Source of the DNA: Nocardia sp. NBC_00403
Lineage (GTDB): Bacteria > Actinomycetota > Actinomycetes > Mycobacteriales > Mycobacteriaceae
DNA length: 64,000 nt
Reading direction: 5' to 3'
Assembly: GCF_036046055.1 (NCBI RefSeq)
Contig: NZ_CP107939.1
Coordinates: forward strand, 6,758,001-6,822,000
Part shown: positions 1 through 64,000 of the stretch, piece after piece
Numbering within the stretch: position 1 is the first letter of the stretch
Layout: every line of letters begins with the position of its first letter
Notes under the pieces: generated by a model
The model's input: the letters and a program-made list of their open reading frames with translations, nothing else
The model's database searches: none
What the model was told of the DNA's origin: nothing
Made by a program: the position numbers and the translations under genes

Positions 1-2
1 CG

Positions 3-188
3 CCGTTCGACGGCGCCCCCGGCGGCACCCTCGACTCCTTCGGCCAGATCGCCACCGCGCTCGGCATCGAGTTGGAAGAGTTCAAGCGCTGGAGCTGCTT
101 CGTACCGTCGGGCAGCGCGGTCGCACTGAAATTCGATCCGACCACCTGGCCCGTCGAGCTCGACAAGGACCGGCGTGAGGTGACATAG
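3..188 (+). CDS. C-terminal end of an unrecognised protein, ending at an in-frame amber codon
   Basis: The gene enters from outside the window. The frame starting at base 3 reads as ordinary high-GC coding sequence (PFDGAPGGTLDSFGQIATAL near the start) and stops at TAG 186-188. The same frame then stays open to a second TAG at 291-293 and the added residues (EQTALTEFCCNDTNSEHSAV onward, 34 in all) also look protein-like. Either the protein ends at the first TAG with fortuitous open frame behind it, or the TAG is a recent nonsense mutation of a CAG-like codon. I do not recognise the family, so no function is proposed. Confidence 0.5.
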   Translation, partial: PFDGAPGGTLDSFGQIATALGIELEEFKRWSCFVPSGSAVALKFDPTTWPVELDKDRREVT

Positions 189-350
189 GAACAGACCGCT
201 CTCACCGAGTTCTGTTGCAACGACACCAATTCGGAGCACTCCGCGGTAACGCCGGTACTCACGGAATGGATTCTGCGCAAGATCGCCAAGTAGCGATTCG
301 GACGGGCCCGCGGCCGACATCTCGACCGCGGGCACGCCCAAGGGTCGTTC

Positions 351-1841
351 TTAGGCGGACTTGCCGTAGGTGTAGTCGTCGAGCGGAAAGCTGACTGCCT
401 CACGGTGGGCGTTGATGGTGCTGGTCGGGCGCAGTAGCGCGGCCTCGCCGTGCTGGTTGAAGTAGTAGCTGCGCGCGGTCGAGCAATCGCCGCCGTAGAA
501 CACCGAGGAGCCGAGCTTGTCTGTCACTCGATTCAGGAAGTGTGCGTTGGCCTGCTCGGTCACCTCGAAGGTTGTCTCACCACGACGGAAGGTCTCCTTC
601 AGCAGCCTGCCCATGTGCTTCATCTGAGCCTCGATGGTGGTGAAGTACGACAGGCCGCTGTAGGAGTACGGGCTGTTGAGGCTGATGAAGTTCGGGAACT
701 TGGGCACGGTGATGCCCTCGTAGGCCTGGAAACGGTTGTCACGCCAGAACTTTCCGAGGTCGACGCCATCGCGGCCGATGATCTCGATGGCCGGGAAGTT
801 CACATCCCACAGATTGAAGCCGGTGGCAAGGATCAGGGTGTCGATCTCGGTCTTGCGCCCGTCGGCGGTCACGATGCCGTCGGCCTCGACGTGGTCGATC
901 GAGTTGGTCTCGAGGCGCACGTTCGGCCGGTTGAACGTTTTGAAGTACAGGTTGGAGAAAGTCGGGCGCTTGCAGCCGAAGTCGTAGTGCGGTGTCAGCT
1001 TCTTGCGCGTTTCCTTGTCGCGCACCTGCGCACGCAGGTGCGCCTTAGCGAGCAGGCCCGCGGCCTTGTTCAGTGGCTTGGCCTGCTTGAAATGCAGCAC
1101 ACCGACTACCATCAGCGCCTCGAGCATGCCGGTGTTCACCAGCCGGGCCGCCTTCTGAGTGGCGGGTACTCGGGCGAACAGCTTCTGCACCGGGCCGGGG
1201 ATCGCGGTGTCGACCTTCGGCACCACCCAGATCGGGGTGCGCTGGAAAACGGTGAGCTCCGCGACCTTCTCGGCCGCCTCCGGCACCAGCTGCACGGCGG
1301 TCGCGCCGGTGCCGATGATCGCGGCCTTGCGACCGGCGAGGTCGAAGTCGTCCTCCCACGCGGTGGTGTGGATGATCTTGCCCGCGAAGGAGTCGATGCC
1401 GGGGAACGGCGGGGTGTAGGGCTGGGATAGGAACCCGGTGGCAGTGAGAAGGTAACGGCCGGTGATGGTTTCACCACCCGCGACGGACACCACCCAGTAC
1501 TGGTGCTCCTCGTCCCAGCGTGCGCCGTCGACGACGGTGCCGAAACGCATCCGGCGGCGCAGGCCGTACTTGTCGGCGACGAACTCGGCGTACTTCTTGA
1601 GCTCCTGGCCGGGCGCGAACAGGCGCGTCCAGTAGGGATTGGGCTCGAACGAGTACGAGTAGGTCACCGAGGCGATGTCGACCGCGAGACCCGGATAGTG
1701 ATTGACGTGCCAGGTGCCGCCGAGGTCGTCTTCGCGTTCCAGGATGACGAAATTGCTCAGACCGAGCCGGTCGAGCTCGATGCTCGCACCCATTCCGCCG
1801 AAACCTGCACCGACAACGACCGCATCGAACTGAGGCGCCAC
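351..1841 (-). CDS. Flavin-containing monooxygenase, Baeyer-Villiger type
   Basis: This 496-residue protein is probably an FAD- and NADPH-dependent monooxygenase that inserts oxygen next to a carbonyl or hydroxylates a small lipophilic substrate. The N-terminal Rossmann motif GAGFGGMG binds FAD, the segment FAGKIIHTTAWED matches the Baeyer-Villiger fingerprint FxGxxxHxxxW (with E instead of the usual final P/D), and GTGATA is the second nucleotide-binding motif; ATGFN near the C-terminus is also typical. The start is a GTG preceded by a perfect AGGAGG six bases upstream; a start 16 codons further up would lie inside the operator region. It diverges from a TetR-family gene, the usual arrangement for a substrate-induced monooxygenase. 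The substrate cannot be read from sequence. Confidence 0.88.
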   Translation of the reverse strand: MAPQFDAVVVGAGFGGMGASIELDRLGLSNFVILEREDDLGGTWHVNHYPGLAVDIASVTYSYSFEPNPYWTRLFAPGQELKKYAEFVADKYGLRRRMRFGTVVDGARWDEEHQYWVVSVAGGETITGRYLLTATGFLSQPYTPPFPGIDSFAGKIIHTTAWEDDFDLAGRKAAIIGTGATAVQLVPEAAEKVAELTVFQRTPIWVVPKVDTAIPGPVQKLFARVPATQKAARLVNTGMLEALMVVGVLHFKQAKPLNKAAGLLAKAHLRAQVRDKETRKKLTPHYDFGCKRPTFSNLYFKTFNRPNVRLETNSIDHVEADGIVTADGRKTEIDTLILATGFNLWDVNFPAIEIIGRDGVDLGKFWRDNRFQAYEGITVPKFPNFISLNSPYSYSGLSYFTTIEAQMKHMGRLLKETFRRGETTFEVTEQANAHFLNRVTDKLGSSVFYGGDCSTARSYYFNQHGEAALLRPTSTINAHREAVSFPLDDYTYGKSA

Positions 1842-1864
1842 GTCGAACCTCCTGCTGAGTGAAC

Positions 1865-1915
1865 CATTCCCGCAGGGAATGTGAATCAATCCTCACGGAA
1901 TGACACATCATTCCG
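1865..1915. promoter_or_regulatory. Two palindromic operators between the monooxygenase and TetR genes
   Basis: Two inverted repeats share the same arms: CATTCC-CGCAG-GGAATG at 1865-1881 and CGGAATGACACATCATTCCG at 1896-1915. They fill the gap between the divergent genes and are the expected binding sites of the adjacent TetR protein. The second one covers an ATG (1900) that could otherwise be taken as the regulator's start. Confidence 0.8.
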
Positions 1916-1941
1916 TTTGTGAACACAGTATCATCGTGAGG

Positions 1942-2565
1942 GTGACGAAGCCATCCACGCGTGCTGAGCGACGCAAAGCCGAACTGCGCCAGGACATCAT
2001 CGACACTGCCTTCGTCTGTTTCGCGGAGAAGGGCTATCACGGCACCGGAATCGCGGACATCGCCGGCGTCCTCGGCATCGGGCACGGCACCTTCTACCGC
2101 TACTTCAGCAATAAGCGCGACATCATCGATCACGTCATCGACGACCTCGCCGGGCGCATCGTGGCGGCCCTCGGCACCGAGAACGCCCCGGACGCCGCGA
2201 CCTCGCTCGACGACTACCGCGCTCAACTCGATCGCATCGGCGTAGCACTCCACCACATCCTCGTCGAGGACCGCAGGGTGGCCCAGCTGCTGCTCTTCCA
2301 CGCGACCGGCATCGACGACGAACTCACCGCCCGGCTCTACGGCCTGCTCGACATGGCCGACGCATTGACCGCCGGCTACCTCTCGCACGGCGTCGAACTC
2401 GGGTACCTGCGGGCCGATCTGGACACCACCAACACCGCAAAGGCCGTCACCGGCATGCTCATCGCAGGCATCGTGCACGGATTGCGCAGCCCCGACCCCG
2501 CTGCCGTCGACGGGCTCAACGAGGCGATCCGCAGACTACTCATCGATGGTGTCCGCAAAGACTGA
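1942..2565 (+). CDS. TetR/AcrR family transcriptional regulator
   Basis: About 207 residues with the N-terminal TetR DNA-binding helix-turn-helix (CFAEKGYHGTGIADIAGVLG, then GHGTFYRYFSNKRD) and an all-helical ligand domain. It probably represses the divergent monooxygenase and itself through the two GGAATG palindromes. The start is uncertain: ATG 1900 lies within an operator, while GTG 1936 and GTG 1942 lie just behind it. A TATCAT sequence at 1929-1934 would place transcription start near 1942, so a leaderless GTG start is my preferred reading (inference). Confidence 0.88.
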   Translation: MTKPSTRAERRKAELRQDIIDTAFVCFAEKGYHGTGIADIAGVLGIGHGTFYRYFSNKRDIIDHVIDDLAGRIVAALGTENAPDAATSLDDYRAQLDRIGVALHHILVEDRRVAQLLLFHATGIDDELTARLYGLLDMADALTAGYLSHGVELGYLRADLDTTNTAKAVTGMLIAGIVHGLRSPDPAAVDGLNEAIRRLLIDGVRKD

Positions 2566-2786
2566 TCGCGGTCGCCACACTGTAGATGCGGTGTGGCGCA
2601 AAGACACTCGGCCGCCATCGGTCATCCGCAGGCAGCTGGCCGAATTTCACTGGATACGAGCACGATTTCGGAGGCTAGGGTGAACACTGATCGACGGTGT
2701 CCATATGGGGGTCGCACGTGTTCGCAAGAGACCGCGGAGTACGAAGAAGTGGTATTCGACCAGAGCAGGGCAATGACCCTGACAGA

Positions 2787-3362
2787 ATGTCGCGCGTGAC
2801 CCCCGAGGACGTGAGCCGGACCCATTTCCCCATGCCACCGGTCGGACACCGCGGCTATCACGCCGATGAGGTCGACGCCTTCCTGGAGCTCGTCGCCGCT
2901 ACGCTCGACGGACGCGGCACCCTCACCGCCGACGACATCCGGCACGTGGCCTTCGACGCACCCCGGTTCGGCGGGCGCGGCTACCAAGCCGACGAGGTCG
3001 ACGAATTCCTCGATCAGATTCGGATAGAGCTGGAATTCCGGCAGCTCGGCACCCGGCCGGTACCCGCGTCCGGCAACGGCTCCGGGCCACTGCTGACACC
3101 CGACGACATCCACCGGGTGCGATTCACCCAGGCGCCCATCGGTCGCCGCGGCTACGACACCGACGAGGTCGACGCGTTCCTCGACCTCGTCGCCGCGACC
3201 CTCGCCCACGGCGGACCCAGCGGCCTCACCGTCACCGATGTGCGTGCGGTGCGGTTCACCGAGGCCAGGCTCAGCACCCGCGGGTACGAGCACGGCGAGG
3301 TGGACGCATTCCTCGACCTCGTCGTCACCGCACTCGAGCACGCGGCACACCACCACCGCTGA
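2787..3362 (+). CDS. Protein of four tandem DivIVA-type N-terminal hairpins
   Basis: The 191-residue protein consists almost entirely of four copies of the short motif that begins Wag31/DivIVA (a proline-rich lead, xRGY, DEVDAFL and a helix). The repeats start at [33 protein letters not shown] and [11 protein letters not shown]; the conserved cores are [48 protein letters not shown] and [16 protein letters not shown]. In DivIVA this hairpin binds curved membrane; the long C-terminal coiled coil of DivIVA is absent here. The start was set at the ATG just before the first repeat; GTG 2796 is an alternative. It may act at the poles or septum as a multivalent membrane or protein adaptor (inference). 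Confidence 0.82.
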
Positions 3363-3413
3363 ACATTTACCCGCCGCGCCGGGTCGTGGGGCGTATGACG
3401 CTGCGCCACAAGG

Positions 3414-4508
3414 TCAGTCGACGGCATCCGAGGTAGGTTGTGGTTCGCGGCCGCGGACTTCGATCGAGCCGAAGACCAGGTCCGGTGGCGGGACCAGACC
3501 CAAGTGCTCCCATGCCGCGGCAGTGGCGACACGGCCTCGCGGCGTGCGGGCGACCATGCCCGCGCGGACGAGAAACGGCTCGCAGACCTCCTCGACGGTG
3601 GCCGCTTCCTCCCCTACCGCGACGGCCAGCGTCGACACACCGACCGGACCACCGCCGAAGCTGCGGACCAACGCGGCGAGCACCGCGCGGTCCAGGCGAT
3701 CGAGGCCGAGCACGTCGACGTCGTAGACCTCGAGTGCCGCCTGCGCGATCGGCAGGGTGATCAGACCGTCGGCGCGCACCTCGGCGTAGTCGCGGACGCG
3801 GCGCAACAGCCGATTCGCGATGCGGGGCGTACCGCGCGAACGGCCAGCGATTTCGGCGGCCGCTTCGGGTTCGATGGTGACGCCGAGGATGTGCGCCGAG
3901 CGCAGCAGAATGCGCAGCAGCTCGCCGGGCTCGTAGAAGTCCATGTGGCCGGTGAAGCCGAAGCGGTCACGCAGCGGGCCGGTGAGTGCACCCGACCGGG
4001 TGGTGGCGCCGACCAAGGTGAAGGGGGCGATATCGAGTGGGATCGAGGTCGCGCCGGGGCCCTTGCCGACCACCACGTCGACACGGAAATCCTCCATGGC
4101 CAGGTACAGCATTTCCTCGGCGGGCCGCGCGATGCGGTGGATCTCGTCGATGAACAGCACATCGCCTTCGACCAGGTTGCTGAGCATGGCGGCGAGGTCG
4201 CCCGCCCGTTCCAGCGCGGGGCCGGAAGTGATGCGCAGTGCGGTACCCAGTTCGCCCGCGATGATCATCGCCATGCTGGTCTTGCCGAGGCCGGGCGGAC
4301 CGGACAGCAGCACGTGATCGGGGGTGCCGCCGCGCTGTTTGGCGCCGCGCAGCACCAGCGCGAGCTGTTCACGCACGCGCGGCTGGCCGATGAAATCGTC
4401 GAGCGACTTCGGGCGCAGGCTGGCCTCGATCTCACCGTCGGACCTGAGATAGCTTGCGGTGACCTGGGATTCGTCATCCATATGGGATTCGACGTCGTCG
4501 TAGTCCAT
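3414..4508 (-). CDS. ruvB: Holliday junction branch-migration ATPase RuvB
   Basis: RuvB is the AAA+ motor that pumps DNA through RuvA-bound Holliday junctions during recombinational repair. The 364-residue protein has Walker A GPPGLGKT at residues 70-77, Walker B LFIDEIHR around 118-125, the sensor region ATTRSGAL, and the C-terminal winged-helix domain. The N-terminal extension of about 25 acidic residues is typical of actinobacterial RuvB. It is the last gene of ruvC-ruvA-ruvB, six bases behind the ruvA stop, and is presumably induced from the SOS box ahead of ruvC. Confidence 0.98.
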
Positions 4509-4514
4509 GCCCCG

Positions 4515-5120
4515 CTACCGGTTCTTGCCGAGCGAGGCGAGGGCCGCGCGCAGCGCGAGGGCGGTGTCGGCGGCGGGCTGTTCGGCCAGCACCGCGTCGA
4601 CCGCCTGCTCGGCCTGCTTGAGTGGGAAGCCGAGCCCGGTCAGCGCCTCGACAACCTGCTCACGTACCGGTGTGAGCACCGGCGTCGGGGTAGCCCCGGG
4701 CGGACCCGCCTGCACCGGAACGAGATTCACCTTGTCGCGCAATTCGACGACCATGCGTTCGGCGCCGCGTTTGCCGATGCCGGGAACGCGGGTCAGTGCG
4801 GCGACATTGCTCTCCGCGAGCGCCTTGCGCAGCGCCTCCGGTTCGAGTACGGCCAGCACCGCCATGGCAAGCCGGGGGCCGACTCCGGACACCGTCTGCA
4901 AGAGCCCGAACAGGTCACGGGATTCGGTATCGGCGAAACCGAACAGCGTCATCGAGTCCTCGCGCACGATCATCGCGGTGTACAGCCGGGATTCCTCGCC
5001 ACGAGCCAGCGTGGACAACGTCGCCGGGGTGACGTTGAGCCGGTAGCCGACGCCCGCCGCCTCGATCACCACATGGTCGAGGGCAATCTCCAGCACCTCA
5101 CCGCGTACCGACGCGATCAC
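4515..5120 (-). CDS. ruvA: Holliday junction DNA-binding subunit RuvA
   Basis: RuvA (201 residues) forms the tetramer that holds the four-way junction open and recruits RuvB. It starts with the OB-fold ([20 protein letters not shown]), has the two helix-hairpin-helix motifs ([13 protein letters not shown] and [16 protein letters not shown]) around residues 75-130, and ends with the small RuvB-binding domain rich in A and L. Its ATG overlaps the ruvC stop by four bases (ATGA), so the two are translationally coupled. Confidence 0.98.
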
Positions 5121-5686
5121 CTGCGTACCGCCTTCCGTTGTTCAGCAAGCTTTTCCGCGTACCGCCGCTGCACCTGTGCCGCCTGCGCCTCGGCCTTGGC
5201 CATCCGATCCAGCAGCGGCGCGCGCCAGCAGTGGCAGATCGCCAAGGCCAGCGCATCGGCCGCGTCCGCGGGTTTCGGCGCAACCTGGAGGCCGAGAATA
5301 CGCGTCACCATCGCCGTCACCTGAGCCTTGTCCGCCGTGCCGTTGCCGGTGACGGCGGCCTTCACCTCACTGGGCGTATGGAAGGCCACGGGTATCCCCC
5401 TGCGGGCCGCCGCAAGCGCGATCACACCGCCCGCCTGTGCGGTGCCCATTGCAGTACGCACATTGTGCTGCGCGAACACCCGCTCGATCGCCACCGCCTC
5501 GGGTTTGTGGGTGTCCATCCAGAGTTCGGCCGCATCCGCGACGCCGAGCAGGCGGTGTGCCAAATCCAGGTCCGGCGGCGTCCGCACCACATCGACGGCC
5601 AGTGCGGTCACCTTCCGACCGAGCCCGCCCTCCACGATGCTGAGGCCGCACCGGGTGAGCCCCGGATCGACACCCATCACCCGCAC
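5117..5686 (-). CDS. ruvC: Holliday junction resolvase RuvC
   Basis: RuvC (189 residues) cuts Holliday junctions symmetrically. The four acidic metal ligands of the RNase H-like fold are all visible: D7 ([11 protein letters not shown]), E68 (VAIERVF), D141 and D144 ([12 protein letters not shown]). It is the first gene of the ruvCAB operon. A near-perfect actinobacterial LexA box lies about 20 bases upstream of the ATG, so DNA damage induction is expected. Confidence 0.98.
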
Positions 5687-5706
5687 GAAACACCCCTTCG
5701 ACAGAC

Positions 5707-5722
5707 ACGAACAGTTGTTCGA
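5707..5722 (-). promoter_or_regulatory. SOS box (LexA site) upstream of ruvC
   Basis: ACGAACAGTTGTTCGA matches the mycobacterial-type LexA consensus TCGAAC-N4-GTTCGA in all but the first base. It sits immediately upstream of ruvC and should give SOS control of ruvCAB. Confidence 0.88.
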
Positions 5723-5788
5723 AGTCTAGAGGACATCGCACGCTGCCTGCGACAGCGACACGGGTGCAGGGAAATCGGGAGAAGCGAG

Positions 5789-6235
5789 TCAGGGCGCCAC
5801 CGGCGCGAGGCCGAGCAGCGCCGGTTCGGTGGCACGCGAGGCCCATTCGTGCGCGGGGTTCGCCACCAGGCGACGCGCCTGGAGGTCGAGCAGTCCGCTG
5901 ACGAAGGTGATGGTCGCCGACAATGCACCGTCGGATCGGGTGAAAGTGTGCTCGACGCGGTAGGTCTTGCCAGCGCCCCAAACCCACGAGCACGACACGT
6001 CCACCGAATCGCCCGCACGCAGTTCGCGGTGGTACTTGATCACCGTCTCGAGGTTGACCGGGCCGAGGCCCGAGCTCAGCAGGTCTTCGACGGATATCCC
6101 GGCCGCCTGCACGCAGGCGAACCGCGCGTGGTCGGCGAACTGCTGGTAGGCGGAGCCGGTGACATGCTGCTGGAGGTCCAGATCGGACACGCGGACGTCG
6201 ATCCGAACCCGAAACGGTTCGTGGGTAATCGTCAC
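5789..6235 (-). CDS. Hot-dog acyl-CoA thioesterase (4HBT family)
   Basis: A 148-residue single-domain protein with the YbgC/4HBT pattern: RVSDLDLQQHVTGSAYQQFA corresponds to the active-site Asp and the start of the long helix, followed by the strands of the hot-dog fold. It probably hydrolyses acyl-CoA thioesters in the cytoplasm. The start is taken as the GTG giving VTITHEPFRV; longer upstream reading is Arg-rich and looks non-coding. It lies close to ruvC but about 100 bases away, so it need not share that operon. Confidence 0.82.
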   Translation of the reverse strand: MTITHEPFRVRIDVRVSDLDLQQHVTGSAYQQFADHARFACVQAAGISVEDLLSSGLGPVNLETVIKYHRELRAGDSVDVSCSWVWGAGKTYRVEHTFTRSDGALSATITFVSGLLDLQARRLVANPAHEWASRATEPALLGLAPVAP

Positions 6236-6306
6236 GGCACCACCATGGCAGAGGCCACCGACACGTTTCGGCCGCCAGACCGCACTCGGCCGGTCCGATG
6301 GCCGAG

Positions 6307-6822
6307 CTACCGCGCCGCGACCTGTGCGGCGAACGCCGCGTACGCACGCTCGTCGAACAGGACGAACCACACCTCGCGCACAGCGGTGACCGCCGCGGAC
6401 ACGGTCTCGACGGCGATCCGGGCGCCGTCGGACAGCGGCCAACCGAAGATACCGGTGGAGATGGCCGGGAACGCGACCGTGCCCGCACCCAATTCATCGG
6501 CCACCCGCAACGATTCGCGATAGCAGGAGGCCAGCAGATCCGAGCGGTCCTCGGTCGCCGACCACACCGGACCGACCGTGTGGATCACCCAGCGCGCCGG
6601 CAGTCGACCTGCCGTCGTCGCCACCGCCTGCCCAGTGCGCAGGCCCTTGCCGTAGTGCGACGCGCGCAGCTTGCGACACGCATCGAGAATCTCGGACCCG
6701 CCCTTGCGGTGGATCGCGCCGTCGACTCCGCCACCGCCGAGCAACGACGAATTCGCGGCGTTGACCACGGCGTCCACCGTTTGCTCGGTGATGTCTCCCC
6801 GCACGAGTTGCAACGTGACCAT
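6307..6822 (-). CDS. Macro-domain ADP-ribose/O-acetyl-ADP-ribose hydrolase
   Basis: The whole 171-residue protein is one macro domain. It has VVNAANSSLLGGGGVDGAIH, the ADP-ribose-binding Asn and Gly-rich loop of the MacroD/YmdB class, and AISTGIFGWP, the second phosphate-binding loop. Members of this class remove O-acetyl-ADP-ribose or mono-ADP-ribose. The start is set at the ATG giving MVTLQLVRGDIT, the usual beginning of the family; an ATG nine codons upstream is possible. It is close in type to, but not very similar to, the macro-like protein at 32.7 kb. Confidence 0.93.
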   Translation of the reverse strand: MVTLQLVRGDITEQTVDAVVNAANSSLLGGGGVDGAIHRKGGSEILDACRKLRASHYGKGLRTGQAVATTAGRLPARWVIHTVGPVWSATEDRSDLLASCYRESLRVADELGAGTVAFPAISTGIFGWPLSDGARIAVETVSAAVTAVREVWFVLFDERAYAAFAAQVAAR

Positions 6823-6912
6823 GACCGAATTCTGCCATCGCAGCGGCACGCCGACGGTCGGCGTTTCCTGGAATCGTCTGATTCGGTCTGGCTATGCCCC
6901 TACGATCCGAAG

Positions 6913-7119
6913 ATGAGCAACTCTGTTAAGGCAGTCCTCGAGGGCGGGCCGGAGGACTTGCCGGCCCGCATCGTTCCCATCACACCACCGGGGATCGAGC
7001 TCAAGGTCGCGTTCAAGGGCGGCTACGAGCATTTCAAGGTCACCGCCAGGCATAAAGACACATCCGAGGGCAGCCTGCCCGTCTACGAGTGGACGGTGCG
7101 CACCGAGATCGCGCAGTGA
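6913..7119 (+). CDS. Small DUF5988-like protein
   Basis: A 68-residue protein beginning MSNSVKAVLEGGPEDLPARI and containing KVAFKGGYEHFKVTARHKD and YEWTVRTEIAQ. The pattern LEGGP, a central GGYEHF and a C-terminal W-T-xRTxIA is what I know as the DUF5988 family of streptomycetes and nocardiae, often encoded near regulators or specialised-metabolite genes. Its function is unknown. It stands alone, divergent from the macro-domain gene. Confidence 0.75.
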   Translation: MSNSVKAVLEGGPEDLPARIVPITPPGIELKVAFKGGYEHFKVTARHKDTSEGSLPVYEWTVRTEIAQ

Positions 7120-7192
7120 GCCCCGCGCGGTCACAGTGTCACCGGAGCGGATTCACAGCTTGTCTCGAGCAATGACCTCGACAATGCTGTAG

Positions 7193-8647
7193 GTGCCCGT
7201 CCTTCGAGCTCCCCTCGCCGCGCCGGCCAACCCTGTGCCGCCACCGCCGCAACTTCCATCTGCGGATCTGAACCCCGACTACCAGAACACCTTTCATCAC
7301 GGACTATCGGTGTTGCACGGTTGGCTGCCATCGACCATCGAGTTGGTGGCAGTCGCCGTGCTCATCGCGGCCGTCGGATGGCGTACGCGCCGTTGGCGTC
7401 TCGTCGGCGTACCCGTGTGCGTGGCGTCGGGTATCGCAGGCGCGGTCGCCGCAAGAGCCTATGTCAACGACCAGGGGCTGGCGTCGGATCCGGCCCCGCT
7501 GCTGCTGTGGGTGTGTGTCGGCGCGACCGGCGCGGCGATCGCCGTGGCGGTGCTCGGCTGGCGTAGCGCACGATGGTGGCGACGTGGGATGTCGATTCTC
7601 GCGATTCCGCTGGCACTGCTGAGCACGGGCATCGTGCTCGATCAATGGGTCGGCTACTACCCGACCGTGCAATCCGCGTGGAGCGCGCTCACCGCCGGCC
7701 CGCTGCCACAGCAGACCGATCTCGACGCGCTGCCCGCGCTGCGCGGCACCAACCTCAGCAGCGGCAAGATCGTGCCGGTCCGGATCCCCGACGCGGGCAG
7801 TGGTTTTCCGCATCGCACCGAATACGTGTATCTGCCGCCCGCCTGGTTCGCCGGGCCGACTCCACCCGCGCTGCCCGTGGTGATGATGATCGGCGGCGAA
7901 TTCAACACCCCCGCCGACTGGGTTCGCAGCGGCCAGATCATGCCCGCCGTCGACAAGTTCACCGCGGCCAACAGTGGCCGCGCGCCGATCCTCGTCTTCG
8001 TCGATTCCAGCGGCAGTTTCAACAACGACACCGAGTGCGTGAACGGCCCGCGCGGCGATGCGGCCGATCACCTCACCCATGCTGTGCCCGGCTATGTCGA
8101 GTCCAGATTCGGCGCATCGGCGGATCCAGCGCAATGGGCGGTGGTCGGCTGGTCAATGGGCGGCACCTGCGCGGTCGATCTGGCTGTGATGCATCCGGAG
8201 CTCATGCGCACCTTCGTCGATATCGCGGGCGACATCGGTCCGGCCTCGGGCACCAGGGAGCAGACCATCGCCCGCCTCTTCGGCGGCGATGCCGACCAAT
8301 GGGCGGCCTTCGACCCGCTGACCGTGATGGCCGAACACGGCCCGTATACCGGCACCGCCGGACTCTTCGACGATCTGACCCCGCCGCCGCACGCCAGGAC
8401 GGGTGGACATCCCCGGCCACCCGCCGACGACTCTTCGGCCGGCCTGGGCGGCCACGACGGTGTGCCCGACACCGGCGAGGTCGGCGCGGCCGAGCAGCTG
8501 TGCAAGCAGGGCCGCGAGGTCGGCATCGACTGCACGATCCACACCACTCAGGGCGGGCACACCTGGCAATTCGCCTCGGCGGCCTTCACCGCATCGTTCC
8601 CGTGGATCGTCGCCCGCGTCGGTCTTCCGGTACCCGATGCCCTGTGA
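7193..8647 (+). CDS. Membrane-anchored alpha/beta hydrolase of the esterase D/antigen 85-like group
   Basis: The 484-residue protein begins with a Pro-rich stretch, then four predicted membrane helices within residues 44-150 (for example TIELVAVAVLIAAVGW, ILAIPLALLSTGIVLDQWVG), followed by an extracytoplasmic hydrolase domain. The nucleophile elbow is GWSMGGTCA (GxSxG) and the probable catalytic His is in TTQGGHTWQF. The arrangement matches actinobacterial esterase-family proteins related to mycolyltransferases but with a membrane anchor, so it may act on envelope lipids (inference). The start is a GTG at the beginning of the open frame; no strong ribosome site is visible. Confidence 0.82.
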   Translation: MPVLRAPLAAPANPVPPPPQLPSADLNPDYQNTFHHGLSVLHGWLPSTIELVAVAVLIAAVGWRTRRWRLVGVPVCVASGIAGAVAARAYVNDQGLASDPAPLLLWVCVGATGAAIAVAVLGWRSARWWRRGMSILAIPLALLSTGIVLDQWVGYYPTVQSAWSALTAGPLPQQTDLDALPALRGTNLSSGKIVPVRIPDAGSGFPHRTEYVYLPPAWFAGPTPPALPVVMMIGGEFNTPADWVRSGQIMPAVDKFTAANSGRAPILVFVDSSGSFNNDTECVNGPRGDAADHLTHAVPGYVESRFGASADPAQWAVVGWSMGGTCAVDLAVMHPELMRTFVDIAGDIGPASGTREQTIARLFGGDADQWAAFDPLTVMAEHGPYTGTAGLFDDLTPPPHARTGGHPRPPADDSSAGLGGHDGVPDTGEVGAAEQLCKQGREVGIDCTIHTTQGGHTWQFASAAFTASFPWIVARVGLPVPDAL

Positions 8648-8766
8648 ACTATCGGATCACCCCATAAGCGCGCACCACCCCTACCCCTGAGTGCTCGAGG
8701 TCGGTCGCGGCGCATGGTCGGGGCACCTGAGCGGCATCCGAGGGAGATGCGGTTGCGGGTCGATTG

Positions 8767-9768
8767 CTACGGGGTCGGGGCGACGTCTCGAGTGGGGTCG
8801 GGGCGGAAAGTGCGGCGGTAGGTTCGGGGGGAGACGCCTATTGCTTCGTGGAGGTGTTGGCGTAGGGAGCCGCCGGTGGCGAAGCCGACTTCGCCTGCGA
8901 TCCGATCGATCGGGAGGTCGGTGGATTCCAGGAGGTCCCGGGCTCGGAAGACGCGCTGCTGGATGAGCCAGCGGCCGGGGCTCATGCCGACCTCGTCGCG
9001 GAAGCGGCGAGCGAAGGTGCGCTTGCTCATACGGGCGTGGGCGGCGAGATCGTCCATGGTCAAGGGCAATCCGAGGTTTTCCAGCGCCCAATGGCGGGCG
9101 GCCGCGGTGCCGGTGGAGGCCGACGGCGGCACCGGCTGTTCGATGTATTGGGCTTGGCCGCCGTCGCGCCAGGGCGGGATGACACAGCGGCGGGCTACCC
9201 GGTTGGCGACTTCGCTGCCGTGGTCGCGGCGCACCAGGTGCAGGCAGATGTCGATGCCCGCTGCCGCGCCCGCCGAGGTGAGGACGTCGCCGTCGTCGAC
9301 GTACAACACGTCCGGGTCGAGATGCACCTTCGGAAAGGTGCGGCGGAACAGGTCGGCTTGATTCCAATGCGTCGTGGCGGGCCTGCCGTCCAATAACCCG
9401 GCGGCCGCGGCGACGAACGCACCGGTGCAGATGGACACGATTCTGGCGCCCGGTCGAATCCGCGCGAGCGCGTCCGACACGGTGGGCGGCAGCTCGCCAT
9501 CGAGGGTCATCGCAATGTCGCACGCCGGGATGACCACGGTGTCCGCGGTGGCCAACGCACTGCTGTCGAGTTCGACGGCAATCGCGAAATCGGAGCGGGT
9601 CGCCACCGGCCTCCCGTCGATCGAGCAGGTCATGACCTCGTACCGGTCCGGGGCGGTACCGAACACCCGGCTCGGAATTCCCAGCTCGAAGGGATACACG
9701 CCGTCGAGCGCCAATACGACCACGCGGTGCCGGACCGAATCATCACGCACCGAAGCATCCGCCACCAT
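8767..9768 (-). CDS. GlxA family AraC-type transcriptional regulator
   Basis: A 333-residue regulator with an N-terminal DJ-1/PfpI-like amidase-fold domain (residues about 15-180; the nucleophile-elbow region reads SICTGAFVAAA) and two C-terminal AraC helix-turn-helices (AAHARMSKRTFARRF and GEVGFATGGSLRQHL). Proteins of this architecture sense small molecules or redox states. Its ATG lies inside an inverted repeat shared with the divergent oxidoreductase promoter, implying autoregulation and control of that neighbour. Confidence 0.92.
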   Translation of the reverse strand: MVADASVRDDSVRHRVVVLALDGVYPFELGIPSRVFGTAPDRYEVMTCSIDGRPVATRSDFAIAVELDSSALATADTVVIPACDIAMTLDGELPPTVSDALARIRPGARIVSICTGAFVAAAAGLLDGRPATTHWNQADLFRRTFPKVHLDPDVLYVDDGDVLTSAGAAAGIDICLHLVRRDHGSEVANRVARRCVIPPWRDGGQAQYIEQPVPPSASTGTAAARHWALENLGLPLTMDDLAAHARMSKRTFARRFRDEVGMSPGRWLIQQRVFRARDLLESTDLPIDRIAGEVGFATGGSLRQHLHEAIGVSPRTYRRTFRPDPTRDVAPTP

Positions 9769-9803
9769 GGCACGATCATATCGAATTATGGCAATCGTGC
9801 CAT
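9767..9803. promoter_or_regulatory. Inverted-repeat operator between the GlxA-type regulator and oxidoreductase
   Basis: ATGGCACGAT (9767-9776) and ATCGTGCCAT (9794-9803) are perfect 10-base inverted arms separated by 17 bases, which themselves contain CATA-TCGAAT-TATG symmetry. The element overlaps the regulator's start codon and sits about 35 bases upstream of the oxidoreductase start. Confidence 0.72.
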
Positions 9804-9838
9804 TTTCTCGATTGGTTGCGGCAGGCAATGTCGAGTGC

Positions 9839-10792
9839 ATGAGTGAAGACAAGACAATGCGTGCGATCAGCCAGGACGTTCTCGGCGGGCCCGAGGTTCT
9901 CATAGAGGCGCAACTGCCACGTCCGGTGCCCGGGCCCGGCGAGATTCTGGTTCGCGTGCGTGCGGCGGGACTCAACCCGACCGACTGGCGACACCGCGCA
10001 GTGCCCGGTCTGTTCCTCGCGGAGCCGCCGTTCGTACTCGGCTGGGACGTATCCGGCGACGTGGTCGCAACCGGCATCGGGGTGACGCTCTTCGCGCCTG
10101 GCGACGAGGTCTTCGGCATGCTCCCCTACCCGTACGGTCACGGCGCGCTCGCCGAGTACACGACCGGACCGGCACGCGCCTTCGCACGGAAACCGACTGG
10201 GCTGGACCATATTCGAGCCGCCGCGATCCCGCTCGCCGCCCTCACCGCCTGGCAGGCACTTGTCGATACCGCGGACCTCACCGCCGGACAGCGCGTCCTG
10301 ATCCATGCCGCCGCGGGCGGCGTCGGACACTTCGCCGTCCAAATCGCCAAGGCCCGTGGCGCATACGTGATCGGCACCGCGAGCGCGGCCAATCACGAAT
10401 TCCTGAGCGCTCTCGGCGTCGACGAGGCGATCGATTACCGGACAACAGATTTCGCCGAGGCAGCCCGCGATGTGGACGTGGTGCTCGACTCGATCGACGA
10501 CGAGAACAGCCTCCGCTCCCTGCACACCCTGCGCCCCGGCGGCCTGCTGATCTCCCTGCGTGCCTTCGGCCCTGCCGATTTGGCGGCCGAGGCCGACATG
10601 TTGGGCGTACGCGCAGTCCGCATGCTGGTGGAAGACGACCACGCCGGCATGACCGCGCTCGCACAACTCGCCGAAACCGGCGCGCTGCGACCGACAATCG
10701 CCGGGACCTTCCCACTGGCAGACGCCGCAAAGGCGCACGCACTCGGCGACACCGGCCGCACCGTAGGCAAGTTGGTGCTGACGGTGCCGTAG
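9839..10792 (+). CDS. Zinc-independent MDR family NADP-dependent oxidoreductase
   Basis: A 317-residue quinone reductase/enoyl reductase-type MDR protein. The GroES-like N-terminal domain contains PVPGPGEILVRVRAAGLNPT, and the Rossmann domain has AAAGGVGHFAVQIAKARGAY, the MDR signature for NADP(H). No structural zinc cysteines are present. It probably reduces a quinone or an activated double bond. ATG 9857 (MRAISQD) is an alternative start. It is divergent from and probably controlled by the GlxA-type regulator. Confidence 0.9.
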   Translation: MSEDKTMRAISQDVLGGPEVLIEAQLPRPVPGPGEILVRVRAAGLNPTDWRHRAVPGLFLAEPPFVLGWDVSGDVVATGIGVTLFAPGDEVFGMLPYPYGHGALAEYTTGPARAFARKPTGLDHIRAAAIPLAALTAWQALVDTADLTAGQRVLIHAAAGGVGHFAVQIAKARGAYVIGTASAANHEFLSALGVDEAIDYRTTDFAEAARDVDVVLDSIDDENSLRSLHTLRPGGLLISLRAFGPADLAAEADMLGVRAVRMLVEDDHAGMTALAQLAETGALRPTIAGTFPLADAAKAHALGDTGRTVGKLVLTVP

Positions 10793-10963
10793 CGTAACCG
10801 GACCGCAGGCACAGTCATGGCCGAATGCGTAACCGATAGGACTCGAGTGCTTGCCCTACCGCCGGGCGAGAACCCGGTCGGACGATCGGCCGGCACAAAT
10901 GCGACCGACATGTCGGGGGCGACTACATTCCCGGCCCGGCGATAGAAGGCCAGCACATGCTTC

Positions 10964-10993
10964 GGGGCGGCCCGCACATTTGCGGACCGCCCC
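10964..10993 (-). terminator. GC-rich hairpin behind yebC
   Basis: GGGGCGG and CCGCCCC arms (10964-10970 and 10987-10993) with further inner pairing form a strong hairpin about 45 bases past the yebC stop. There is no T-tract, as is common in actinobacterial terminators. Confidence 0.6.
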
Positions 10994-11038
10994 GAGTACG
11001 GCGGCTACTGCCGGCCGTGCAGCACTGCGAAAATCGGA

Positions 11039-11794
11039 CTACTCGTCGTCGAGTTCCGCGAGGACCTCGTCGGACAGGTCGACGTTGGTGTAGACGTTCT
11101 GCACGTCATCGCTATCTTCGAGCGCGTCGACCAGCTTGAACACCTTGCGCGCACCATCCGCGTCGACCGCGACCGACACCGACGGCTGGAAGCCCGATTC
11201 GGCAGAGTCGTAATCGATTCCGGCAGACTGCAGCGCGGAGCGCACGGCGATCAGGTCGGACGGGTCGCTGATGATCTCGAAGGTGTCACCGAGGTCGTTG
11301 ACCTCCTCCGCACCCGCGTCGAGCACAGCCATGAGAACGTCGTCCTCGGACAGGCCGTTCTTCTCCAGCGTGACGACACCCTTGCGGTGGAACAGGTACG
11401 AGACCGAACCCGGGTCGGCCATATTGCCGCCGTTGCGGGTCATCGCGACACGCACCTCGCCCGCGGCGCGGTTGCGGTTGTCGGTGAGGCACTCGATCAG
11501 CACCGCGACACCGTTGGGTCCGTAGCCCTCGTACGTGATCGTCTGCCAGTCGGCGCCACCGGCTTCTTCGCCGCCGCCGCGCTTACGGGCACGCTCGATG
11601 TTGTCGTTGGGCACTGACGACTTCTTCGCCTTTTGAATGGCGTCGAAAAGCGTCGGATTACCGGCCGGGTCACTGCCACCTGTGCGGGCCGCCACCTCGA
11701 TGTTCTTGATCAGCTTGGCGAAGAGCTTGCCACGCTTCGCATCGATCCCAGCCTTCTTGTGCTTGGTGGTGGCCCATTTGGAGTGGCCGCTCAT
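11039..11794 (-). CDS. yebC: YebC/PmpR family protein (transcription or translation factor)
   Basis: A 251-residue member of the TACO1/YebC family, beginning with the invariant [20 protein letters not shown] and containing [11 protein letters not shown] and the [17 protein letters not shown] region. Members are described both as transcription regulators and as factors that rescue ribosomes at proline-rich stretches. It is encoded downstream of pdxT in the conserved order; the mycobacterial counterpart is Rv2603c. A GC-rich hairpin behind the stop probably terminates the transcript. Confidence 0.97.
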
Positions 11795-11955
11795 TCCCTA
11801 CTTCCTCCAGGTCGACTGCACGTCTGATTGTGCGCACGGTACCCGTTCCGGCCGGGTAGACAACTCCCCCAGCCTACTCGGCCTGTCGCCACGCCTGCTC
11901 CAGGCTCACATCGGGGCGGGATTCGCACCACGCATGAGCCCGGCTCGAGCTACGG

Positions 11956-12627
11956 CTACGCCTCGCGCACCAGGTCCACGAACATCCGGTGCACCCGCAG
12001 GTCGCCGGTGACCTCGGGGTGGAACGACGTCGCGAGGACCTTCCCCTGCCGCACCGCGACGATACGTCCGGCGAACGGACCGCTCGGCACCGTGGCAAGC
12101 ACCTCGACGCCCTCGCCTGCACGCTCTACCCACGGCGCCCGGATGAACACCGCGCGGATCGGGCCCTCGTCGAGGCCCGCGAAATCCAGATCGGTCTCGA
12201 ACGAGTCGACCTGACGACCGAAAGCATTGCGACGCACCGTCATATCAATACCCGACAGGTGCTTGGCATCGGGTCGGGTGTCGAGCACCTCGGAGCCGAG
12301 CAGGATCATCCCGGCGCAGGAACCGAAGGCGGGCATGCCCGCACGCAGCCGGGCGCGCAGCGGTTCCAACAGCTCGAACACCTCGAGCAGCTTGCTGATA
12401 GTGGTCGACTCACCGCCCGGCAGCACCAGTGCGTCGACGGCGGCGAGCTCGGATTCGCGGCGCACCAGAACAGGTTCCGCACCGCACAGTGCGAGCGCCG
12501 CGACATGTTCGCGCACGTCACCCTGCAGCGCGAGCACGCCGATGGTCGGCCGGGAAGGGACCTGCTGCGCGCCTGCGGCCGGCGAGGCTACCGAGGATGC
12601 GTTCACGATCGAGAGCTTACGAGCCAC
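11956..12627 (-). CDS. pdxT: Pyridoxal 5'-phosphate synthase glutaminase subunit PdxT
   Basis: PdxT hydrolyses glutamine and passes ammonia to PdxS for vitamin B6 synthesis. The class I glutaminase triad is visible: C104 ([10 protein letters not shown]), H203 and E205 (SFHPEV); LPGGEST and [12 protein letters not shown] are family motifs. The frame opens with a GTG giving an extra N-terminal segment of about 25 residues before the conserved [11 protein letters not shown]; a GTG seven codons downstream is an alternative. It is separated from pdxS by tesB and by inserted genes, although PdxS and PdxT form one complex. Confidence 0.95.
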
Positions 12628-12710
12628 CGCGGTGTGGCCCTGCTCACGGTCGCCTTCAAGGTTCCGTCAACGCGGGTCCGCATGACCAGCAACAGGCCGA
12701 CACTCGCACT

Positions 12711-12895
12711 GTGATTGCTGTCTTGCCGCGCCGGACGCCAGAGCCGCGCGGAGATGCGGGTGCCACCCCGAACCGGCGCGGGTTGACCGTTTCGACCGGA
12801 TTGGCGGGCCTGTCCCTCGACGCCATGGCGTCGGTGTCCTACGGTCCGGAAGCGATCGTGCTGGTACTTGCGACCGCCGGTGGTGCCGGACTGAG
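12711..12895 (+). pseudogene. N-terminal remnant of an APC-type amino acid permease
   Basis: On the plus strand, opposite to its neighbours, the frame from GTG 12711 reads TPNRRGLTVSTGLAGLSLDA followed by MASVSYGPEAIVLVLATAGG. This is the first membrane helix region of the APC-type permeases that carry LDALSSVAYGPEAI-like motifs. After about 60 residues the similarity ends and no further transporter sequence follows before tesB. It is probably a deletion remnant left between pdxT and tesB. Confidence 0.55.
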
Positions 12896-12940
12896 CTCAG
12901 GCCCGGTGGTGGTGCCGGTCGGCCACGTCGAGCAGTTCGG

Positions 12941-13762
12941 TCAGTGTTCCCGCAGGGTGCGGATCAAACCTTCCTGCACGACCGCGGCGACCAGTTGGCC
13001 TTCGCGGTTGAAGATCTTGCCGCCGGTCAGCGCACGGCCGAAGCCCGCCGACGGCGAAGACTGGTCATAGAGCAGCCAATCGTCGGCGCGGAACGGGCGC
13101 AGGAACCACATGGCGTGATCGAGCGACGCGTTCTGGGTCTCTTCGTCGGGGTGGATGACCTTGGAGGAGCCCAGCAGCGTCATATCGCTCATGTAGGCGA
13201 GCGTGCAGACGTGGAACAGCGGGTCGTCGGGCAGCGGATGCCGGTAGCGGAACCACACCTGCTGTTGGGACACCACGCCGTCGCGGCGGGCCACGCTGTC
13301 CTGCGGCACCGTGCGGATATCCCAGTGCTCCCACTCCCGCATCGCCCACAGCCGCTCCGGGCTCATGGTGGTGCTGGCATCGGGCAGGTCGTCGGGCGGC
13401 TGCACGGCAAGCATCTCGTCCTGATGCTCCGGCCCCTCGTCGCCGACGTGGAACGATGCCGACATCGTGAATATTGCCGCGCCATCCTGGACGCCGGTGA
13501 CCCGGCGGGTGCAGAAGGACCGGCCGTCACGAATCCGCTCGACCAGGTACACCGTCGGCTGATCCGGATTGCCAGGCCGCAGGAAGTACCCGTGCAGCGA
13601 ATGCACCTGATACCGCGGCTCCACCGTGCGTACCGCCGACACCAAAGCCTGGCCGGCAACCTGTCCGCCGAATGTGCGCGGAAGCTGGGTCTTCGTGGAA
13701 GCACCACGGAAGATGTCCCGCTCGAGCCGCTCGATTTCCAGCGCCTCTTCGATTGTCGCCAT
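12941..13762 (-). CDS. tesB: Acyl-CoA thioesterase II (TesB)
   Basis: A 273-residue double hot-dog thioesterase that cleaves medium- and long-chain acyl-CoA. Family motifs are FGGQVAGQALVSAVRTV, HSLHGYFLRPGNP, and in the second half SLDHAMWFLRPFRADDWLLY, which contains the catalytic Asp region, with QSSPSAGFGRAL and GKIFNREGQLVA near the end. It holds the same place as mycobacterial tesB2 (Rv2605c) between pdxS and pdxT. Confidence 0.95.
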   Translation of the reverse strand: MATIEEALEIERLERDIFRGASTKTQLPRTFGGQVAGQALVSAVRTVEPRYQVHSLHGYFLRPGNPDQPTVYLVERIRDGRSFCTRRVTGVQDGAAIFTMSASFHVGDEGPEHQDEMLAVQPPDDLPDASTTMSPERLWAMREWEHWDIRTVPQDSVARRDGVVSQQQVWFRYRHPLPDDPLFHVCTLAYMSDMTLLGSSKVIHPDEETQNASLDHAMWFLRPFRADDWLLYDQSSPSAGFGRALTGGKIFNREGQLVAAVVQEGLIRTLREH

Positions 13763-14004
13763 GCGCTGACATTAACCCGCCGCCGCCCACCGCTCCCGCC
13801 CGGCTGGGCGGTCGCTCCTGCCGGGCCGACCGCTCGCTGCTGCGCAACCCGGGCGCGCCGACCGACCTGACCGGCCGGTTCTGCCGGACACATAATCAGC
13901 CGCTCGGCACTGAACGAGAAACCAGGCGGCGACCACATGCGGCACCGCTGCACCATCGGTCGGTCGGCCGCGACCGCCGGATCCTGGTTTGTTGTGATTG
14001 ACGG

Positions 14005-14625
14005 GTGCCACAGTTCGCAGCGATCACCCGAGACAGCCTCGTCGAGCTGGTGACCCACCGTATCCTCGAACTGCCCGGCCGCCAGGTAATCGCGGTCGAC
14101 GGAGCCGATGCCGCCGAACCGGTCCCGCTCGCAGACCTCATCGCCGCCGCCCTGCGCGCCACCGGCCGCGCCGCCTACGTAGTCTCCCTCCACGACTACG
14201 TCCGCCCGGCGTCGCTGCGCATGGAGTACGGCCGTGACGACGAACTGTCCTATCGCACAGCATGGTTCGACTACGAAGCCCTCCGCCGCGAGGTCGTCGA
14301 TGCCCTCCACGACACCGCCCGCTGGCTGCCCGCCCTCTGGAACGAAAACACCGACCGCTCGGCCCGCGCAGCCATCCGCCCCGCAGCCCCCGACACCGTC
14401 GTCCTCATCGCGGGCCCCATGCTCCTGGGCCGCACCCTCCCTTTCGACCTGACCCTCCGCCTCGATATGTCCGAACCAGCCCTGCGCCGCAACACCCCAT
14501 CCGACCACCAATGGACCATCCCAGCCTTACTCCATCACCATCACGAAAACCCCGACCCCCCAACCTTCTTCATCCGCTGGGACCACCCCCACCGCCCGGC
14601 ACTCCGTACCGAACCACCCCGATAG
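14005..14625 (+). CDS. Uridine-kinase-like protein with degenerate P-loop
   Basis: A 206-residue protein whose central part (SLHDYVRPASLRMEYGRDD, then WFDYEALRREVVDAL) matches the substrate region of actinobacterial uridine kinase-like P-loop proteins. The expected Walker A (GxxGxGKT) is replaced by DGADAAEPVPLADLIAAAL, without Gly-Lys-Thr. It may therefore bind but not phosphorylate, or be on the way to loss. The C-terminal 40 residues are rich in His and Pro. GTG 14005 is the start; no clear ribosome site is seen. Confidence 0.7.
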   Translation: MPQFAAITRDSLVELVTHRILELPGRQVIAVDGADAAEPVPLADLIAAALRATGRAAYVVSLHDYVRPASLRMEYGRDDELSYRTAWFDYEALRREVVDALHDTARWLPALWNENTDRSARAAIRPAAPDTVVLIAGPMLLGRTLPFDLTLRLDMSEPALRRNTPSDHQWTIPALLHHHHENPDPPTFFIRWDHPHRPALRTEPPR

Positions 14626-14662
14626 GCATCCACACCACAGCGGTCACCGCACGAACGGGACA

Positions 14663-15393
14663 TGGTGGCAAACTTTCTCGCGATATGCCGCAGCCATATC
14701 CCGTTCGACAGCGGACAGCACCGTGGCAGAGCTGCGCAGACCGCAACCCCGCCGATAGCTTCGCGCTAGGCGCGTCGAGTGGCACATGGCCAAGGCGGCT
14801 GTGGTGTGTCGCCGCAACCGTGTGCCACTCGCCGTCGCCGAGGTAGCGCCCGACCTCGCTCAGTCGAGCCCGCGGAGCCTGGTGGAACTTTGTAGCCTGT
14901 GCCACAACCAGTTTCCCTGCTGGAAGCCGGCCGCGAATGGTGCGGCCCGCTCGCCAGACTTGATAGCTCCGCGTTATGCGCGGGAGTCGGATATTGCGAA
15001 TATCGCTGTGCCACGTCGCGCAACCCACTCGCCACTCACCGTCGCCGGGGCAACGCCAGACCTCGCGTCATCGAGCCAGCGAGTCCGTGATGAAAGCCCT
15101 TATCGCCTGCGCCACAGCCACATTCCCTGTTGCAGGCCCGGCCGGGAGGCCGGCGCTCGATCGAGCCGACCCGATAGCTGCACACTATGCGCAGGAGTTA
15201 TCGCTTTCGCTGTGTGTCATCGTGACCATACCGCTGGCCGTCGCCGAGACATAGCGCCACTTCGCGTAGTTGAGGCGGCCCGGTGTGCAGGGCCTTATCC
15301 CTTGTGCCACAGCGTAATCAACCTCTGGCGATGGCGCATGGTGGAGAGCGTTCGCGGTCTTCACCACGACGATGTGCCACTCGTTGTGGACTA
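14663..15393. repeat. Degenerate tandem array of a roughly 195-215-base unit
   Basis: About three and a half diverged copies lie head to tail. Phase marks are the segment like GCCACAGCCACATTCCCTGT at 14687, 14902, 15111 and 15306 (spacing 215, 209, 195), the segment GATAGCTCCGCGTTATGCGC with its relatives, and GTCGCCGAGGTAGCGCC with its relatives. The word TGTGCCAC recurs in nearly every copy. One copy contains the perfect inverted pair GAGTGGCACA (14777-14786) and TGTGCCACTC (14821-14830). No coding frame is conserved between copies, so the array is probably non-coding. It fills the whole gap between the uridine-kinase-like gene and the SDR gene. Confidence 0.75.
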
Positions 15394-16125
15394 GGTGAGG
15401 CGGTGGCCGCCGTCTATGTGGAGGACGGTGCCGGTGATGAAAGGGTTGTGCATAAGGGTGAGCATTGCTTGGGCGATGTCGTCGGGGTGGCCGATTCGGC
15501 CGACGGGGAGGCGGGCGGCCATTTGCTGGTGGCGTTCGGTTTTGGCGGGGCCTGCGATGGTGTCCCAGATGGGGGTGTCCACCCAGCCGGGCGAGACGAC
15601 ATTGACGCGGATGGGGCCCATTTCGACAGCGAGTGCGTAGGCGAGGGAGGCGAGAGCGCCGTTGACGGCCGCGACGATGGAGGCGCCGGGGGCCGGGCGG
15701 TAGGCGGCGACGCCGGAGGTGAAGGTAAGGGAGCCGCCGGCCGCGATGCGGGCGTGTTTGGCGACGAGGGTGGGGCCGATCACCTTGGCTTCTACGAAGT
15801 TTCGGCCGATCTCGGCATCGAAAGAACCAATGGGCTGGTATGCGCCGTTGGCGTCGGCTGCGGTGGTCACCACGTGGTCGACCGGACCGGCCTCGGTGAA
15901 CAATCGCTCGAGGTCGCTCTCGCGGGTGATGTCGGTGACGACCGAACGCACTGTGCCTGGGCCTTCGGGCAGAGCGCGTTCGGCGGCGGCGAGCCGGGCC
16001 GCCGATCTGCCCGCGATGGTGACTTCGGCACCCCGGCCGATCAGCGCGGCCGCCAGCGCGAGTCCCATGCCGGAGCTGCCGCCGACGATGACGACGCGTT
16101 CGGGGATTGTCGTGGTTTGTGTCAT
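15391..16125 (-). CDS. Short-chain dehydrogenase/reductase lacking the Tyr-Lys catalytic pair
   Basis: A 244-residue SDR with a clear coenzyme motif (VIVGGSSGMGLALA) and the C-terminal pattern RVNVVSPGWVDTP and TGTVLHIDGGHRLT. Where classical SDRs carry YxxxK, this protein reads RPAPGASIVAAVNGALASLA, so both catalytic Tyr and Lys are missing. The same sequence style is known for a widespread divergent SDR group. The start is an ATG with GGAG five bases upstream. Substrate is unknown. Confidence 0.88.
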   Translation of the reverse strand: MTQTTTIPERVVIVGGSSGMGLALAAALIGRGAEVTIAGRSAARLAAAERALPEGPGTVRSVVTDITRESDLERLFTEAGPVDHVVTTAADANGAYQPIGSFDAEIGRNFVEAKVIGPTLVAKHARIAAGGSLTFTSGVAAYRPAPGASIVAAVNGALASLAYALAVEMGPIRVNVVSPGWVDTPIWDTIAGPAKTERHQQMAARLPVGRIGHPDDIAQAMLTLMHNPFITGTVLHIDGGHRLT

Positions 16126-16235
16126 GACTCCACCCGACCATCGGCAGCACCGAGTGTCCATGTCGCGCTCTCGAATTCGCGTTAGATCAGGACTAATACC
16201 GCAGATCCCGGCCGCGGCCGGTGGTTCGAGAGCTG

Positions 16236-16727
16236 CTAGCCGCAGGCCACCGACTGCTGGCCGAAGCTGGTCAGCATGGTGCAGGCCCACGTCTTCTGCA
16301 CTTTCCACTTGCCGTCCTCCGCGACGAACGGAACGTCGACAATGTTCTCCTGGCCGTTGACGATGAACTTCGCCTTGGCGTTGACGCTGTCACCGAAAGC
16401 GGTCACGTCGGTGACCACGATCTGCGCGTTCGCGGCCCTGGCGGCCTCGGCCAAGCGACCGGGCAGTTCGGGGTCGGCCTGTGCGCCCTGCACCAGTTCG
16501 AGCTTGTCGGCATTCGGTAAGGCGGGATCCAGTGCCCGTGTCAACGCCGTGTTCAGGTCGGCGGCGCTGGGGATCAGCGGAAGATTCGAGCTAGCTGCCA
16601 CGGAGGTCGACGTGCGGGTCGTCTTCGGCGGATCCTTCGGATCATCGCTGCCACATGCGGTCAGGCTCAGCATTGCCGCGATCGCCACGGCGCCGATCGT
16701 GATGTGTCCGGTCTTACGAAGCTTCAA
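16236..16727 (-). CDS. Lipoprotein with MTB12/CFP-2-like domain
   Basis: A 163-residue secreted lipoprotein: signal peptide with lipobox LSLTAC, a Ser/Thr/Pro linker, then about 110 residues (ADLNTALTRALDPALPNADK, then VPFVAEDGKWKVQKTWACTM) that resemble the low-molecular-weight antigen MTB12 C-terminal domain of mycobacteria. It should be anchored to the outer face of the membrane. The start is a TTG with AAAGGA eight bases upstream, which places the lysines of the signal peptide correctly. Confidence 0.8.
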   Translation of the reverse strand: MKLRKTGHITIGAVAIAAMLSLTACGSDDPKDPPKTTRTSTSVAASSNLPLIPSAADLNTALTRALDPALPNADKLELVQGAQADPELPGRLAEAARAANAQIVVTDVTAFGDSVNAKAKFIVNGQENIVDVPFVAEDGKWKVQKTWACTMLTSFGQQSVACG

Positions 16728-16887
16728 CTGCTCGTCCTTTGCGTTCGATGGGTCGCGTGTCACCCGACACTGATGCGGCACGAACGCCCGCGTGGGGGCA
16801 GACGGGCATCGAATCCCTAAGCTATCCAACAACTCTGTGGTGGTGGTAAGACAATGATGTGGTCCACCGAAGGCTCCGGAATGCGCC

Positions 16888-17778
16888 TCAGCCCGAGCCG
16901 GTGAGCGGCCGCCGAGACAGCGCGTCGACCAGCACCCGCACCGCCGGGTTCCTGCTGGCCGAACGCCATGCGGCGGCATACGTGACCATCAGCGGTGCGC
17001 CGCGCATCCGACGCCACACGAGGCCGGGAAGGTCGGCAGGGCGTGCCGAGCTCAAGCCGATTGCATCTGGACGCAACGGGAGAACGGCCAGCATCTGAGC
17101 GTGTCCCATAGCGCTGTCACTGAGGCGAACCTCGGCACCGCGCTCACGGAGCTCGCGCAACAGCGCATCGTGGAGGCCGGTGGCGGAATCGCGTGCGAAA
17201 AGAATCAGCTCCTGGCCGGTGAGGTCCGACGGCTCGATCTCCTCGGCGACGGCGAGCGGGTGGGCCGACGACATCAGGACACCGAGTTCCTCGCGCGCGA
17301 CCGGTTCCTGGTCGAAGCGGTCCGGCAAAGTCACCGGTGCGCGGACGAGCGCGAGGTCGACCTCGTCTGCGTCGAGCAGCCGGACCTGGTCGGCGGTGGT
17401 GCCACCGGTGAGCACCATCCGGGTGCCGGGCAGTCGGGCGCCGAGCAACTCCTCGATGCGCGCCGGAATCCACGGCGGCACTCCGTTCAACAGCCCGAAC
17501 CGCAGGATCGTCGCACCAGCGTTCGCCACGCGCCTGGTTTCCCGGATCGCCTCGTCCACCGAGCCCAACACGTCCTTGCCGGTCCGGAACAACACCGCAC
17601 CGGCAGGGGTCAGCGCGACCAGCGGCTCCCTGGTGAGCAACGGCCCACCCATCTCCCGCTCCAACACCCGGATCTGCTGACTCAAGGTAGGCGTCGATAT
17701 GAACAATCGCTCCGCGGCCCGCCGAAAATGCAGTTCCTCCGCCAACACCACGAAGTACCGCAGTTGCCGCAACTCCAC
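16888..17778 (-). CDS. LysR family transcriptional regulator
   Basis: A 296-residue LysR regulator. The winged helix-turn-helix is at the N-terminus (LRYFVVLAEELHFRRAAERL, TPTLSQQIRVLEREMGGPLL), followed by the two-lobed effector-binding domain (DLALVRAPVTLPDRF, GVLMSSAHPLAVAEE). No divergent partner gene is immediately upstream: the next 300 bases carry no gene. Its target therefore cannot be inferred from context. Confidence 0.93.
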   Translation of the reverse strand: MELRQLRYFVVLAEELHFRRAAERLFISTPTLSQQIRVLEREMGGPLLTREPLVALTPAGAVLFRTGKDVLGSVDEAIRETRRVANAGATILRFGLLNGVPPWIPARIEELLGARLPGTRMVLTGGTTADQVRLLDADEVDLALVRAPVTLPDRFDQEPVAREELGVLMSSAHPLAVAEEIEPSDLTGQELILFARDSATGLHDALLRELRERGAEVRLSDSAMGHAQMLAVLPLRPDAIGLSSARPADLPGLVWRRMRGAPLMVTYAAAWRSASRNPAVRVLVDALSRRPLTGSG

Positions 17779-18107
17779 ACCCAGACGTTACTCGGCCATC
17801 GCCCGGCTCGACGAGCCGAAAAGCCGGTCACCGCGAGCACCAACTGCTGCTATGAGCACACTGAGGCCGACCGGAACGCGCGATCAACTCGGCACCATCG
17901 GCGACGAGCTACGAATAACCATCGGCCACACGAGAACCCGACCCTCGGCCACAACCTCCCTGGTGCGAGATGAGCGGCACGGGGGAAGGACCGCCCGGAA
18001 ACGGAAAGACCGCGCTACATCACAAGGTGCCGGCTATACACACGAGCGGGGACTCCGCTGAGTCCCCGCTCGTGGTGGAAGAATCGTGAGACCGCGCTGA
18101 GCGGAAG
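17779..18107. other. Gene-free stretch upstream of the LysR gene and downstream of pdxS
   Basis: I see no convincing coding region here. It holds the LysR promoter side and the strong hairpin terminator of pdxS at its right end. Confidence 0.6.
18042..18073 (-). terminator. Perfect 13-base-pair hairpin terminator of pdxS
   Basis: ACGAGCGGGGACT and AGTCCCCGCTCGT form a perfect stem with a six-base loop, 35 bases behind the pdxS stop. No T-tract follows. Confidence 0.8.
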
Positions 18108-19010
18108 TCACCAACCGCGCTCGGCGAGCCGGTGGTCGACCGGCAGCTCCTCGACATTGATGCCGACCATGGCCTCACCGAGGCCGCGCGAGACTTTCGC
18201 CAGCACGTCGGGGTCGTCGTAGAAGGTGGTGGCCTTCACGATGGCGGCCGCGCGCTCGGCCGGGTTGCCGGACTTGAAGATGCCGGAGCCGACGAAGACG
18301 CCCTCGGCACCGAGCTGCATCATCATGGCGGCGTCGGCAGGGGTGGCGATGCCGCCCGCGGTGAACAGCACGACCGGCAGCTTGCCGGTCTGGGCGACCT
18401 CCCGGACCAGCTCGTAGGGGGCCTGCAACTCCTTGGCTGCGACGAACAGCTCGTCCTCGGGAAGCGAAGACAGCCTGCGGAGTTCACCGCGAATCTTGCG
18501 CATATGGGTGGTGGCGTTCGAGACGTCACCGGTGCCCGCCTCACCCTTCGAGCGAATCATGGCCGCGCCCTCGGTAATTCGGCGCAGCGCCTCACCCAGG
18601 TTGGTGGCGCCACAGACGAACGGAACGGTGAAGTTCCACTTGTCGATGTGGTTGGCGTAGTCGGCGGGGGTCAGCACCTCGGACTCGTCGATGTAGTCGA
18701 CGCCGAGGCTCTGCAGGATCTGTGCCTCCACGAAGTGCCCGATACGGGCCTTGGCCATCACCGGGATGGAGACGGCGGAGATGATGCCGTCGATCATGTC
18801 CGGATCGCTCATGCGGGATACGCCGCCCTGGGCGCGGATGTCGGCCGGAACTCGCTCGAGCGCCATCACCGCGACCGCACCGGCGTCCTCGGCGATCTTG
18901 GCCTGCTCGGGGGTGACGACGTCCATGATCACCCCGCCCTTGAGCATCTCGGCCATCCCGCGCTTCACGCGGGCGGTGCCGATGGTGTTGGTGGTCTCGG
19001 GCGTGGTCAC
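18108..19010 (-). CDS. pdxS: Pyridoxal 5'-phosphate synthase lyase subunit PdxS
   Basis: PdxS condenses ribose 5-phosphate, glyceraldehyde 3-phosphate and ammonia into PLP. Highly conserved segments include [20 protein letters not shown], the catalytic-lysine segment [15 protein letters not shown], and [15 protein letters not shown]. The preferred start is the GTG with AGGAG six bases upstream, giving 300 residues (the mycobacterial protein has 299); ATG starts nine codons upstream have no such site. A strong hairpin follows the gene. Confidence 0.97.
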
Positions 19011-19186
19011 GGCAAACTCCTGGGTCATGTGCGCCAATCGGGTCGCATGGATGGAACGCCACTGATTCTAGGCGGGCCCATCAGGCCACTTGATAGCCAG
19101 TTGAGCACCACTGGCCTTGCCCACGACCAGGAGGTCTCACCTCGAACCGGCTGGACTGGACCGATACCTCAGGGGCGTGAACACGG

Positions 19187-19226
19187 ATTCGCCGGGCCGA
19201 CGAGAAGTTTCGTCGACCCGGCGAAT
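19187..19226 (-). terminator. 17-base-pair hairpin closing the small-peptide unit
   Basis: Arms at 19187-19203 and 19210-19226 pair over 17 bases with loop GAAGTT. The single mismatch on the plus strand becomes a G-U pair in the minus-strand RNA, so the helix is complete only in that orientation. It begins 13 bases behind the stop of the 30-residue frame. Confidence 0.78.
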
Positions 19227-19239
19227 TCCGAGCTCATGA

Positions 19240-19332
19240 TCAGATCGGGTTGACGACCAGCAACTGCGCCCAATACTCCGCGGCGGTGGGGCCGATCAAC
19301 GGCAAGAGGAAATCGAACAACAGGTAGGACAT
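19240..19332 (-). CDS. Predicted 30-residue hydrophobic peptide
   Basis: ATG 19332 opens a 31-codon frame encoding MSYLLFDFLLPLIGPTAAEY and ten further residues ending in LVVNPI before TGA. The N-terminal half is a short hydrophobic helix with acidic and Pro-Gly breaks, compatible with a membrane peptide or toxin-like or regulatory peptide. GGAGG stands ten bases before the ATG. The unit has its own signals: a Crp-type site about 130 bases upstream, a leader hairpin and a strong terminator just behind the stop. I know no family for it; the context is the evidence. Confidence 0.5.
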   Translation of the reverse strand: MSYLLFDFLLPLIGPTAAEYWAQLLVVNPI

Positions 19333-19362
19333 CTACTACTTACCTCCACGCACCAATGTTTC

Positions 19363-19380
19363 ATCCCACCTCGGTGGGAT
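19363..19380 (-). promoter_or_regulatory. Perfect hairpin in the presumed leader of the small peptide gene
   Basis: ATCCCACC-TC-GGTGGGAT is a perfect 8-base inverted repeat about 30 bases upstream of the peptide's start. It could be an RNA stem in the leader or a protein-binding site. Confidence 0.5.
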
Positions 19381-19457
19381 CGCGACACCGGGTTTCCGAG
19401 TGCCTTCCGATAAGCACTACCCCGGCCGCGCCAATCCAGTCGCGACGCTATCACGAT

Positions 19458-19473
19458 CGTGAAATACATCACA
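19458..19473 (-). promoter_or_regulatory. Crp/GlxR-type site upstream of the small peptide gene
   Basis: CGTGAAATACATCACA fits the actinobacterial cAMP-receptor consensus TGTGANNTANNTCACA at all defined positions but the first. It overlaps the palindrome TCACGATCGTGA (19451-19462) and touches ATCACA-N6-TGTGAT (19468-19485), making a dense operator region. Confidence 0.65.
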
Positions 19474-19519
19474 GGGCAATGTGATCGGCAGCGCACCGCT
19501 GCCGCGGCGTAGCCGGACG

Positions 19520-20566
19520 CTAGCGAATCGAACGGACCTCGGGATCGGTGCCGGTCGAAACGACTTTCGCGGCCTCGGTCAGCAGTTGGTCCAGGTGGTA
19601 CGGGTACACCGTTTCGCCGGACTGGTCCAGCGCGATGATGTCCGCGGCCGTGCACCACTTGTTGGCGGTGATGCAGCGGCGCTCCACCGCAGTCATGTTC
19701 CCCGGCTGCGGTTCGTAGGCGCCGACGCGGAGTGCGAAGAACAGCTCTTCGGCACGGATCAGGTCGCCGTCGAACGGGAACACCGCGACGCGTCGCCAGA
19801 TCGGCCCGCGCAGGCTGTCCGGATCGGCCCGGTGACCGGTCTCCTCCCACAGTTCGCGGATCGCCGCGGCACGCAGGGTCTCCCCCGGATCGACACCGCC
19901 GCCGACGGTGAACCAGAACGAAATATCCGGCGTCTTGGGGTCGTGACCGCGCATCAACAGCACGCGATCGTCGTCATCGAGCAGCACCACCCGCGCCGAA
20001 GTGCGAATGGTGTCCACGTCGAGTCCGGTCGACGCGGCGGGAGTGGCGCGCTCGGTGATCTCGAAGTAGGTCGGCAGCGGGGCGGTGCCGCCGAGGTGCA
20101 GGATGCGGACCGGTCGCCGGGTGCGCAGGGCAAGGGTGTCACGGACCGCGTCGTTGTGGAACCTGCGAGCGATCAGCACCCGAGCTTCGGCATCGGCGAG
20201 TTCGGCCACCTGCTGCGGGCGCAGCTGGGTGATGTCGATCGCGGAAAGTGCGGCCGAGAGCTGGTTTTCGACGGTTTCACGGTCGGCTCGGCTTGCTCGT
20301 TCCGCGCGATCGGCCAGCATAGCCAGGAGTTTGGCCCGATCGGCCGATGCCGGGTCCGACGTCGGACCCGCGATCGCAATCGCGACCGACCTCGCGACCA
20401 CCGCCCGCCGGGCCAGCGCCGAATCCAGCGCATGCCAGGACTGGTCGGAACGCACGTGCAACCGGTCGAGCCGGTTGGCCGTCGAGTAGGCCCAGATGCC
20501 GATCGCGAAAAACACCGCCGCGATCAGCGCGAGTACGAGGACCGTTGTCGCGGAGAAAGTGATCAT
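19520..20566 (-). CDS. Membrane-anchored Nudix hydrolase
   Basis: A 348-residue protein with one N-terminal membrane helix (VLVLALIAAVFFAIGIWAYS), an Arg/Ala-rich helical segment to about residue 130 that resembles the LemA fold (NRLDRLHVRSDQSWHALDSA), and a C-terminal Nudix domain. The Nudix box GGGVDPGETLRAAAIRELWE continuing ETG fits Gx5Ex7REUxEExGU exactly. It probably hydrolyses a nucleoside diphosphate derivative at the inner membrane face. It is the counterpart of Rv2609c and overlaps the pimA stop by four bases, which ties it to phosphatidylinositol mannoside synthesis by context only. Confidence 0.88.
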   Translation of the reverse strand: MITFSATTVLVLALIAAVFFAIGIWAYSTANRLDRLHVRSDQSWHALDSALARRAVVARSVAIAIAGPTSDPASADRAKLLAMLADRAERASRADRETVENQLSAALSAIDITQLRPQQVAELADAEARVLIARRFHNDAVRDTLALRTRRPVRILHLGGTAPLPTYFEITERATPAASTGLDVDTIRTSARVVLLDDDDRVLLMRGHDPKTPDISFWFTVGGGVDPGETLRAAAIRELWEETGHRADPDSLRGPIWRRVAVFPFDGDLIRAEELFFALRVGAYEPQPGNMTAVERRCITANKWCTAADIIALDQSGETVYPYHLDQLLTEAAKVVSTGTDPEVRSIR

Positions 20567-21687
20567 CCCGCGGCCCGCACTCGGACGTCGCCGACGGTCA
20601 CGGTCTCGTAGACCCGCAGGATCTGTTCGGCGACCACCGGCCAGTCGTACTCGCCGACGATCTGAGTCGCGCTCTGCACCAGCGCATTCCGGCGGGCATC
20701 GTCGGTGAGCAGTCCATCGATCGTGGTGGCGAGCCGAGCCGAATCACCCACCGGCACGAGCACGCCCGCGGATCCGTCGCGCAGCACCCGGCGGAAGGCG
20801 TCCAATTCGCTTGCCACCACGGCAGTTCCAGCGGCCATCGCCTCGATCAGGATGATGCCGAAGCTCTCGCCGCCGAGATTGGGCGCGCAGTACACATCCG
20901 CGCTGCGCATCGCCGAGGCCTTGTCTTCGTCGGAGACCTGACCGAGAAAACGCAAATGGTCGGCCAGCGGACCTGCCTCGCGGCGCAGCCGCTCCTCGTC
21001 ACCGCGCCCGACAATGAGAATCTGCAGGTCAGGATGCTTGCTCACCAACGACGGCAACGCGCCGAGCAGTACCTCCATCCCCTTGCGTGGCTCGTCGTAG
21101 CGGCCCAGAAACAGCACCGTTCCGCCCGTCCGCGGATAGCCGGGCAGCATCGGCGCCCGTGCGAAAGCAGGCACGTCGACGCCGTTCGGGATTTCCACCG
21201 CGTCGGACCCGAGCGCCTCGACCTGCCAGCGGCGCGCCAGTTCGGAGACCGCGATCCGACCACTGATCTTCTCGTGATACGGCCGAAGCACGCCCTGGAA
21301 GGTGCTGAGCACCAATGATTTCGTCGTCGAGGTGTGGAAGGTGGCGACGATCGGGCCCTCGGCGATCTTCAGCGCGAGCATCGACAGGCTCGGCGCATTG
21401 GGCTCGTGGATGTGCAATACGTCGAAGTCGTTGCCGTCGATCCAACGGCGAATCCTGGTGTAGGCCATGGGGCCGAAGGACAGTCGCGCCACCGACCCGT
21501 TGTAAGGGATCGCGACCGCGCGACCGGCCGAGACCACGAAGTCGGGCAGAGGTGTATCTTCCGAGGCAGGAGCGAGCACGCTGACTTTGTGACCGCGTTC
21601 GATGAACACCCGCGCCAGTTCCACGACATGCGCCTGCACCCCGCCGGGAACGTCGAAGGAATAGGGGCAGACCATGCCGATTTTCAT
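20563..21687 (-). CDS. pimA: Phosphatidyl-myo-inositol mannosyltransferase PimA
   Basis: PimA transfers the first mannose from GDP-mannose to phosphatidylinositol at the cytoplasmic membrane. The 374-residue GT4 protein has the N-terminal loop MVCPYSFDVPGGVQAHVVEL, the amphipathic membrane-binding region with basic residues, and the C-terminal nucleotide-sugar motif ESFGIILIEAMAAG with its two Glu residues. It overlaps patA upstream by four bases and the Nudix gene downstream by four bases. Confidence 0.96.
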   Translation of the reverse strand: MKIGMVCPYSFDVPGGVQAHVVELARVFIERGHKVSVLAPASEDTPLPDFVVSAGRAVAIPYNGSVARLSFGPMAYTRIRRWIDGNDFDVLHIHEPNAPSLSMLALKIAEGPIVATFHTSTTKSLVLSTFQGVLRPYHEKISGRIAVSELARRWQVEALGSDAVEIPNGVDVPAFARAPMLPGYPRTGGTVLFLGRYDEPRKGMEVLLGALPSLVSKHPDLQILIVGRGDEERLRREAGPLADHLRFLGQVSDEDKASAMRSADVYCAPNLGGESFGIILIEAMAAGTAVVASELDAFRRVLRDGSAGVLVPVGDSARLATTIDGLLTDDARRNALVQSATQIVGEYDWPVVAEQILRVYETVTVGDVRVRAAG

Positions 21688-22643
21688 GGTGTGTCACCTC
21701 CCCTGCCGTGGTTCTGGAACGCGGCCTGCGCAGCGGCAATCCTGGCGCGTCGCTCCGGCGAAAGGTCGTTCTCCCATTGTGGCTGCAACATGTGCCAGTC
21801 GGCGGGATGCTCGGCGATGTTCGCTGCGAACCGATCGGCCAATGCCTGTGTCGCCGCCGCAATACCGCCCGAAACATCCAGTGGAGCTTCGGTTTTCATG
21901 CCCCAACCCTCGCGACCGTCGGCATCGACGGTGAACCACAGGTGCACCGGGATCAACGCCGCACCGGTCTCGATAGCCAGTTTCGCCGCACCGGCAGGCA
22001 TCCAGGTGGTCTCCCCGAAGAAGGTCACCGGGACACCACGGCCGGTGAGGTCGCGCTCCCCCATCAGACAGACCGCTTTGTTCTCGTGCAGCCGCGCCGC
22101 CAGTTCGACAAACGGCGGCTGCTGGCCACCGGTCAGCGGAAACACCTCGAAGCCGAGGCTTTCCCGATAGGCGACGAAGCGTTCGAACAACGATTCCGGC
22201 TTCAGCCGTTCCGCGACAGTCGCCAGACCACCGTGGTTCTGCACCAGCCAGACCCCCGCCATGTCCCAGTTCCCCGAATGTGGCAGCACCAGGACCGCGC
22301 CGCGCCCCTGCGCCAGCGCCGCTTCCAGATTCTGCACCCCGTCCACGGTCAGCTGCGCACCGAGCGCCGCATGGTCCATCGACGGCAGCCGGAAGGCCTC
22401 GCGCCAGTACCTGGCGTAGGAGCGCATGCTCGCCCTGAGCAGCTCGTCGGGCACCTGCTCGGGCGCGACGCCAGTGACCCGGGCGAGGTTGCGCCGCAAC
22501 TGGTCCGGACCGCCCTTGCGCGTCGCCCGGTCGGCGCCCCAATCGAACAACCTGCGCGCGGTCGAATCCGGCAGTGCGCGCACCAGCCGCCACCCTGCCG
22601 CATACCCCGCGGCGCCGATCCGTTCCCCGATACTCACAACCAC
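21684..22643 (-). CDS. patA: Phosphatidylinositol mannoside acyltransferase PatA
   Basis: A 319-residue member of the HtrB/LpxL acyltransferase family. The catalytic HxxxxD is H122-D127 in LPHSGNWDMAG. It acylates the mannose ring of PIM1/PIM2 on the inner membrane leaflet; its gene neighbours pgsA and pimA make the same pathway. The open frame begins with a GTG, with a second in-frame GTG two codons later. A 55-base gap separates it from pgsA. Confidence 0.95.
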   Translation of the reverse strand: MVVSIGERIGAAGYAAGWRLVRALPDSTARRLFDWGADRATRKGGPDQLRRNLARVTGVAPEQVPDELLRASMRSYARYWREAFRLPSMDHAALGAQLTVDGVQNLEAALAQGRGAVLVLPHSGNWDMAGVWLVQNHGGLATVAERLKPESLFERFVAYRESLGFEVFPLTGGQQPPFVELAARLHENKAVCLMGERDLTGRGVPVTFFGETTWMPAGAAKLAIETGAALIPVHLWFTVDADGREGWGMKTEAPLDVSGGIAAATQALADRFAANIAEHPADWHMLQPQWENDLSPERRARIAAAQAAFQNHGRGGDTP

Positions 22644-22698
22644 CCCTGTATTGCTCCGAGACCTGCGATTGTGCGACCGAACGTCATGCCGCGGTTGA

Positions 22699-23373
22699 TC
22701 ATGCCGGTTCCTGGGATTCCGCGGCGGGACGGGCAGGCGGGATCACGTCCCGTGCGCCCGGCGAGTTGCGCACCGCCAAGATCCGCTGGAACACGGTCAC
22801 GATGCTGAGCACCGCGAGAATCCACATCGCCACGTGCACAGCCCAGGTCAGCCATTCGATGCCCCAGTAACCGCCGATACCGGTGAGTCCGGCACCGACC
22901 AGCACGATGATCAGCCGATCCGGCCGCTCGATGAGCCCGCCGTCCGCGGAAAGCCCGCTCGCCTCGGCGCGCGCCTTCGCATACGAGATCACTTGCGAGG
23001 TCACCAGCACCACCAGCGTCACCACGAACAGCGGCTTGCTGTCCTCGTGGTACACCGCCCACCAGGCCAGCCCGGCGAAGATCGCGCCGTCGGCGACCCG
23101 ATCGCAGGTGGCGTCCAGTACCGCACCGTATTTCGTGCCGCCACCGCGCGCACGGGCCATGGCGCCGTCGAGCATGTCGAACATGACGAACAGCCAGATC
23201 ACCATGGTTCCCCAGAACAGATGTCCGGTCGGGAACAGGGTGACCGCGGCCGCGATCGAGGCGACCGTGCCGATCACGGTCACCGCGTCGGGCGTGAGCC
23301 CGGTCTTCACAAGCGCCTTACCCAGCGGCGCGGTCGCTTTGGAGAACGTCTCGCGGCCGAAGAAGCTCAGCAC
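22699..23373 (-). CDS. pgsA: Phosphatidylinositol phosphate synthase PgsA
   Basis: A 224-residue integral membrane CDP-alcohol phosphotransferase that joins CDP-diacylglycerol and inositol phosphate, the first committed step to PI and PIMs. The signature D(x2)DG(x2)AR(x)nG(x3)D(x3)D is seen as D66, D69, D87 and D91 in FDMLDGAMARARGG and GAVLDATCDRVAD. About six membrane helices follow. Its GTG start directly abuts the HIT gene's stop codon. Confidence 0.95.
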   Translation of the reverse strand: MLSFFGRETFSKATAPLGKALVKTGLTPDAVTVIGTVASIAAAVTLFPTGHLFWGTMVIWLFVMFDMLDGAMARARGGGTKYGAVLDATCDRVADGAIFAGLAWWAVYHEDSKPLFVVTLVVLVTSQVISYAKARAEASGLSADGGLIERPDRLIIVLVGAGLTGIGGYWGIEWLTWAVHVAMWILAVLSIVTVFQRILAVRNSPGARDVIPPARPAAESQEPA

Positions 23374-23961
23374 TTACTCGACCTCTTTCCACGCTTCGGT
23401 GAGCAGGGCCCATGTGTCCCGCAGCAACTGGGGCATCACCTTCACCCCGCCGACGATGGTGATGAAATTCGCGTCCCCGCCCCAGCGCGGCACGATGTGC
23501 AGGTGCAGATGGTCGGCAAGCGAACCACCCGCCACTCCACCGAGATTCAGGCCGACATTGAAACCGTGCGGCCGCGAGACCTGCTTCATTACCCGGATCG
23601 CCTGCTGGGTGAATGCCATGAGCTCGGCGCTCTCCGCGGGCGTGAGGTCCTCGAGGTCGGCCACCTTGCGGTAGGGCACCACCATCATGTGCCCGGGGTT
23701 GTACGGATACAGGTTGAGCACCGCGTAGACCACTTCGCCGCGTGCGATGACAAGACCGTCCTCATCCGACATCTTCGGGATATCGGTAAACGGGTGTCCG
23801 GTAGCGTCTTTGGGGGTCGTCGCGGCGGCCTCCGCGATGTAGGACATCCGATACGGCGTCCAGATCCGCTGCAACCGGTCCGGTTCGCCGGCCCCGGTGT
23901 CCACGATGCTCCCCTGCTCGGTCGGTTCGGCGAGCCCATCCGGCACCGTACGCTCGCTCAT
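23374..23961 (-). CDS. HIT family nucleotide hydrolase/phosphorylase
   Basis: A 195-residue HIT protein with the triad [10 protein letters not shown] and the upstream [19 protein letters not shown]. The mycobacterial counterpart Rv2613c is a diadenosine tetraphosphate phosphorylase, so this is the likely activity. The start ATG overlaps the thrS stop by four bases; ThrS and other synthetases produce Ap4A, which gives a functional reason for coupling. Confidence 0.93.
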
Positions 23962-26018
23962 GCCGGGTCCTTCTCCGTCAGTACCTCGAAGCCCTCGGCA
24001 GTCGGTGAAGCGTTCTCCCGGTTGGCGATCCACGCCTCGATGGTGGCCACCGCGTCGGCGACCGGCACCCCGTTGACCTGGGTGCCGTCGCGGAACCGGA
24101 AGCTCACCGCGCCCGCGGTCACATCGCGCTCGCCCGCCAGCAGCATGAACGGAATCTTCTGCGCGGTGTTGTTGAAGATCTTCTTCTGCATCCGGTCGTC
24201 GCTGCGGTCGACCTGTGCCCGGATACCGGCGTCCTGCAGCTGCTCGATCACTTGATCCAGGTGCGGCGCAAAGGCTTCCGCCACCGGGATGCCGACAACC
24301 TGCACCGGCGACAACCAGGCGGGGAAGGCGCCCGCGTAATGCTCGGTGAGGACACCGAAGAAGCGCTCGATCGAACCGAACAGCGCGCGATGGATCATCA
24401 CCGGCCGCTGCTTGGTCCCGTCGGAGGCGGTGTATTCGAGGTTGAACCGCTCCGGCAGGTTGAAGTCGAGCTGGATGGTCGACATCTGCCAGGTGCGCCC
24501 GAGCGCGTCCTTGGCCTGCACGGAAATCTTGGGCCCGTAGAAGGCCGCGCCGCCGGGATCGGGCACCAGATCCAGCCCGGAGGCCGAGGCCACCTTGGAC
24601 AGGGTTTCGGTCGCCTCTTCCCAGATCTCTTCGGAGCCGACGAACTTCTTCGGATCCTTGGTCGAGAGCTCCAGGTAGAAGTCGTCGAGGCCGTAATCCT
24701 TCAGCAGATCGAGCACGAATTGCAGGGTATTGGTCAGCTCGGCGTGCATCTGCTCTTTGGTGCAGTAGATGTGCGCGTCGTCCTGGGTCATGCCGCGGAC
24801 CCTGGTGAGGCCGTGTACGACACCGGACTTCTCGTAGCGGTACACCGAACCGAATTCGAACAGCCGCAGCGGCAGTTCGCGGTACGAGCGGCCGCGGGCC
24901 CGGAAGATCAGGTTGTGCATCGGGCAGTTCATCGGCTTGACGTAGTAGTCCTGGCCGGGCTTGCGAACGGTGCCGTCTTCGTTGTATTCGGCGTCCAGAT
25001 GCATGGCGGGGAACATGCCGTCGCGGTACCAGTCGAGGTGCCCGGAGACCTCGAACAGATGCCCCTTGGTGATGTGCGGGGTGTTGACGAATTCGTAGCC
25101 CGCGGCCACGTGGCGACGGCGCGAATACTCCTCGAGCTCCTTGCGGATGATGCCGCCTTTGGGGTGGAACACCGGCAGTCCGGAGCCGAGCTCGTCGGGG
25201 AAGCTGAACAGGTCCAGCTCCAGACCGAGCTTGCGGTGGTCACGGCGCTCCGCCTCCGCGACCAGGTGCATGTGCTCGTCGAGGGCTTCCTGCGACTCCC
25301 ATGCGGTGCCGTAGATGCGTTGCAGGTCCTCGCGGCTCTGATCGCCGCGCCAGTAGGCGGCGGAACTGCGGGTCAGCTTGAACGCGGGGATGAACTTGGT
25401 GGTCGGGATGTGCGGGCCACGGCACAGGTCGCCCCACACCTTCTCACCGGTGCGCGGATCGAGGTTGTCGTAGATGGTCAGCTCTTTGCCGCCGACCTCC
25501 ATGACCTCCGGATCGTCGATGCCCGACTTATCGCTGATCAGCTCGAGCTTGAACGGCTCCTTGGCGAGCTCGACGCGCGCCTCGTCGATCTCGACCACCC
25601 GACGTGAAAAGCGCTGCGCGCCTTTCACGATCTTCTTCATCCTGGATTCCAGCTTGGCCAGATCCTCGGGGGTGAACGGCTTGTCGACCTGAAAGTCGTA
25701 GTAGAAGCCGTCCTTGATGAAGGGGCCGATACCGAGCTTGGCGCCGGGGAACTCCTGCTGCACCGCCTGGGCGAGCACGTGCGCGGCGGAATGCCGGATG
25801 ACGCTGCGGCCGTCTTCGGTATTGGCGGCGACCGGCTCCACCTCGACGTCGGTATCCGGAATCCAGGACAGATCCTTGAGGCCCTCGGCGTCGCGGACGA
25901 CGACGATGGTGTCGGGACCCTTGGTCGGCAGGCCCGCTTCGCGCACCGCGGCGCCCGCCGTCGTCCCGGCCGGCACCCGGACGAGGGCGACAGGGCTGAT
26001 AGGGGCTGAGGTGGTCAC
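23958..26018 (-). CDS. thrS: Threonyl-tRNA synthetase
   Basis: A 686-residue class II synthetase with N-terminal TGS domain, editing domain ([20 protein letters not shown]), catalytic core and C-terminal anticodon-binding domain. The zinc-binding Cys is in [13 protein letters not shown] and further His ligands are in GVVHGLTR and [12 protein letters not shown]. It is the first gene of the thrS-HIT-pgsA-patA-pimA-Nudix string, where every junction overlaps or nearly touches except pgsA-patA. Confidence 0.98.
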
Positions 26019-26333
26019 GGCAGCGGACTCCTTGGCTTTTGGTGGCGGGCTTGTTCCCGCGTTTCATCAGCCGGACACAAATTTGCTCCGGCGCGACCAT
26101 GCTAGCTAGCCCGGCTCCCGGCGTCTTCCGCCGGTCGTTGGGCGCGTCAATACTCGCATTGCGGGCCGACGGTCGCGCAGTTGCCGAATCGTGGGCTCCC
26201 CCGTCTTCCGTAACTCTTGCCGGACGTCAGTGCCACGACAGCGGACCGGCGATCGCGTGTCCCATCGGCGTCTGGACGTGCCCGGTGAGTTACGCAGGTA
26301 CCCACTGGTCGCCTTTGCGAAGGCGACAACGCG
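26019..26333. other. Intergenic stretch upstream of thrS
   Basis: No gene is visible. It must contain the thrS promoter. I found no T-box-like structure. At its right end is a hairpin belonging to the FhuF-like gene. Confidence 0.5.
26308..26327 (-). terminator. Hairpin behind the FhuF-like gene
   Basis: GTCGCCTT-TGCG-AAGGCGAC is a perfect 8-base stem with a four-base loop, six bases past the stop of the FhuF-like gene. Confidence 0.65.
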
Positions 26334-26978
26334 TCAGCTCTCCGCGGCCAGCTTCTCCAGGAGGGCTTTGCGCTCGGCAGCGGGGCGTTTGGGGCAGCTG
26401 GTACACATTTCGCACCCGGGCACCTCGAAGACCAGGCAGCAGGAGATGCGGCGCACGAAGGTGCGCCCACCGATCTCGACGAAGCGGGGCGTCGGCAGCT
26501 TGTCACCGATCTCGGCGGCCAGACGCGTGCCTGCCGCGGGCGCACCGGCGTCCAGTGCCCGGTTGCCGATCGCGTCGGCCACGATCGCCCAGAGCGACGG
26601 CACGCCCGCGCCCGACACCTCGGCGACCGGGGCGATCACGTCGGCAAGGGTCTCCCGCAGAGCCGCGCCGCATCCGACAGTATCTGTGCCGGGGCCGGCG
26701 ACCTCGATGTGCTCGACCCCACCATCGGGTCGGACCTCGCAGGCGATCCGGTCCAGTACCGGCGCAGCCGCGGTTTCCTCGTGCGCGTAGGCGCGCGCGA
26801 TCTTTTCGACCAGGGCGGAGGCCACCATGCACCACCACAGGGTGCCCGCGATGCGCAGCGAGGTGGTACCCCAGGACTGGCCCATCTCCGTGATTCGCGC
26901 GGTGAGCCAGTCCGGTTGGGTGAGTGTCCGCCCTGGAACGGTGTTCACCGAGTGAGGGGACTGTGCAACCACTGCCAT
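26334..26978 (-). CDS. FhuF-like (2Fe-2S) protein, possible ferric-siderophore reductase
   Basis: A 214-residue protein whose C-terminus carries the FhuF cluster signature CC-x10-C-x2-C in ISCCLVFEVPGCEMCTSC. FhuF proteins reduce ferric iron bound to hydroxamate siderophores in the cytoplasm. The N-terminal part (ITEMGQSWGTTSLRIAGTLW) fits the IucA/FhuF-type fold. The ATG with GGAG upstream is chosen, which overlaps the preceding gene's end by 34 bases; a GTG sharing the GTGA overlap at 26948 is an alternative. Confidence 0.78.
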   Translation of the reverse strand: MAVVAQSPHSVNTVPGRTLTQPDWLTARITEMGQSWGTTSLRIAGTLWWCMVASALVEKIARAYAHEETAAAPVLDRIACEVRPDGGVEHIEVAGPGTDTVGCGAALRETLADVIAPVAEVSGAGVPSLWAIVADAIGNRALDAGAPAAGTRLAAEIGDKLPTPRFVEIGGRTFVRRISCCLVFEVPGCEMCTSCPKRPAAERKALLEKLAAES

Positions 26979-27376
26979 TCGACTCCGATCCAGCCGCCGA
27001 CCAACCCGAATGTTCCCAATATCCATAGTGTCGCGACGACCAGCGCAAAGGTAGCCGCCGCCGCGAACACCTGCAGAGCCATACCTCGGCTGGAGTACCA
27101 GGCCATACCCTGCCGGTACTTCCCGTGCAGCCAACCCAGCGCCCGGTGCGCCCACGCGAATTCGGTCGCCAGGATGCCGAGGCCGGCGAAAACGATCGCC
27201 CAGCCGGGACCGGGATAGGGAATCGCCAGGATGCCGAGCACCAGCACCGCGACGCCGATCACCGCGACCCCGATCCGGTAGGCGAGGTTCAGAGTAGGTC
27301 GCCCGGCCAGTCCGTTACGGAAGGCGCGCCAGCGGGTCGGTTCGGTCGCTGAATACGGTTCGAGCTCGATGGTCAC
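26945..27376 (-). CDS. PGPGW-motif membrane protein (TIGR02611 family)
   Basis: A 143-residue protein with about three membrane helices. The family motif PGPGWA sits between the first two (LAIPYPGPGWAIVFAGLGIL), as in the TIGR02611/PGPGW family of actinobacteria. Function is unknown. Its end overlaps the FhuF-like gene, so the two are probably one transcript. Confidence 0.88.
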   Translation of the reverse strand: MTIELEPYSATEPTRWRAFRNGLAGRPTLNLAYRIGVAVIGVAVLVLGILAIPYPGPGWAIVFAGLGILATEFAWAHRALGWLHGKYRQGMAWYSSRGMALQVFAAAATFALVVATLWILGTFGLVGGWIGVEWQWLHSPLTR

Positions 27377-27445
27377 CCCGCCAGCCTACGAGCCATCCGG
27401 CGGTACCCGATTCGGCTCCAGCACTGGTTCGAGATGTTCGACATC

Positions 27446-29692
27446 TCAGACCAGCTCGGGTGTGCTGCGCTGCCCGGCATCATCGATCTCGACGAGCCCG
27501 TGAATGGTGATCCCGACGACGCGCGCGCTGGCGATGTCGAAGAACAGGCCCGACACCGTCACACCGCGCTGGGCGATGGCCGCCTGCACCGCCGGATGCC
27601 GGTGCAGAGTCTCCAACTGGACCGCCACGTTCACCATGCCGAGCTGGTCGACAGCACCGAACCCGGCCGCCTCGGCCGCCGCCGCGACCGGGTGCCCGAA
27701 GCGGAAGCGTTCGAGGCTCGGGTCGGCGTGCGCCAGCCAGGGCCCGATCCCCGGGCCGGTATCGGTTCCGGAATACAACGCCTTCATCGCGCCGCACGAG
27801 GAGTGGCCGCAGACCACGACAGAGCGCACATCGAGCTCCTGCAGCGCGAAGATCAACGCGGCCTCTACCGACGCGTCACCGGATACCGGAACCAGGTTGC
27901 CCACATTGCGGACGGTGAACATGTCGCCGGGACCGCTGCTGGTGATGATGTTGGGCACGATCCGCGAGTCCGAGCAGGTGAGGAAGAACGAATGCGGATC
28001 CTGTGAGTCGTGCAGGTCATCCAGGTGCGGGCGCACCACATGCGCATGGCTACGGTGGTATGCCGCGACGCCCGAGGTGACCGAATCGATGTTCTTGTCG
28101 TCGCTACGCCATGGACCGAGAATCTCGTCCATGGCCGCCCGACCGAAGCCGCGCGCGGGCGGGCCCGCCGTTACCGCGGCCATGCGCGCACTACCGATCT
28201 CCACGAATTCGACAGTGCCGCCGCTGCTTTCCTGCTGGCGCACCCATTCCTCGATGGCTTCGAAGGCGGCGTGATCGAGGAAGTCCACGGTCATCTCGAC
28301 GGTGACGTCGGCACCGGCGGGCACCTTCGCCAACTCCGTGGACAGCTTCGGCAAGGCCAGAAAGGTGCAGGAACCGTCGATGGTGACCAGCCACCGCTGC
28401 GAACCCGGGACCTGCATAGCGGCGACGGCCACTCGTACCACGCGCCACAGCAGCAGGCCGAAGGCCAGCGCCAGACCGATGATCACGCCTTCCAGCAGGT
28501 TCAGGAACACGACGGCGACCACGGTGACCGTGTAGACCAGCAGATCACCGGTGCGCCGGGCGAGCTTGATGTGGGCCAGCTTCACCAGTTGGACGCCGAT
28601 CACGATCAGCAGACCCGCCAGCGCGGCCTTCGGAATCTGCTGCACGAGTCCGGCCAGCGCGACCGAGAACAGCAGAATCCAGAATCCGTGCAGCACCGCA
28701 GAGGCCCGGCTGCGCGCGCCCGCCTGCGCATTGGTGGCACTGCGGACGATCACACCGGTGATCGGTAGACCACCGAGCAGACCGGAGACCACGTTCGCGG
28801 AGCCCTGGCCGATGAGTTCCCGGTCGAAATTGGTGCGCTGACCGGTGTGCATCTTGTCGACGGCCACCGCCGAAAGCAGGCTCTCGACGCTGGCGATGAG
28901 TGCGATGGTCAGCACCATGATCGCCACCGCGGACCAATCACCGCTCGGCAGGCTCGGCAGCTCGATCGCGTCGAACAGTGAGCCGCTCAACACAATTCGC
29001 TCGGCACCTGTGGGCAATACCAAGGAAAGGACGGTGCCGACGAACACCGCGACCAGCGGTCCGGGAATGGCACGCACCCGAGCGGGAACATGACGCCATC
29101 CGAGCATGATCGCGATGACCACCATGCCGATGAAGGCACCGCCGCCGTGCAGGTTCATCAACTGACCGGGCAGCTCCACGATGTTCTTCCACGCCGAGCT
29201 GTGGGAGGAACCACCGAGCAGCACATGGATCTGCTGCAGTGCGATGGTGATGCCGATGCCGGCAAGCATTGCGTGCACCACAACGGGCGCGACCGCGAGC
29301 GCCGCACGCGCGATGCGACTGAGCCCGAAGAGGATCTGCAACAGACCGGCCGCCACCACGATGAAACAGGTGACGCGCCAACCGAATTCACTGATCGACT
29401 CGGCGACGACCACGGTGAGACCGGCGGCAGGGCCGCTCACCTGGAGCACGGAACCGCCGACTGTGCCGGCGACGACACCGCCGATAACGGCAGCGATGAG
29501 CCCGGCGGCCACCGGCGCGCCGGAGGCGAGGGCGATGCCTAGCGACAGCGGTAGAGCGACCAGAAATACAACGATCGACGCAGGCACGTCGTGGCGTAGG
29601 ACAGACGCCAAGCGGCCGGATCGCGATCCAGAATCATCCCCCGATTCAGTGGGCGGTGACAGCGGTGTGGCTACATCGTTCTCGACGGCCAT
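27446..29692 (-). CDS. SulP anion transporter fused to beta-carbonic anhydrase, copy 1
   Basis: The 748-residue protein has an SulP/SLC26 transporter domain (about residues 30-430, with FLVALPLSLGIALASGAPVA and the Gly-rich core), a short STAS-like segment (430-510) and a beta-carbonic anhydrase domain (540-748). The anhydrase keeps zinc ligands C573, H630 and C633 (CSDSR and CGHSSCGAM) and the D575-R577 dyad. It probably moves bicarbonate or another anion and interconverts CO2 and bicarbonate at the membrane; mycobacterial Rv3273 has the same architecture. Ribosome site GAAGGAGA stands before the ATG. It lies directly downstream of a paralogue. Confidence 0.95.
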   Translation of the reverse strand: MAVENDVATPLSPPTESGDDSGSRSGRLASVLRHDVPASIVVFLVALPLSLGIALASGAPVAAGLIAAVIGGVVAGTVGGSVLQVSGPAAGLTVVVAESISEFGWRVTCFIVVAAGLLQILFGLSRIARAALAVAPVVVHAMLAGIGITIALQQIHVLLGGSSHSSAWKNIVELPGQLMNLHGGGAFIGMVVIAIMLGWRHVPARVRAIPGPLVAVFVGTVLSLVLPTGAERIVLSGSLFDAIELPSLPSGDWSAVAIMVLTIALIASVESLLSAVAVDKMHTGQRTNFDRELIGQGSANVVSGLLGGLPITGVIVRSATNAQAGARSRASAVLHGFWILLFSVALAGLVQQIPKAALAGLLIVIGVQLVKLAHIKLARRTGDLLVYTVTVVAVVFLNLLEGVIIGLALAFGLLLWRVVRVAVAAMQVPGSQRWLVTIDGSCTFLALPKLSTELAKVPAGADVTVEMTVDFLDHAAFEAIEEWVRQQESSGGTVEFVEIGSARMAAVTAGPPARGFGRAAMDEILGPWRSDDKNIDSVTSGVAAYHRSHAHVVRPHLDDLHDSQDPHSFFLTCSDSRIVPNIITSSGPGDMFTVRNVGNLVPVSGDASVEAALIFALQELDVRSVVVCGHSSCGAMKALYSGTDTGPGIGPWLAHADPSLERFRFGHPVAAAAEAAGFGAVDQLGMVNVAVQLETLHRHPAVQAAIAQRGVTVSGLFFDIASARVVGITIHGLVEIDDAGQRSTPELV

Positions 29693-29840
29693 TGACTCTC
29701 CTTCGCCGAACTCGGCAAGTGCCGAGGTCGGTTGACGATCAACATGTCCAGCAGGGCATAAGACCGCGAACCGGCATCTCGCGGTGAAGCAGTTCCCGAC
29801 CCGGCAACGGGTCGAGATGTAAATCCCAACAAGGGTATTG

Positions 29841-29858
29841 GTAAAGACTTAGCAAAGC
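29841..29858 (-). promoter_or_regulatory. Conserved 18-base element upstream of SulP-CA copy 1
   Basis: GTAAAGACTTAGCAAAGC (plus strand) lies about 150 bases before the start of copy 1. The same sequence with one base changed precedes copy 2 at almost the same distance. CTTTGC/CTTTAC direct repeats and a CTTnGCnAAG palindrome can be seen inside on the minus strand. Confidence 0.6.
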
Positions 29859-29963
29859 CTGAGAAGTAGTCCCGCGATGCCCCGACTCCATGCTCGAACC
29901 ACACCGTGACGTTCCGCACAACTGCCCCGGCCGACCGGAAAAGGTCGGCCGACACCGCCACCG

Positions 29964-32195
29964 CTACACAGGTTCCGCGGCGACACGGCTACCCGCATCG
30001 TCGAACTCGGCGATCCCGTCGACAGTGACCTCGATGAGGCGCGCTGTGGCTATGTCGAAAAACAGCCCCGACACCGCGACACCGCGTTCCTCGATCCCAT
30101 AACGCACCGCAGGGTGCGCGTACAGTCGCTCCAATTGCAGCGCGACATTCACCATGCCGAGCTGATCCACCTGGCCGAAACCGACGAGGGCCGCGGCGGC
30201 GGCCACCGGATGCCCGAGACGAAACCGGTCCAGGCTCGGTCGCGCATGCGCGAGCCAATCGCCCAGCCCTGGCCCTGTCTGCACCTCGTGGTGCAGGGCC
30301 TCCATCGCGCCGCAGCCGGAATGCCCGCACACCACCACAGCACGCACGTCCAGCTTCTCCAGCGCGTAGATCAGCGCTGCCTCCACCGAGACATCGCTGC
30401 TGCCCGCCGGGACCAGATTGCCGACGTTCCGGACGGTGAACAGATCACCGGGACCGCTGTTGGTGATGACGTTGGGCACGATACGAGCATCGGCGCAGGT
30501 CAGAAAGAAGGAATCGGCGTCGGGACGGTTACGTAATCCATCCAGATGCGGGCGCATGAGATGGGCGTGGCCACGGTGGTAGGCCGTGATGCCCGCGGCG
30601 ATCGGATCCTCCCGGTTGCCGGTGCGCCGCCACGGCCCGATCACCTCGTCGATGACCTGCCTGGAACGGCCGCGTTCCGGCGGACCTGCCTCCGCCCTTG
30701 CCATCCGCGCGCTCCCGATTTCGACGAATTCGACTATCCCGCCGTCGGATTCACGCTTAGCCGCCCAGTCGGTGATCAGTTGACATGAGGCATGGTCGAG
30801 GAAGTCGACGGTCATCTCGATGGTGACCTCGGCACCTGCGGGCACCTTGGCCAGTTCGGCGGTGAGTTTCGGTAGCGCAAGGAAGGTGCAGGTGCCGTCG
30901 ATGGTCACCACCCAGCGCCGGGCACCGGTCACGGGTTCGGCGATGATCGTCACCCGGACCACCCGCCACAACAACAGCGCGAACGACAGCAGCAGGCCGA
31001 TCACCATGCCCTGCAACAGATTCAGGAACACCACGCCTAGCACTGTCGCCACATAGACATACAGCTCGCCGGTGCGGCGGGCCAGCCGGATGTGTGCCAA
31101 TTTCACCAGTTGCACGCCGATCAGGATGAGCAGCCCGGCCAGCGCCGCCTTGGGGATCTGCTGGACAAGCCCCGCCAGCGCGACCGCGAACAACAGGATC
31201 CAGACACCGTGCAGCACGGTCGCGGCCCTGGTCTGCGCCCCCGCATGGGCATTGGTGATGCTGCGGACGATCACCGCGGCGACGGGTAACCCACCGAGCA
31301 GGCCGGACACCATGTTCGCCGAACCCTGTCCGATGAGTTCACGATCGAAGTTCGTCGGCTTGTCCGGACGCGACTTGTCCACCGCGACGGCCGACAACAG
31401 GCTCTCCACGCTGGCGATCAGCGCGATCGTCACCATCGTCACCGCGATGGCCGACCAGCTGCCGGACGGAATCGCAGGCAAGCCGATCGAATCGAGCAGG
31501 GACCCGTTCAACACGATGCGCTCGACATGCGTCGGCAGCACCAGCGACAGAACCGTCGCGACGACGACCGCGACCAGTGGGCCCGGCACCACACGCACCG
31601 GGCGCGGCACGGCCTTCCATGCGATGAGAATCGCGATGACAACCACACCGATGGCCAGGTCACCGCGATGCACCGACATCAGCTGTTGCGGCAGGGCCGC
31701 GAGGCTGGCAAACGACGAACTCAGCGAGTTGCCGCCGAGTAGCACATGCACCTGCTGCAGCGCGATGATCACGCCGATGCCCGCCAGCATCGCGTGCACC
31801 ACCACCGGCGCGATCGCCAGTGCACCGCGCGCGACCCGGCTCACACCGAACAGAATCTGCAGCACACCCGCGCCCACAGTGATGAAACATGTTGCTGCCC
31901 AGCCGAATTGATGCACACTCTCGGCGACGATAACGGTGAGACTCGCGGTCGGCCCGCTCACCTGCACCGCCGAGCCGCCGAGTAGCCCGGCGACAACGCC
32001 GCCGACGACGGCCGCGATGAGGCCCGCGGCGACGGGCGCGCCGGAGGCCACTGCGATACCCAGCGAAAGTGGCAGTGCGACAAGGAAAACCACGACCGAA
32101 GCGGGCAAGTCATGGCGGCCGATGGCGGCGAGACGTTCGGGAATACCTGCGCGCGGCGGCGACGTCCGTGGTGCGGGATCGGTGTCGGTGGACAT
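29964..32195 (-). CDS. SulP anion transporter fused to beta-carbonic anhydrase, copy 2
   Basis: A 743-residue paralogue of the downstream gene with the same three-part layout: SulP transporter, STAS-like segment and beta-carbonic anhydrase. The zinc site is present as CADAR (CxDxR) and CGHSGCGAM. The two proteins are alike over their full length but clearly diverged (for example CADAR against CSDSR), so the duplication is old. The start ATG has AAGGAG just upstream; the leader TTCGGCGAAGGAGA is shared by both copies. Upstream are the conserved 18-base element and a perfect Crp-type site. Confidence 0.95.
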   Translation of the reverse strand: MSTDTDPAPRTSPPRAGIPERLAAIGRHDLPASVVVFLVALPLSLGIAVASGAPVAAGLIAAVVGGVVAGLLGGSAVQVSGPTASLTVIVAESVHQFGWAATCFITVGAGVLQILFGVSRVARGALAIAPVVVHAMLAGIGVIIALQQVHVLLGGNSLSSSFASLAALPQQLMSVHRGDLAIGVVVIAILIAWKAVPRPVRVVPGPLVAVVVATVLSLVLPTHVERIVLNGSLLDSIGLPAIPSGSWSAIAVTMVTIALIASVESLLSAVAVDKSRPDKPTNFDRELIGQGSANMVSGLLGGLPVAAVIVRSITNAHAGAQTRAATVLHGVWILLFAVALAGLVQQIPKAALAGLLILIGVQLVKLAHIRLARRTGELYVYVATVLGVVFLNLLQGMVIGLLLSFALLLWRVVRVTIIAEPVTGARRWVVTIDGTCTFLALPKLTAELAKVPAGAEVTIEMTVDFLDHASCQLITDWAAKRESDGGIVEFVEIGSARMARAEAGPPERGRSRQVIDEVIGPWRRTGNREDPIAAGITAYHRGHAHLMRPHLDGLRNRPDADSFFLTCADARIVPNVITNSGPGDLFTVRNVGNLVPAGSSDVSVEAALIYALEKLDVRAVVVCGHSGCGAMEALHHEVQTGPGLGDWLAHARPSLDRFRLGHPVAAAAALVGFGQVDQLGMVNVALQLERLYAHPAVRYGIEERGVAVSGLFFDIATARLIEVTVDGIAEFDDAGSRVAAEPV

Positions 32196-32328
32196 AATTC
32201 TCCTTCGCCGAATCGGCAGCAGCCGATCCGGTTCATCGGTCGAACATGTACTGGCATCGAAAGCGAGCGGCGGGCGAAGCTGTTGCTTCGTGGAGCAGCG
32301 ACCCGATGATGCGAAGGTCGGGGAAATA

Positions 32329-32346
32329 GTAAAGACTTCGCAAAGC
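32329..32346 (-). promoter_or_regulatory. Conserved 18-base element upstream of SulP-CA copy 2
   Basis: GTAAAGACTTCGCAAAGC differs at one base from the element before copy 1 and lies 134 bases upstream of the start codon. The flanks do not match, so the motif itself has been retained. Confidence 0.6.
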
Positions 32347-32391
32347 GTATGGAAAGCTTTTGAAGGCAACCCGCACAAATTGCTATCAAAC

Positions 32392-32407
32392 TGTGACCTT
32401 GATCACA
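32392..32407 (-). promoter_or_regulatory. Perfect Crp/GlxR-type site upstream of SulP-CA copy 2
   Basis: TGTGACCTTGATCACA has both complete half-sites of the cAMP-receptor consensus TGTGA-N6-TCACA. It lies about 200 bases upstream of the SulP-CA start. The stretch beyond it to 32692 carries no recognisable intact gene. Confidence 0.75.
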
Positions 32408-32692
32408 GTCGAGCAATCTAGGGTTCGCTGGCCGGAACGCCGGCGGTACGTCAGCCGAGTCGATGGATGATGCCGACCGAGTCGAGGTCGTCACGGCCGG
32501 TGAAGGCGGGCGGGATTGCAACGGGGTCTGCAGAACGGCGATGGCTTCGTCGAACAGCATCAGCTCGTGTGCCCGGCGTCGTAACCGAGGTCGACGTCGC
32601 TCGAGGTGAGGTCGGCACCGGTGGTGCTGGCGTTGCCGGGCCACCGGTCGCCGAGGAGTCCCTGACCCCGGTCGACCGCACGGTCCGGTCGA

Positions 32693-33370
32693 TCAGCGAT
32701 TGGTCGCGGGGCGTTCGGGCCGCGCGATGCGTACCCGCTGGTCGTTGGGCGCATTCTCGATGTCGTCGAGTTGCGCAATGATTGTGCTGCGCAGGTCGTC
32801 GTAGTCTTCGAACCAGTAGTCGGTGAACAACGTGTAGCCCGTCCACATCAGGTTGGCGCACACGCGGGCAGGCACACTGCCGGTTTGGGCGCCCATGCCG
32901 ACCAGCGCCACCGATTCGATGCTGCCCGGCGCTTCGTTGTTCTGCCGGTGGATCGCCTGGAACCCGGCGGCACACGCCAAGGCCACATTCAGGGTCTCAC
33001 TGACGTTCTGTACGGACGTTTCCATTGTCGGCGTCGAGATCAAGAACTTCGGGTCGGTCGCCCCGGACGGAACGCACACCGCGCTTCCCACCGGAAGCCT
33101 TCCCGCGAACTGATCACGGATCGCCCGCTGCACTCGCAGTTGAATCCCCGCCCCGAGGTGCCGCTTGATGACCGCATCGACCCCTCCGTCCATCCGGCCC
33201 CGGGAGTTGGTCGGGGTGACCCAGGCATCGACATGCTCGTCAAGGATTGAGCCCCTGCGGATCTCGATTTCGGGGTTGTCGGCAAAGGCCGCCCGCCACG
33301 CCTCCACAACGTGCGGGTTGATGTCGGTCAGCACCACCCGCAGCGGCGCCTGCACACGGTTCATGGTCAT
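32693..33370 (-). CDS. Macro-domain-like protein, divergent partner of the UDG-ART fusion
   Basis: A 225-residue protein with a divergent macro fold: VTPTNSRGRMDGGVDAVIKR corresponds to the ADP-ribose-binding Asn and Gly-rich loop, LPVGSAVCVPSG and FLISTPTM to the following strands, and VALVGMGAQTGSVPA to the second phosphate loop. Related actinobacterial proteins have SFGFMDGGID-type loops. It may bind or hydrolyse ADP-ribose adducts. The start ATG has GGAG six bases upstream. It is divergent from a gene carrying an ADP-ribosyltransferase domain with only about 100 bases between, which suggests an antidote or reversal role (inference). Confidence 0.8.
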   Translation of the reverse strand: MTMNRVQAPLRVVLTDINPHVVEAWRAAFADNPEIEIRRGSILDEHVDAWVTPTNSRGRMDGGVDAVIKRHLGAGIQLRVQRAIRDQFAGRLPVGSAVCVPSGATDPKFLISTPTMETSVQNVSETLNVALACAAGFQAIHRQNNEAPGSIESVALVGMGAQTGSVPARVCANLMWTGYTLFTDYWFEDYDDLRSTIIAQLDDIENAPNDQRVRIARPERPATNR

Positions 33371-33435
33371 GGTCAACTCCAATCTGGATGCGGTTCTCCC
33401 ACCCGTTCACGACGCTACCGCGACCCACCGACATG

Positions 33436-33450
33436 TCCTCTGTCAGAGGA
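33436..33450. promoter_or_regulatory. 15-base palindrome in the macro/UDG-ART divergent promoter
   Basis: TCCTCTGTCAGAGGA is a perfect palindrome around a central T. Its right half forms the AGAGGAG ribosome-site-like sequence ahead of ATG 33457. It could be an operator for shared control of the divergent pair. Confidence 0.5.
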
Positions 33451-33481
33451 GATTTCATGAAATATAGTGCCGATGGTGAGC

Positions 33482-35065
33482 ATGAATGATCCACTGGCCC
33501 TTGCTGAATTGTTCAAAGGCGGCGGTGAGCCGTGGCTGCCACTGCTGAAGCCGGTCATCGAGGCACGGCCGGACGCGGCAACATTTATGGGCCCGGGCCG
33601 CAGCCCGCGCATCGTCCCCGTCCGGGAACTGACCTTCCAGGCGCTCAAGCCCAATCCACCACACAAGTGGAAGGTCGTCGTCTTCGGCCAGAACCCATAC
33701 CCGCGGCCGGAGAGCGCCACTGGCATCGCCATGTTCGACAACACCTTCCACGACTGGAAAAACAGCCAGTTCGGACGGGTCGTCAGCATCCGCTGCATCA
33801 TCAAAGCAGCGGCGATGTGGAAGTACGGCATCCCGAAGAAGACTCCGATTGCCGACATTCGCGCACTCTTGCACGAGCAGGACGCCGTGCAGCCTCCGGA
33901 GTGGTTCCAGGCGATGCTCACCCAGGGTGTACTGCTGCTCAACGCAGCGCTCACCGCCAGTAGCGACGGAGCGCTGGGAACCGATCAGCACACAGCGTTC
34001 TGGCGTCCCGTTGCCGAGCGGATCGTCGAAGAGATCCTCAGGGCCAAGCAGAACGCCGACGAGGCCGACCGTGGTGTTGTCTTCGCCTGGTGGGGGACCC
34101 ACGCGCGCAGTCTGAAAAAGGTCGTCCTGCAACTCCAGAAGAAGTACCCCCAGGTCGAAGTCCGGCACGTAGACCACGCCAACCCTGCCGCGCAGGGTGA
34201 CATCTTTTGCAACGGTGACCATTTCGCAACGGTGAACGCGGCCCTCGCAGCGCTGGGCGCCGACGAGATCGACTGGTTGCCGAGCACAGGGTGGAACAAG
34301 CTTGCAACGGAAGCCGACGGGACCGACCACGACATCGCCGAGCGTATGGGCGCGTTCATCGCGTCGACCATGGAGCTGCACCAGCTTTACCTCGAACGGC
34401 TCGCGAGCGTCAAGGACGAGGGACTCGTCCTTGACGCGATCACCGGCGTATTCGACACCCCGCTCATGGACTTCCACGACGCCATCGCCCCGATCGCCAA
34501 GCTGCTGTCCGGTCTCGATCGGCACGCCGCGCTGTCGCACGAGTTCGGCAAGAGGCGGGCGGACCAGACGGCCGGGAGACTCTCCGCCAACGCGATTGCC
34601 GCCCTCCACATTTACACCTGCGAGTCCGCGTTCTATCGGGAGATCAACGCCGTCCTGCGCGCCCCGGACCGCACGAAACTCGCCCCGTACCTCCCGTACC
34701 TGCGACTGCTGTTCTCGGCGGTGTCACGGCTTCCCACACGTAGCGAGCCGTTGTGGCGCGGGGTATCACTGGACCTGCGTGCGCAGTACCCACTAGGTCG
34801 GACCGTGACGTGGTGGGGAGTGTCCTCCTGCACGTCCGAGCCCAACGTGGCACAGGCATTCCTCGGTAGTCGTGGCAAGCGAACGCTCTTCGAGGTACAC
34901 CCCACTCGGGCCGTGAGCATCCGGAGTTTCTCCGCGTTCACCGACGAAGAGGAATTCATCCTCTTGCCGGGCACGCAGCTCGACGTCACGGAGGTCAAGG
35001 CCGAGCGCGGCGGGTTGTGCATCGTGAAGTTGACCGAATCAGAGGAGCAACCCCTCGTGTCCTGA
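33482..35065 (+). CDS. Fusion of uracil-DNA-glycosylase-like and arginine ADP-ribosyltransferase-like domains
   Basis: A 527-residue protein (from ATG 33482). Residues about 20-265 follow the family 1 uracil-DNA glycosylase pattern: FGQNPYP (69-74), GVLLLNAALT (149-158, base-binding Asn 154), FAWWG (201-205) and VDHANP (230-235, His 232), then HFATVNAAL. The catalytic Asp of GQDPYH is Asn 71 here. Residues about 370-510 match mono-ADP-ribosyltransferases of the R-S-E class: LWRGVS (Arg 426), WWGVSSCTS and FTDEEEFILLPG (ExE as Glu 489-Glu 491). A helical segment joins them. GTG 33467 and ATG 33473 are other starts; none has a good ribosome site. A 10-codon frame at 33457 with a strong site overlaps the start and may couple translation. 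A rho-independent terminator follows. It probably targets nucleic acid or protein with ADP-ribose; the macro neighbour would oppose it. Confidence 0.85.
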   Translation: MNDPLALAELFKGGGEPWLPLLKPVIEARPDAATFMGPGRSPRIVPVRELTFQALKPNPPHKWKVVVFGQNPYPRPESATGIAMFDNTFHDWKNSQFGRVVSIRCIIKAAAMWKYGIPKKTPIADIRALLHEQDAVQPPEWFQAMLTQGVLLLNAALTASSDGALGTDQHTAFWRPVAERIVEEILRAKQNADEADRGVVFAWWGTHARSLKKVVLQLQKKYPQVEVRHVDHANPAAQGDIFCNGDHFATVNAALAALGADEIDWLPSTGWNKLATEADGTDHDIAERMGAFIASTMELHQLYLERLASVKDEGLVLDAITGVFDTPLMDFHDAIAPIAKLLSGLDRHAALSHEFGKRRADQTAGRLSANAIAALHIYTCESAFYREINAVLRAPDRTKLAPYLPYLRLLFSAVSRLPTRSEPLWRGVSLDLRAQYPLGRTVTWWGVSSCTSEPNVAQAFLGSRGKRTLFEVHPTRAVSIRSFSAFTDEEEFILLPGTQLDVTEVKAERGGLCIVKLTESEEQPLVS

Positions 35066-35119
35066 GCATTGAGCTGCATCGAATGGCCGGATGATCCTCA
35101 AAAGAAGCCGAAGGGGCCT

Positions 35120-35161
35120 ATTCTCACCAGCGAGCGGACGCTGGTGAGAATGAGCCTTTTT
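35120..35161 (+). terminator. Rho-independent terminator of the UDG-ART gene
   Basis: ATTCTCACCAGCG and CGCTGGTGAGAAT form a perfect 13-base stem with loop AGCGGA, followed after GAGCC by TTTTT. It lies 55 bases behind the stop codon. Confidence 0.9.
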
Positions 35162-35164
35162 CGG

Positions 35165-35211
35165 TGGTCCCAGTTGGTTTCGAACCAGCGACTTTCCGCG
35201 TGTGAGGCGGA
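35165..35211 (-). other. 3' half of a tRNA-Val(CAC), att-like fragment
   Basis: Read on the minus strand, the sequence forms a tRNA from the anticodon stem onward: stem TCCGC/GCGGA around loop CTCACAC (anticodon CAC, U33 present), a five-base variable loop, a T arm with loop TTCGAAA (one C-A mismatch in the stem), and the acceptor strand TGGGACC plus A. The D arm and 5' acceptor strand are missing: the next bases belong to an IS. Such 45-50-base 3' fragments are what integrative elements leave at tRNA attachment sites. It is not a functional tRNA. Confidence 0.6.
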
Positions 35212-35217
35212 CGACTA

Positions 35218-36114
35218 AGAGCGTGTCTCATGTCGTTTTCAGCGTGCCGGAATCGGTTGTGCAGCATGACTTCTGGCCGTGGTCGACGAGTCGTCGAAGC
35301 GTCTGGTGCCGGACGAGTTGTGGGAGCTGGTGGCGCCGTTGCTGCCCGAGTTCGAGGCGCGTCGCCAGGGCGGGGGCACTGCCCCGACCGATGAGCGGGC
35401 GGTGTTCACCGCCGTGGTGTACGTGCTGACCAGCGGTTGTGTGTGGCGTTTGTTGCCGCCGTGGTTCAGGGTCACCGTGCCGACCGCGCATCGTCGGTTC
35501 ACCGTGTGGACCAAGGCTGGGCTGTGGCGGCGCCTACACCGCGCGGTCCTCGACGAACTCGGCAGCCACGGCTTGATCGACTGGTCCCGCGCGGTATGCG
35601 ACGGGGCGTCGGTGCGAGCCCAAAAAAGGGGGATCGATGACCCGCCCGAACCCGGTCGACCGCGGCAAGACCGGCTCCAAGATCCATGTGCTGTCCGACC
35701 GTCGCGGGCTGCCGCTGTCGGTCGCGGTGTCGGCGGCCAACACCAACGACGCCAACGCACTCAAACCGCTCGTGCGGGCCATCCCCGCAGTCCGTTCGCG
35801 TCGCGGGCCACGGCGACGCAAACCCGGAAAACTCCATGCCGACAAGGCATATGACCACGTCGAACTGCGCCGATGGGTGCGCGAGCGGGGCATCGGGGTC
35901 CGCATCACCCGCAAGGGCATCGAATCCAGCCACAAGCTGGGCCAACATCGATGGGTGATCGAACGAACCATCGCCTGGCTGTTCAGCTACCACCGACTCT
36001 CGATCCGATACGACCGCTACGCCAACCATTTCTGCGCCTTCCTCACCCTGGCCGCAGCATTGACCTGCTACAAGAAGCTGGCGAAAGCTCAAGCGACGAC
36101 ATGGGACACGTTCT
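35218..36114 (+). mobile_element. IS5-family insertion sequence (about 0.9 kb)
   Basis: Ends are imperfect inverted repeats: AGAGCGTGTCTCATGTCGT at the left and, read from the other strand, AGAACGTGTCCCATGTCGT at the right. Both are flanked by TA within CTAA/TTAG, the YTAR-type target of the IS427 branch. The element separates a tRNA fragment from an LpqN-like gene. Confidence 0.88.
35279..36114 (+). pseudogene. IS5-family (IS427-type) transposase, frameshifted at an A6 tract
   Basis: The N-terminal part reads LVPDELWELVAPLLPEFEAR to DGASVRAQK in one frame. The C-terminal part with RPNPVDRGKTGSKIHVLSDR, the DDE core (HADKAYDHVELRRWV) and WVIERTIAWLFSYHRL reads in another. The break is at AAAAAA, 35622-35627. 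Removing one A restores a continuous VRAQKGGSM product, whereas a -1 shift runs into a stop within a few codons. So this is either slippage-dependent expression (+1) or a homopolymer mutation or error. The second frame has no stop before the right end of the IS and would run into flanking DNA. Confidence 0.8.
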
Positions 36115-36720
36115 TAGAGGGTGCCTCGCGGCACAATTTGCAGTCCGTTGACGAAGGTGTCGAAATCGGGTTGGTACGTGTCCCGATCGGCGGCCGGGGT
36201 CTGGGCGGACATCGTGACCGGGTACCTCATTTCGCCTACATCGTAAGCGAATCCAAGGAAGTCGTTGTAAAGATCGCCATCGGAGGTGGGGGAAATCCCG
36301 GTGGTCCTGTGGGCGTCCAGACCGCACACTGAGATGATCTCAGATCCCAACTTTCGCCATCCGTCGCCCATGCTGACCCCCATCAAGGATGAGGTCCCGC
36401 GGGCGGGGAGTACGCCGAGGGTGACGGTCGCATTGCCCTTACGTAAGCCGATACGTAACACCGAACCGCCGCCTTCTTCTACTGACGTCTCCTGCCAGCC
36501 CGGCAGTTGCGGAACCTGGATAGTGAACGGCACATCAGGGCGCTGTTCGGTGGCGAAGACGGTCCCGGGTTGGGGCGCTGGCGTTGCAGGCTGGGCGAGT
36601 GGGTGAATCCGACTCCGGCCCGCCGCATGCGGTCACACTCGTTGCCACGATGGCTAGAACCAGATGCCGAATCTTGATCAGGGTTCGCCAGCCTATCCAG
36701 CCGAACCCTCGGGGCCACAC
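36114..36720 (-). pseudogene. LpqN-like lipoprotein gene, frameshifted
   Basis: The start of the reading (36720-36560) encodes a signal peptide with lipobox SVTAC followed by GGPESDSPTRP. The rest is in another frame: TPAPQPGTVFATEQRPDV, then the domain VPFTIQVPQLPGWQETSVEE to FVNGLQIVPRGTL, typical of mycobacterial LpqN/LpqT lipoproteins. One missing or extra base near 36575 separates the two. The stop TAA straddles the IS right end, so the IS sits exactly at the end of this gene. No proper ATG is seen upstream of the signal peptide. Confidence 0.65.
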
Positions 36721-36770
36721 TCACCTGCTACAAGAAGCTCGCGAAAAGCAACCACATGAGACATGCTCTA
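36721..36770 (+). mobile_element. Right-end remnant of a second IS5-family element
   Basis: TCACCTGCTACAAGAAGCTC and the terminal ACATGAGACATGCTCT repeat the 3' end of the nearby IS (transposase C-terminus LTCYKKLAK and inverted repeat) with several differences. Nothing of the element's left part remains, so the LpqN fragment lies between an IS and an IS scar. Confidence 0.75.
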
Positions 36771-37218
36771 AGGTTTGCATTTCACCGGAAAATTTCCATC
36801 GAACGATAGGCCATTCGGGGAGTTGCCGACTTCAAACATCGGCATGCCTCATACAAGGGCGGGTATCAGACCGAATAGCCCGCCGAACCCCATGGCAGTT
36901 TCGATCATAAAAAGTAATTGCAATCATCAACAATCAACCCCAGCAGTCGAAAGCAACCAAGGTGCTCGTCGAGTTGATCTGACCAGCACCGGAGCCTCCG
37001 AGCACGTCGAGTCCAACAACCTATTCCCAGCCGTGGCGGCCCCGCAGACCGGACGGTACGCTCTCGATCCGAAGAAGCACCGCAACGCCTTCTGACCTGG
37101 TCGATGTGCACATCATCGAATTTTTGGACGGTAGAGGACTAGCGGGTGGGACTCCCGAATCCAGCGGGCTGTGCACGCCGGATAGCTTCGGCGGAGCGAA
37201 TAATTTGGGAGAGTGTCA
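36771..37218. other. Gene-free, relatively AT-rich stretch before the lipid operon
   Basis: It includes a distinctly AT-rich run around 36900-36950. A plus-strand frame ending with GRYALDPKKHRNAF at 37095 looks partly protein-like, but I cannot assign it. The promoter of the downstream operon should lie in its last 150 bases. Confidence 0.4.
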
Positions 37219-38472
37219 ATGGCCTCGGAACCGACGACGGCCGTTATCGGCTCGGGCATATCCGGACTGGCGGCTGCTTACCTGATGCGGCGAGTTTCGC
37301 GAGTCACGTTATATGAGGCTGATTCTCGGCTGGGCGGACATGCTCATACCCATTCGATTGTTTCGACCGATGGTTCGGTACGGCATCTGGACACTGGGTT
37401 CATCGTATACAACGTGGCGCACTACCCGCTCTTCACGCGACTCCTGCACGAGCTAGGGGTCCGCAGTGTCGCATCGGAGATGTCGATGAGCGTGCTCTGT
37501 GACGGTTGCGGACTGAAATACTCTGCGGGGAGCGGACTTCGCACGTTGCCGCAGGAACTCCAGTCCGCGAACGCGGATTTGCTCGTAGAGATGCTGGAAT
37601 TCAACCGTGTCTGTGAAAAGATCCTCGCCACACCCGAAGATCACGGGGTCACCTTGCACAAGATGCTGGCCGACCATGGGTTCTCCGACTATTTCGCACA
37701 TCATGTTGTGCTGCCGCTGGTATCCATTGTGTGGTCCTGCGATCCGCGGACCGCGGGGCTGTATCCGGTGGCTGCGTTGCTGGCCTTCCTGAACAACCAC
37801 GGCATGTTGCGCGGCAGTGCGGCGACGCGCTGGCGCACACTGAGCTCACGGTCCGCGGACTACGTGTCTCGGATAGCCACGGCCCTCGATGAGGTCCTTA
37901 CCGAGACGCCGGTCCGGTCGGTGCGCCGCGATGTCGATGGGATCGCCGTCACCGATGCTGCCGGCGGAACACGCCGTTTCGATCGCGTCATCCTCGCCGT
38001 TCACCCGGGGGAAGCGCTTGCGCTGCTTGCCGATCCGACACCTGTCGAGCTCAGCGTCCTCGGCGCGCTGCCATATGTGCGGAATCGGGCGCTGCTGCAC
38101 ACCGATGCGTCAGTGCTGCCGCAGGCCGCCGAGCATCGCTCGTCATGGAACTATCGGCAGAATACCTGTCATCCCAACCCGGACGGGATGCTCATGAGCT
38201 ACTACCTGAACCGGCTCGAGAACATCGACTCGAATACCGACTATGTGGTAACGCTCGGACCGGAGGATGCCGTCGATCCGCGGAAAGTACTGGCCCGGAT
38301 GGACTATGAGCATCCGGTGTACACACCGGAGAGCGATGCGGCCCGGCGCCGGCTGCCTGATCTCGCGTCACCGACTCTCGCGTACGCCGGGGCCTATCAC
38401 GGCTGGGGTTTCCATGAGGACGGATGCCGCTCGGGCGTCGAGGCAGCACGCGGCTTCGGGGTCGGATGGTGA
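37219..38472 (+). CDS. FAD-dependent oxidoreductase of the amine-oxidase fold, lipid-associated
   Basis: A 417-residue flavoprotein with the N-terminal dinucleotide motif VIGSGISGLAAAYLM and SRLGGHAHTHSI, and the C-terminal FAD motif AYAGAYHGWGFHEDGC. It is of the type encoded beside DUF1365 and cyclopropane-synthase genes (Rv0449c in M. tuberculosis; BfaB in tuberculostearic acid synthesis), where it is thought to reduce methylene-branched acyl chains. The start is the ATG with GGGAG upstream. It leads a seven-gene operon with mostly overlapping or abutting genes. Confidence 0.88.
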   Translation: MASEPTTAVIGSGISGLAAAYLMRRVSRVTLYEADSRLGGHAHTHSIVSTDGSVRHLDTGFIVYNVAHYPLFTRLLHELGVRSVASEMSMSVLCDGCGLKYSAGSGLRTLPQELQSANADLLVEMLEFNRVCEKILATPEDHGVTLHKMLADHGFSDYFAHHVVLPLVSIVWSCDPRTAGLYPVAALLAFLNNHGMLRGSAATRWRTLSSRSADYVSRIATALDEVLTETPVRSVRRDVDGIAVTDAAGGTRRFDRVILAVHPGEALALLADPTPVELSVLGALPYVRNRALLHTDASVLPQAAEHRSSWNYRQNTCHPNPDGMLMSYYLNRLENIDSNTDYVVTLGPEDAVDPRKVLARMDYEHPVYTPESDAARRRLPDLASPTLAYAGAYHGWGFHEDGCRSGVEAARGFGVGW

Positions 38473-38478
38473 CCGTCG

Positions 38479-39237
38479 ATGACCATACAATCGCCCACAC
38501 TGTTTCGTTGCCGCCTCATCCATATACGGCATCACCCATTCACCTATCGATTCACCCACACCCTCTACATGTGGCTCGTCGATGTCGACACACTGGCCGC
38601 GCCGGTGCGTCCGCTGGTGCGGTTCCATGCCGCCGACCATCTCGGCGACCCGACTCGCAGTATCCGGGAGAACGTCGAAACCTTCCTGTCCTGCAACGGG
38701 ATCGACCTGGCGGGTGGCCGGATACTGATGCTCGCCCAACCGCGCAGCGCCGGATACGCGTTCGATCCGGTCAGTTTCTTCTTCTGCTATCGCGCGGACG
38801 ATTCCCTGGCGATCGTGATCGCCGAGGTCCGCAACACGTTCGGGGAACGCCACTGCTACCTGCTCACCCCCGATGCCGCCGGGAAGGCGGATTTCCGCAA
38901 AGAGTTCTACGTCTCTCCATACTTTCCCGTCGATGGCCGGTATCGCACGCGGTTCGTACTGAACCCGGACAGCGTACGAATCGTGTTCGCATTGCATCGC
39001 GCCCTACGTAACCGTTCAGCTCCCGTCACTGCGCTGACCGCCACGCTGGTCGGGAAAAAGGTACGCATACCCGCGGTCATCGTGTCACCGCGGCTACTGC
39101 TGACGTCTTATCGCACTATCGCGCTGATCCATTGGCACGCGCGGCGGCTTCGTCGGCGGGGTCTCACATCCGCGCGCAGACTCCCGCATCAACCCCAACT
39201 TGGCGTCACCCCGATTCGGAGTTCTCATCGTGAATGA
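38479..39237 (+). CDS. DUF1365 family protein
   Basis: A 252-residue protein beginning TIQSPTLFRCRLIHIRHHPF, with FDPVSFFFCYR and NTFGERHCYLL, characteristic of DUF1365. These proteins occur almost always beside an FAD oxidoreductase and a cyclopropane-fatty-acid-synthase-type methyltransferase, as here, but their reaction is not established. The basic C-terminal tail is long. The stop overlaps the next start by eight bases. Confidence 0.92.
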   Translation: MTIQSPTLFRCRLIHIRHHPFTYRFTHTLYMWLVDVDTLAAPVRPLVRFHAADHLGDPTRSIRENVETFLSCNGIDLAGGRILMLAQPRSAGYAFDPVSFFFCYRADDSLAIVIAEVRNTFGERHCYLLTPDAAGKADFRKEFYVSPYFPVDGRYRTRFVLNPDSVRIVFALHRALRNRSAPVTALTATLVGKKVRIPAVIVSPRLLLTSYRTIALIHWHARRLRRRGLTSARRLPHQPQLGVTPIRSSHRE

Positions 39238-41782
39238 CCACCACCTCTTGCTGAGCGGATCCACGCTCGATGAGGCGCTGCGCAATATCGTTACGGCGGC
39301 ACCGCTTACCCGCCTCGTCTACCCGCAGCGCAACGGCGAGACCGCAGTCAAGGATCTGCTGGCCGATGCCGAGACCATCGCGCGATCGCTGATCACGGCC
39401 GGGGTGTGCCGGGGTGAGGTTGTCGGGTTGATCGGTTCGTCCGGTCCGGAACTGCTGGCCGGGCTCTTCGGGATCGTCATGGCGGGCGCCGCCGCCACCG
39501 TACTGCCGGAACCGCAGGGTCTGGGCGCCGATCACCGTCGATTGGATCGAATGTCGGCCATCGTCCAGGCTGCGCATATGCGGCATATGCTCGTCGACTC
39601 GCACACCGCGGAACTCTCCGACCATCTCGCTGACGCTTGCACCGGCCTGCGGCTCGTGCGCGCCGAGTCGCGGGCGGTGGCCGAGTTGCCCACTGTCGCA
39701 CCGGAGGACATCGCGGTGGTGCAGTTCACGTCGGGCAGTACGGCGCAGCCGCGGGGAGTCACCCTCAGCCATCGGGCGGTCTTGGCGGGTCTGCGCGCAA
39801 TCGCCATAAGTGGTGGTTTCGGTCAGAGTGACGTCTTCGTGCAGTGGGTTCCATACCACCATGACCTGGGACTGTTCGGACATCTGGCGCAGGTGCTCAA
39901 TGGGATCGAGTCGCATGTGTTCGAGCCAACGGCCTTCCTGCGGCGTCCCGATGAGATGCTGCGTTACTTCTCCGCATGCCGGGGCACAGTGCTGACCGGA
40001 CCGAATTTCTCTTATGACCTAATGCTGTGGGCAGCCACGCCGGAGCTGTTGCGCGACCTCGACCTGTCGTCATGGCGACTGGCATTCAACGGCGCTGAAC
40101 CCGTGTCCGCCGCCACGGTCCGAGCCTTCACAGACGTCTTCGCCCGTGCTGGAGCGGCTCCCACAGTGATGTATCCGGTGTACGGCATGGCCGAAGCCAC
40201 TCTGGCCGTCGCTTTCCCGCAGCCGGGCACCTTGCCGCGCATGGTCTGCGTCGACCGCGACGAGCTGAGTGCCACAGGGCAGGTCCGCGAGGTGCCCGAA
40301 AGCGACTCGCGCGCAAAGGTTGTGGTCTCGGTCGGCGCTCCGGTGCTCGGCGTCGAGGTGCGGCTGGTCGACGAGCACGGTGGCGTGCTCGGTCCCGGAC
40401 GGCTCGGCGAACTCCAGATCTGTGGGGATGCTGTCACCGCCGGCTATCTCGACGACGCACCGGCCACGGCCGCCGTATTCGACGGTTCCTGGTTGCGCAC
40501 CGGCGATCTGGCGTTCCGGCTCGGCGGCGACTATTTCATCGCGGGGCGGCGCAAAGAGATGATCATCGTCCACGGGCAGAACTACTTCCCTGACGACGCC
40601 GAAATCGTGGCAAGGACAGTGCCGGGCGTGCACCGCGGCCACTGCGTGGCCGTCGCCGAAAACGATGGGAGCGATGGCGAATTCCTTGGAGTGATCGCCG
40701 AAACCACGCTCGAAGGAGCGCCTCGGGCCGCGCTAGAGGACGAGATACGGCGACGGATTGTCACCGCCATCGGTATGCCACATGTTCGGGTACATACGGT
40801 GCCACCGCGCTGGCTGACCCGGACCACCAGCGGTAAGTGGCAGCGGTTGCATGCCGCCGCCCGGCTCGCCGATCAGGAGATAAAAGCACGAACAGGGGAA
40901 GAAGGCATGGAAACTACAGCCGTCGATCACGCGCTGACCGCGACCAACCGGCACTACGACCTGCCGCCGGAGGTGTTCGAGAGATTTCTCGGTCGGCGGA
41001 TGAAATACACCTGCGGCATCTACGACAACGTCACCGAGAGTCTCGATGCGGCTCAGGACGCCAAGCTCCGTTTCATCGCCGAACGCCTCGCCCTACATGG
41101 CGGCGAGTCGGTGCTCGATATCGGAACGGGCTGGGGAGCCCTCGCCTTCTACCTCGTCGAGGAAGTCGACTGCACGGTCACCGCTGTGACGCCGTCGGCT
41201 GTGCAGGCCAGGTGGGTTCGCGAACGCGCCGCCGAACGCGGCCTGACCAACCGGCTGACGGTCCTCGAACAGTCCGTGTACGACCTCGATATTCCGTCCG
41301 GAACGTTCGACGCCACCGCACTCGTCGGAGTCATCGAACACCTGCCGGACCACAGGCGCGCCATCGACATCATGTCCAAGGCCATCCGGCGAGGTGGTCG
41401 AATGTACGTGTCGGCCAGTTGTTTTCGCAACGACGAACTGTTCGGTGAATACTCCGACCGACCGGGGAGCCGGCATGTCGCCGAGCAGATCTTCGGCTAC
41501 GCCGTGCTGCGTCCACCGTCCGAACTGCTGGCCGCGATGGAGGATGCCGGGCTGAGCCTGGTCGGAGTCCGAGACCTGACCTGGCACTACCACAAGACAA
41601 TTGACGACTGGCTGACCGGAATCCGCGGTGCCGCCGAAGCTATCGATGACGTACATCCCTGCCTGAGTAACGAACTCGTGCGCTACCTCGAGACCACGAA
41701 CGCAGGGTGGGGCTACACCACCAAGCACTACGGGATCACCGCGATCCGGTCACGGCACGGGTCGACGGAGCTCCCACGATGA
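39230..41782 (+). CDS. Fatty acyl-AMP ligase fused to a cyclopropane-synthase-type methyltransferase
   Basis: An 850-residue two-domain enzyme. Residues 1 to about 560 form an adenylating domain of the fatty acyl-AMP ligase type: VQFTSGSTAQPRGVTLSHRA, WVPYHHDLGLFGHL (typical FAAL loop), RTGDLAF and the C-terminal catalytic Lys in TTSGKWQR. Residues about 575-850 form an SAM methyltransferase of the CFA synthase/UfaA family: KYTCGIYDNVTESLDAAQ, VLDIGTGWGALAFYL. It should activate a free fatty acid for transfer to the ACP encoded two genes downstream and methylate an unsaturated acyl chain. The GTG start has CGGAG upstream and overlaps the DUF1365 gene. Confidence 0.9.
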   Translation: MNDHHLLLSGSTLDEALRNIVTAAPLTRLVYPQRNGETAVKDLLADAETIARSLITAGVCRGEVVGLIGSSGPELLAGLFGIVMAGAAATVLPEPQGLGADHRRLDRMSAIVQAAHMRHMLVDSHTAELSDHLADACTGLRLVRAESRAVAELPTVAPEDIAVVQFTSGSTAQPRGVTLSHRAVLAGLRAIAISGGFGQSDVFVQWVPYHHDLGLFGHLAQVLNGIESHVFEPTAFLRRPDEMLRYFSACRGTVLTGPNFSYDLMLWAATPELLRDLDLSSWRLAFNGAEPVSAATVRAFTDVFARAGAAPTVMYPVYGMAEATLAVAFPQPGTLPRMVCVDRDELSATGQVREVPESDSRAKVVVSVGAPVLGVEVRLVDEHGGVLGPGRLGELQICGDAVTAGYLDDAPATAAVFDGSWLRTGDLAFRLGGDYFIAGRRKEMIIVHGQNYFPDDAEIVARTVPGVHRGHCVAVAENDGSDGEFLGVIAETTLEGAPRAALEDEIRRRIVTAIGMPHVRVHTVPPRWLTRTTSGKWQRLHAAARLADQEIKARTGEEGMETTAVDHALTATNRHYDLPPEVFERFLGRRMKYTCGIYDNVTESLDAAQDAKLRFIAERLALHGGESVLDIGTGWGALAFYLVEEVDCTVTAVTPSAVQARWVRERAAERGLTNRLTVLEQSVYDLDIPSGTFDATALVGVIEHLPDHRRAIDIMSKAIRRGGRMYVSASCFRNDELFGEYSDRPGSRHVAEQIFGYAVLRPPSELLAAMEDAGLSLVGVRDLTWHYHKTIDDWLTGIRGAAEAIDDVHPCLSNELVRYLETTNAGWGYTTKHYGITAIRSRHGSTELPR

Positions 41783-42621
41783 CCGAGACCTGGCTGCCCA
41801 GCCTGACTCTCACCGAGGTCCGCAACGCTGTCGAACCCGTCGTGCAACGCGGTGCGGACAAACTGTGGAGCCTGCGGGACCTGGACTGGGACGAGGTACG
41901 TCCGGACCGGCTCACCGACGCCGACCGGTCGGTAGTCCGATTCATCACCTACATCGAGGACCACCTGCCTGGATATATGAACTGGCTGCTTCGGACCTTC
42001 CCGGTCGACGGCGCGGATCTATCGATCCCGATTGTTGCCGTGCACCGCGAATACTTCCGGTTCTTCGTCGCCTGGTCCTACGACGAGGAACGCCACGCCG
42101 CCGCGCTGACCCGATATCAGGAGGCCGCGGGTATCAACACCTCCGAGGCCCTGCGGCTGGAACTGGCCGAGGAAGGACGCAAACATTTCGACCTTCCCTA
42201 TCCGGAGCCGCTCGAGGCATTCGCGTACACAATGCTTCAGGAAAAGGCGACCCAGCTGTTCTATCTGCGGTTCCGCGATGTCGTCACCGAACCGGTCCTG
42301 CGGGACCTGCTGCTGCGAATGGCCCGTGACGAAGCACGGCATTTCGCGCTCTACGCGCATCTGGTGGAGACCTATCTGCGACGCGATCCGGCTGCCGCCG
42401 CACCGCATCTCAAGCATGTGCTCCGCACATTCCGTATGCCACTGTCCGACACCCTCTCCAACTATCGCCGGTGGTCGTACTCCGTGGCCGAGACCGCCGG
42501 CTACGACCACACCGAGGCATACACCGCACTCGAACGGATGATCCGCCAGTTCGTGGACAGCCCCGGCGATGAGCTCGGCGAACTGCTCGATCTGACCAGA
42601 AGCCTGCGCACCCTCCCCTGA
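41779..42621 (+). CDS. Ferritin-like di-iron protein, acyl-ACP desaturase type
   Basis: A 280-residue all-helical protein with two iron-binding helices marked by DEERH and DEARH and further carboxylates (YIEDHLPGY, LQEKATQLFY), the pattern of acyl-ACP desaturases such as mycobacterial DesA. It would introduce a double bond into an ACP-bound acyl chain, providing the substrate for methylenation by the neighbouring methyltransferases. Its ATG overlaps the preceding stop (ATGA). Confidence 0.85.
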   Translation: MTETWLPSLTLTEVRNAVEPVVQRGADKLWSLRDLDWDEVRPDRLTDADRSVVRFITYIEDHLPGYMNWLLRTFPVDGADLSIPIVAVHREYFRFFVAWSYDEERHAAALTRYQEAAGINTSEALRLELAEEGRKHFDLPYPEPLEAFAYTMLQEKATQLFYLRFRDVVTEPVLRDLLLRMARDEARHFALYAHLVETYLRRDPAAAAPHLKHVLRTFRMPLSDTLSNYRRWSYSVAETAGYDHTEAYTALERMIRQFVDSPGDELGELLDLTRSLRTLP

Positions 42622-42643
42622 GAAGATAAGGAAAGCAACAGAA

Positions 42644-42904
42644 ATGAACGAAGATACTCGGGCGGCCGTTCTCACCACCGTCCAAGACGTACTCCGTGAG
42701 AGCCTCCGGATGGGCGAAGAACCGATCGAGCCCGATGACCAGCTCGACCTGTTGCCAGGAGCCGATTCCGTGCGACTCATGCGCGTGGTCAGCCAGCTCG
42801 AACGCCACTTCGACATCGAACTGGACGACAAGGAGATCCGCGACGCCCGAACGGTCGCGGACCTCGCCGCTCTCGTGCGCACAGCCATGGATGGTTCCGC
42901 ATGA
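42644..42904 (+). CDS. Acyl carrier protein
   Basis: An 86-residue carrier protein. The phosphopantetheine Ser is in LLPGADSVRLMRVVSQL (DSxxxM). It is acidic and begins with the usual first helix (VLTTVQDVLRESLRM). The gene lies between the desaturase-like and the second methyltransferase genes; it is the probable acceptor of the acyl-AMP made by the ligase domain upstream. AAGGAAAG-type ribosome site precedes the ATG. Confidence 0.93.
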   Translation: MNEDTRAAVLTTVQDVLRESLRMGEEPIEPDDQLDLLPGADSVRLMRVVSQLERHFDIELDDKEIRDARTVADLAALVRTAMDGSA

Positions 42905-43773
42905 CCACGACGCCGGAGGTCGAGGCGGCGGCCATGGCAACCAATCTGCACTATGAACGGTCCGCTGAGGCGTTCGCCGCCTTTCTCGGCGCCGATGTCA
43001 AATACACCTGTGGTCTGTTCGCTACGGGTAACGAATCCTTGGATGAGGCGCAGCAGGCGAGCCTGGCGCTGATCGCCGCGTCGCTCCGGCTGCGCGGCGG
43101 TGAGCAGGTCCTGGATATCGGATGCGGGTGGGGCAGCCTCACCCTGTACCTGGCCCGTGAATTCGGTTGTCGTGTTGTGGGAGTCACCCCCTCGGCGGTG
43201 CAGGCGGAGTTCATTCGTACTCGTGCGCGCGCTGCCGGAGTGGCCGATCTGGTGGAAGTCGTCGTCGGGCCGTTCCAGTTGGCCGATCTGAACGATCGCC
43301 GGTTCGACGCCGTGGCGATGGTCGAGGTGGTCGAGCATTTGCCGGAGCACCGTGAACCCTTGCGCAAGGCCTACCGGCTGCTCAAACGTGACGGGCGGCT
43401 GTTCATTTCGGCGTTCTGCTATCGCAGCACCACGCATTTGGACGAGTTCGCTACCCGTCCTGCCAGTATGCATGCGCTAGGCCTGTTCGGATTCACCGCG
43501 ATGGTGCCATTGTCGCAGCTCGTGGCCGAGATCTCGGATGCTGGGTTCAGCATCGCATCGGTTATCGACACCACCTCGCACTATGACCGGACAATGGACC
43601 ACTGGCAGCAGCGAATCACGGCCAACCAGACGGCTATAGAGGCAGTCGAACCGGGTTTCGCCGCCGAACTGGACCGCTACTTCGACACGGCGCGAGCCAG
43701 CTGGGGCCACACATCCAAGCTCTACGCGGTGGGCGCTGTCCGGTCCCGTATGGGCACTCCCGAGTCATGGTGA
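42901..43773 (+). CDS. Cyclopropane-fatty-acid-synthase-type SAM methyltransferase
   Basis: A 290-residue stand-alone methyltransferase related to the fused domain upstream. It has KYTCGLFATGNESLDEAQ, the SAM motif VLDIGCGWGSLTLYL, VVGVTPSAVQAEF and VEVVEHLPEH. Family members transfer a methylene or methyl group to a double bond. Two such enzymes in one operon suggest two positions or two successive steps. The ATG overlaps the ACP stop (ATGA). Confidence 0.92.
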   Translation: MTTTPEVEAAAMATNLHYERSAEAFAAFLGADVKYTCGLFATGNESLDEAQQASLALIAASLRLRGGEQVLDIGCGWGSLTLYLAREFGCRVVGVTPSAVQAEFIRTRARAAGVADLVEVVVGPFQLADLNDRRFDAVAMVEVVEHLPEHREPLRKAYRLLKRDGRLFISAFCYRSTTHLDEFATRPASMHALGLFGFTAMVPLSQLVAEISDAGFSIASVIDTTSHYDRTMDHWQQRITANQTAIEAVEPGFAAELDRYFDTARASWGHTSKLYAVGAVRSRMGTPESW

Positions 43774-44561
43774 CATCGAAGGAGGTCTTTCTCTTTCCTG
43801 GCTATGGGCGCGCGCACGGCAAAACCGGTGAGCAGCTCATGGAGGACGCGATCGTCCGCTACCGCTGCGCGGTAGCGGATAGCCGTCCGTTCGCGCTACT
43901 GGGGCACAGTCTCGGTTTCCTCGCCGCGCTGGTCTGCGCTGGAGCGTTCACGGTCGACGACGGGCGCCGCATCATTCGTGCCCAGGAACAAGCCGTCAGC
44001 CGGTACGGGCAACCGGAAGGCGGCATGGTGACCCTGGAGCTGAACGAGACCGCTGCCGCGACGGTGGCGGCCGACGTGGGTGATCCCGGTCTGGCGGTGG
44101 CATGTATCAACGCACCCGATCGGACCGTGCTCTCGGGGCCGGTGGCAGCGTTGCGACAAGTTGCCGAGCACGCGAAGCAGCAGGATGTGGTTTGCGTTCG
44201 GCTCCCCATCGACGTTGCCTACCACAGCCCGATGCTGAACGACGTGGTTGCTCCCCTGCGCGCCGAACTGGATCGCATACCGCAGCATCGGTTGCACGCA
44301 CCAGTTTATTCAGCCACCACGCACCAGTTCTGCTCCGACGATGACGATTTGCTGACCGCAATGGTCGAAGCGCTGGTCCTGCCGGTGCGATTCGAGGACG
44401 CCGTCCTGCGTATGGACAGCCTCGGAGCGGCCAGGTTCGTCGAATGCGGACCCGACCCCCTTCTCGTCAAGCTGGTGCGACTGTCCCTGCCGGGAGCGGA
44501 GCGCCTTCCGGTCCACCGAACAAATTCGGTCACGCCATGTTGGTATGTCCACCCGAGATAA
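43767..44561 (+). CDS. Malonyl/acyltransferase-like protein (FabD fold), compact
   Basis: A 264-residue acyltransferase with nucleophile GHSLGFLAAL and catalytic His in VAYHSPMLNDVV. The N-terminal FLFPGYGRA replaces the usual FPGQGSQ, and the stretch from there to GHSLG is about 35 residues instead of roughly 80, so a subdomain loop is missing. It may transfer the finished acyl group between ACP and CoA or another acceptor. The start overlaps the preceding stop by seven bases. It ends the operon. Confidence 0.85.
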   Translation: MVTSKEVFLFPGYGRAHGKTGEQLMEDAIVRYRCAVADSRPFALLGHSLGFLAALVCAGAFTVDDGRRIIRAQEQAVSRYGQPEGGMVTLELNETAAATVAADVGDPGLAVACINAPDRTVLSGPVAALRQVAEHAKQQDVVCVRLPIDVAYHSPMLNDVVAPLRAELDRIPQHRLHAPVYSATTHQFCSDDDDLLTAMVEALVLPVRFEDAVLRMDSLGAARFVECGPDPLLVKLVRLSLPGAERLPVHRTNSVTPCWYVHPR

Positions 44562-45003
44562 CGGTCACGACCCCGCAGTCTCGCGGGAATCTGCAGCGAC
44601 GCGCAACCCGACGACCTGCGCGCGGCAGGCGCTGCCCTGTTCGGATGATTTGTTGAAATGCCCGCTCCCCGGCCGTTGGCAAGTTCTTGGCTCCCGTCGT
44701 CAGAAAACTGCTCGACAGCCTGGGCTCGAAGCCTTTCCCGCTCACAGCATTCGATCAAGCGTCCGGTACGGATCGAGTCACCCAGTACAGCGAGCCCGGC
44801 AATGTCGGCGGCTCGGCCGATCGTCGATACCATCCGCGCCGAGTGGGAGCACGGCCCCGCCGCCGCGCGACAGGCGTGGGCTCAACTGGAAGGCCCACCC
44901 GACGGCCGCGGGAGGTGCGCAATGAATCACGGCATCGACACCAGCCGCGAACCCCGCGATGAGCAGCTGCAGGACGGACCGTAGGTGAGGTCGCCAACTG
45001 GCC

Positions 45004-45354
45004 GGGATGCAGCGGCTGCTGAACACGGCGGCCTGGGACGCCGACGACGTCCGAGCCTATGCCGTCGAGCATTTGGGCGAGCCGGCCGGCGTGCTGGTCG
45101 TGGGGGAGACCGCATCCCTAAAGAGTGGGCACGAAATCCGCTGGGGTGCAACGTCAATACTCCGGAACCGCTGACCGGATCGAGATTGCCGGCTTGGCGT
45201 GTACTGCCTACACCCCCGGCCAGGGCGCACTCTCATCGATCGCGAACTGCATCTGCCGAAGTCGTGGACCGAAGACCGAGACCACTGCAGGCATCCGATG
45301 CCCGATGAGGTCGAATTCACTACCACGGAAGCTTGGGGTCTCGTGGTAGCCAGG
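45004..45354 (+). pseudogene. IS701-family transposase remnant
   Basis: GMQRLLNTAAWDADDVRAYA followed by VEHLGEPAGVLVVGETASLK is the IS701-type DDE core, with the catalytic Asp of VxDET changed to Gly. A frameshift leads into GTKSAGVQRQYSGTADRIEI, another into IDRELHLPKSWTEDRDHC and PDEVEFTT. So the remnant covers the middle third of the transposase in three frames. Confidence 0.8.
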
Positions 45355-45572
45355 TGATGCAGGCGCACGATCCGGTCGATCACCATGCCGGGAGTTTCGG
45401 TATGTAGGTCCGGACCGTTGTGGTGCTGCGGCACATGCGATTCGGTCCACCCATCGATCGCGTGGATAAGTTTTCCGCGGGCAAGGCCCGGATTTACCAG
45501 CTCGGCGTGGCGATCGTGCGTGGGCACGCAGATGTAGGAACGCCATCACCTCCGCCCACTCGGCGATCGGAT
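45340..45572 (-). pseudogene. DUF4254-like C-terminal fragment
   Basis: The minus strand reads IAEWAEVMAFLHLRA in one frame and, after a shift, LVNPGLARGKLIHAIDGW followed by PDLHTETPGMVIDRIVRL. The WAxxMxxLH, AIDxW and LHTETxGxVIDR pattern resembles DUF4254 proteins of actinobacteria. No upstream part or start is visible. Confidence 0.45.
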
Positions 45573-45924
45573 GCCGCCGCGGCTGTCGTTGCTCGGTGGT
45601 GTCATGACCGTGGATGGCATCCAGTCCGGGGACGGTAGTGGATACATCGCTGCGTCCTTGTGTTCGAGGGCACCCGGCGCGGAGGGGTGCCTACTTTCGC
45701 CTCGACACGACACTGTCGCCCGATGTCGTCGAGACTGCATGCCACCCACCGGAGAGCATCAGATCCGGCTCACCGCACTCGAAGGGCGATGCGCCGCTCG
45801 GCTCGGCCGACAGCACTGATCACGCTCCAGCCGATAGCTTTCGGGCCTTGCCAGTGAACGATCGATCCCGGCCGATGCGAGGACGAACGCCGTGAGGTAC
45901 TGCGTCAGGCCTCGGCTAGCACCT

Positions 45925-46245
45925 TCACATCGGTAGCTCACATACGTGCGCGTTGCCACGAGCGGCCAGCACATCGAGCAGAGACAGACGCGGCATCCAC
46001 ATCCCGGCCAGGTGCCCGCACAATGTGATGACGGTGTTTGCCTCTGCTCGGCGGCACTCATGGACCAGATCTATGAATGCCTGCGGCAATTTCGCAGCCT
46101 GCGGTGCCTGCTCTCGGAACACGGCCGCGAGCTCGTATCCGTGTTCGCGGGCGAACGTCAATAACCGTTGCTCGCAGGAGGTCGAGTCGCGACCGACCAG
46201 ATCCAGGCGGATGTAACCATACGCCAACGGCAGAATCTCGTTCAT
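45925..46245 (-). CDS. Small serine-recombinase-N-terminus-like protein
   Basis: A 106-residue protein that begins MNEILPLAYGYIRLDLVGRD and continues QRLLTFAREHGYELAAVF. It follows the resolvase/invertase N-terminal pattern (GYxRVS...QxxxLxxxAxxxGY), but the catalytic Ser of RVS is replaced by Asp (RLD) and there is no DNA-binding domain. It is probably not an active recombinase. AGAGGTGG stands before the ATG. The same frame stays open upstream through a TCGT microsatellite, which would read as repeated Asn-Glu-Arg-Thr. Confidence 0.65.
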   Translation of the reverse strand: MNEILPLAYGYIRLDLVGRDSTSCEQRLLTFAREHGYELAAVFREQAPQAAKLPQAFIDLVHECRRAEANTVITLCGHLAGMWMPRLSLLDVLAARGNAHVCELPM

Positions 46246-46568
46246 TGCCCGCCACCTCTGCACTGATGGGGCATCATGCGCCGGACAGTCCGAATGCTGG
46301 CGGCCCGAACGCTGCCACGGTCCACGTGGTGACCATGTCGGCCGCGCAGGTCGCGAGCTATAACGAGATGGCTGGACGCCACCGATTCCGGAGGGCGGTG
46401 TGCCGACACAGACGGCTCGTTGTCCGCCCTGGACAGACACACACCATGCCGCCCCAACAACATCAGCTCGCCGAGTAGCACGCAGCACACCATGTCGTTT
46501 CAACCTTTCAACATCCGTATAGGTCGCCATCTGTCGGTTCGCGACACCGTTCCGACTCTGCGACTCGG

Positions 46569-46607
46569 TCGTTCGTTCGTTCGTTCGTTCGTTCGTTCGT
46601 TCGTTCG
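46569..46607. repeat. TCGT tetranucleotide microsatellite, nearly ten units
   Basis: A perfect 39-base run of TCGT, very unusual for this genome type. It lies about 320 bases upstream of the recombinase-like gene and in the same open frame on the minus strand. Confidence 0.97.
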
Positions 46608-47138
46608 AGATCAGCATGATCGGCTCCGTAACTGTCCTCGCATCAGTAGCCGATACGTAGCCACCTACATCCGAGCATCGAGTTGGGATCCCTTCGCCAC
46701 GCAGCCCACACCATCCGTATCGCACGCAATGTGCTCGGAACTCAGGCATTCGTGCTGAATTGAGCAGCTCCTGTCAGAGGCACGCCCGACTCCCTTGCAC
46801 ATGTCCGGGAGACACTCCCCGGCGATGACACCGCGAACGACTTTTACTGCGGCCTTCTTGCTCTGGGCGACCGTCGACGCGCGGAGGTAAAGGCGCGGTT
46901 CTCATCGGGGTCGTGGATGGCGATCACGCGCATCGCACGGTCCCGATCGTGCGCCTACAGTGCGACGACGAGGTCAACATGTACTCGATGGTGTTCGGCG
47001 ATGCTCGCCGATTGCAGGCCGCCCCTGATCTATCCAGCCGACTCCATCGACCCCACCCGACTACCGAACCCGTAGCGATTCGACCCCACAGCCACATACA
47101 CGTTCGGACCGGCTCAGGACATCCACGAAGATGGAACT
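46608..47138. other. Stretch without a supported gene
   Basis: Frames are open on both strands, but none resembles a known protein or has convincing start signals. Some words (GAVLIGVVDGDHAHRTVPIV on the plus strand) look coding, suggesting another remnant. Confidence 0.4.
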
Positions 47139-47492
47139 GTGTCCTTCCTCGTCTGCGCCCGATGCGGCAAACGTCTGACCACACCCATCAACCTTGCAGC
47201 CCCCTCAGCCGATCGCGACACCCCGGGACAACCCTTCATGGCTCGAGGCGCCTACGCGGTGAGCTGGAACAAGGGCTTCATCCTGCATCCCGACGACGTC
47301 ACCGGCGCAGCCCGCGATCCAGACCCCAACCGCTGGGTTGGCTGCTGCGGCCCCGACGGGACCCACGGCCCAAATCTCGTCTGCTCCGGCTGCCAAACCG
47401 AGATCGCCACCCGGGAATCAGACTGCTGGAAGCCCCACTTCGTCGCGACGATCCCGGACGAGACCACGCTGATCACCAGCGACAGCCATTGA
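47139..47492 (+). CDS. Small cysteine-rich protein of a streptomycete-type family
   Basis: A 117-residue protein starting VSFLVCARCGKRLT (CxxC) and ending with WVGCCGPDGTHGPNLVCSGC and DCWKPHF. The pattern FLVCARCG, GxCCGxDGxxGPN and CxxC is familiar from small hypothetical proteins of streptomycetes; paired cysteines suggest a zinc ribbon. Start is GTG. It stands alone between remnants and its function is unknown. Confidence 0.65.
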   Translation: MSFLVCARCGKRLTTPINLAAPSADRDTPGQPFMARGAYAVSWNKGFILHPDDVTGAARDPDPNRWVGCCGPDGTHGPNLVCSGCQTEIATRESDCWKPHFVATIPDETTLITSDSH

Positions 47493-47855
47493 ACCTGTGC
47501 CGTTTAGGCGGCACCCGCATGAGTTCGCGGCAACATGTGTGCTTTCCCGAACGACGCGTTGGATGCTATAGCGACGCCGTTCTTCTCCTCCCGCTCGGTC
47601 AGAACCTGGAACAGGAGCATCCGCGAATTGCGAACGTCCGTTCTGCGTGGTCAGAAATATCGTCCATTTCGCATTTCAATAGACCATGTAGGTGACGGCG
47701 TATGGACATGTGCATCTGCAGTCCGGTGGATGGCCGGTTGTCAAGAAGTCGGCGACCACGCTGTGCGGGCTGGTCCGGCTAACGCGTGAGCGTCACCGAC
47801 TGGTTTACGATTCTGAACTAGCCTTGATCCGTAGTCGACGATGACGTGCGCGACT
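47493..47855. other. Stretch without a supported gene
   Basis: No recognisable protein or structured element is seen; base composition is more AT-rich than the flanks. Confidence 0.4.
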
Positions 47856-48989
47856 TTACTTTCGTAGATTCCCGGCCGCGATCCGTTCACCGACACGAGC
47901 CAACAACGGCGCAGCATGCGCGATCGAACGCGTCACGTCGGGCTCCAGATCAGCAAGGCTATAGCAATCAGCGAACCCGGCCGCTTTTATCTGATGCGCG
48001 CTGAGAACTGACTGGCCGGCAACGGCAATCACCGGGGTACCGGTCTTGCGAGCCACAGCGCAAACCCCGATCGGGGCCTTGCCGTGAAGACTCTGGGCAT
48101 CCAACGAACCCTCACCGGTGATTACGAGATCCGCGCCATCAAGGAGGGCCTCGAAGTCGATCAGTTCGAGCACAACCTCGATGCCGGAGCGTACCTGGGC
48201 GCGAAGGAGCGCCATGGCACCGAAGCCAGTCCCGCCCGCGGCGCCGGCGCCCGGCTCGAGTGCGAAGTCCGGTCCGAGCAGCCGAGCCCAGTTCGCCAGA
48301 GCGGATTCCAAGATTGCGCATTCCGATGGATTGGCGCCCTTCTGTGGTGCGTAAACGGCCGTGGCGCCGTTCGGCCCAAGCAGTGGATTGTCCACGTCGC
48401 TGGCAAGAGTGACCGATGCCTCGGCCAGTCGGGGATGAAGCCCGCTGGCATCAACTTGCACTACCTGCGCGAGAGCCGCTCCGCCATTGGGTAATTCCGC
48501 CCCTTCTGCATCGAGCAGCCGGACACCGAGGGCTCGCAGCATACCGGCACCACCATCGGTCGAGGCACTTCCACCCAACCCCAGCACCAACTCCCGCGCA
48601 CCCCGATCCAGCGCATGCCGAATAACCATGCCCAGCCCGAATGTGCTCGCGCCGAGCGGGTCCAGCTGTTCGACAGGGAGTTTCGCCAGCCCGACTACTG
48701 CGGCCAGCTCGATCACCGCAGTCTCACCGCGGACGGCGTACACCGTGTCAATGGTTGCACCGGTCGCCCCGAGGGCCTGCGCCGGAACACCTTCCCAGCC
48801 CGCCGAAAGAAATGTTTCGACGGTTCCGTCTCCACCATCCGCCACCGGCACCTGCCGAATCTCGGCCTCCGGGATCATCCGTGCAATCCCGGTCGCCAGC
48901 GCCGCTGCCACCTCGGGCGCGGTCAGCGAACCCTTGAACTTGTCCGGGGCAATCACCACTCGGCGCGGGCCATCGTGCATCACCAACAT
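47856..48989 (-). CDS. Glycerate kinase (GarK/GlxK type)
   Basis: A 377-residue kinase that phosphorylates D-glycerate to 2-phosphoglycerate. Characteristic segments are RVVIAPDKFKGSLTAPEVAA, VPVADGGDGTVETF, GLGGSASTDGGAGML and DLVITGEGSLDAQSLHGKAP. ATG 48989 (MLVMHDGP) is preferred; ATG 48980 is an alternative, and the frame upstream does not look coding. It may serve use of glyoxylate, glycerate or an aldarate; a class II aldolase and a hydroxyacid dehydrogenase are found nearby but not in the same operon. Confidence 0.94.
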   Translation of the reverse strand: MLVMHDGPRRVVIAPDKFKGSLTAPEVAAALATGIARMIPEAEIRQVPVADGGDGTVETFLSAGWEGVPAQALGATGATIDTVYAVRGETAVIELAAVVGLAKLPVEQLDPLGASTFGLGMVIRHALDRGARELVLGLGGSASTDGGAGMLRALGVRLLDAEGAELPNGGAALAQVVQVDASGLHPRLAEASVTLASDVDNPLLGPNGATAVYAPQKGANPSECAILESALANWARLLGPDFALEPGAGAAGGTGFGAMALLRAQVRSGIEVVLELIDFEALLDGADLVITGEGSLDAQSLHGKAPIGVCAVARKTGTPVIAVAGQSVLSAHQIKAAGFADCYSLADLEPDVTRSIAHAAPLLARVGERIAAGNLRK

Positions 48990-49255
48990 ATCGTCCAGCA
49001 TGGCAGCAGTAACACCTCCGACGGTCTTCTGGGAGGGGACAGAACTCGATTGCTCTGCCTCCAGCCCTGCCAGCATTTGAAATCCGGAGAACACGAGCTT
49101 CTTTGGAGTGAACGGCGCGCATTCCTTGACGGCCGGCAGGGCTGATTGGGCGATCGCTGCAGCCGACCGACAGCGCGGATGCAAGCATCCGCGAACCTCG
49201 GCTCACCCACTACCGGATGATTCGGCCCACTGGCCAGCAGGTCGCAACACCAGAC

Positions 49256-49645
49256 CTACCCGCGACCGGAGTCAGCGAACGAACGTTTGAAATCGGGGCA
49301 TTCGACCAGCGGGTGATATGAGCAAGTCGCGGCGTGGCGGAGTCCGTTTCGCATGCGACTGAGAACGGCGATGTCCTCATCGAGTTGACGAGCCTTCTCG
49401 GCCATCTGTGTGCGCAGTTCGGCATCGCTGGGTGTAGCCACCAAGAATCGCGCGATCTGCGCGATCGTGAACCCCGCAGCACGTGCGCACGTTACCAGCG
49501 ATAGGCGTTCGAGCACATCAGGACTGAAGGTGCGGCGCAAGCCATTACGCCCATGCGAGGCAATTAGGCCCCGCTTCTCGTAGAAGCGGAGCGCGGAGGG
49601 CGCCAACCCCGCTCGTTCCGCCACTTCGCCAATATCGAGCAACAT
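49256..49645 (-). CDS. MerR family transcriptional regulator
   Basis: A 129-residue regulator: MerR helix-turn-helix MLLDIGEVAERAGLAPSALR with FYEKRGLI, a dimerisation helix (LRTQMAEKARQLDEDIAVLS), and a short tail with CSYHPLVECPDF that could bind a metal or redox signal. It diverges from an esterase gene; the shared promoter has the perfect dyad and long spacer typical of MerR control. Confidence 0.92.
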   Translation of the reverse strand: MLLDIGEVAERAGLAPSALRFYEKRGLIASHGRNGLRRTFSPDVLERLSLVTCARAAGFTIAQIARFLVATPSDAELRTQMAEKARQLDEDIAVLSRMRNGLRHAATCSYHPLVECPDFKRSFADSGRG

Positions 49646-49659
49646 TGTTCATGGACTCC

Positions 49660-49690
49660 TTGACTTGAACCGGACTTCAAGTCGGATCAT
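49660..49690 (+). promoter_or_regulatory. MerR-type promoter/operator of the esterase gene
   Basis: GACTTGAA-CCGGAC-TTCAAGTC (49662-49683) is a perfect dyad. It lies between TTGACT (49660-49665) and GATCAT (49685-49690), a 19-base spacer as used by MerR activators. Transcription would start close to ATG 49697, so the esterase mRNA may be leaderless. Confidence 0.75.
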
Positions 49691-49696
49691 AGGCGC

Positions 49697-50650
49697 ATGA
49701 CCGCTACAGAAGAAGACCCGATCTCCTTGCATCCCCAGGTCCAGGCCTACCTGGATCGGCTTGCCGGCTTCAATTTCGGCGAGCTGCACACCTTCACACC
49801 CGAGCAGGCTCGCGAAGGTCTGCGCAGGCAGATCCCCCTTTTGGGTGAGCCGGAGCCGGTTGCCCAGATCAATAACCGCACCATTCCTGGACCAATCGGC
49901 CCAATCCCGATCCGGATCTACACCCCGAGCGGTGACGCCCCTTTCCCCGTCTTGGTGTTCTTCCACGGTGGCGGCTTCATGCTGGGCAATCTCGACACCC
50001 ACGACGGCCTGTCCCGCAGCCTGGCAAACGGAGCCGAATGCATCGTGGTGTCCGTCGACTACCCCTTGTCCCCGGAGCACAAGTTTCCGGCAGCGCCCGA
50101 GGCCTGCTTCGCCGCGACCAAGTGGGTTGCAGACAATGCCGCAAGCTTCGGCGGAGATGCTGACCGAATCGCGGTCGGCGGCGACAGCGCAGGTGGCAAC
50201 CTGGCAACAGTCGTCGCGCAGATGGCACGCGACAACGGCGGGCCAGCTTTGACCTTCCAGCTCCTGATCTACCCCGACGTCGATTTCCGTAGAACGAATT
50301 TCACCATCCGCGAGTACGCCGGGAAGTACGGCAACGTCAGCCGGGACACTCAGCACTGGTTCATGGACAACTACCTCAACAACGAAGAAGAGAAGCTCGA
50401 CCCGCGGGTCTCTCCCCTGCTTGCTCCCGACCTGTCCGGGCTGCCGGCAGCACTCATCGTTACCGCTCAAGCCGACGCGCTGCGGGACGAGGGCGAGCAG
50501 TACGGCCACAGGCTCGAAGCGGCCGGCGTGCCAGCGACCGTCAGCCGATACACCGGCATGATCCACGAGTTCGTCCGGCACCCCTTCGACGACAGCAAAC
50601 AAGCCCGAATCGATGCTGCGGCAGCGCTCGAGAAGGCATTCACACAATGA
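49697..50650 (+). CDS. Alpha/beta hydrolase of the hormone-sensitive lipase family
   Basis: A 317-residue esterase with the oxyanion-hole motif HGGGFMLGN, nucleophile GGDSAGGNLA, Asp in TAQADALRDEG and His in GMIHEFVRH. It hydrolyses short acyl esters or lactones in the cytoplasm. Divergent MerR regulator and a dyad in the promoter indicate inducible expression. Confidence 0.94.
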   Translation: MTATEEDPISLHPQVQAYLDRLAGFNFGELHTFTPEQAREGLRRQIPLLGEPEPVAQINNRTIPGPIGPIPIRIYTPSGDAPFPVLVFFHGGGFMLGNLDTHDGLSRSLANGAECIVVSVDYPLSPEHKFPAAPEACFAATKWVADNAASFGGDADRIAVGGDSAGGNLATVVAQMARDNGGPALTFQLLIYPDVDFRRTNFTIREYAGKYGNVSRDTQHWFMDNYLNNEEEKLDPRVSPLLAPDLSGLPAALIVTAQADALRDEGEQYGHRLEAAGVPATVSRYTGMIHEFVRHPFDDSKQARIDAAAALEKAFTQ

Positions 50651-50779
50651 AAGCCACCAGCTGACATCCGACGAACACCCGATACGGCTCCGGTCGCGCC
50701 AGACGGCCGGAGCCGTATCAACGCTAGACAGCTCGGGCTCTCTCCGCGGTGAACAACCCTGGCTTGACCGGTGGTGGCC

Positions 50780-51251
50780 ACTCACATACTGCGGCCGAGC
50801 AATCCGCACGAACTGTCGCAGTGGTGGACCAGACGGTCGATCATGGCCGCGATCAGGCTCGCGCGTTCGCAGCGGGAGGAGAGCTTGATCAGCTCTGCCT
50901 GCAGTTTTCCGGCGGAGAGGGCCTCAGCCAGGTCGGCAACCCATTCGGCGGCGGTGCCGAACGCGACGCGGTGGCCGGCGTGGATGGACAGTCCGATCGA
51001 CAGGTGGTCTTGTCGGTCCCGGGCGGACCGAGGAACACGACGTTCTCGCGGGCGGTGATGAAATCCAGGGTGCCCAGATGGATGATGGTGTCGCGCTCCA
51101 GGGAACGCTGGTGATCGAAGTCGAACTCCTCCAATGACTTCCGTGACGGGAACCGGGCGGCGCGGATGCGTCCCTTCACAGCCGTGAGCTTCGCGGGACG
51201 GATCGGCGATTTCGTCCAGCGATTACCTTCGGCGTCGACACGAAGCGCCAT
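50780..51251 (-). pseudogene. istB (IS21-family helper ATPase) remnant
   Basis: The N-terminal part reads FPSRKSLEEFDFDHQRSLER to ENVVFLGPPGTDKT (Walker A with Asp in place of Gly). A frameshift follows and the other frame continues LSIHAGHRVAFGTAAEWVAD and LAEALSAGKLQAELIKL. Then an internal deletion joins to AAMIDRLVHHCD, the C-terminal IstB motif. No istA or terminal repeats are seen, so only a scar of the element remains. Confidence 0.85.
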
Positions 51252-51370
51252 GCGACCAGCCCGCCGATGACCCTGGTGTGTGCCCCCAGGTCAGTGGGAG
51301 CCGATCCAGCTGGACTACACAACATTCATGTTCTTCTCGCCCAGGTGCCGTCGACACCGAGGCCGCGCGT

Positions 51371-51823
51371 TCAGGCCAAGTAGCGCACCAGACTCTCCAC
51401 TACGCATGCGGGCCGCTGCCCACCTTCGAGGGAGATGACAACGGTGCGTTCGGCCTGAACACCACCGGCAATATCGGTTACCGAGGTGAGGATGACAGAC
51501 CCGCGAAGCCGACCACCTACCGGTACCGGAGTGATGAATCGGACCTTACCGAGTCCGTAGTTGACAGCCATCCGGGCACAGCTCACTCGCATGACCTGCT
51601 GGGTCATCGGGGCGAGCAGAGCAAGAGTCAGGAACCCATGTGCAATGGCGCCACCGTACGGGCCATGCGTTGCGCGAGCCGGGTCCACATGAATCCACTG
51701 ATGGTCCCCAGTCGCAGCGGCGAATCGGTCGATGCGCTCTTGGTCTACCGTGATCCAGTCGCTGACACCGATCTCTGTACCGACTGCGGAGCGTAAGTCA
51801 TCGAATGTGGCGAATACCCTCAT
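51371..51823 (-). CDS. MaoC-like dehydratase (R-specific enoyl-CoA hydratase type)
   Basis: A 150-residue hot-dog protein. The hydratase motif is FAAATGDHQWIHVDPARA followed by PYGGAIAHGFLTLALL, with the catalytic Asp and His. It hydrates 2-enoyl-CoA or a related thioester. It stands alone downstream of a 200-base AT-rich gap that contains TTGAA-TCTG-TTCAA (51955-51968). Confidence 0.9.
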   Translation of the reverse strand: MRVFATFDDLRSAVGTEIGVSDWITVDQERIDRFAAATGDHQWIHVDPARATHGPYGGAIAHGFLTLALLAPMTQQVMRVSCARMAVNYGLGKVRFITPVPVGGRLRGSVILTSVTDIAGGVQAERTVVISLEGGQRPACVVESLVRYLA

Positions 51824-52019
51824 ACGGACTGCGCCCGCCCGATCCTATGATGGGGGCTGATCTCCCGGTTGCCGGAGTCCGCTACCAGGTCTAGCGATAC
51901 CAGATTCACATTCCATCCAAACTATCACCGCAAGTTGTTCAAGCAAATAATGAGTTGAATCTGTTCAATAGATCTAAGCATTCGATGACATGCTCGGCTC
52001 TCGTACGTGACGACCAAAA

Positions 52020-52823
52020 TCAATCCAACACGTCAGGCTCCTGCTCGACGACGAGATCGCTGAGTACCTTGAAGCTGTGCTTCGCCATATTGGCGCTTCC
52101 GAATTGCCGGTGCGCAAGGCTGGCTTCTTCCGCCGTCATCACGCGCGGGCTTCCAGCAGCATCGGCCAACAACTGCATTTGGCAGGCGCGGTCCATCGCG
52201 ATGAACCACCATGCCGCTTCTTCCACTGTGCGCCCTACCGTAAGCAGGCCGTGGTGTCGCAGTATCGCGGCACGGCGATCACTCAGCTTCTCCGCGATCC
52301 GCTGTGCCTCCTCCTTCTCCAGCACCAAGCCCTTGTACTCATCGAAAAGAACGTGGTCGCCATAGAAGGCACATGATTCCTGGACGATCGGATCCAGCAG
52401 CTTGTCCATCGCTGCGAACGCACGCCCGTGAATCGTGTGAGCGTGGACGACCGCCACAACATCAGCGCGAGCCCGGTGGATCGATGAGTGGATCCAGAAA
52501 GCCGCTTTATTGGTTCGCCGTCCACCTTCGACCACATGACCTTTTTCGTCGAGGAGCAGAAGATCACTGGCTCGCATACGTGAGAAGTGCAACCCGTATG
52601 GATTTACCCAGAAGCGGTCGGGGAACTCGGGATCCCTTACCGTTGCGTGCCCTGCTATCCCCTCGTCGAATCCGTAGCGAGCGAAGATACGAAAGGCAAC
52701 GGCGAGTTGCTGCTTGCGATGCAGACGCAAGGCGGCGACAGACTCGCTCGATTCATTCAATGCGGGAAGGTCCAGCAGTTGGACATCGTCCCCTTCGACG
52801 TCGGCGACAGTCATCTCACTCAT
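52020..52823 (-). CDS. Class II aldolase/adducin family protein
   Basis: A 267-residue protein of the class II aldolase fold. Zinc ligands are in VVHAHTIHGRA (HxH) and in RHHGLLTVG; GIAGHATVRDPEFPDRFWVN is the family's substrate loop. Likely a decarboxylase or retro-aldolase acting on a small hydroxy or keto acid. Its promoter region carries TTGCCT-type palindromes next to the divergent XRE-cupin regulator. Confidence 0.92.
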   Translation of the reverse strand: MSEMTVADVEGDDVQLLDLPALNESSESVAALRLHRKQQLAVAFRIFARYGFDEGIAGHATVRDPEFPDRFWVNPYGLHFSRMRASDLLLLDEKGHVVEGGRRTNKAAFWIHSSIHRARADVVAVVHAHTIHGRAFAAMDKLLDPIVQESCAFYGDHVLFDEYKGLVLEKEEAQRIAEKLSDRRAAILRHHGLLTVGRTVEEAAWWFIAMDRACQMQLLADAAGSPRVMTAEEASLAHRQFGSANMAKHSFKVLSDLVVEQEPDVLD

Positions 52824-52874
52824 CCTCCTGATCGGGCTGATACCCCCAGCCTATCACCTTCCTGGCAAAATAAA

Positions 52875-52979
52875 TTGCCTTTCAGGCAAGTTAGCCGGTA
52901 AGTTACAGACTCCCCCTGCTACACCGCCCACGATCTCACCTCACCACCTGAGAGACACGACAGTTTGCCTATCAGGTCG
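52875..52979. promoter_or_regulatory. Two TTGCCT-N3-AGGC(A/T) operator-like sites
   Basis: TTGCCTTTCAGGCAA (52875-52889) is a perfect palindrome 50 bases before the aldolase start. TTGCCTATCAGGTCG (52965-52979) is a partial copy 15 bases before the regulator start. They are the likely sites of the XRE-cupin protein. Confidence 0.65.
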
Positions 52980-52993
52980 GTAGTGTGTGGGGC

Positions 52994-53584
52994 ATGGAAG
53001 ATAGCGCCGACATCGACAGCTGGGTTAGCCGCCGTCTGGCTAAATTTCGGAGCGACCGCCATATCACGCTCGCTCAGCTCGCTGATCAAACCGGCATTTC
53101 CGCGGCACACCTGTCCCGTTTGGAGGGCGGAACGCGGCAGCCCTCCATCGCCAGTTTGCTTCAAATTGCCCAGGCGTACGGGGTTTCTCTGAGCCACCTT
53201 GTCGAAGGGCCTGACGACAAGGAGTATCACCTGGTCCGGGCCGGGGCTGCGATGGAACATCAAGGGGAGGAAGGACTCTACGCGGTACTCAGCGGTCCCG
53301 ATGCCGCCATCGCGGTCGTCCAGTTCGAGCTTCCAGGCGGCAATCGGACGACGCCCGCGACACATAGCGGCGAGGAATGGCTCCACATCGTGGCGGGCGA
53401 GATTCAACTCGACCTGGCCGACAAGGCTATCGCTTTGCAGGTCGGCGACTCCATACATTTCGACTCGGCTCGTACCCATAAACTGATCAATACCGGCCGC
53501 AGAAGCGCCACCGTGCTGATCGCGTCGACAGCGGCAGCGGTGCCTGTACACCACCCTGTCCCTGCGCACCGTCCGAGCAGTTAG
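52994..53584 (+). CDS. XRE-cupin transcriptional regulator
   Basis: A 196-residue protein with an N-terminal HTH_XRE domain (ITLAQLADQTGISAAHLSRL, RQPSIASLLQIAQAYGVS) and a C-terminal cupin (THSGEEWLHIVAGEIQLDL) that should bind a small ligand. ATG 52994 is preferred to GTG 52985. It is divergent from the aldolase gene and probably controls it and itself. Confidence 0.92.
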   Translation: MEDSADIDSWVSRRLAKFRSDRHITLAQLADQTGISAAHLSRLEGGTRQPSIASLLQIAQAYGVSLSHLVEGPDDKEYHLVRAGAAMEHQGEEGLYAVLSGPDAAIAVVQFELPGGNRTTPATHSGEEWLHIVAGEIQLDLADKAIALQVGDSIHFDSARTHKLINTGRRSATVLIASTAAAVPVHHPVPAHRPSS

Positions 53585-53636
53585 CAACGCCGAAGAGACC
53601 CGGCAAGAAGACCCGCCGCCCTTGCTCGCTCGTCGA

Positions 53637-54554
53637 TCAATACTGGCCGAGCACAAGGTTCTTGGGCCTCTCCCCTGCCACGTATCGAGTGATCTCCTCG
53701 GCCGCGATCGCATAGGCGCGATCGAAGTTGCCTCGGCTGCTGCCTCCGATGTGCGGTGTCAGTAACAGACCTGGCGCCGTCCAGAGCGGGTGATCCGATG
53801 GCAATGGCTCCGGGTCGGTCACGTCCAGCGCGGCGCACAACCGGCCAGAGCTCAGCTCGGCCAGCAACGCTTCGGTATCGACCACAGGCCCTCGTGCAGC
53901 GTTCACCAGAACCGCGCCGTCGGTCATCCGGGCGAGAAACTTCGCATCCACCATGCCCACGGTTTCTGCGGTTACGGGCACCATCAAAACCACGACGTCG
54001 CATTCGCCGAGTAACTCAGGCAACTCGGCTACACCACGCACGTGGCCCCGGGCGACTGTGCCGACAAGTGTGACTGTGGTGTCGAACACCTCCAGCCGTT
54101 GCTGCAGAGTCCTCCCCAAGTCACCTGCACCTATGACGAGAATCCGCTTTCCTTGCAAACCGTCCGTCCGATGATGCGCCCAGCGGCGATCGCGTTGCGC
54201 ATCGACAAAATCCGTCAAGTCCCAATAGATCGTCAGCAGTACGCCCAAGACCCACTCAGCAACGCTGCCGCCGTGTGCTCCTCTGCCGTTGGACAACATC
54301 ACGCCATCCGGCAGCCGACCGATCCAATCCTCGGCACCGGCAGTAAGTAGTTGCACCAGTCGCAGATTCGGTAAGTCATGCATCAAATCGATCATCTCGG
54401 CAGTGCGAGCCAGGAACCGCGGCACGAGCACCTCAGCGTCGCCAGCGCCGTCCGGCAGCGGTTCCCCGGGGTCGAAACGCAGCGCCCGCACTCCGGCGAG
54501 CTGCGAGAGTACGCGCCGCCCGTTCTCATCTGGAACCAGAACAGTCACCGACAT
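53637..54554 (-). CDS. D-2-hydroxyacid dehydrogenase
   Basis: A 305-residue NAD(P)-dependent dehydrogenase: coenzyme motif LVIGAGDLGRTLQQRL, catalytic Arg in LVNAARGPVVD, Glu in DVTDPEPLP and His in TPHIGGSSRGN. It reduces a 2-keto acid to the D-hydroxy acid or the reverse. The gene follows the XRE-cupin gene convergently, so it is a separate transcript. Confidence 0.94.
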   Translation of the reverse strand: MSVTVLVPDENGRRVLSQLAGVRALRFDPGEPLPDGAGDAEVLVPRFLARTAEMIDLMHDLPNLRLVQLLTAGAEDWIGRLPDGVMLSNGRGAHGGSVAEWVLGVLLTIYWDLTDFVDAQRDRRWAHHRTDGLQGKRILVIGAGDLGRTLQQRLEVFDTTVTLVGTVARGHVRGVAELPELLGECDVVVLMVPVTAETVGMVDAKFLARMTDGAVLVNAARGPVVDTEALLAELSSGRLCAALDVTDPEPLPSDHPLWTAPGLLLTPHIGGSSRGNFDRAYAIAAEEITRYVAGERPKNLVLGQY

Positions 54555-54736
54555 GATCTACAGCGCCTTTCCTTACCGCGCAGACCTTCTACGCCTGGCA
54601 GTATCGTTCAATTTGCGCCAACAGCGTTGACGCCGAATATCACTGCTGGACTTCGCTGATGGCGCCCAGGGCTACCCGGGCTATTTCCAGCCGCCGCGGC
54701 CGCCTGCCAATCCAGGTCGTCCAGACCGGTCACGCC

Positions 54737-55546
54737 CTACTTTGCCGCGCGAACGACCTGGCGAATGATCTCTGCGACAGCCAACGGGTGGGTGACCTGT
54801 GGGACGTGAGCACCAGGGAGGGTCACGAGATCCTTTTCGAGTACTTCTGCAAGTCGCCGGGCGCCAACCACAAGGAATTCCGACGATTCGGTTCCGTGTG
54901 CAATGGTCAGGGGGACGGTCGGCTCGACGATATCCACGTTCAGCGTCGCCAAGCCCCGAAGGTCGATTCCCAAGAGAGTTTCAGCATTACCCAGCATGCG
55001 TTCGACCTGTGCGTCAGAGAGCTTGCTGTAGCCCTCCTCCCCATTCAGCAGCCGCAGCACTGCGTGCGCAGCACCGCGTAAGTCTCCATCAGCGACGTAG
55101 GGTCCCGCCGCCTCGCGCAATGGGGCGTTTGCCTGGGTCGGGTCCGGGAGCAGCGACGCCAGGAACGGTTCGTGAAGGATCGCGAGCCGGACCAGCTCGG
55201 GACGGCGCAGCACCAAAGTCAATCCGATGGCACCCCCCAGGCTGTTGGCGTACACCACCACCGGCCCGAGCCCCAACGACTCGATCAAGCCCGCGGCATC
55301 TGCCGCCTGCTCATCCATAGAAGTCGTCGTCCATCCTTCCGGGCGAGGACTCCGCGAATGGCCGCGGCGGTCATAGCTGATGACCGTGTGACTATCGGCG
55401 AGCATGGTGGCGACGGTCTCCCATGCACCCCCATCTCCGAATCCACCGGAGATGCAGAGAACGGGCGGTCCCTCACCGCGCAGCTCGTAGTAGATCTCGG
55501 CGCCGTTGACGGACGCCATGCCAGTCGAGGTAGCTACGTTGTTCAT
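54737..55546 (-). CDS. Alpha/beta hydrolase
   Basis: A 269-residue hydrolase with oxyanion-hole segment ISGGFGDGGAWE, nucleophile in VVYANSLGGAIGL (A-N-S-L-G instead of GxSxG), Asp around TIAHGTESSEF and His in PGAHVPQVTHPL. Substrate unknown. It is the third gene of the TetR, metallo-beta-lactamase-fold, hydrolase operon, 25 bases behind the second gene. Confidence 0.9.
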   Translation of the reverse strand: MNNVATSTGMASVNGAEIYYELRGEGPPVLCISGGFGDGGAWETVATMLADSHTVISYDRRGHSRSPRPEGWTTTSMDEQAADAAGLIESLGLGPVVVYANSLGGAIGLTLVLRRPELVRLAILHEPFLASLLPDPTQANAPLREAAGPYVADGDLRGAAHAVLRLLNGEEGYSKLSDAQVERMLGNAETLLGIDLRGLATLNVDIVEPTVPLTIAHGTESSEFLVVGARRLAEVLEKDLVTLPGAHVPQVTHPLAVAEIIRQVVRAAK

Positions 55547-55571
55547 GACGACTTCTCTCTATCTAGTCTTT

Positions 55572-56381
55572 TCAGAGCCCTGCGGTCTGAAGACGCTGAA
55601 GTTCCCAGGGATCATGAGCGGAAATGAGAGTGACGTCGTCACTGTGGTCGCGAACCAGCTCGCGCAGCCGCGCTTGCGTGCCCAGCCGAAGGTCGTGATG
55701 GACCTCGGCGGTGGTCTGTATATGGTTGAGCACCGGGTGCGGATGGGGGTCCGCTTGCAATTCGCGGTGGTAGTAGTACGCGTCACCGCAGTGCAGGATC
55801 CAGTTTTCACCTGTGCGAACGGCAATACCGGCGTGACCGGCGGTATGGCCTCCGAGCGGAACCATCAGAATTTCGCTGGAGAGCCCCTGCGCCTGCTGAG
55901 CAGTGAAGCCGAACCACTCGTCATTCGATTCTGGAGCATAGGAAACCCAATTCGGTCCGTGCGTCCAATGTCCAGGCCGATACCGAAAGCTCGGTGCTTC
56001 CGCGAAGGCTGCCTCTATCTCGGCTTTCAGGACATGAACCTGTGCGTCGGGAAAGTCGGGCAGACCGCCGCAGTGGTCGATATCGAGGTGAGTGAGAAAG
56101 ATATGTCGCACGTCCTTGGCAGAGAAACCCAGCTTTTCGACTTGCCTGATGGCAGTCTCTTCTTCGGACAACACCGGCTCGGCCACCGTCACCCACGCCG
56201 TTCCCAGCACTGTGTGTGGGTTGCGGATGTCCTCGAGTCCAAGTCCGGTCTCGACTAGCACCAGACCATCCGAGTCCGTCTCGACGAGAAGGCAGTGGTT
56301 CACCGCATGAGCGGTCTCCAGGCCTTCGTACGTGGGCTCAATCATGCGCACAGAGCCACAATTGAGGTGATGAATCTTCAT
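55572..56381 (-). CDS. Metallo-beta-lactamase-fold hydrolase
   Basis: A 269-residue zinc hydrolase with FLTHLDIDHCGGL (HxxxDH), LGGHTAGHAG and HCGDAYYYH, the order of zinc ligands seen in quorum-quenching lactonases and related hydrolases. The ATG starts one base past the TetR stop, with GGAGTGAG just upstream. Together with the alpha/beta hydrolase it may open and process a lactone or ester (inference). Confidence 0.9.
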   Translation of the reverse strand: MKIHHLNCGSVRMIEPTYEGLETAHAVNHCLLVETDSDGLVLVETGLGLEDIRNPHTVLGTAWVTVAEPVLSEEETAIRQVEKLGFSAKDVRHIFLTHLDIDHCGGLPDFPDAQVHVLKAEIEAAFAEAPSFRYRPGHWTHGPNWVSYAPESNDEWFGFTAQQAQGLSSEILMVPLGGHTAGHAGIAVRTGENWILHCGDAYYYHRELQADPHPHPVLNHIQTTAEVHHDLRLGTQARLRELVRDHSDDVTLISAHDPWELQRLQTAGL

Positions 56382-56382
56382 C

Positions 56383-56964
56383 TCACTCCTTTCCGTCGAC
56401 GGCTCGAGCCGCGACTTCCGCAATCTCAGTACTGACTGTCAGCACCCAGGAGACGTCGTGCTTGACCCGCGCAATGAGCAGCGCGCCCTGTAACGACGAG
56501 AGAATCAGGGCCGCAAGCCGATCGGCCGCTGAGCTCGAAACCGACTGTGAGCGCAAATAGCCGGCGAGGCCGTCCAACCAACGGGTATAGACGCTGTCGC
56601 AGGCGGTCCGGATTTGCGCACTGTCAGAGGCAGCCTCCAACGCCACAGTCGCAACCGGACAGCCTTCGCGAAACCCGGAGTCCTCGAGATTGCGGGCAAG
56701 CAAATCACACATCTGGATGATCGCCGTCCGCACGTCAGGAGCGCTCGCCAGCACGGCGCGCAGGTCCTCACCCAACCGGTCGCCGGCCAACGACACCGCT
56801 TCGGATGCCAGTTGCTCCTTACCTCCGGGGAAGTGGAAGTAGAGCGAGCCCTTGGGGGCACCACTCTGCGCAAGCACCTGGTTCAGCCCGGTCGCGTTGT
56901 AACCCTGCCGCTGGAACAAGCCGGCGGCCATGTCCAGGACCCGCTGCCTAGTGTCTTTCGCCAT
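56383..56964 (-). CDS. TetR family regulator (LmrA/YxaF-like)
   Basis: A 193-residue TetR protein with HTH (LFQRQGYNATGLNQVLAQSG, PKGSLYFHFPGGKEQLA) and a C-terminal domain with GFREGCPVATVALEAA, as in the LmrA/YxaF subgroup. The promoter region has TAGACC-type dyads like those bound by LmrA/YxaF. It is the first gene of its operon and should repress it. Confidence 0.92.
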   Translation of the reverse strand: MAKDTRQRVLDMAAGLFQRQGYNATGLNQVLAQSGAPKGSLYFHFPGGKEQLASEAVSLAGDRLGEDLRAVLASAPDVRTAIIQMCDLLARNLEDSGFREGCPVATVALEAASDSAQIRTACDSVYTRWLDGLAGYLRSQSVSSSAADRLAALILSSLQGALLIARVKHDVSWVLTVSTEIAEVAARAVDGKE

Positions 56965-56978
56965 GCGCCGATCCTAAC

Positions 56979-57018
56979 TAGACCAGTTTACATAATCAAT
57001 AGACCGGTCTCTCTATTG
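56979..57018. promoter_or_regulatory. TAGACC-type operators of the TetR-lactamase-fold operon
   Basis: TAGACCAG (56979-56986) and the palindrome AGACCGGTCT (57001-57010) lie 15-45 bases upstream of the TetR start. CAATAGA and TCTATTG (56997-57003, 57012-57018) form a wider dyad around the second site. Confidence 0.72.
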
Positions 57019-57411
57019 TGCTCGCAACGCTCATATTCATCCCGCTGTCACCAGGTCCAACGACGTCAGGAATGCGCCGATCGATGCAAGAGACAGAGCC
57101 CACCCCTCCCATCCGGAGTTGTTACCACCGGTGCGGCCGTCATGCCGCCCGTCCGAGCTCAGTGCGCAACCGCGCCAAAACAAGACAGCCCCGAGGTCAC
57201 CCGCGAACCACCGTGCCGGTTGGTCGGTATCACGACGTACAGGTGACCCCGGTCTCACACGCACCGAATTACGTACCTTCTGATCCGTGTCGGCGCTCGA
57301 ATCAACAGCGAGCCGTCGCAGGCGTTGGCCGCGGGTCGCTCAGGCCGACAAACGGGCATCACTGGGCTAACCAGCGCGATCACAAAATGCGAGTCGTCCT
57401 GCAACGGTCGA
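57019..57411. other. Gene-free stretch with a possible MFS transporter scar
   Basis: On the minus strand near 57037-57110 the frame reads GWALSLASIGAFLTSLDLVT, like the first helix of DHA2-type MFS exporters, and then stops. Nothing else is recognisable up to the next TetR gene. Confidence 0.35.
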
Positions 57412-58080
57412 CTATTTGCCTTCGGCAACCTTCGCTCGACGCCGCGCTCGTTGCTTCCGGATCGCCGTGAACCGGTTCTCGAGCCCGTCGACAAAGGCGG
57501 TCAGCACCAAGTCGAAACTCTCCGCGTCGATTTCATCGGCTTTGGCTCGCAGCAGGTGCGCTTGCTCCAGGTGTGGGTAGCGGTCCCGATACACCTGCAC
57601 ATCATCGACGAAACCGCGAGAGAACGAGCCGATCGTCGAGCCCATCACTACATACCTGGTGGCAGCTCCGATCATGGTCGCCTGCCGCGGCGGCCATCCA
57701 GCTCGCACCAGGCCGCCGTGCACTGCGTCGGCAGCACGCAGGTTCTCCTCGCGCCGACCCGGACCGGAGGCCAGGTAAGGGACGAAGTTCGGATGCGCGA
57801 CCAACGCCGCCCGGTACGAACGCGCCCATGACTCCAGCGCCGCCCGCCAGTCGTCGCCCTCGAACGCCGAGGTATCGACGCGGCTCATGATGCCACGAGC
57901 GACATCATCGAGCAGATCGTCTTTGGTCGGATAGTGGCCGTAGAGCGAAGCCGCTTGCACTCCCAACTCGGCCGCCAGCTTGCGCATCGACAGTTCGGGC
58001 AAACCGTCGCGGTCGATCATCTCCAGCGCCGTCGCTCGGATCCGTTCCCTACTCAGCAGCGGCACTCGGGGCCTGGCCAT
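57412..58080 (-). CDS. TetR family regulator of the acyl-CoA degradation operon
   Basis: A 222-residue TetR regulator beginning MARPRVPLLSRERIRATALE with HTH LSMRKLAAELGVQAASLYGH and the C-terminal region HPNFVPYLASGPGRREENLR. It diverges from the acyl-CoA dehydrogenase operon; two copies of a 15-base dyad lie between the genes. An acyl-CoA or free acid is the likely inducer (inference). Confidence 0.92.
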   Translation of the reverse strand: MARPRVPLLSRERIRATALEMIDRDGLPELSMRKLAAELGVQAASLYGHYPTKDDLLDDVARGIMSRVDTSAFEGDDWRAALESWARSYRAALVAHPNFVPYLASGPGRREENLRAADAVHGGLVRAGWPPRQATMIGAATRYVVMGSTIGSFSRGFVDDVQVYRDRYPHLEQAHLLRAKADEIDAESFDLVLTAFVDGLENRFTAIRKQRARRRAKVAEGK

Positions 58081-58139
58081 CGCACACCTCCACCCTCGAC
58101 CGCCGACATCCAACAGAACCTATCACCCAATCTTGAAAA

Positions 58140-58187
58140 CCAAACGCCGTTAGGATAACTTGACGACATAAACCTAACACTGTTTGG
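58140..58187. promoter_or_regulatory. Two inverted copies of CCWAAC-N3-GTTWGG
   Basis: CCAAACGCCGTTAGG (58140-58154) and CCTAACACTGTTTGG (58173-58187) are mirror copies of one near-palindromic site, flanked by AA and TT respectively. They cover the promoter region between the TetR gene and the first acyl-CoA dehydrogenase, 16 bases from the latter's start. Confidence 0.82.
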
Positions 58188-58202
58188 TTCAGGAGTGGAG
58201 CG

Positions 58203-59354
58203 ATGGATCTCGAACTGGGCGATACGCACAGCGAGCTGCGCAAGCTAGCCAGGTCGTGGGTAGACAAGGAAGTCGTCCCCCACGCCACGGAATGGGACCG
58301 AGCCGAGGCGGTCGACCCCGCCATCGTCGGCAGGCTCGGCGCCATGGGATTCCTCGGCATCGGAGTCTCCGAGGAGTTCGGCGGATCCGACGGTGACGCG
58401 CTGGCGTACTGCGTGCTGCTGGAAGAGCTGGGACGCGGCGACTCCGCCGTACGCGGCATCGTGTCGGTGTCGCTCGGCCTGGTCGCCAAGTCCATCGCGA
58501 CGTACGGCACCAGGGAGCAAAAGCAGCGCTTCCTGCCGCGGCTCTGCGCCGGCGAAGCATTGGGTTGCTTCGCCCTGACCGAGCCTGGTACGGGCTCCGA
58601 TGCCGCGAACCTGACCACCAAAGCCGTGCGCGACGGCAACGACTGGGTGCTGTCTGGCTCGAAGATGTTCATCACCAACGGAACTCGCGCCGACGTAGCA
58701 CTGGTCTTCGGACGCACCGGCGGACCAGGGCCCAAGGACGTCACAGCCTTCCTGGTGCCCACCGACTCCCCCGGGTTCACCGGCACTGAAATCAAGGGCA
58801 AACTCGGACTGCGCGGACAAGCAACCGCCGAGCTGACCTTCGACCAAGTCCGGGTGCCGGATTCGCTGAGACTCGGAGACGAAGGCACCGGATTCAAGAT
58901 CGCGATGGCGGCGCTGGACAAAGGCCGGATGGGCGTCGCGGCCGGATGCGTCGGCCTCGCCCAGGCCTGCCTCGAAGCTGCGGTCCGTTACGCCAGCGAG
59001 CGCGAGCAGTTCGGCAAGCCGATCGCCTCGTATCAGCTCGTACAAGAACTGCTCGCGGATATCGCCGTCGAAGTCGACGCCGCGCGGCTGCTGACCTGGC
59101 GGGTCGCCGATCTCGTCGACCGCGGCAAACCCTTCGGCACCGAGGCCTCAATGGCCAAACTGTTCGCCAGCGAGGTCGCGGTCAAGGCGGCCAACAACGC
59201 CATCCAAGTCTTCGGCGGCTACGGCTACATCGACGAATACCCCGTGTCGAAGTACCTGCGGGATGCCCGCGTCCTCACGCTTTATGAAGGCACCAGCCAA
59301 ATCCAGAAACTGCTCATCGGCCGCGCACTGACTGGCGTGAATGCCATTGTCTGA
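58203..59354 (+). CDS. Acyl-CoA dehydrogenase
   Basis: A 383-residue flavoprotein that introduces the 2,3 double bond in acyl-CoA. Signatures are CFALTEPGTGSDAANLTTKA, GSKMFITNGTRADV, and at the C-terminus QVFGGYGYIDEYPVSKYLRD and LTLYEGTSQIQ with the catalytic Glu in the common position. First gene of the operon, divergent from its TetR gene. Confidence 0.95.
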   Translation: MDLELGDTHSELRKLARSWVDKEVVPHATEWDRAEAVDPAIVGRLGAMGFLGIGVSEEFGGSDGDALAYCVLLEELGRGDSAVRGIVSVSLGLVAKSIATYGTREQKQRFLPRLCAGEALGCFALTEPGTGSDAANLTTKAVRDGNDWVLSGSKMFITNGTRADVALVFGRTGGPGPKDVTAFLVPTDSPGFTGTEIKGKLGLRGQATAELTFDQVRVPDSLRLGDEGTGFKIAMAALDKGRMGVAAGCVGLAQACLEAAVRYASEREQFGKPIASYQLVQELLADIAVEVDAARLLTWRVADLVDRGKPFGTEASMAKLFASEVAVKAANNAIQVFGGYGYIDEYPVSKYLRDARVLTLYEGTSQIQKLLIGRALTGVNAIV

Positions 59355-59367
59355 CAAGGAGAATTGA

Positions 59368-60126
59368 ATGAGTGCCCAGCTCAGGACCGCATTGGTCACC
59401 GGCTCGGCGCGCGGTATCGGCGCCGCCACCGCTGCACGATTGGCCGCCGACGGCGCCGCCGTTGCCGTCGTCGACCTCGACGAAACCGCCTGCCGAGCAA
59501 CAGCTGACGCGATCACTGCCGCAGGCGGGAGGGCGGTCGGAATCGCATGCGACGTCACCGATGAGGAACAGGTCGAGGCCGCAGTCGAACGGGCGGTGAC
59601 CGAATTCGGCTCGCTGGACATCCTCGTGAACAACGCCGGCGTACTGCGCGACAATCTGCTGTTCAAAATGTCGGTCGACGAGTGGGACACGGTCATGTCG
59701 GTCCATCTGCGCGGCGCCTTCCTGTGTAGCCGCGCTGCACAGAAGCTGATGGTCGCCCAGCGCTACGGCAAGATCGTCAACACATCGAGTGTGTCCGCCC
59801 TTGGCAACCGCGGACAAGCCAACTACGCCGCCGCCAAAGCTGGCATCCAAGGGTTGACCCGCACTCTCGCCATGGAACTCGGGCCGTACGGCATCAATGT
59901 CAACGCCGTCGCTCCCGGATTCATCGCCACCGACATGACGGGGCACACCGCCGCCCGCATCGGAGTCACCGCCGAGGAACTGCAGGCCAAGACCGCGGAA
60001 ATCACGCCGTTGCGCCGGGTCGGGCAGCCGTCGGACATAGCGAGTGTCGTCGCGTTCCTTGCCTCCGATAATGCCGCATTCGTCACCGGCCAGACCATCT
60101 ACGTCGACGGCGGCCGCCGTCTCTAA
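59368..60126 (+). CDS. SDR family 3-hydroxyacyl-CoA dehydrogenase/3-oxoacyl reductase
   Basis: A 252-residue classical SDR with coenzyme motif VTGSARGIGAA, ILVNNAGV, catalytic Ser in NTSSVSALG and YAAAK. The cofactor-selecting Asp in VVDLDE suggests NAD(H), fitting a dehydrogenase acting on 3-hydroxyacyl-CoA in the degradation pathway of this operon. AAGGAG precedes the ATG. Confidence 0.94.
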   Translation: MSAQLRTALVTGSARGIGAATAARLAADGAAVAVVDLDETACRATADAITAAGGRAVGIACDVTDEEQVEAAVERAVTEFGSLDILVNNAGVLRDNLLFKMSVDEWDTVMSVHLRGAFLCSRAAQKLMVAQRYGKIVNTSSVSALGNRGQANYAAAKAGIQGLTRTLAMELGPYGINVNAVAPGFIATDMTGHTAARIGVTAEELQAKTAEITPLRRVGQPSDIASVVAFLASDNAAFVTGQTIYVDGGRRL

Positions 60127-60148
60127 TCTGCACGACCAGGAGATATCA

Positions 60149-61306
60149 ATGCGCAGAACAGTTTTCGATGTCGATCACGAGGCGTTCCGGGAGACCATCC
60201 GGGCATTCGTCGAATCCGAGGTCGTACCGGTGTACGACAAGTGGTACGAGGACGGGATCGTGCCTCGTGACTTCTACCACAAGCTCGGCGAACTCGGCGT
60301 CTTCGGTATCGAGGTACCGAGCGAGTACGGCGGTGCGGACATCGAGTCGTTCAAATTCCAGGCCGTCATCACCGAGGAGCTCGCACGCGCAGCCGTGTCC
60401 TTCGGCGGCAGCGGAGTGCACGTTGCGCTGTGCCTTCCGTATCTGAAGACGCTGGCGACCGAGGAACAGAAACAACGCTGGTTGCCCGGATTCGTAGCCG
60501 GGGAAACCATGTTCGCCATTGCGATGACCGAACCCGGCACTGGTTCCGATCTCGCTGGAATGCGAACGACAGCGAAACTCGCCGACGACGGCACGCACTA
60601 CGTGCTGAACGGCGCCAAGACCTTCATCACCGGCGGTGTGCACGCCGACCGCGTGATCGTGTGCGCTCGCACCGCTCCCCCACGCGACGATGACCGCCGC
60701 TCGGGCATCTCGCTTCTCGTGGTGGACACCACGTCACCCGGCTACAGCGTCGGGCGCAAGCTGGACAAGCTCGGTCTCAAGGTCTCCGACACCGCCGAGC
60801 TGACCTTTACCGATGTGAAGGTGCCCGTCGAGGATCTGCTGGGGGAAGAAAACAAGGGATTCTCCTACCTCGGCCAGAATCTTCCGCAGGAGCGGCTCAG
60901 CATCGCGGTAGGCGCCTACGCCCAGGCGAAGGCCGCGGTCGGCTTCGCCCAGCAATACACACAAGACCGCGCGGTCTTCGGCAAGACGGTCGCCAGTTTC
61001 CAAAACACGAAGTTCGAACTTGCGGCCTGCCAGGCCGAGGTCGACGCCGCCGAGGCAGTAGTCGATCGGGCATTGGAAGCCCATGACCTGGGCGAGCTTT
61101 CAGCTGCCGATGCTGCCTCGGCAAAACTGTTCTGCACCGAGGTCGCATCCCGCGTGATCGACCGATGCCTGCAGCTGCACGGTGGCTACGGCTATATCAA
61201 CGAGTACCCGGTGGCCCGGCTCTATGCCGACAACCGCGTCAACCGTATCTATGGCGGCACCTCCGAGGTGATGAAGATGATCATCGCCAAGAACATGGGG
61301 CTGTAG
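60149..61306 (+). CDS. Acyl-CoA dehydrogenase, long-chain/isovaleryl type
   Basis: A 385-residue acyl-CoA dehydrogenase. It has AIAMTEPGTGSDLAGMRTTA and GAKTFITGGVHAD, but the usual catalytic site near the C-terminus is RIYGGTSEV, with Gly where Glu is common. As in long-chain and isovaleryl enzymes, the base is probably the Glu in NLPQERLSIA. The two dehydrogenases of the operon may thus have different substrates. The start ATG has AGGAG seven bases upstream. Confidence 0.95.
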   Translation: MRRTVFDVDHEAFRETIRAFVESEVVPVYDKWYEDGIVPRDFYHKLGELGVFGIEVPSEYGGADIESFKFQAVITEELARAAVSFGGSGVHVALCLPYLKTLATEEQKQRWLPGFVAGETMFAIAMTEPGTGSDLAGMRTTAKLADDGTHYVLNGAKTFITGGVHADRVIVCARTAPPRDDDRRSGISLLVVDTTSPGYSVGRKLDKLGLKVSDTAELTFTDVKVPVEDLLGEENKGFSYLGQNLPQERLSIAVGAYAQAKAAVGFAQQYTQDRAVFGKTVASFQNTKFELAACQAEVDAAEAVVDRALEAHDLGELSAADAASAKLFCTEVASRVIDRCLQLHGGYGYINEYPVARLYADNRVNRIYGGTSEVMKMIIAKNMGL

Positions 61307-61312
61307 ATAACG

Positions 61313-62509
61313 ATGAACACCGCCTATCTCGTTGCGGGAGTGCGCACCCCATTCGGCCGATACGGTGGCGCGCTGGCCTCGGTCCGGCCCGACGACCTGG
61401 CCGCTCATGTCATCGGCGAACTGACGCAACGTCTTCCGACGGTGGACTGGGCCGCAACCGATGATGTGATTCTCGGCTGCGCGAACCAGGCCGGCGAAGA
61501 TAATCGCAATATCGCCCGCATGGCGGCACTGCTCGCGGGCCTGCCAGTCGAGATCCCGGGCAGCACCGTTAATCGGCTGTGTGGGTCCGGTCTCGACGCC
61601 GTCGCAGGTGCTGCCCGAGCCGTCCGGGCAGGCGATGCGGACCTGATCATTGCCGGCGGGGTGGAGAGCATGACCCGCGCGCCCTTCGTCATGCCGAAAC
61701 CCGAGACTTCGTGGTCGCGTTCGAACGAAGTCTTCGACACTACACTCGGCTGGCGGCTCATAAACCCGCGGCTGCAGGAGCGCTACGGCACAGACTCCAT
61801 GCCACAGACCGCGCAGAACGTGGCAGCAGAGTACGACATCAATCGTGGCGACCAGGACGCGTTCGCTCTTCGCTCCCAGGAGCGGGCAGCCGCGGCACAG
61901 CGCGGCGGCCGGTTGGCCCGCGAAATCGCGCCGATCACCGTCGCGCAACGTAGAGGTGACCCGATTGTCGCCGATACCGACGAACATCCACGGTCGACTT
62001 CCCTTGCCGCCCTGGCGAAGCTGCCGTCGGTGGTCACCGGCGGCAACATCACCGCAGGCAACTCCTCCGGTCTCAACGACGGCGCGGCCGCGGTGCTGAT
62101 CGCCTCCGAGCGGGCGGTCGAACGGTACGGGCTCTCGCCGCTGGCCCGCGTCGATGCCGCGGTATCGATCGGTGTGCCCCCACGTGTCATGGGGATCGGC
62201 CCCTTCCCGGCAACCGAAAAGCTGCTCATGCGAACAAAACTCGGCATCGGCGACATCGATGTCCTCGAGGTCAACGAAGCCTTCGCGGCACAGTCGTTAG
62301 CGACGCTCCGGCAACTTGGTTTGCCTGACGACGCCGAGCACGTCAACCCCAACGGTGGCGCGATCGCCCTCGGCCACCCCCTCGGAGCCAGCGGCGCCCG
62401 GCTCGCCTTGACCGCGGCGCTCGAACTAGCCGACCGCGACGGCCGGCGCGCGATCGCGACCATGTGCATCGGCGTCGGCCAAGGCATCGCGGTATTGATA
62501 GAACGATAG
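61313..62509 (+). CDS. Acetyl-CoA acyltransferase (thiolase)
   Basis: A 398-residue degradative thiolase. Catalytic residues are visible: Cys in STVNRLCGSGLDA, His in NPNGGAIALGHPLGASG, Cys in MCIGVGQGI; SFE-like GGVESMTRAPF is also present. It cleaves 3-ketoacyl-CoA to acetyl-CoA and the shortened acyl-CoA. Six bases separate it from the preceding stop. Confidence 0.96.
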   Translation: MNTAYLVAGVRTPFGRYGGALASVRPDDLAAHVIGELTQRLPTVDWAATDDVILGCANQAGEDNRNIARMAALLAGLPVEIPGSTVNRLCGSGLDAVAGAARAVRAGDADLIIAGGVESMTRAPFVMPKPETSWSRSNEVFDTTLGWRLINPRLQERYGTDSMPQTAQNVAAEYDINRGDQDAFALRSQERAAAAQRGGRLAREIAPITVAQRRGDPIVADTDEHPRSTSLAALAKLPSVVTGGNITAGNSSGLNDGAAAVLIASERAVERYGLSPLARVDAAVSIGVPPRVMGIGPFPATEKLLMRTKLGIGDIDVLEVNEAFAAQSLATLRQLGLPDDAEHVNPNGGAIALGHPLGASGARLALTAALELADRDGRRAIATMCIGVGQGIAVLIER

Positions 62510-62517
62510 GAATTCTC

Positions 62518-64000
62518 ATGAATGCGACCCTGTCACTGGCGAGCATCCTTGCCGAGCAGGCTCGGCGGCGCCCTCACCACGTAGCGCTCATCGAGGGCGC
62601 GCGCCGTATCACTTTTGTGGAGTTGTGGGAGCAGGCACGTGCACAAGCCAACGCACTGATTGCGCTGGGAGTGCGGCCGGGCGACCGGGTCGGACTGATG
62701 GGACCGAACACTGCAGACTTTCCGCGCGCCTACTATGCAATCCTGGCCGCTGGAGCCGTTGTCGTCGCGGTGCACCCGCTGCTCACCGCAGAGGAAGCCG
62801 AATACGTGTTGCGCGACAGCGGAACACAGCTTTTGCTGTGTCATGAGCAGTTCGCGTCGGTGGGCCTGGAGGCGGCGCAACGGGCAGGAATCGACTGCCT
62901 CGACCCGAAGTCTCTTGCCGCCCAGCCGATTGCGGCGTTCATCTCACGCCGTCCGATGGACACTGCCGTGGTGTTCTACACCAGCGGGACCACAGGCCGA
63001 CCGAAGGGCGCTGAGCTCAGCCACCTGAATATGGTGATGTGTGCAACCGTCAACGCATTCGACGCCAATGAAGTACGCCGCGACGACGTAGCGCTGGGCG
63101 CGCTGCCACTCTTCCACGTCTTCGGGCAGACAGTCTCGATGAATTCGACCTGGCGGGCGGGCGCCACGCTCGTGCTGCAACCCAGATTCACGGCCGCTGA
63201 AGCGATTTCACTGATGATCGCCGAGGGTGTCAACACATTCCACGGCGTACCCACCATGTACGTCGGACTGATCGAGGCAGCTCGGGAAGCACCGGCCCTT
63301 CCCAAGCTGCGGCTGTGTATCTCGGGCGGAGCGTCACTGCCACAGACCGTCCTGGACGCATTCGAGAACACCTTCGACGCCAGCGTGCTGGAAGGCTACG
63401 GGTTGTCGGAAACCTCCCCGACAGCCACGGTGAATCAGCCGCAACTCACACCGAAGGCCGGAACCGTCGGACATCCGGTCTGGGGCGTCGACGTGGAGAT
63501 CGCCGACCCCGACGTACGCGACCGGATCGAGTTGCTACCCACCGGCACGATAGGCGAGGTAGTCATTCGCGGACACAACCTGTTCAACGGCTACATAGGA
63601 AGACCGGACGCCACTGCGGAAGTCATGGTGGACGGTTGGTTCCGCAGCGGCGATCTCGGCCGCAAGGACACCGACGGCTACCTCACGATCGTCGACCGCA
63701 TCAAGGAGATGATCATCCGGGGCGGATTCAACGTGTACCCGACCGAGATCGAGGACGTGCTGCTTCGTCATCCCTACGTTGCGGCAGCTGCGGTCATCGG
63801 TGTTCCGGACGCCACCTACGGCGAAGAGATCTGTGCCGTCATCATCAGATCCGGACCCGTCACTGATGAGGAGATCATCGCCTATGGTCGCGAGCATCTG
63901 GCCAAGTACAAGTACCCGCGCCGAGTCGAATTCGTACCCGAACTTCCCATCGGGCCCACCCACAAGGTCCTCAAACGAGAACTGAGGAAACAGTTCTCAT
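62518..64000 (+). CDS. Acyl-CoA synthetase/AMP-dependent ligase, C-terminus cut by window end
   Basis: The frame from ATG 62518 (AGGA upstream) runs to the last base, 494 codons. Motifs are VVFYTSGTTGRPKGAELSHL (P-loop), EGYGLSETSPTATVN, GWFRSGDLGRKDTDGYLTIV, RIKEMIIRGGFNVYP and the catalytic Lys in PTHKVLKREL. Only a few residues can be missing. It activates a carboxylic acid with CoA and so feeds the operon's oxidation genes. It lacks the FAAL-type loop seen in the ligase at 39 kb. Confidence 0.95.
   Translation, partial: MNATLSLASILAEQARRRPHHVALIEGARRITFVELWEQARAQANALIALGVRPGDRVGLMGPNTADFPRAYYAILAAGAVVVAVHPLLTAEEAEYVLRDSGTQLLLCHEQFASVGLEAAQRAGIDCLDPKSLAAQPIAAFISRRPMDTAVVFYTSGTTGRPKGAELSHLNMVMCATVNAFDANEVRRDDVALGALPLFHVFGQTVSMNSTWRAGATLVLQPRFTAAEAISLMIAEGVNTFHGVPTMYVGLIEAAREAPALPKLRLCISGGASLPQTVLDAFENTFDASVLEGYGLSETSPTATVNQPQLTPKAGTVGHPVWGVDVEIADPDVRDRIELLPTGTIGEVVIRGHNLFNGYIGRPDATAEVMVDGWFRSGDLGRKDTDGYLTIVDRIKEMIIRGGFNVYPTEIEDVLLRHPYVAAAAVIGVPDATYGEEICAVIIRSGPVTDEEIIAYGREHLAKYKYPRRVEFVPELPIGPTHKVLKRELRKQFS

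Follow-up and report, generated by a model that had tools for sequence, protein, structure and literature searches.

The window, by which is meant the whole 64,000-nucleotide stretch of Nocardia DNA analysed here, encodes a pair of adjoining genes for which the best explanation, held with about an even chance of being right, is a DNA-damage-induced, lesion-directed and reversible ADP-ribosylation module. One gene specifies a uracil-DNA glycosylase (UDG)-like domain fused to an ADP-ribosyltransferase (ART) and the other, on the opposite strand, a macrodomain protein preceded by a promoter element of the DNA-damage type. The features are listed below.

33473..35065, + strand: UDG-ART fusion gene; the reading frame of 532 codons is open from GTG 33467, and an identical database protein of 530 residues fits a start at ATG 33473
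33482..34291, + strand: family-1 UDG-like domain, approximately residues 6-275 of the 532-codon frame, from sequence profiles and PDB sequence matches
34556..35038, + strand: ART domain (PF01129), residues 364-524, with R (LWRGV), S (VSSCTS) and ExE (DEEEF)
32693..33370, - strand: macrodomain gene (PF01661), likely start ATG 33370, with a longer frame from TTG 33382
33412..33433, - strand: RecA-NDp type promoter element, TGTCGGTG-N8-TAGCGT, reading into the macrodomain gene 42 bp before its ATG

The sequence-only reading had described a UDG fold and an ART in one gene with a macro-like gene diverging about 100 bases away. The fusion was confirmed by UDG profiles, by family-1 UDGs of the PDB and by PF01129, and every motif quoted in that reading is present in it. 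The neighbor matched PF01661 above the cut-off (E 9.2e-11), and the two ATG codons are separated by about 100 bp. Comparison with five Nocardia orthologues gave dN/dS values of 0.07-0.11 for the UDG half, 0.10-0.23 for the ART, 0.10-0.20 for the macrodomain gene and 0.15-0.43 for the linker, low values which indicate, far beyond chance, that both genes are real. The UDG half was the most constrained part in all five comparisons, indicating that the domain is not decaying. A palindrome near the start of the fusion gene was also spotted by eye in the window.

The fusion matched the NCBIfam uracil-DNA glycosylase model with an E-value of 1.7e-20, scoring 73.8 bits where the curated cut-off is 162, and family-1 UDGs of the PDB by sequence at E 2.5e-14. 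The best of these was 5x3g, which we take to be BdiUNG of Bradyrhizobium, and it shares with the fusion the domain and its motifs, including the PYPRPES stretch. Judged by these matches, the UDG half appears to be a member of the superfamily rather than an Ung equivalog. It contains Asn in the motif GQNPYP where the genome's own Ung (GQDPYP) and other active family-1 enzymes have the catalytic Asp. The position was followed in a census of 117 proteins reduced at 75% identity, with counts given for the rows covering each site. The Asp64-equivalent was N in 44, S in 36, A in 4 and T, C or R in one each of 87 relatives and D in none (N42, S36, A3, T1 and C1 among the 83 well-aligned rows). The base-binding Asn (Asn123-equivalent, LLLN) was kept in 97/101 and the His187-equivalent in 82/100, the other 18 having another residue. 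The intercalating Leu (Leu191-equivalent, HPSPLS) was Ala in 93/99 and Leu in none. The window's fusion likewise has Ala at this position, for which insertion into DNA should be weaker, and retains the base-binding Asn. The fusion differs from family-1 UDGs in the attached ART and in scores below the NCBIfam cut-offs, and the relatives examined lack the catalytic Asp and the intercalating Leu. Active enzymes of the MUG/SMUG type also have Asn in place of the catalytic Asp and, since the His187-equivalent is mostly kept, weak excision by the UDG half may persist.

The same substitution in human UNG (D145N) is described in the available part of one report as 1000-fold less active in vitro, with the full-length mutant collecting at laser damage. 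In focus formation, the D145N catalytic domain truncated at its N-terminus ranked among the least able, suggesting that recruitment of UNG needs more than the catalytic domain (PMC3047565). The natural Asp-to-Asn change also recurs in protein engineering, where it is combined with a His change in a uracil-DNA sensor built on UNG D145N/H268N (excerpted text of PMC8070346); the sensor has both residues changed, whereas in the fusion family the Asp is changed and the His mostly kept. Comparison of a predicted structure with UDG and ART folds, proposed in the sequence-only reading, was informative for the ART half. The model was poor, with a pLDDT of 65, low across much of the UDG half, and only the ART half was represented among its listed structural matches; hence, the UDG fold rests on sequence.

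The ART domain was recognized by PF01129 above the cut-off (E 2.2e-11), and its residues are conserved across the census: Arg in 78/80, Ser in 75/79 and the catalytic Glu in 76/76 relatives, with ExE in 75/75 well-aligned rows. These results uphold the assignment to the R-S-E class. The vertebrate enzyme ART2.2 held a tied first rank among the ART-fold matches, which also included the 6drh toxin/immunity pair, HopU1, XopAI, ExoS and Vis. The ART is probably arginine-type. No PARP domain was found in a Pfam scan of the fusion at E<=1, which returned the ART and a sub-threshold ADPrib_exo_Tox only. From its residues, the fusion family is predicted to be a dead-UDG reader joined to a live ART writer, and the idea that a UDG fold may bring the transferase to DNA fits the lost catalytic Asp and the retained base-binding Asn. 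The nearest solved relative of the macrodomain protein was yeast YMR087W (1njr), the entry title of which is ADP-ribose-1''-monophosphatase, and the match covers the entire domain with its N-terminal extension. Its matches to PADLOC models were weak (ThsA macro, E 0.017; DarG, E 0.022).

Linkage of the two genes was evaluated in 93 collected loci, five of which were copies of others, leaving 88 distinct actinobacterial loci. In 86 of the 88 the macrodomain gene is next to the fusion, a count over loci that share ancestry and are not independent, and the two misses are contig ends. Other neighbor genes, counted together with residue conservation per locus on all 93 loci before copies were removed, did not recur in more than six. 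The genes are divergent in 65 and on the same strand in 21 distinct loci (67 and 24 before removal of copies), and in 10 of the 21 co-oriented loci macrodomain, UDG and ART are encoded in a single frame. An intact fusion and a close macrodomain relative were carried by the same 13 of 394 genomes, an association between macrodomain and ART stronger than had been guessed. The fusion was present in 7/148 genomes of the window's genus and 31/199 of the genus Streptomyces. One genome of the former genus holds a decayed C-terminal remnant of the fusion and no macrodomain relative, and two distant macrodomain genes from genomes lacking the fusion (G394 and G512; 37% identity) had no adjoining ART as judged by eye. 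A plasmid search returned four records of 0.3 to 11.9 Mb. Beyond actinobacteria, relatives were found in other bacterial phyla and, among eukaryotes, in dinoflagellates, a haptophyte and a choanoflagellate; UDG-WWE proteins were found as well. The two genes form a real and mobile unit, and a patchy, mobile distribution of this kind is usual for toxin or defence cassettes.

The RecA-NDp promoter is a PafBC-type, LexA-independent DNA-damage promoter with the consensus tTGTCRgtg-8nt-TannnT, as quoted in the text available of PMC5656591. The element upstream of the window's macrodomain gene matches the published core. The core TGTCR-N11-TAnnnT was aimed at the macrodomain gene in 84 of the 85 distinct loci that could be tested and the reversed string in none; the longer core TGTCRGTG-N8-TAnnnT was so aimed in 72 of the 85. 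Before copies were removed, all consensus letters were found in 51/90 loci, and the form with TAG in 63/90 against none in each of 50 shuffles. LexA control was also considered and rejected, the SOS-box pattern occurring in 1/91 loci only. The strict form had 16 sites in this genome against none in the control, one before the macrodomain gene and six before holB, holA, polA, uvrB, uvrA and pup; seven of the 16 precede no gene that could be tied to DNA repair. The genome contains pafC and a WYL partner gene. In Streptomyces venezuelae, an initial search suggested that the PafBC motif of M. smegmatis is not conserved (PMC9380542, in the portion available). The core was absent toward the fusion itself in the window and was fusion-directed in 26/64 divergent loci, indicating that the writer may be constitutive and the eraser alone induced.

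In the module proposed here, the family-1 UDG lacking the base-excising Asp would be the reader, recognizing DNA that contains uracil, is abasic or is distorted in some other way. The R-S-E ART, with NAD+ as its substrate, would attach single ADP-ribose units to proteins (or nucleic acid) located at the bound lesion or close to it. The YMR087W-like macrodomain would then remove the ADP-ribose mark or clear ADP-ribose. In the actinobacterial response to DNA damage, the PafBC/RecA-NDp branch would activate the macrodomain gene, with co-oriented or fused genes providing joint induction of writer and eraser. DNA binding, the type of lesion, the activity and target of the ART, hydrolysis by the macrodomain protein and actual induction of the module are what we infer. 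The SCO6735 macrodomain protein of Streptomyces coelicolor also lies behind a RecA-NDp promoter. It differs in that it groups with ALC1/TARG1, is not among the listed PDB matches of the window's macrodomain protein, and has no ART neighbor described in the part of its report available (PMC5087735).

The pairing of an ART with an adjoining macrodomain gene, mobile and patchy, resembles DarTG, in which the DNA ADP-ribosyltransferase toxin DarT is paired with the macrodomain antitoxin DarG. A toxin-antitoxin or abortive-infection system of this kind, in which the ART would inhibit growth, the UDG half sense or target phage or damaged DNA and the macrodomain protein neutralise the ART, is unlikely although it deserves the most serious attention among the alternatives. 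The near-obligate linkage, the structural proximity of the ART to toxins and effectors (with ART2.2 tied for first) and the decayed remnant lacking a macrodomain relative are in its favor. However, the fusion, a PF01129 ART with an extra UDG half, had no match to PADLOC models at E<=1, and the partner is YMR087W-like with only the DarG match noted above. Sampled neighbors were not enriched in defence genes, PADLOC families being matched by 4/60 near and 2/60 far proteins. No IMG/VR relative was confirmed in a scan with short exact peptides of one protein, which reaches close relatives only, and phage records held no full-length relative, five weak matches being to the UDG half only. The damage promoter element before the macrodomain gene, the single macrodomain-UDG-ART frames and the eukaryotic members are further differences from DarTG. 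These results do not support the anti-phage or DarTG framing of the sequence-only reading. The same promoter, eukaryotic members and lack of defence context argue against a guard or decoy in which a dead UDG baits Ugi-like phage inhibitors, the binding of which would free the ART and halt the infected cell. Some phages inhibit UDG enzymes, and a catalytically dead, strongly conserved UDG copy with an ART attached would suit such a role, which we nevertheless regard as very improbable.

That the UDG half is instead an active glycosylase of changed specificity, excising a modified base in repair or in a Brig1-like attack on modified phage DNA with the ART acting downstream, is improbable. The mostly retained His and Asn equivalents are consistent with activity, and Brig1 is likewise an actinobacterial UDG-fold defence protein with an adjoining ADP-ribosyl glycohydrolase gene. 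Brig1 differs in being an active excising enzyme with a family-4 UDG as its closest structural match and, in the text available, no ART fusion described (PMC11078745). Against activity, the Asp is replaced in 87/87 relatives, with Ser standing there in 36, the His-equivalent is changed in 18/100, Leu is absent from the intercalating position in all 99, and an Ung with the Asp is already present in the genome. A role in NAD+ or ADP-ribose metabolism, with the macrodomain protein processing ADP-ribose-1''-phosphate and the ART serving mainly as an NAD glycohydrolase, would agree with the title of the YMR087W entry, but it leaves the UDG half and the strong constraint on it unexplained and is given very little weight.

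Among the papers listed by the literature searches there was no described UDG-ART fusion system, in agreement with the sequence-only reading, and no bacterial lesion-reading transferase composed of a dead UDG and an ART. The lesion-directed module may further represent a PARP-like circuit for damage signalling, arisen independently of PARP and common to bacteria and protists, a proposal advanced tentatively and as somewhat doubtful. Here, the dead UDG would read lesions, the ART would mark chromatin or repair proteins and the macrodomain would erase the marks, with the actinobacterial module wired into the PafBC DNA-damage regulon. The likeness to PARP1-type signalling is an analogy in functional logic only, that of lesion reader, ADP-ribose writer and eraser; the fusion differs in having no PARP domain, R-S-E residues and a dead-UDG reader. 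In eukaryotes, damage-directed ADP-ribosylation is central to genome maintenance, and the module, if the proposal is true, would be a bacterial counterpart of the human damage-tagging PARP system. Dinoflagellate DNA is rich in hydroxymethyluracil, and the same proposal would place a base-reading ART in these protists. The transferases acting in Streptomyces were left open by the authors of the SCO6735 study in the part of it available (PMC5087735), and the fusion, if the proposal is true, would be a candidate for the missing damage-response transferase in the streptomycetes that carry it. The proposed reader, writer, eraser and promoter span about 2.4 kb and, with its eukaryotic relatives, the family is a concrete and conserved candidate.

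The uracil-DNA-glycosylase (UDG)-fold/ADP-ribosyltransferase (ART) fusion beside a divergent macro-like gene, as claimed by the sequence-only reading, was confirmed by NCBIfam, PDB and Pfam matches. The chromosome containing the window is complete (8.7 Mb), and the nearest named relatives with the fusion gene are Nocardia. The features of the locus are:

33467-35065 (+), fusion open reading frame, UDG-like part plus ART
First ~275 residues of the fusion frame (+), UDG-like part matching family 1 (NCBIfam E 1.7e-20, short of the curated cut-off; PDB E 2.5e-14)
Residues 364-524 of the fusion frame (+), ART part (Pfam PF01129, E 2.2e-11, above cut-off)
32693-33382 (-), macrodomain open reading frame divergent from the fusion (PF01661, E 9.2e-11)
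33412-33433 (-), PafBC-type promoter element (RecA-NDp), 42 bp upstream of the macro ATG

An IS4/5-type transposase is located directly downstream of the fusion (35279-36332, +) in two overlapping frames with DUF4096 in the first part, which points to either programmed frameshifting or a disrupted insertion sequence. Another macrodomain gene, which stands alone (6307-6822, -), has a MacroD/YmdB look by eye and a hhalign probability of 94.9 against the profile of the pair's macro. Two adjacent sulfate-permease genes occupy 27446-32378 (-), of which one (29964-32378, -) carries a fused carbonic anhydrase domain and its neighbour is similar by eye.

The fusion and the macro gene are a mobile two-gene unit. 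Co-occurrence in other genomes was evaluated in 93 loci comprised of 80 from a scan of genome contigs (the best 80 of 176), the window and 12 from a class-wide genome search; five are copies of others. Among the 88 distinct actinobacterial loci that remain, 86 have the macro gene beside the fusion, and in the other two (L025 and L029) the stored contig stops next to the fusion. The pair is divergent in 65 distinct loci and co-oriented in 21, ten of which encode macro-UDG-ART as a single continuous frame; such proteins are also present in the protein database, for example P0297 of 780 aa with both Pfam domains. With gene calls from a simple script based on frame composition, every other neighbour cluster occurs in at most six of the 93 loci. 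The intact fusion was found in 7/148 genomes of the window's genus (the window's own counted), 31/199 Streptomyces genomes (one as two fragments on two contigs) and 13/394 genomes of the class, or 14 counting a decayed remnant. The Streptomyces genus was assigned from loci in its genomes that are identical to named Streptomyces loci. A close macro relative was found in the identical 13 of the 394, and two distant macro relatives in other genomes. The fusion and macro distances are correlated (Mantel r 0.77, 0/999 permutations as high, 68 loci), of which shared species history is also a possible source.

The fusion has decayed to a C-terminal ART remnant at 10041-10279 (-) of locus L123 in G072, a genome of the window's genus in which no macro relative was found at E<=1e-10. 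At L005 of Nocardia crassostreae, the macro frame is interrupted by a stop near codon 50 of the aligned region, which reflects either a disrupted gene or an error in sequencing, and the adjacent fusion frame is open.

Residues were counted after redundancy reduction at 75% identity, in 117 aligned proteins that include many metagenomic or partial sequences. The ART half retains the Arg (78/80), Ser (75/79), first Glu (75/76) and catalytic Glu (76/76). No Asp was found at the catalytic Asp position of the UDG half in the 87 rows covering it (N44, S36, A4, T1, C1, R1), and the 83 well-aligned rows only gave N42, S36, A3, T1, C1. The base-binding Asn is present in 97/101 and the second catalytic His in 82/100; the position of the intercalating Leu is Ala in 93/99 and Leu in none. 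The housekeeping Ung of the genome keeps GQDPYP. The dN/dS against five Nocardia orthologues was 0.07-0.11 for the UDG half, 0.10-0.23 for ART and 0.10-0.20 for macro. Since the UDG half is under the strongest constraint despite the lost Asp, the results indicate that it is functional. Passages of PMC3047565 report that human UNG D145N, the replacement seen here, has 1000-fold lower activity, that the full-length mutant still accumulates at laser damage, and that N-terminal truncations with D145N are among the least competent for focus formation; a uracil-DNA sensor protein built on UNG D145N/H268N is described in part of PMC8070346. It is mainly because of these published results that the UDG half is called a reader. 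Based on conserved residues and the UNG mutants, the fusion appears to be a dead UDG reader joined to a live ART writer.

The RecA-NDp consensus is quoted in PMC5656591 as tTGTCRgtg-8nt-TannnT, and passages of PMC6789036 and PMC8223512 present the element as the route of PafBC action. The core TGTCR-N11-TAnnnT, directed at the macro gene from up to about 350 bp away, was found in 84 of 85 testable distinct loci, which leave out L007: 63/64 divergent and 21/21 co-oriented, L070 being the sole locus without it. The longer macro-directed core TGTCRGTG-N8-TAnnnT was found in 72/85 and the reversed-string control of the core in 0/85. With duplicates still in, the full-letter consensus was found in 51/90 loci and the TAG form in 63/90, the latter being absent from all 50 dinucleotide shuffles. 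These counts are not independent because the loci are of common ancestry. A core directed at the fusion was found in 26/64 divergent loci and is absent from the window. The strict form gave 16 sites in the whole genome (control 0): one at the macro gene, six upstream of holB, holA, polA, uvrB, uvrA and pup (NCBIfam), two upstream of a DNA-ligase-like gene and an Fpg/Nei-like gene, both assigned by eye, and seven with a following gene not linkable to repair. Genes for PafC and a WYL partner adjoin the Pup ligase gene. The SOS-box (LexA) pattern, found in 1/91 loci, was rejected as the damage switch. Counting against the PafBC route, a LexA paper on S. venezuelae mentions an initial search that suggested a lack of conservation of the mycobacterial PafBC motif in that species (PMC9380542). 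The SCO6735 paper (PMC5087735) does describe RecA-NDp promoters for several Streptomyces. The promoter sequence suggests that the module is linked to DNA damage.

A location in defence islands was also considered and was not supported by PADLOC, neighbour, IMG/VR and phage searches. No PADLOC model matched the fusion at E<=1, and at 1e-10 PADLOC families matched 4/60 near versus 2/60 far proteins in the neighbour sample. The IMG/VR scan, limited to close relatives, confirmed none, and phage records gave five weak matches, all to the UDG half. The words glycosylase, UDG and uracil are absent from the main text of a survey of viral NAD+/ADP-ribose systems (PMC9503650).

Relatives were found beyond Actinobacteria. 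That of Salpingoeca rosetta (753-kb contig) shares 61% over the UDG half, the predicted protein being without the ART-Arg stretch, and that of Symbiodinium natans (719 aa, 590-kb contig) has the ART. Further source-named relatives include those of Effrenium, Amphidinium massartii (taxid 160604) and Prymnesium (partial), and the red alga Gracilariopsis has only the UDG half (205 aa). The relatives from Planctomycetota, Acidobacteria and Sandaracinaceae MAGs are all partial. Several relatives beyond Actinobacteria contain basic N-terminal stretches such as MPPKKK. P0182 and P0184, both short and without the ART part, combine a WWE domain, a known ADP-ribose reader, with a UDG half of this family. 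In a quick phylogeny of 75 rows, of which 54 lack a source name, with midpoint rooting only, a branch of SH-aLRT 100 separated the named bacteria and S. rosetta from the other 14 eukaryotic rows.

The component families are all known. Among the literature matches listed, no description of a UDG-ART fusion was found in the open-access papers searched, nor of combining UDG, ART and macro, of a dead UDG as reader, of the damage promoter or of the spread to protists. In the mechanism we propose, damage would induce the macro gene, with the fusion co-induced where the transcript is shared. We infer that the lesion read would be uracil, abasic or distorted DNA, on which the dead UDG would dock; the ART would mark something at the docked site, and the macrodomain would take the mark off, its presence as partner suggesting that the mark is reversible. 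Overall, the pair would be a variant of the reversible ADP-ribosylation systems.
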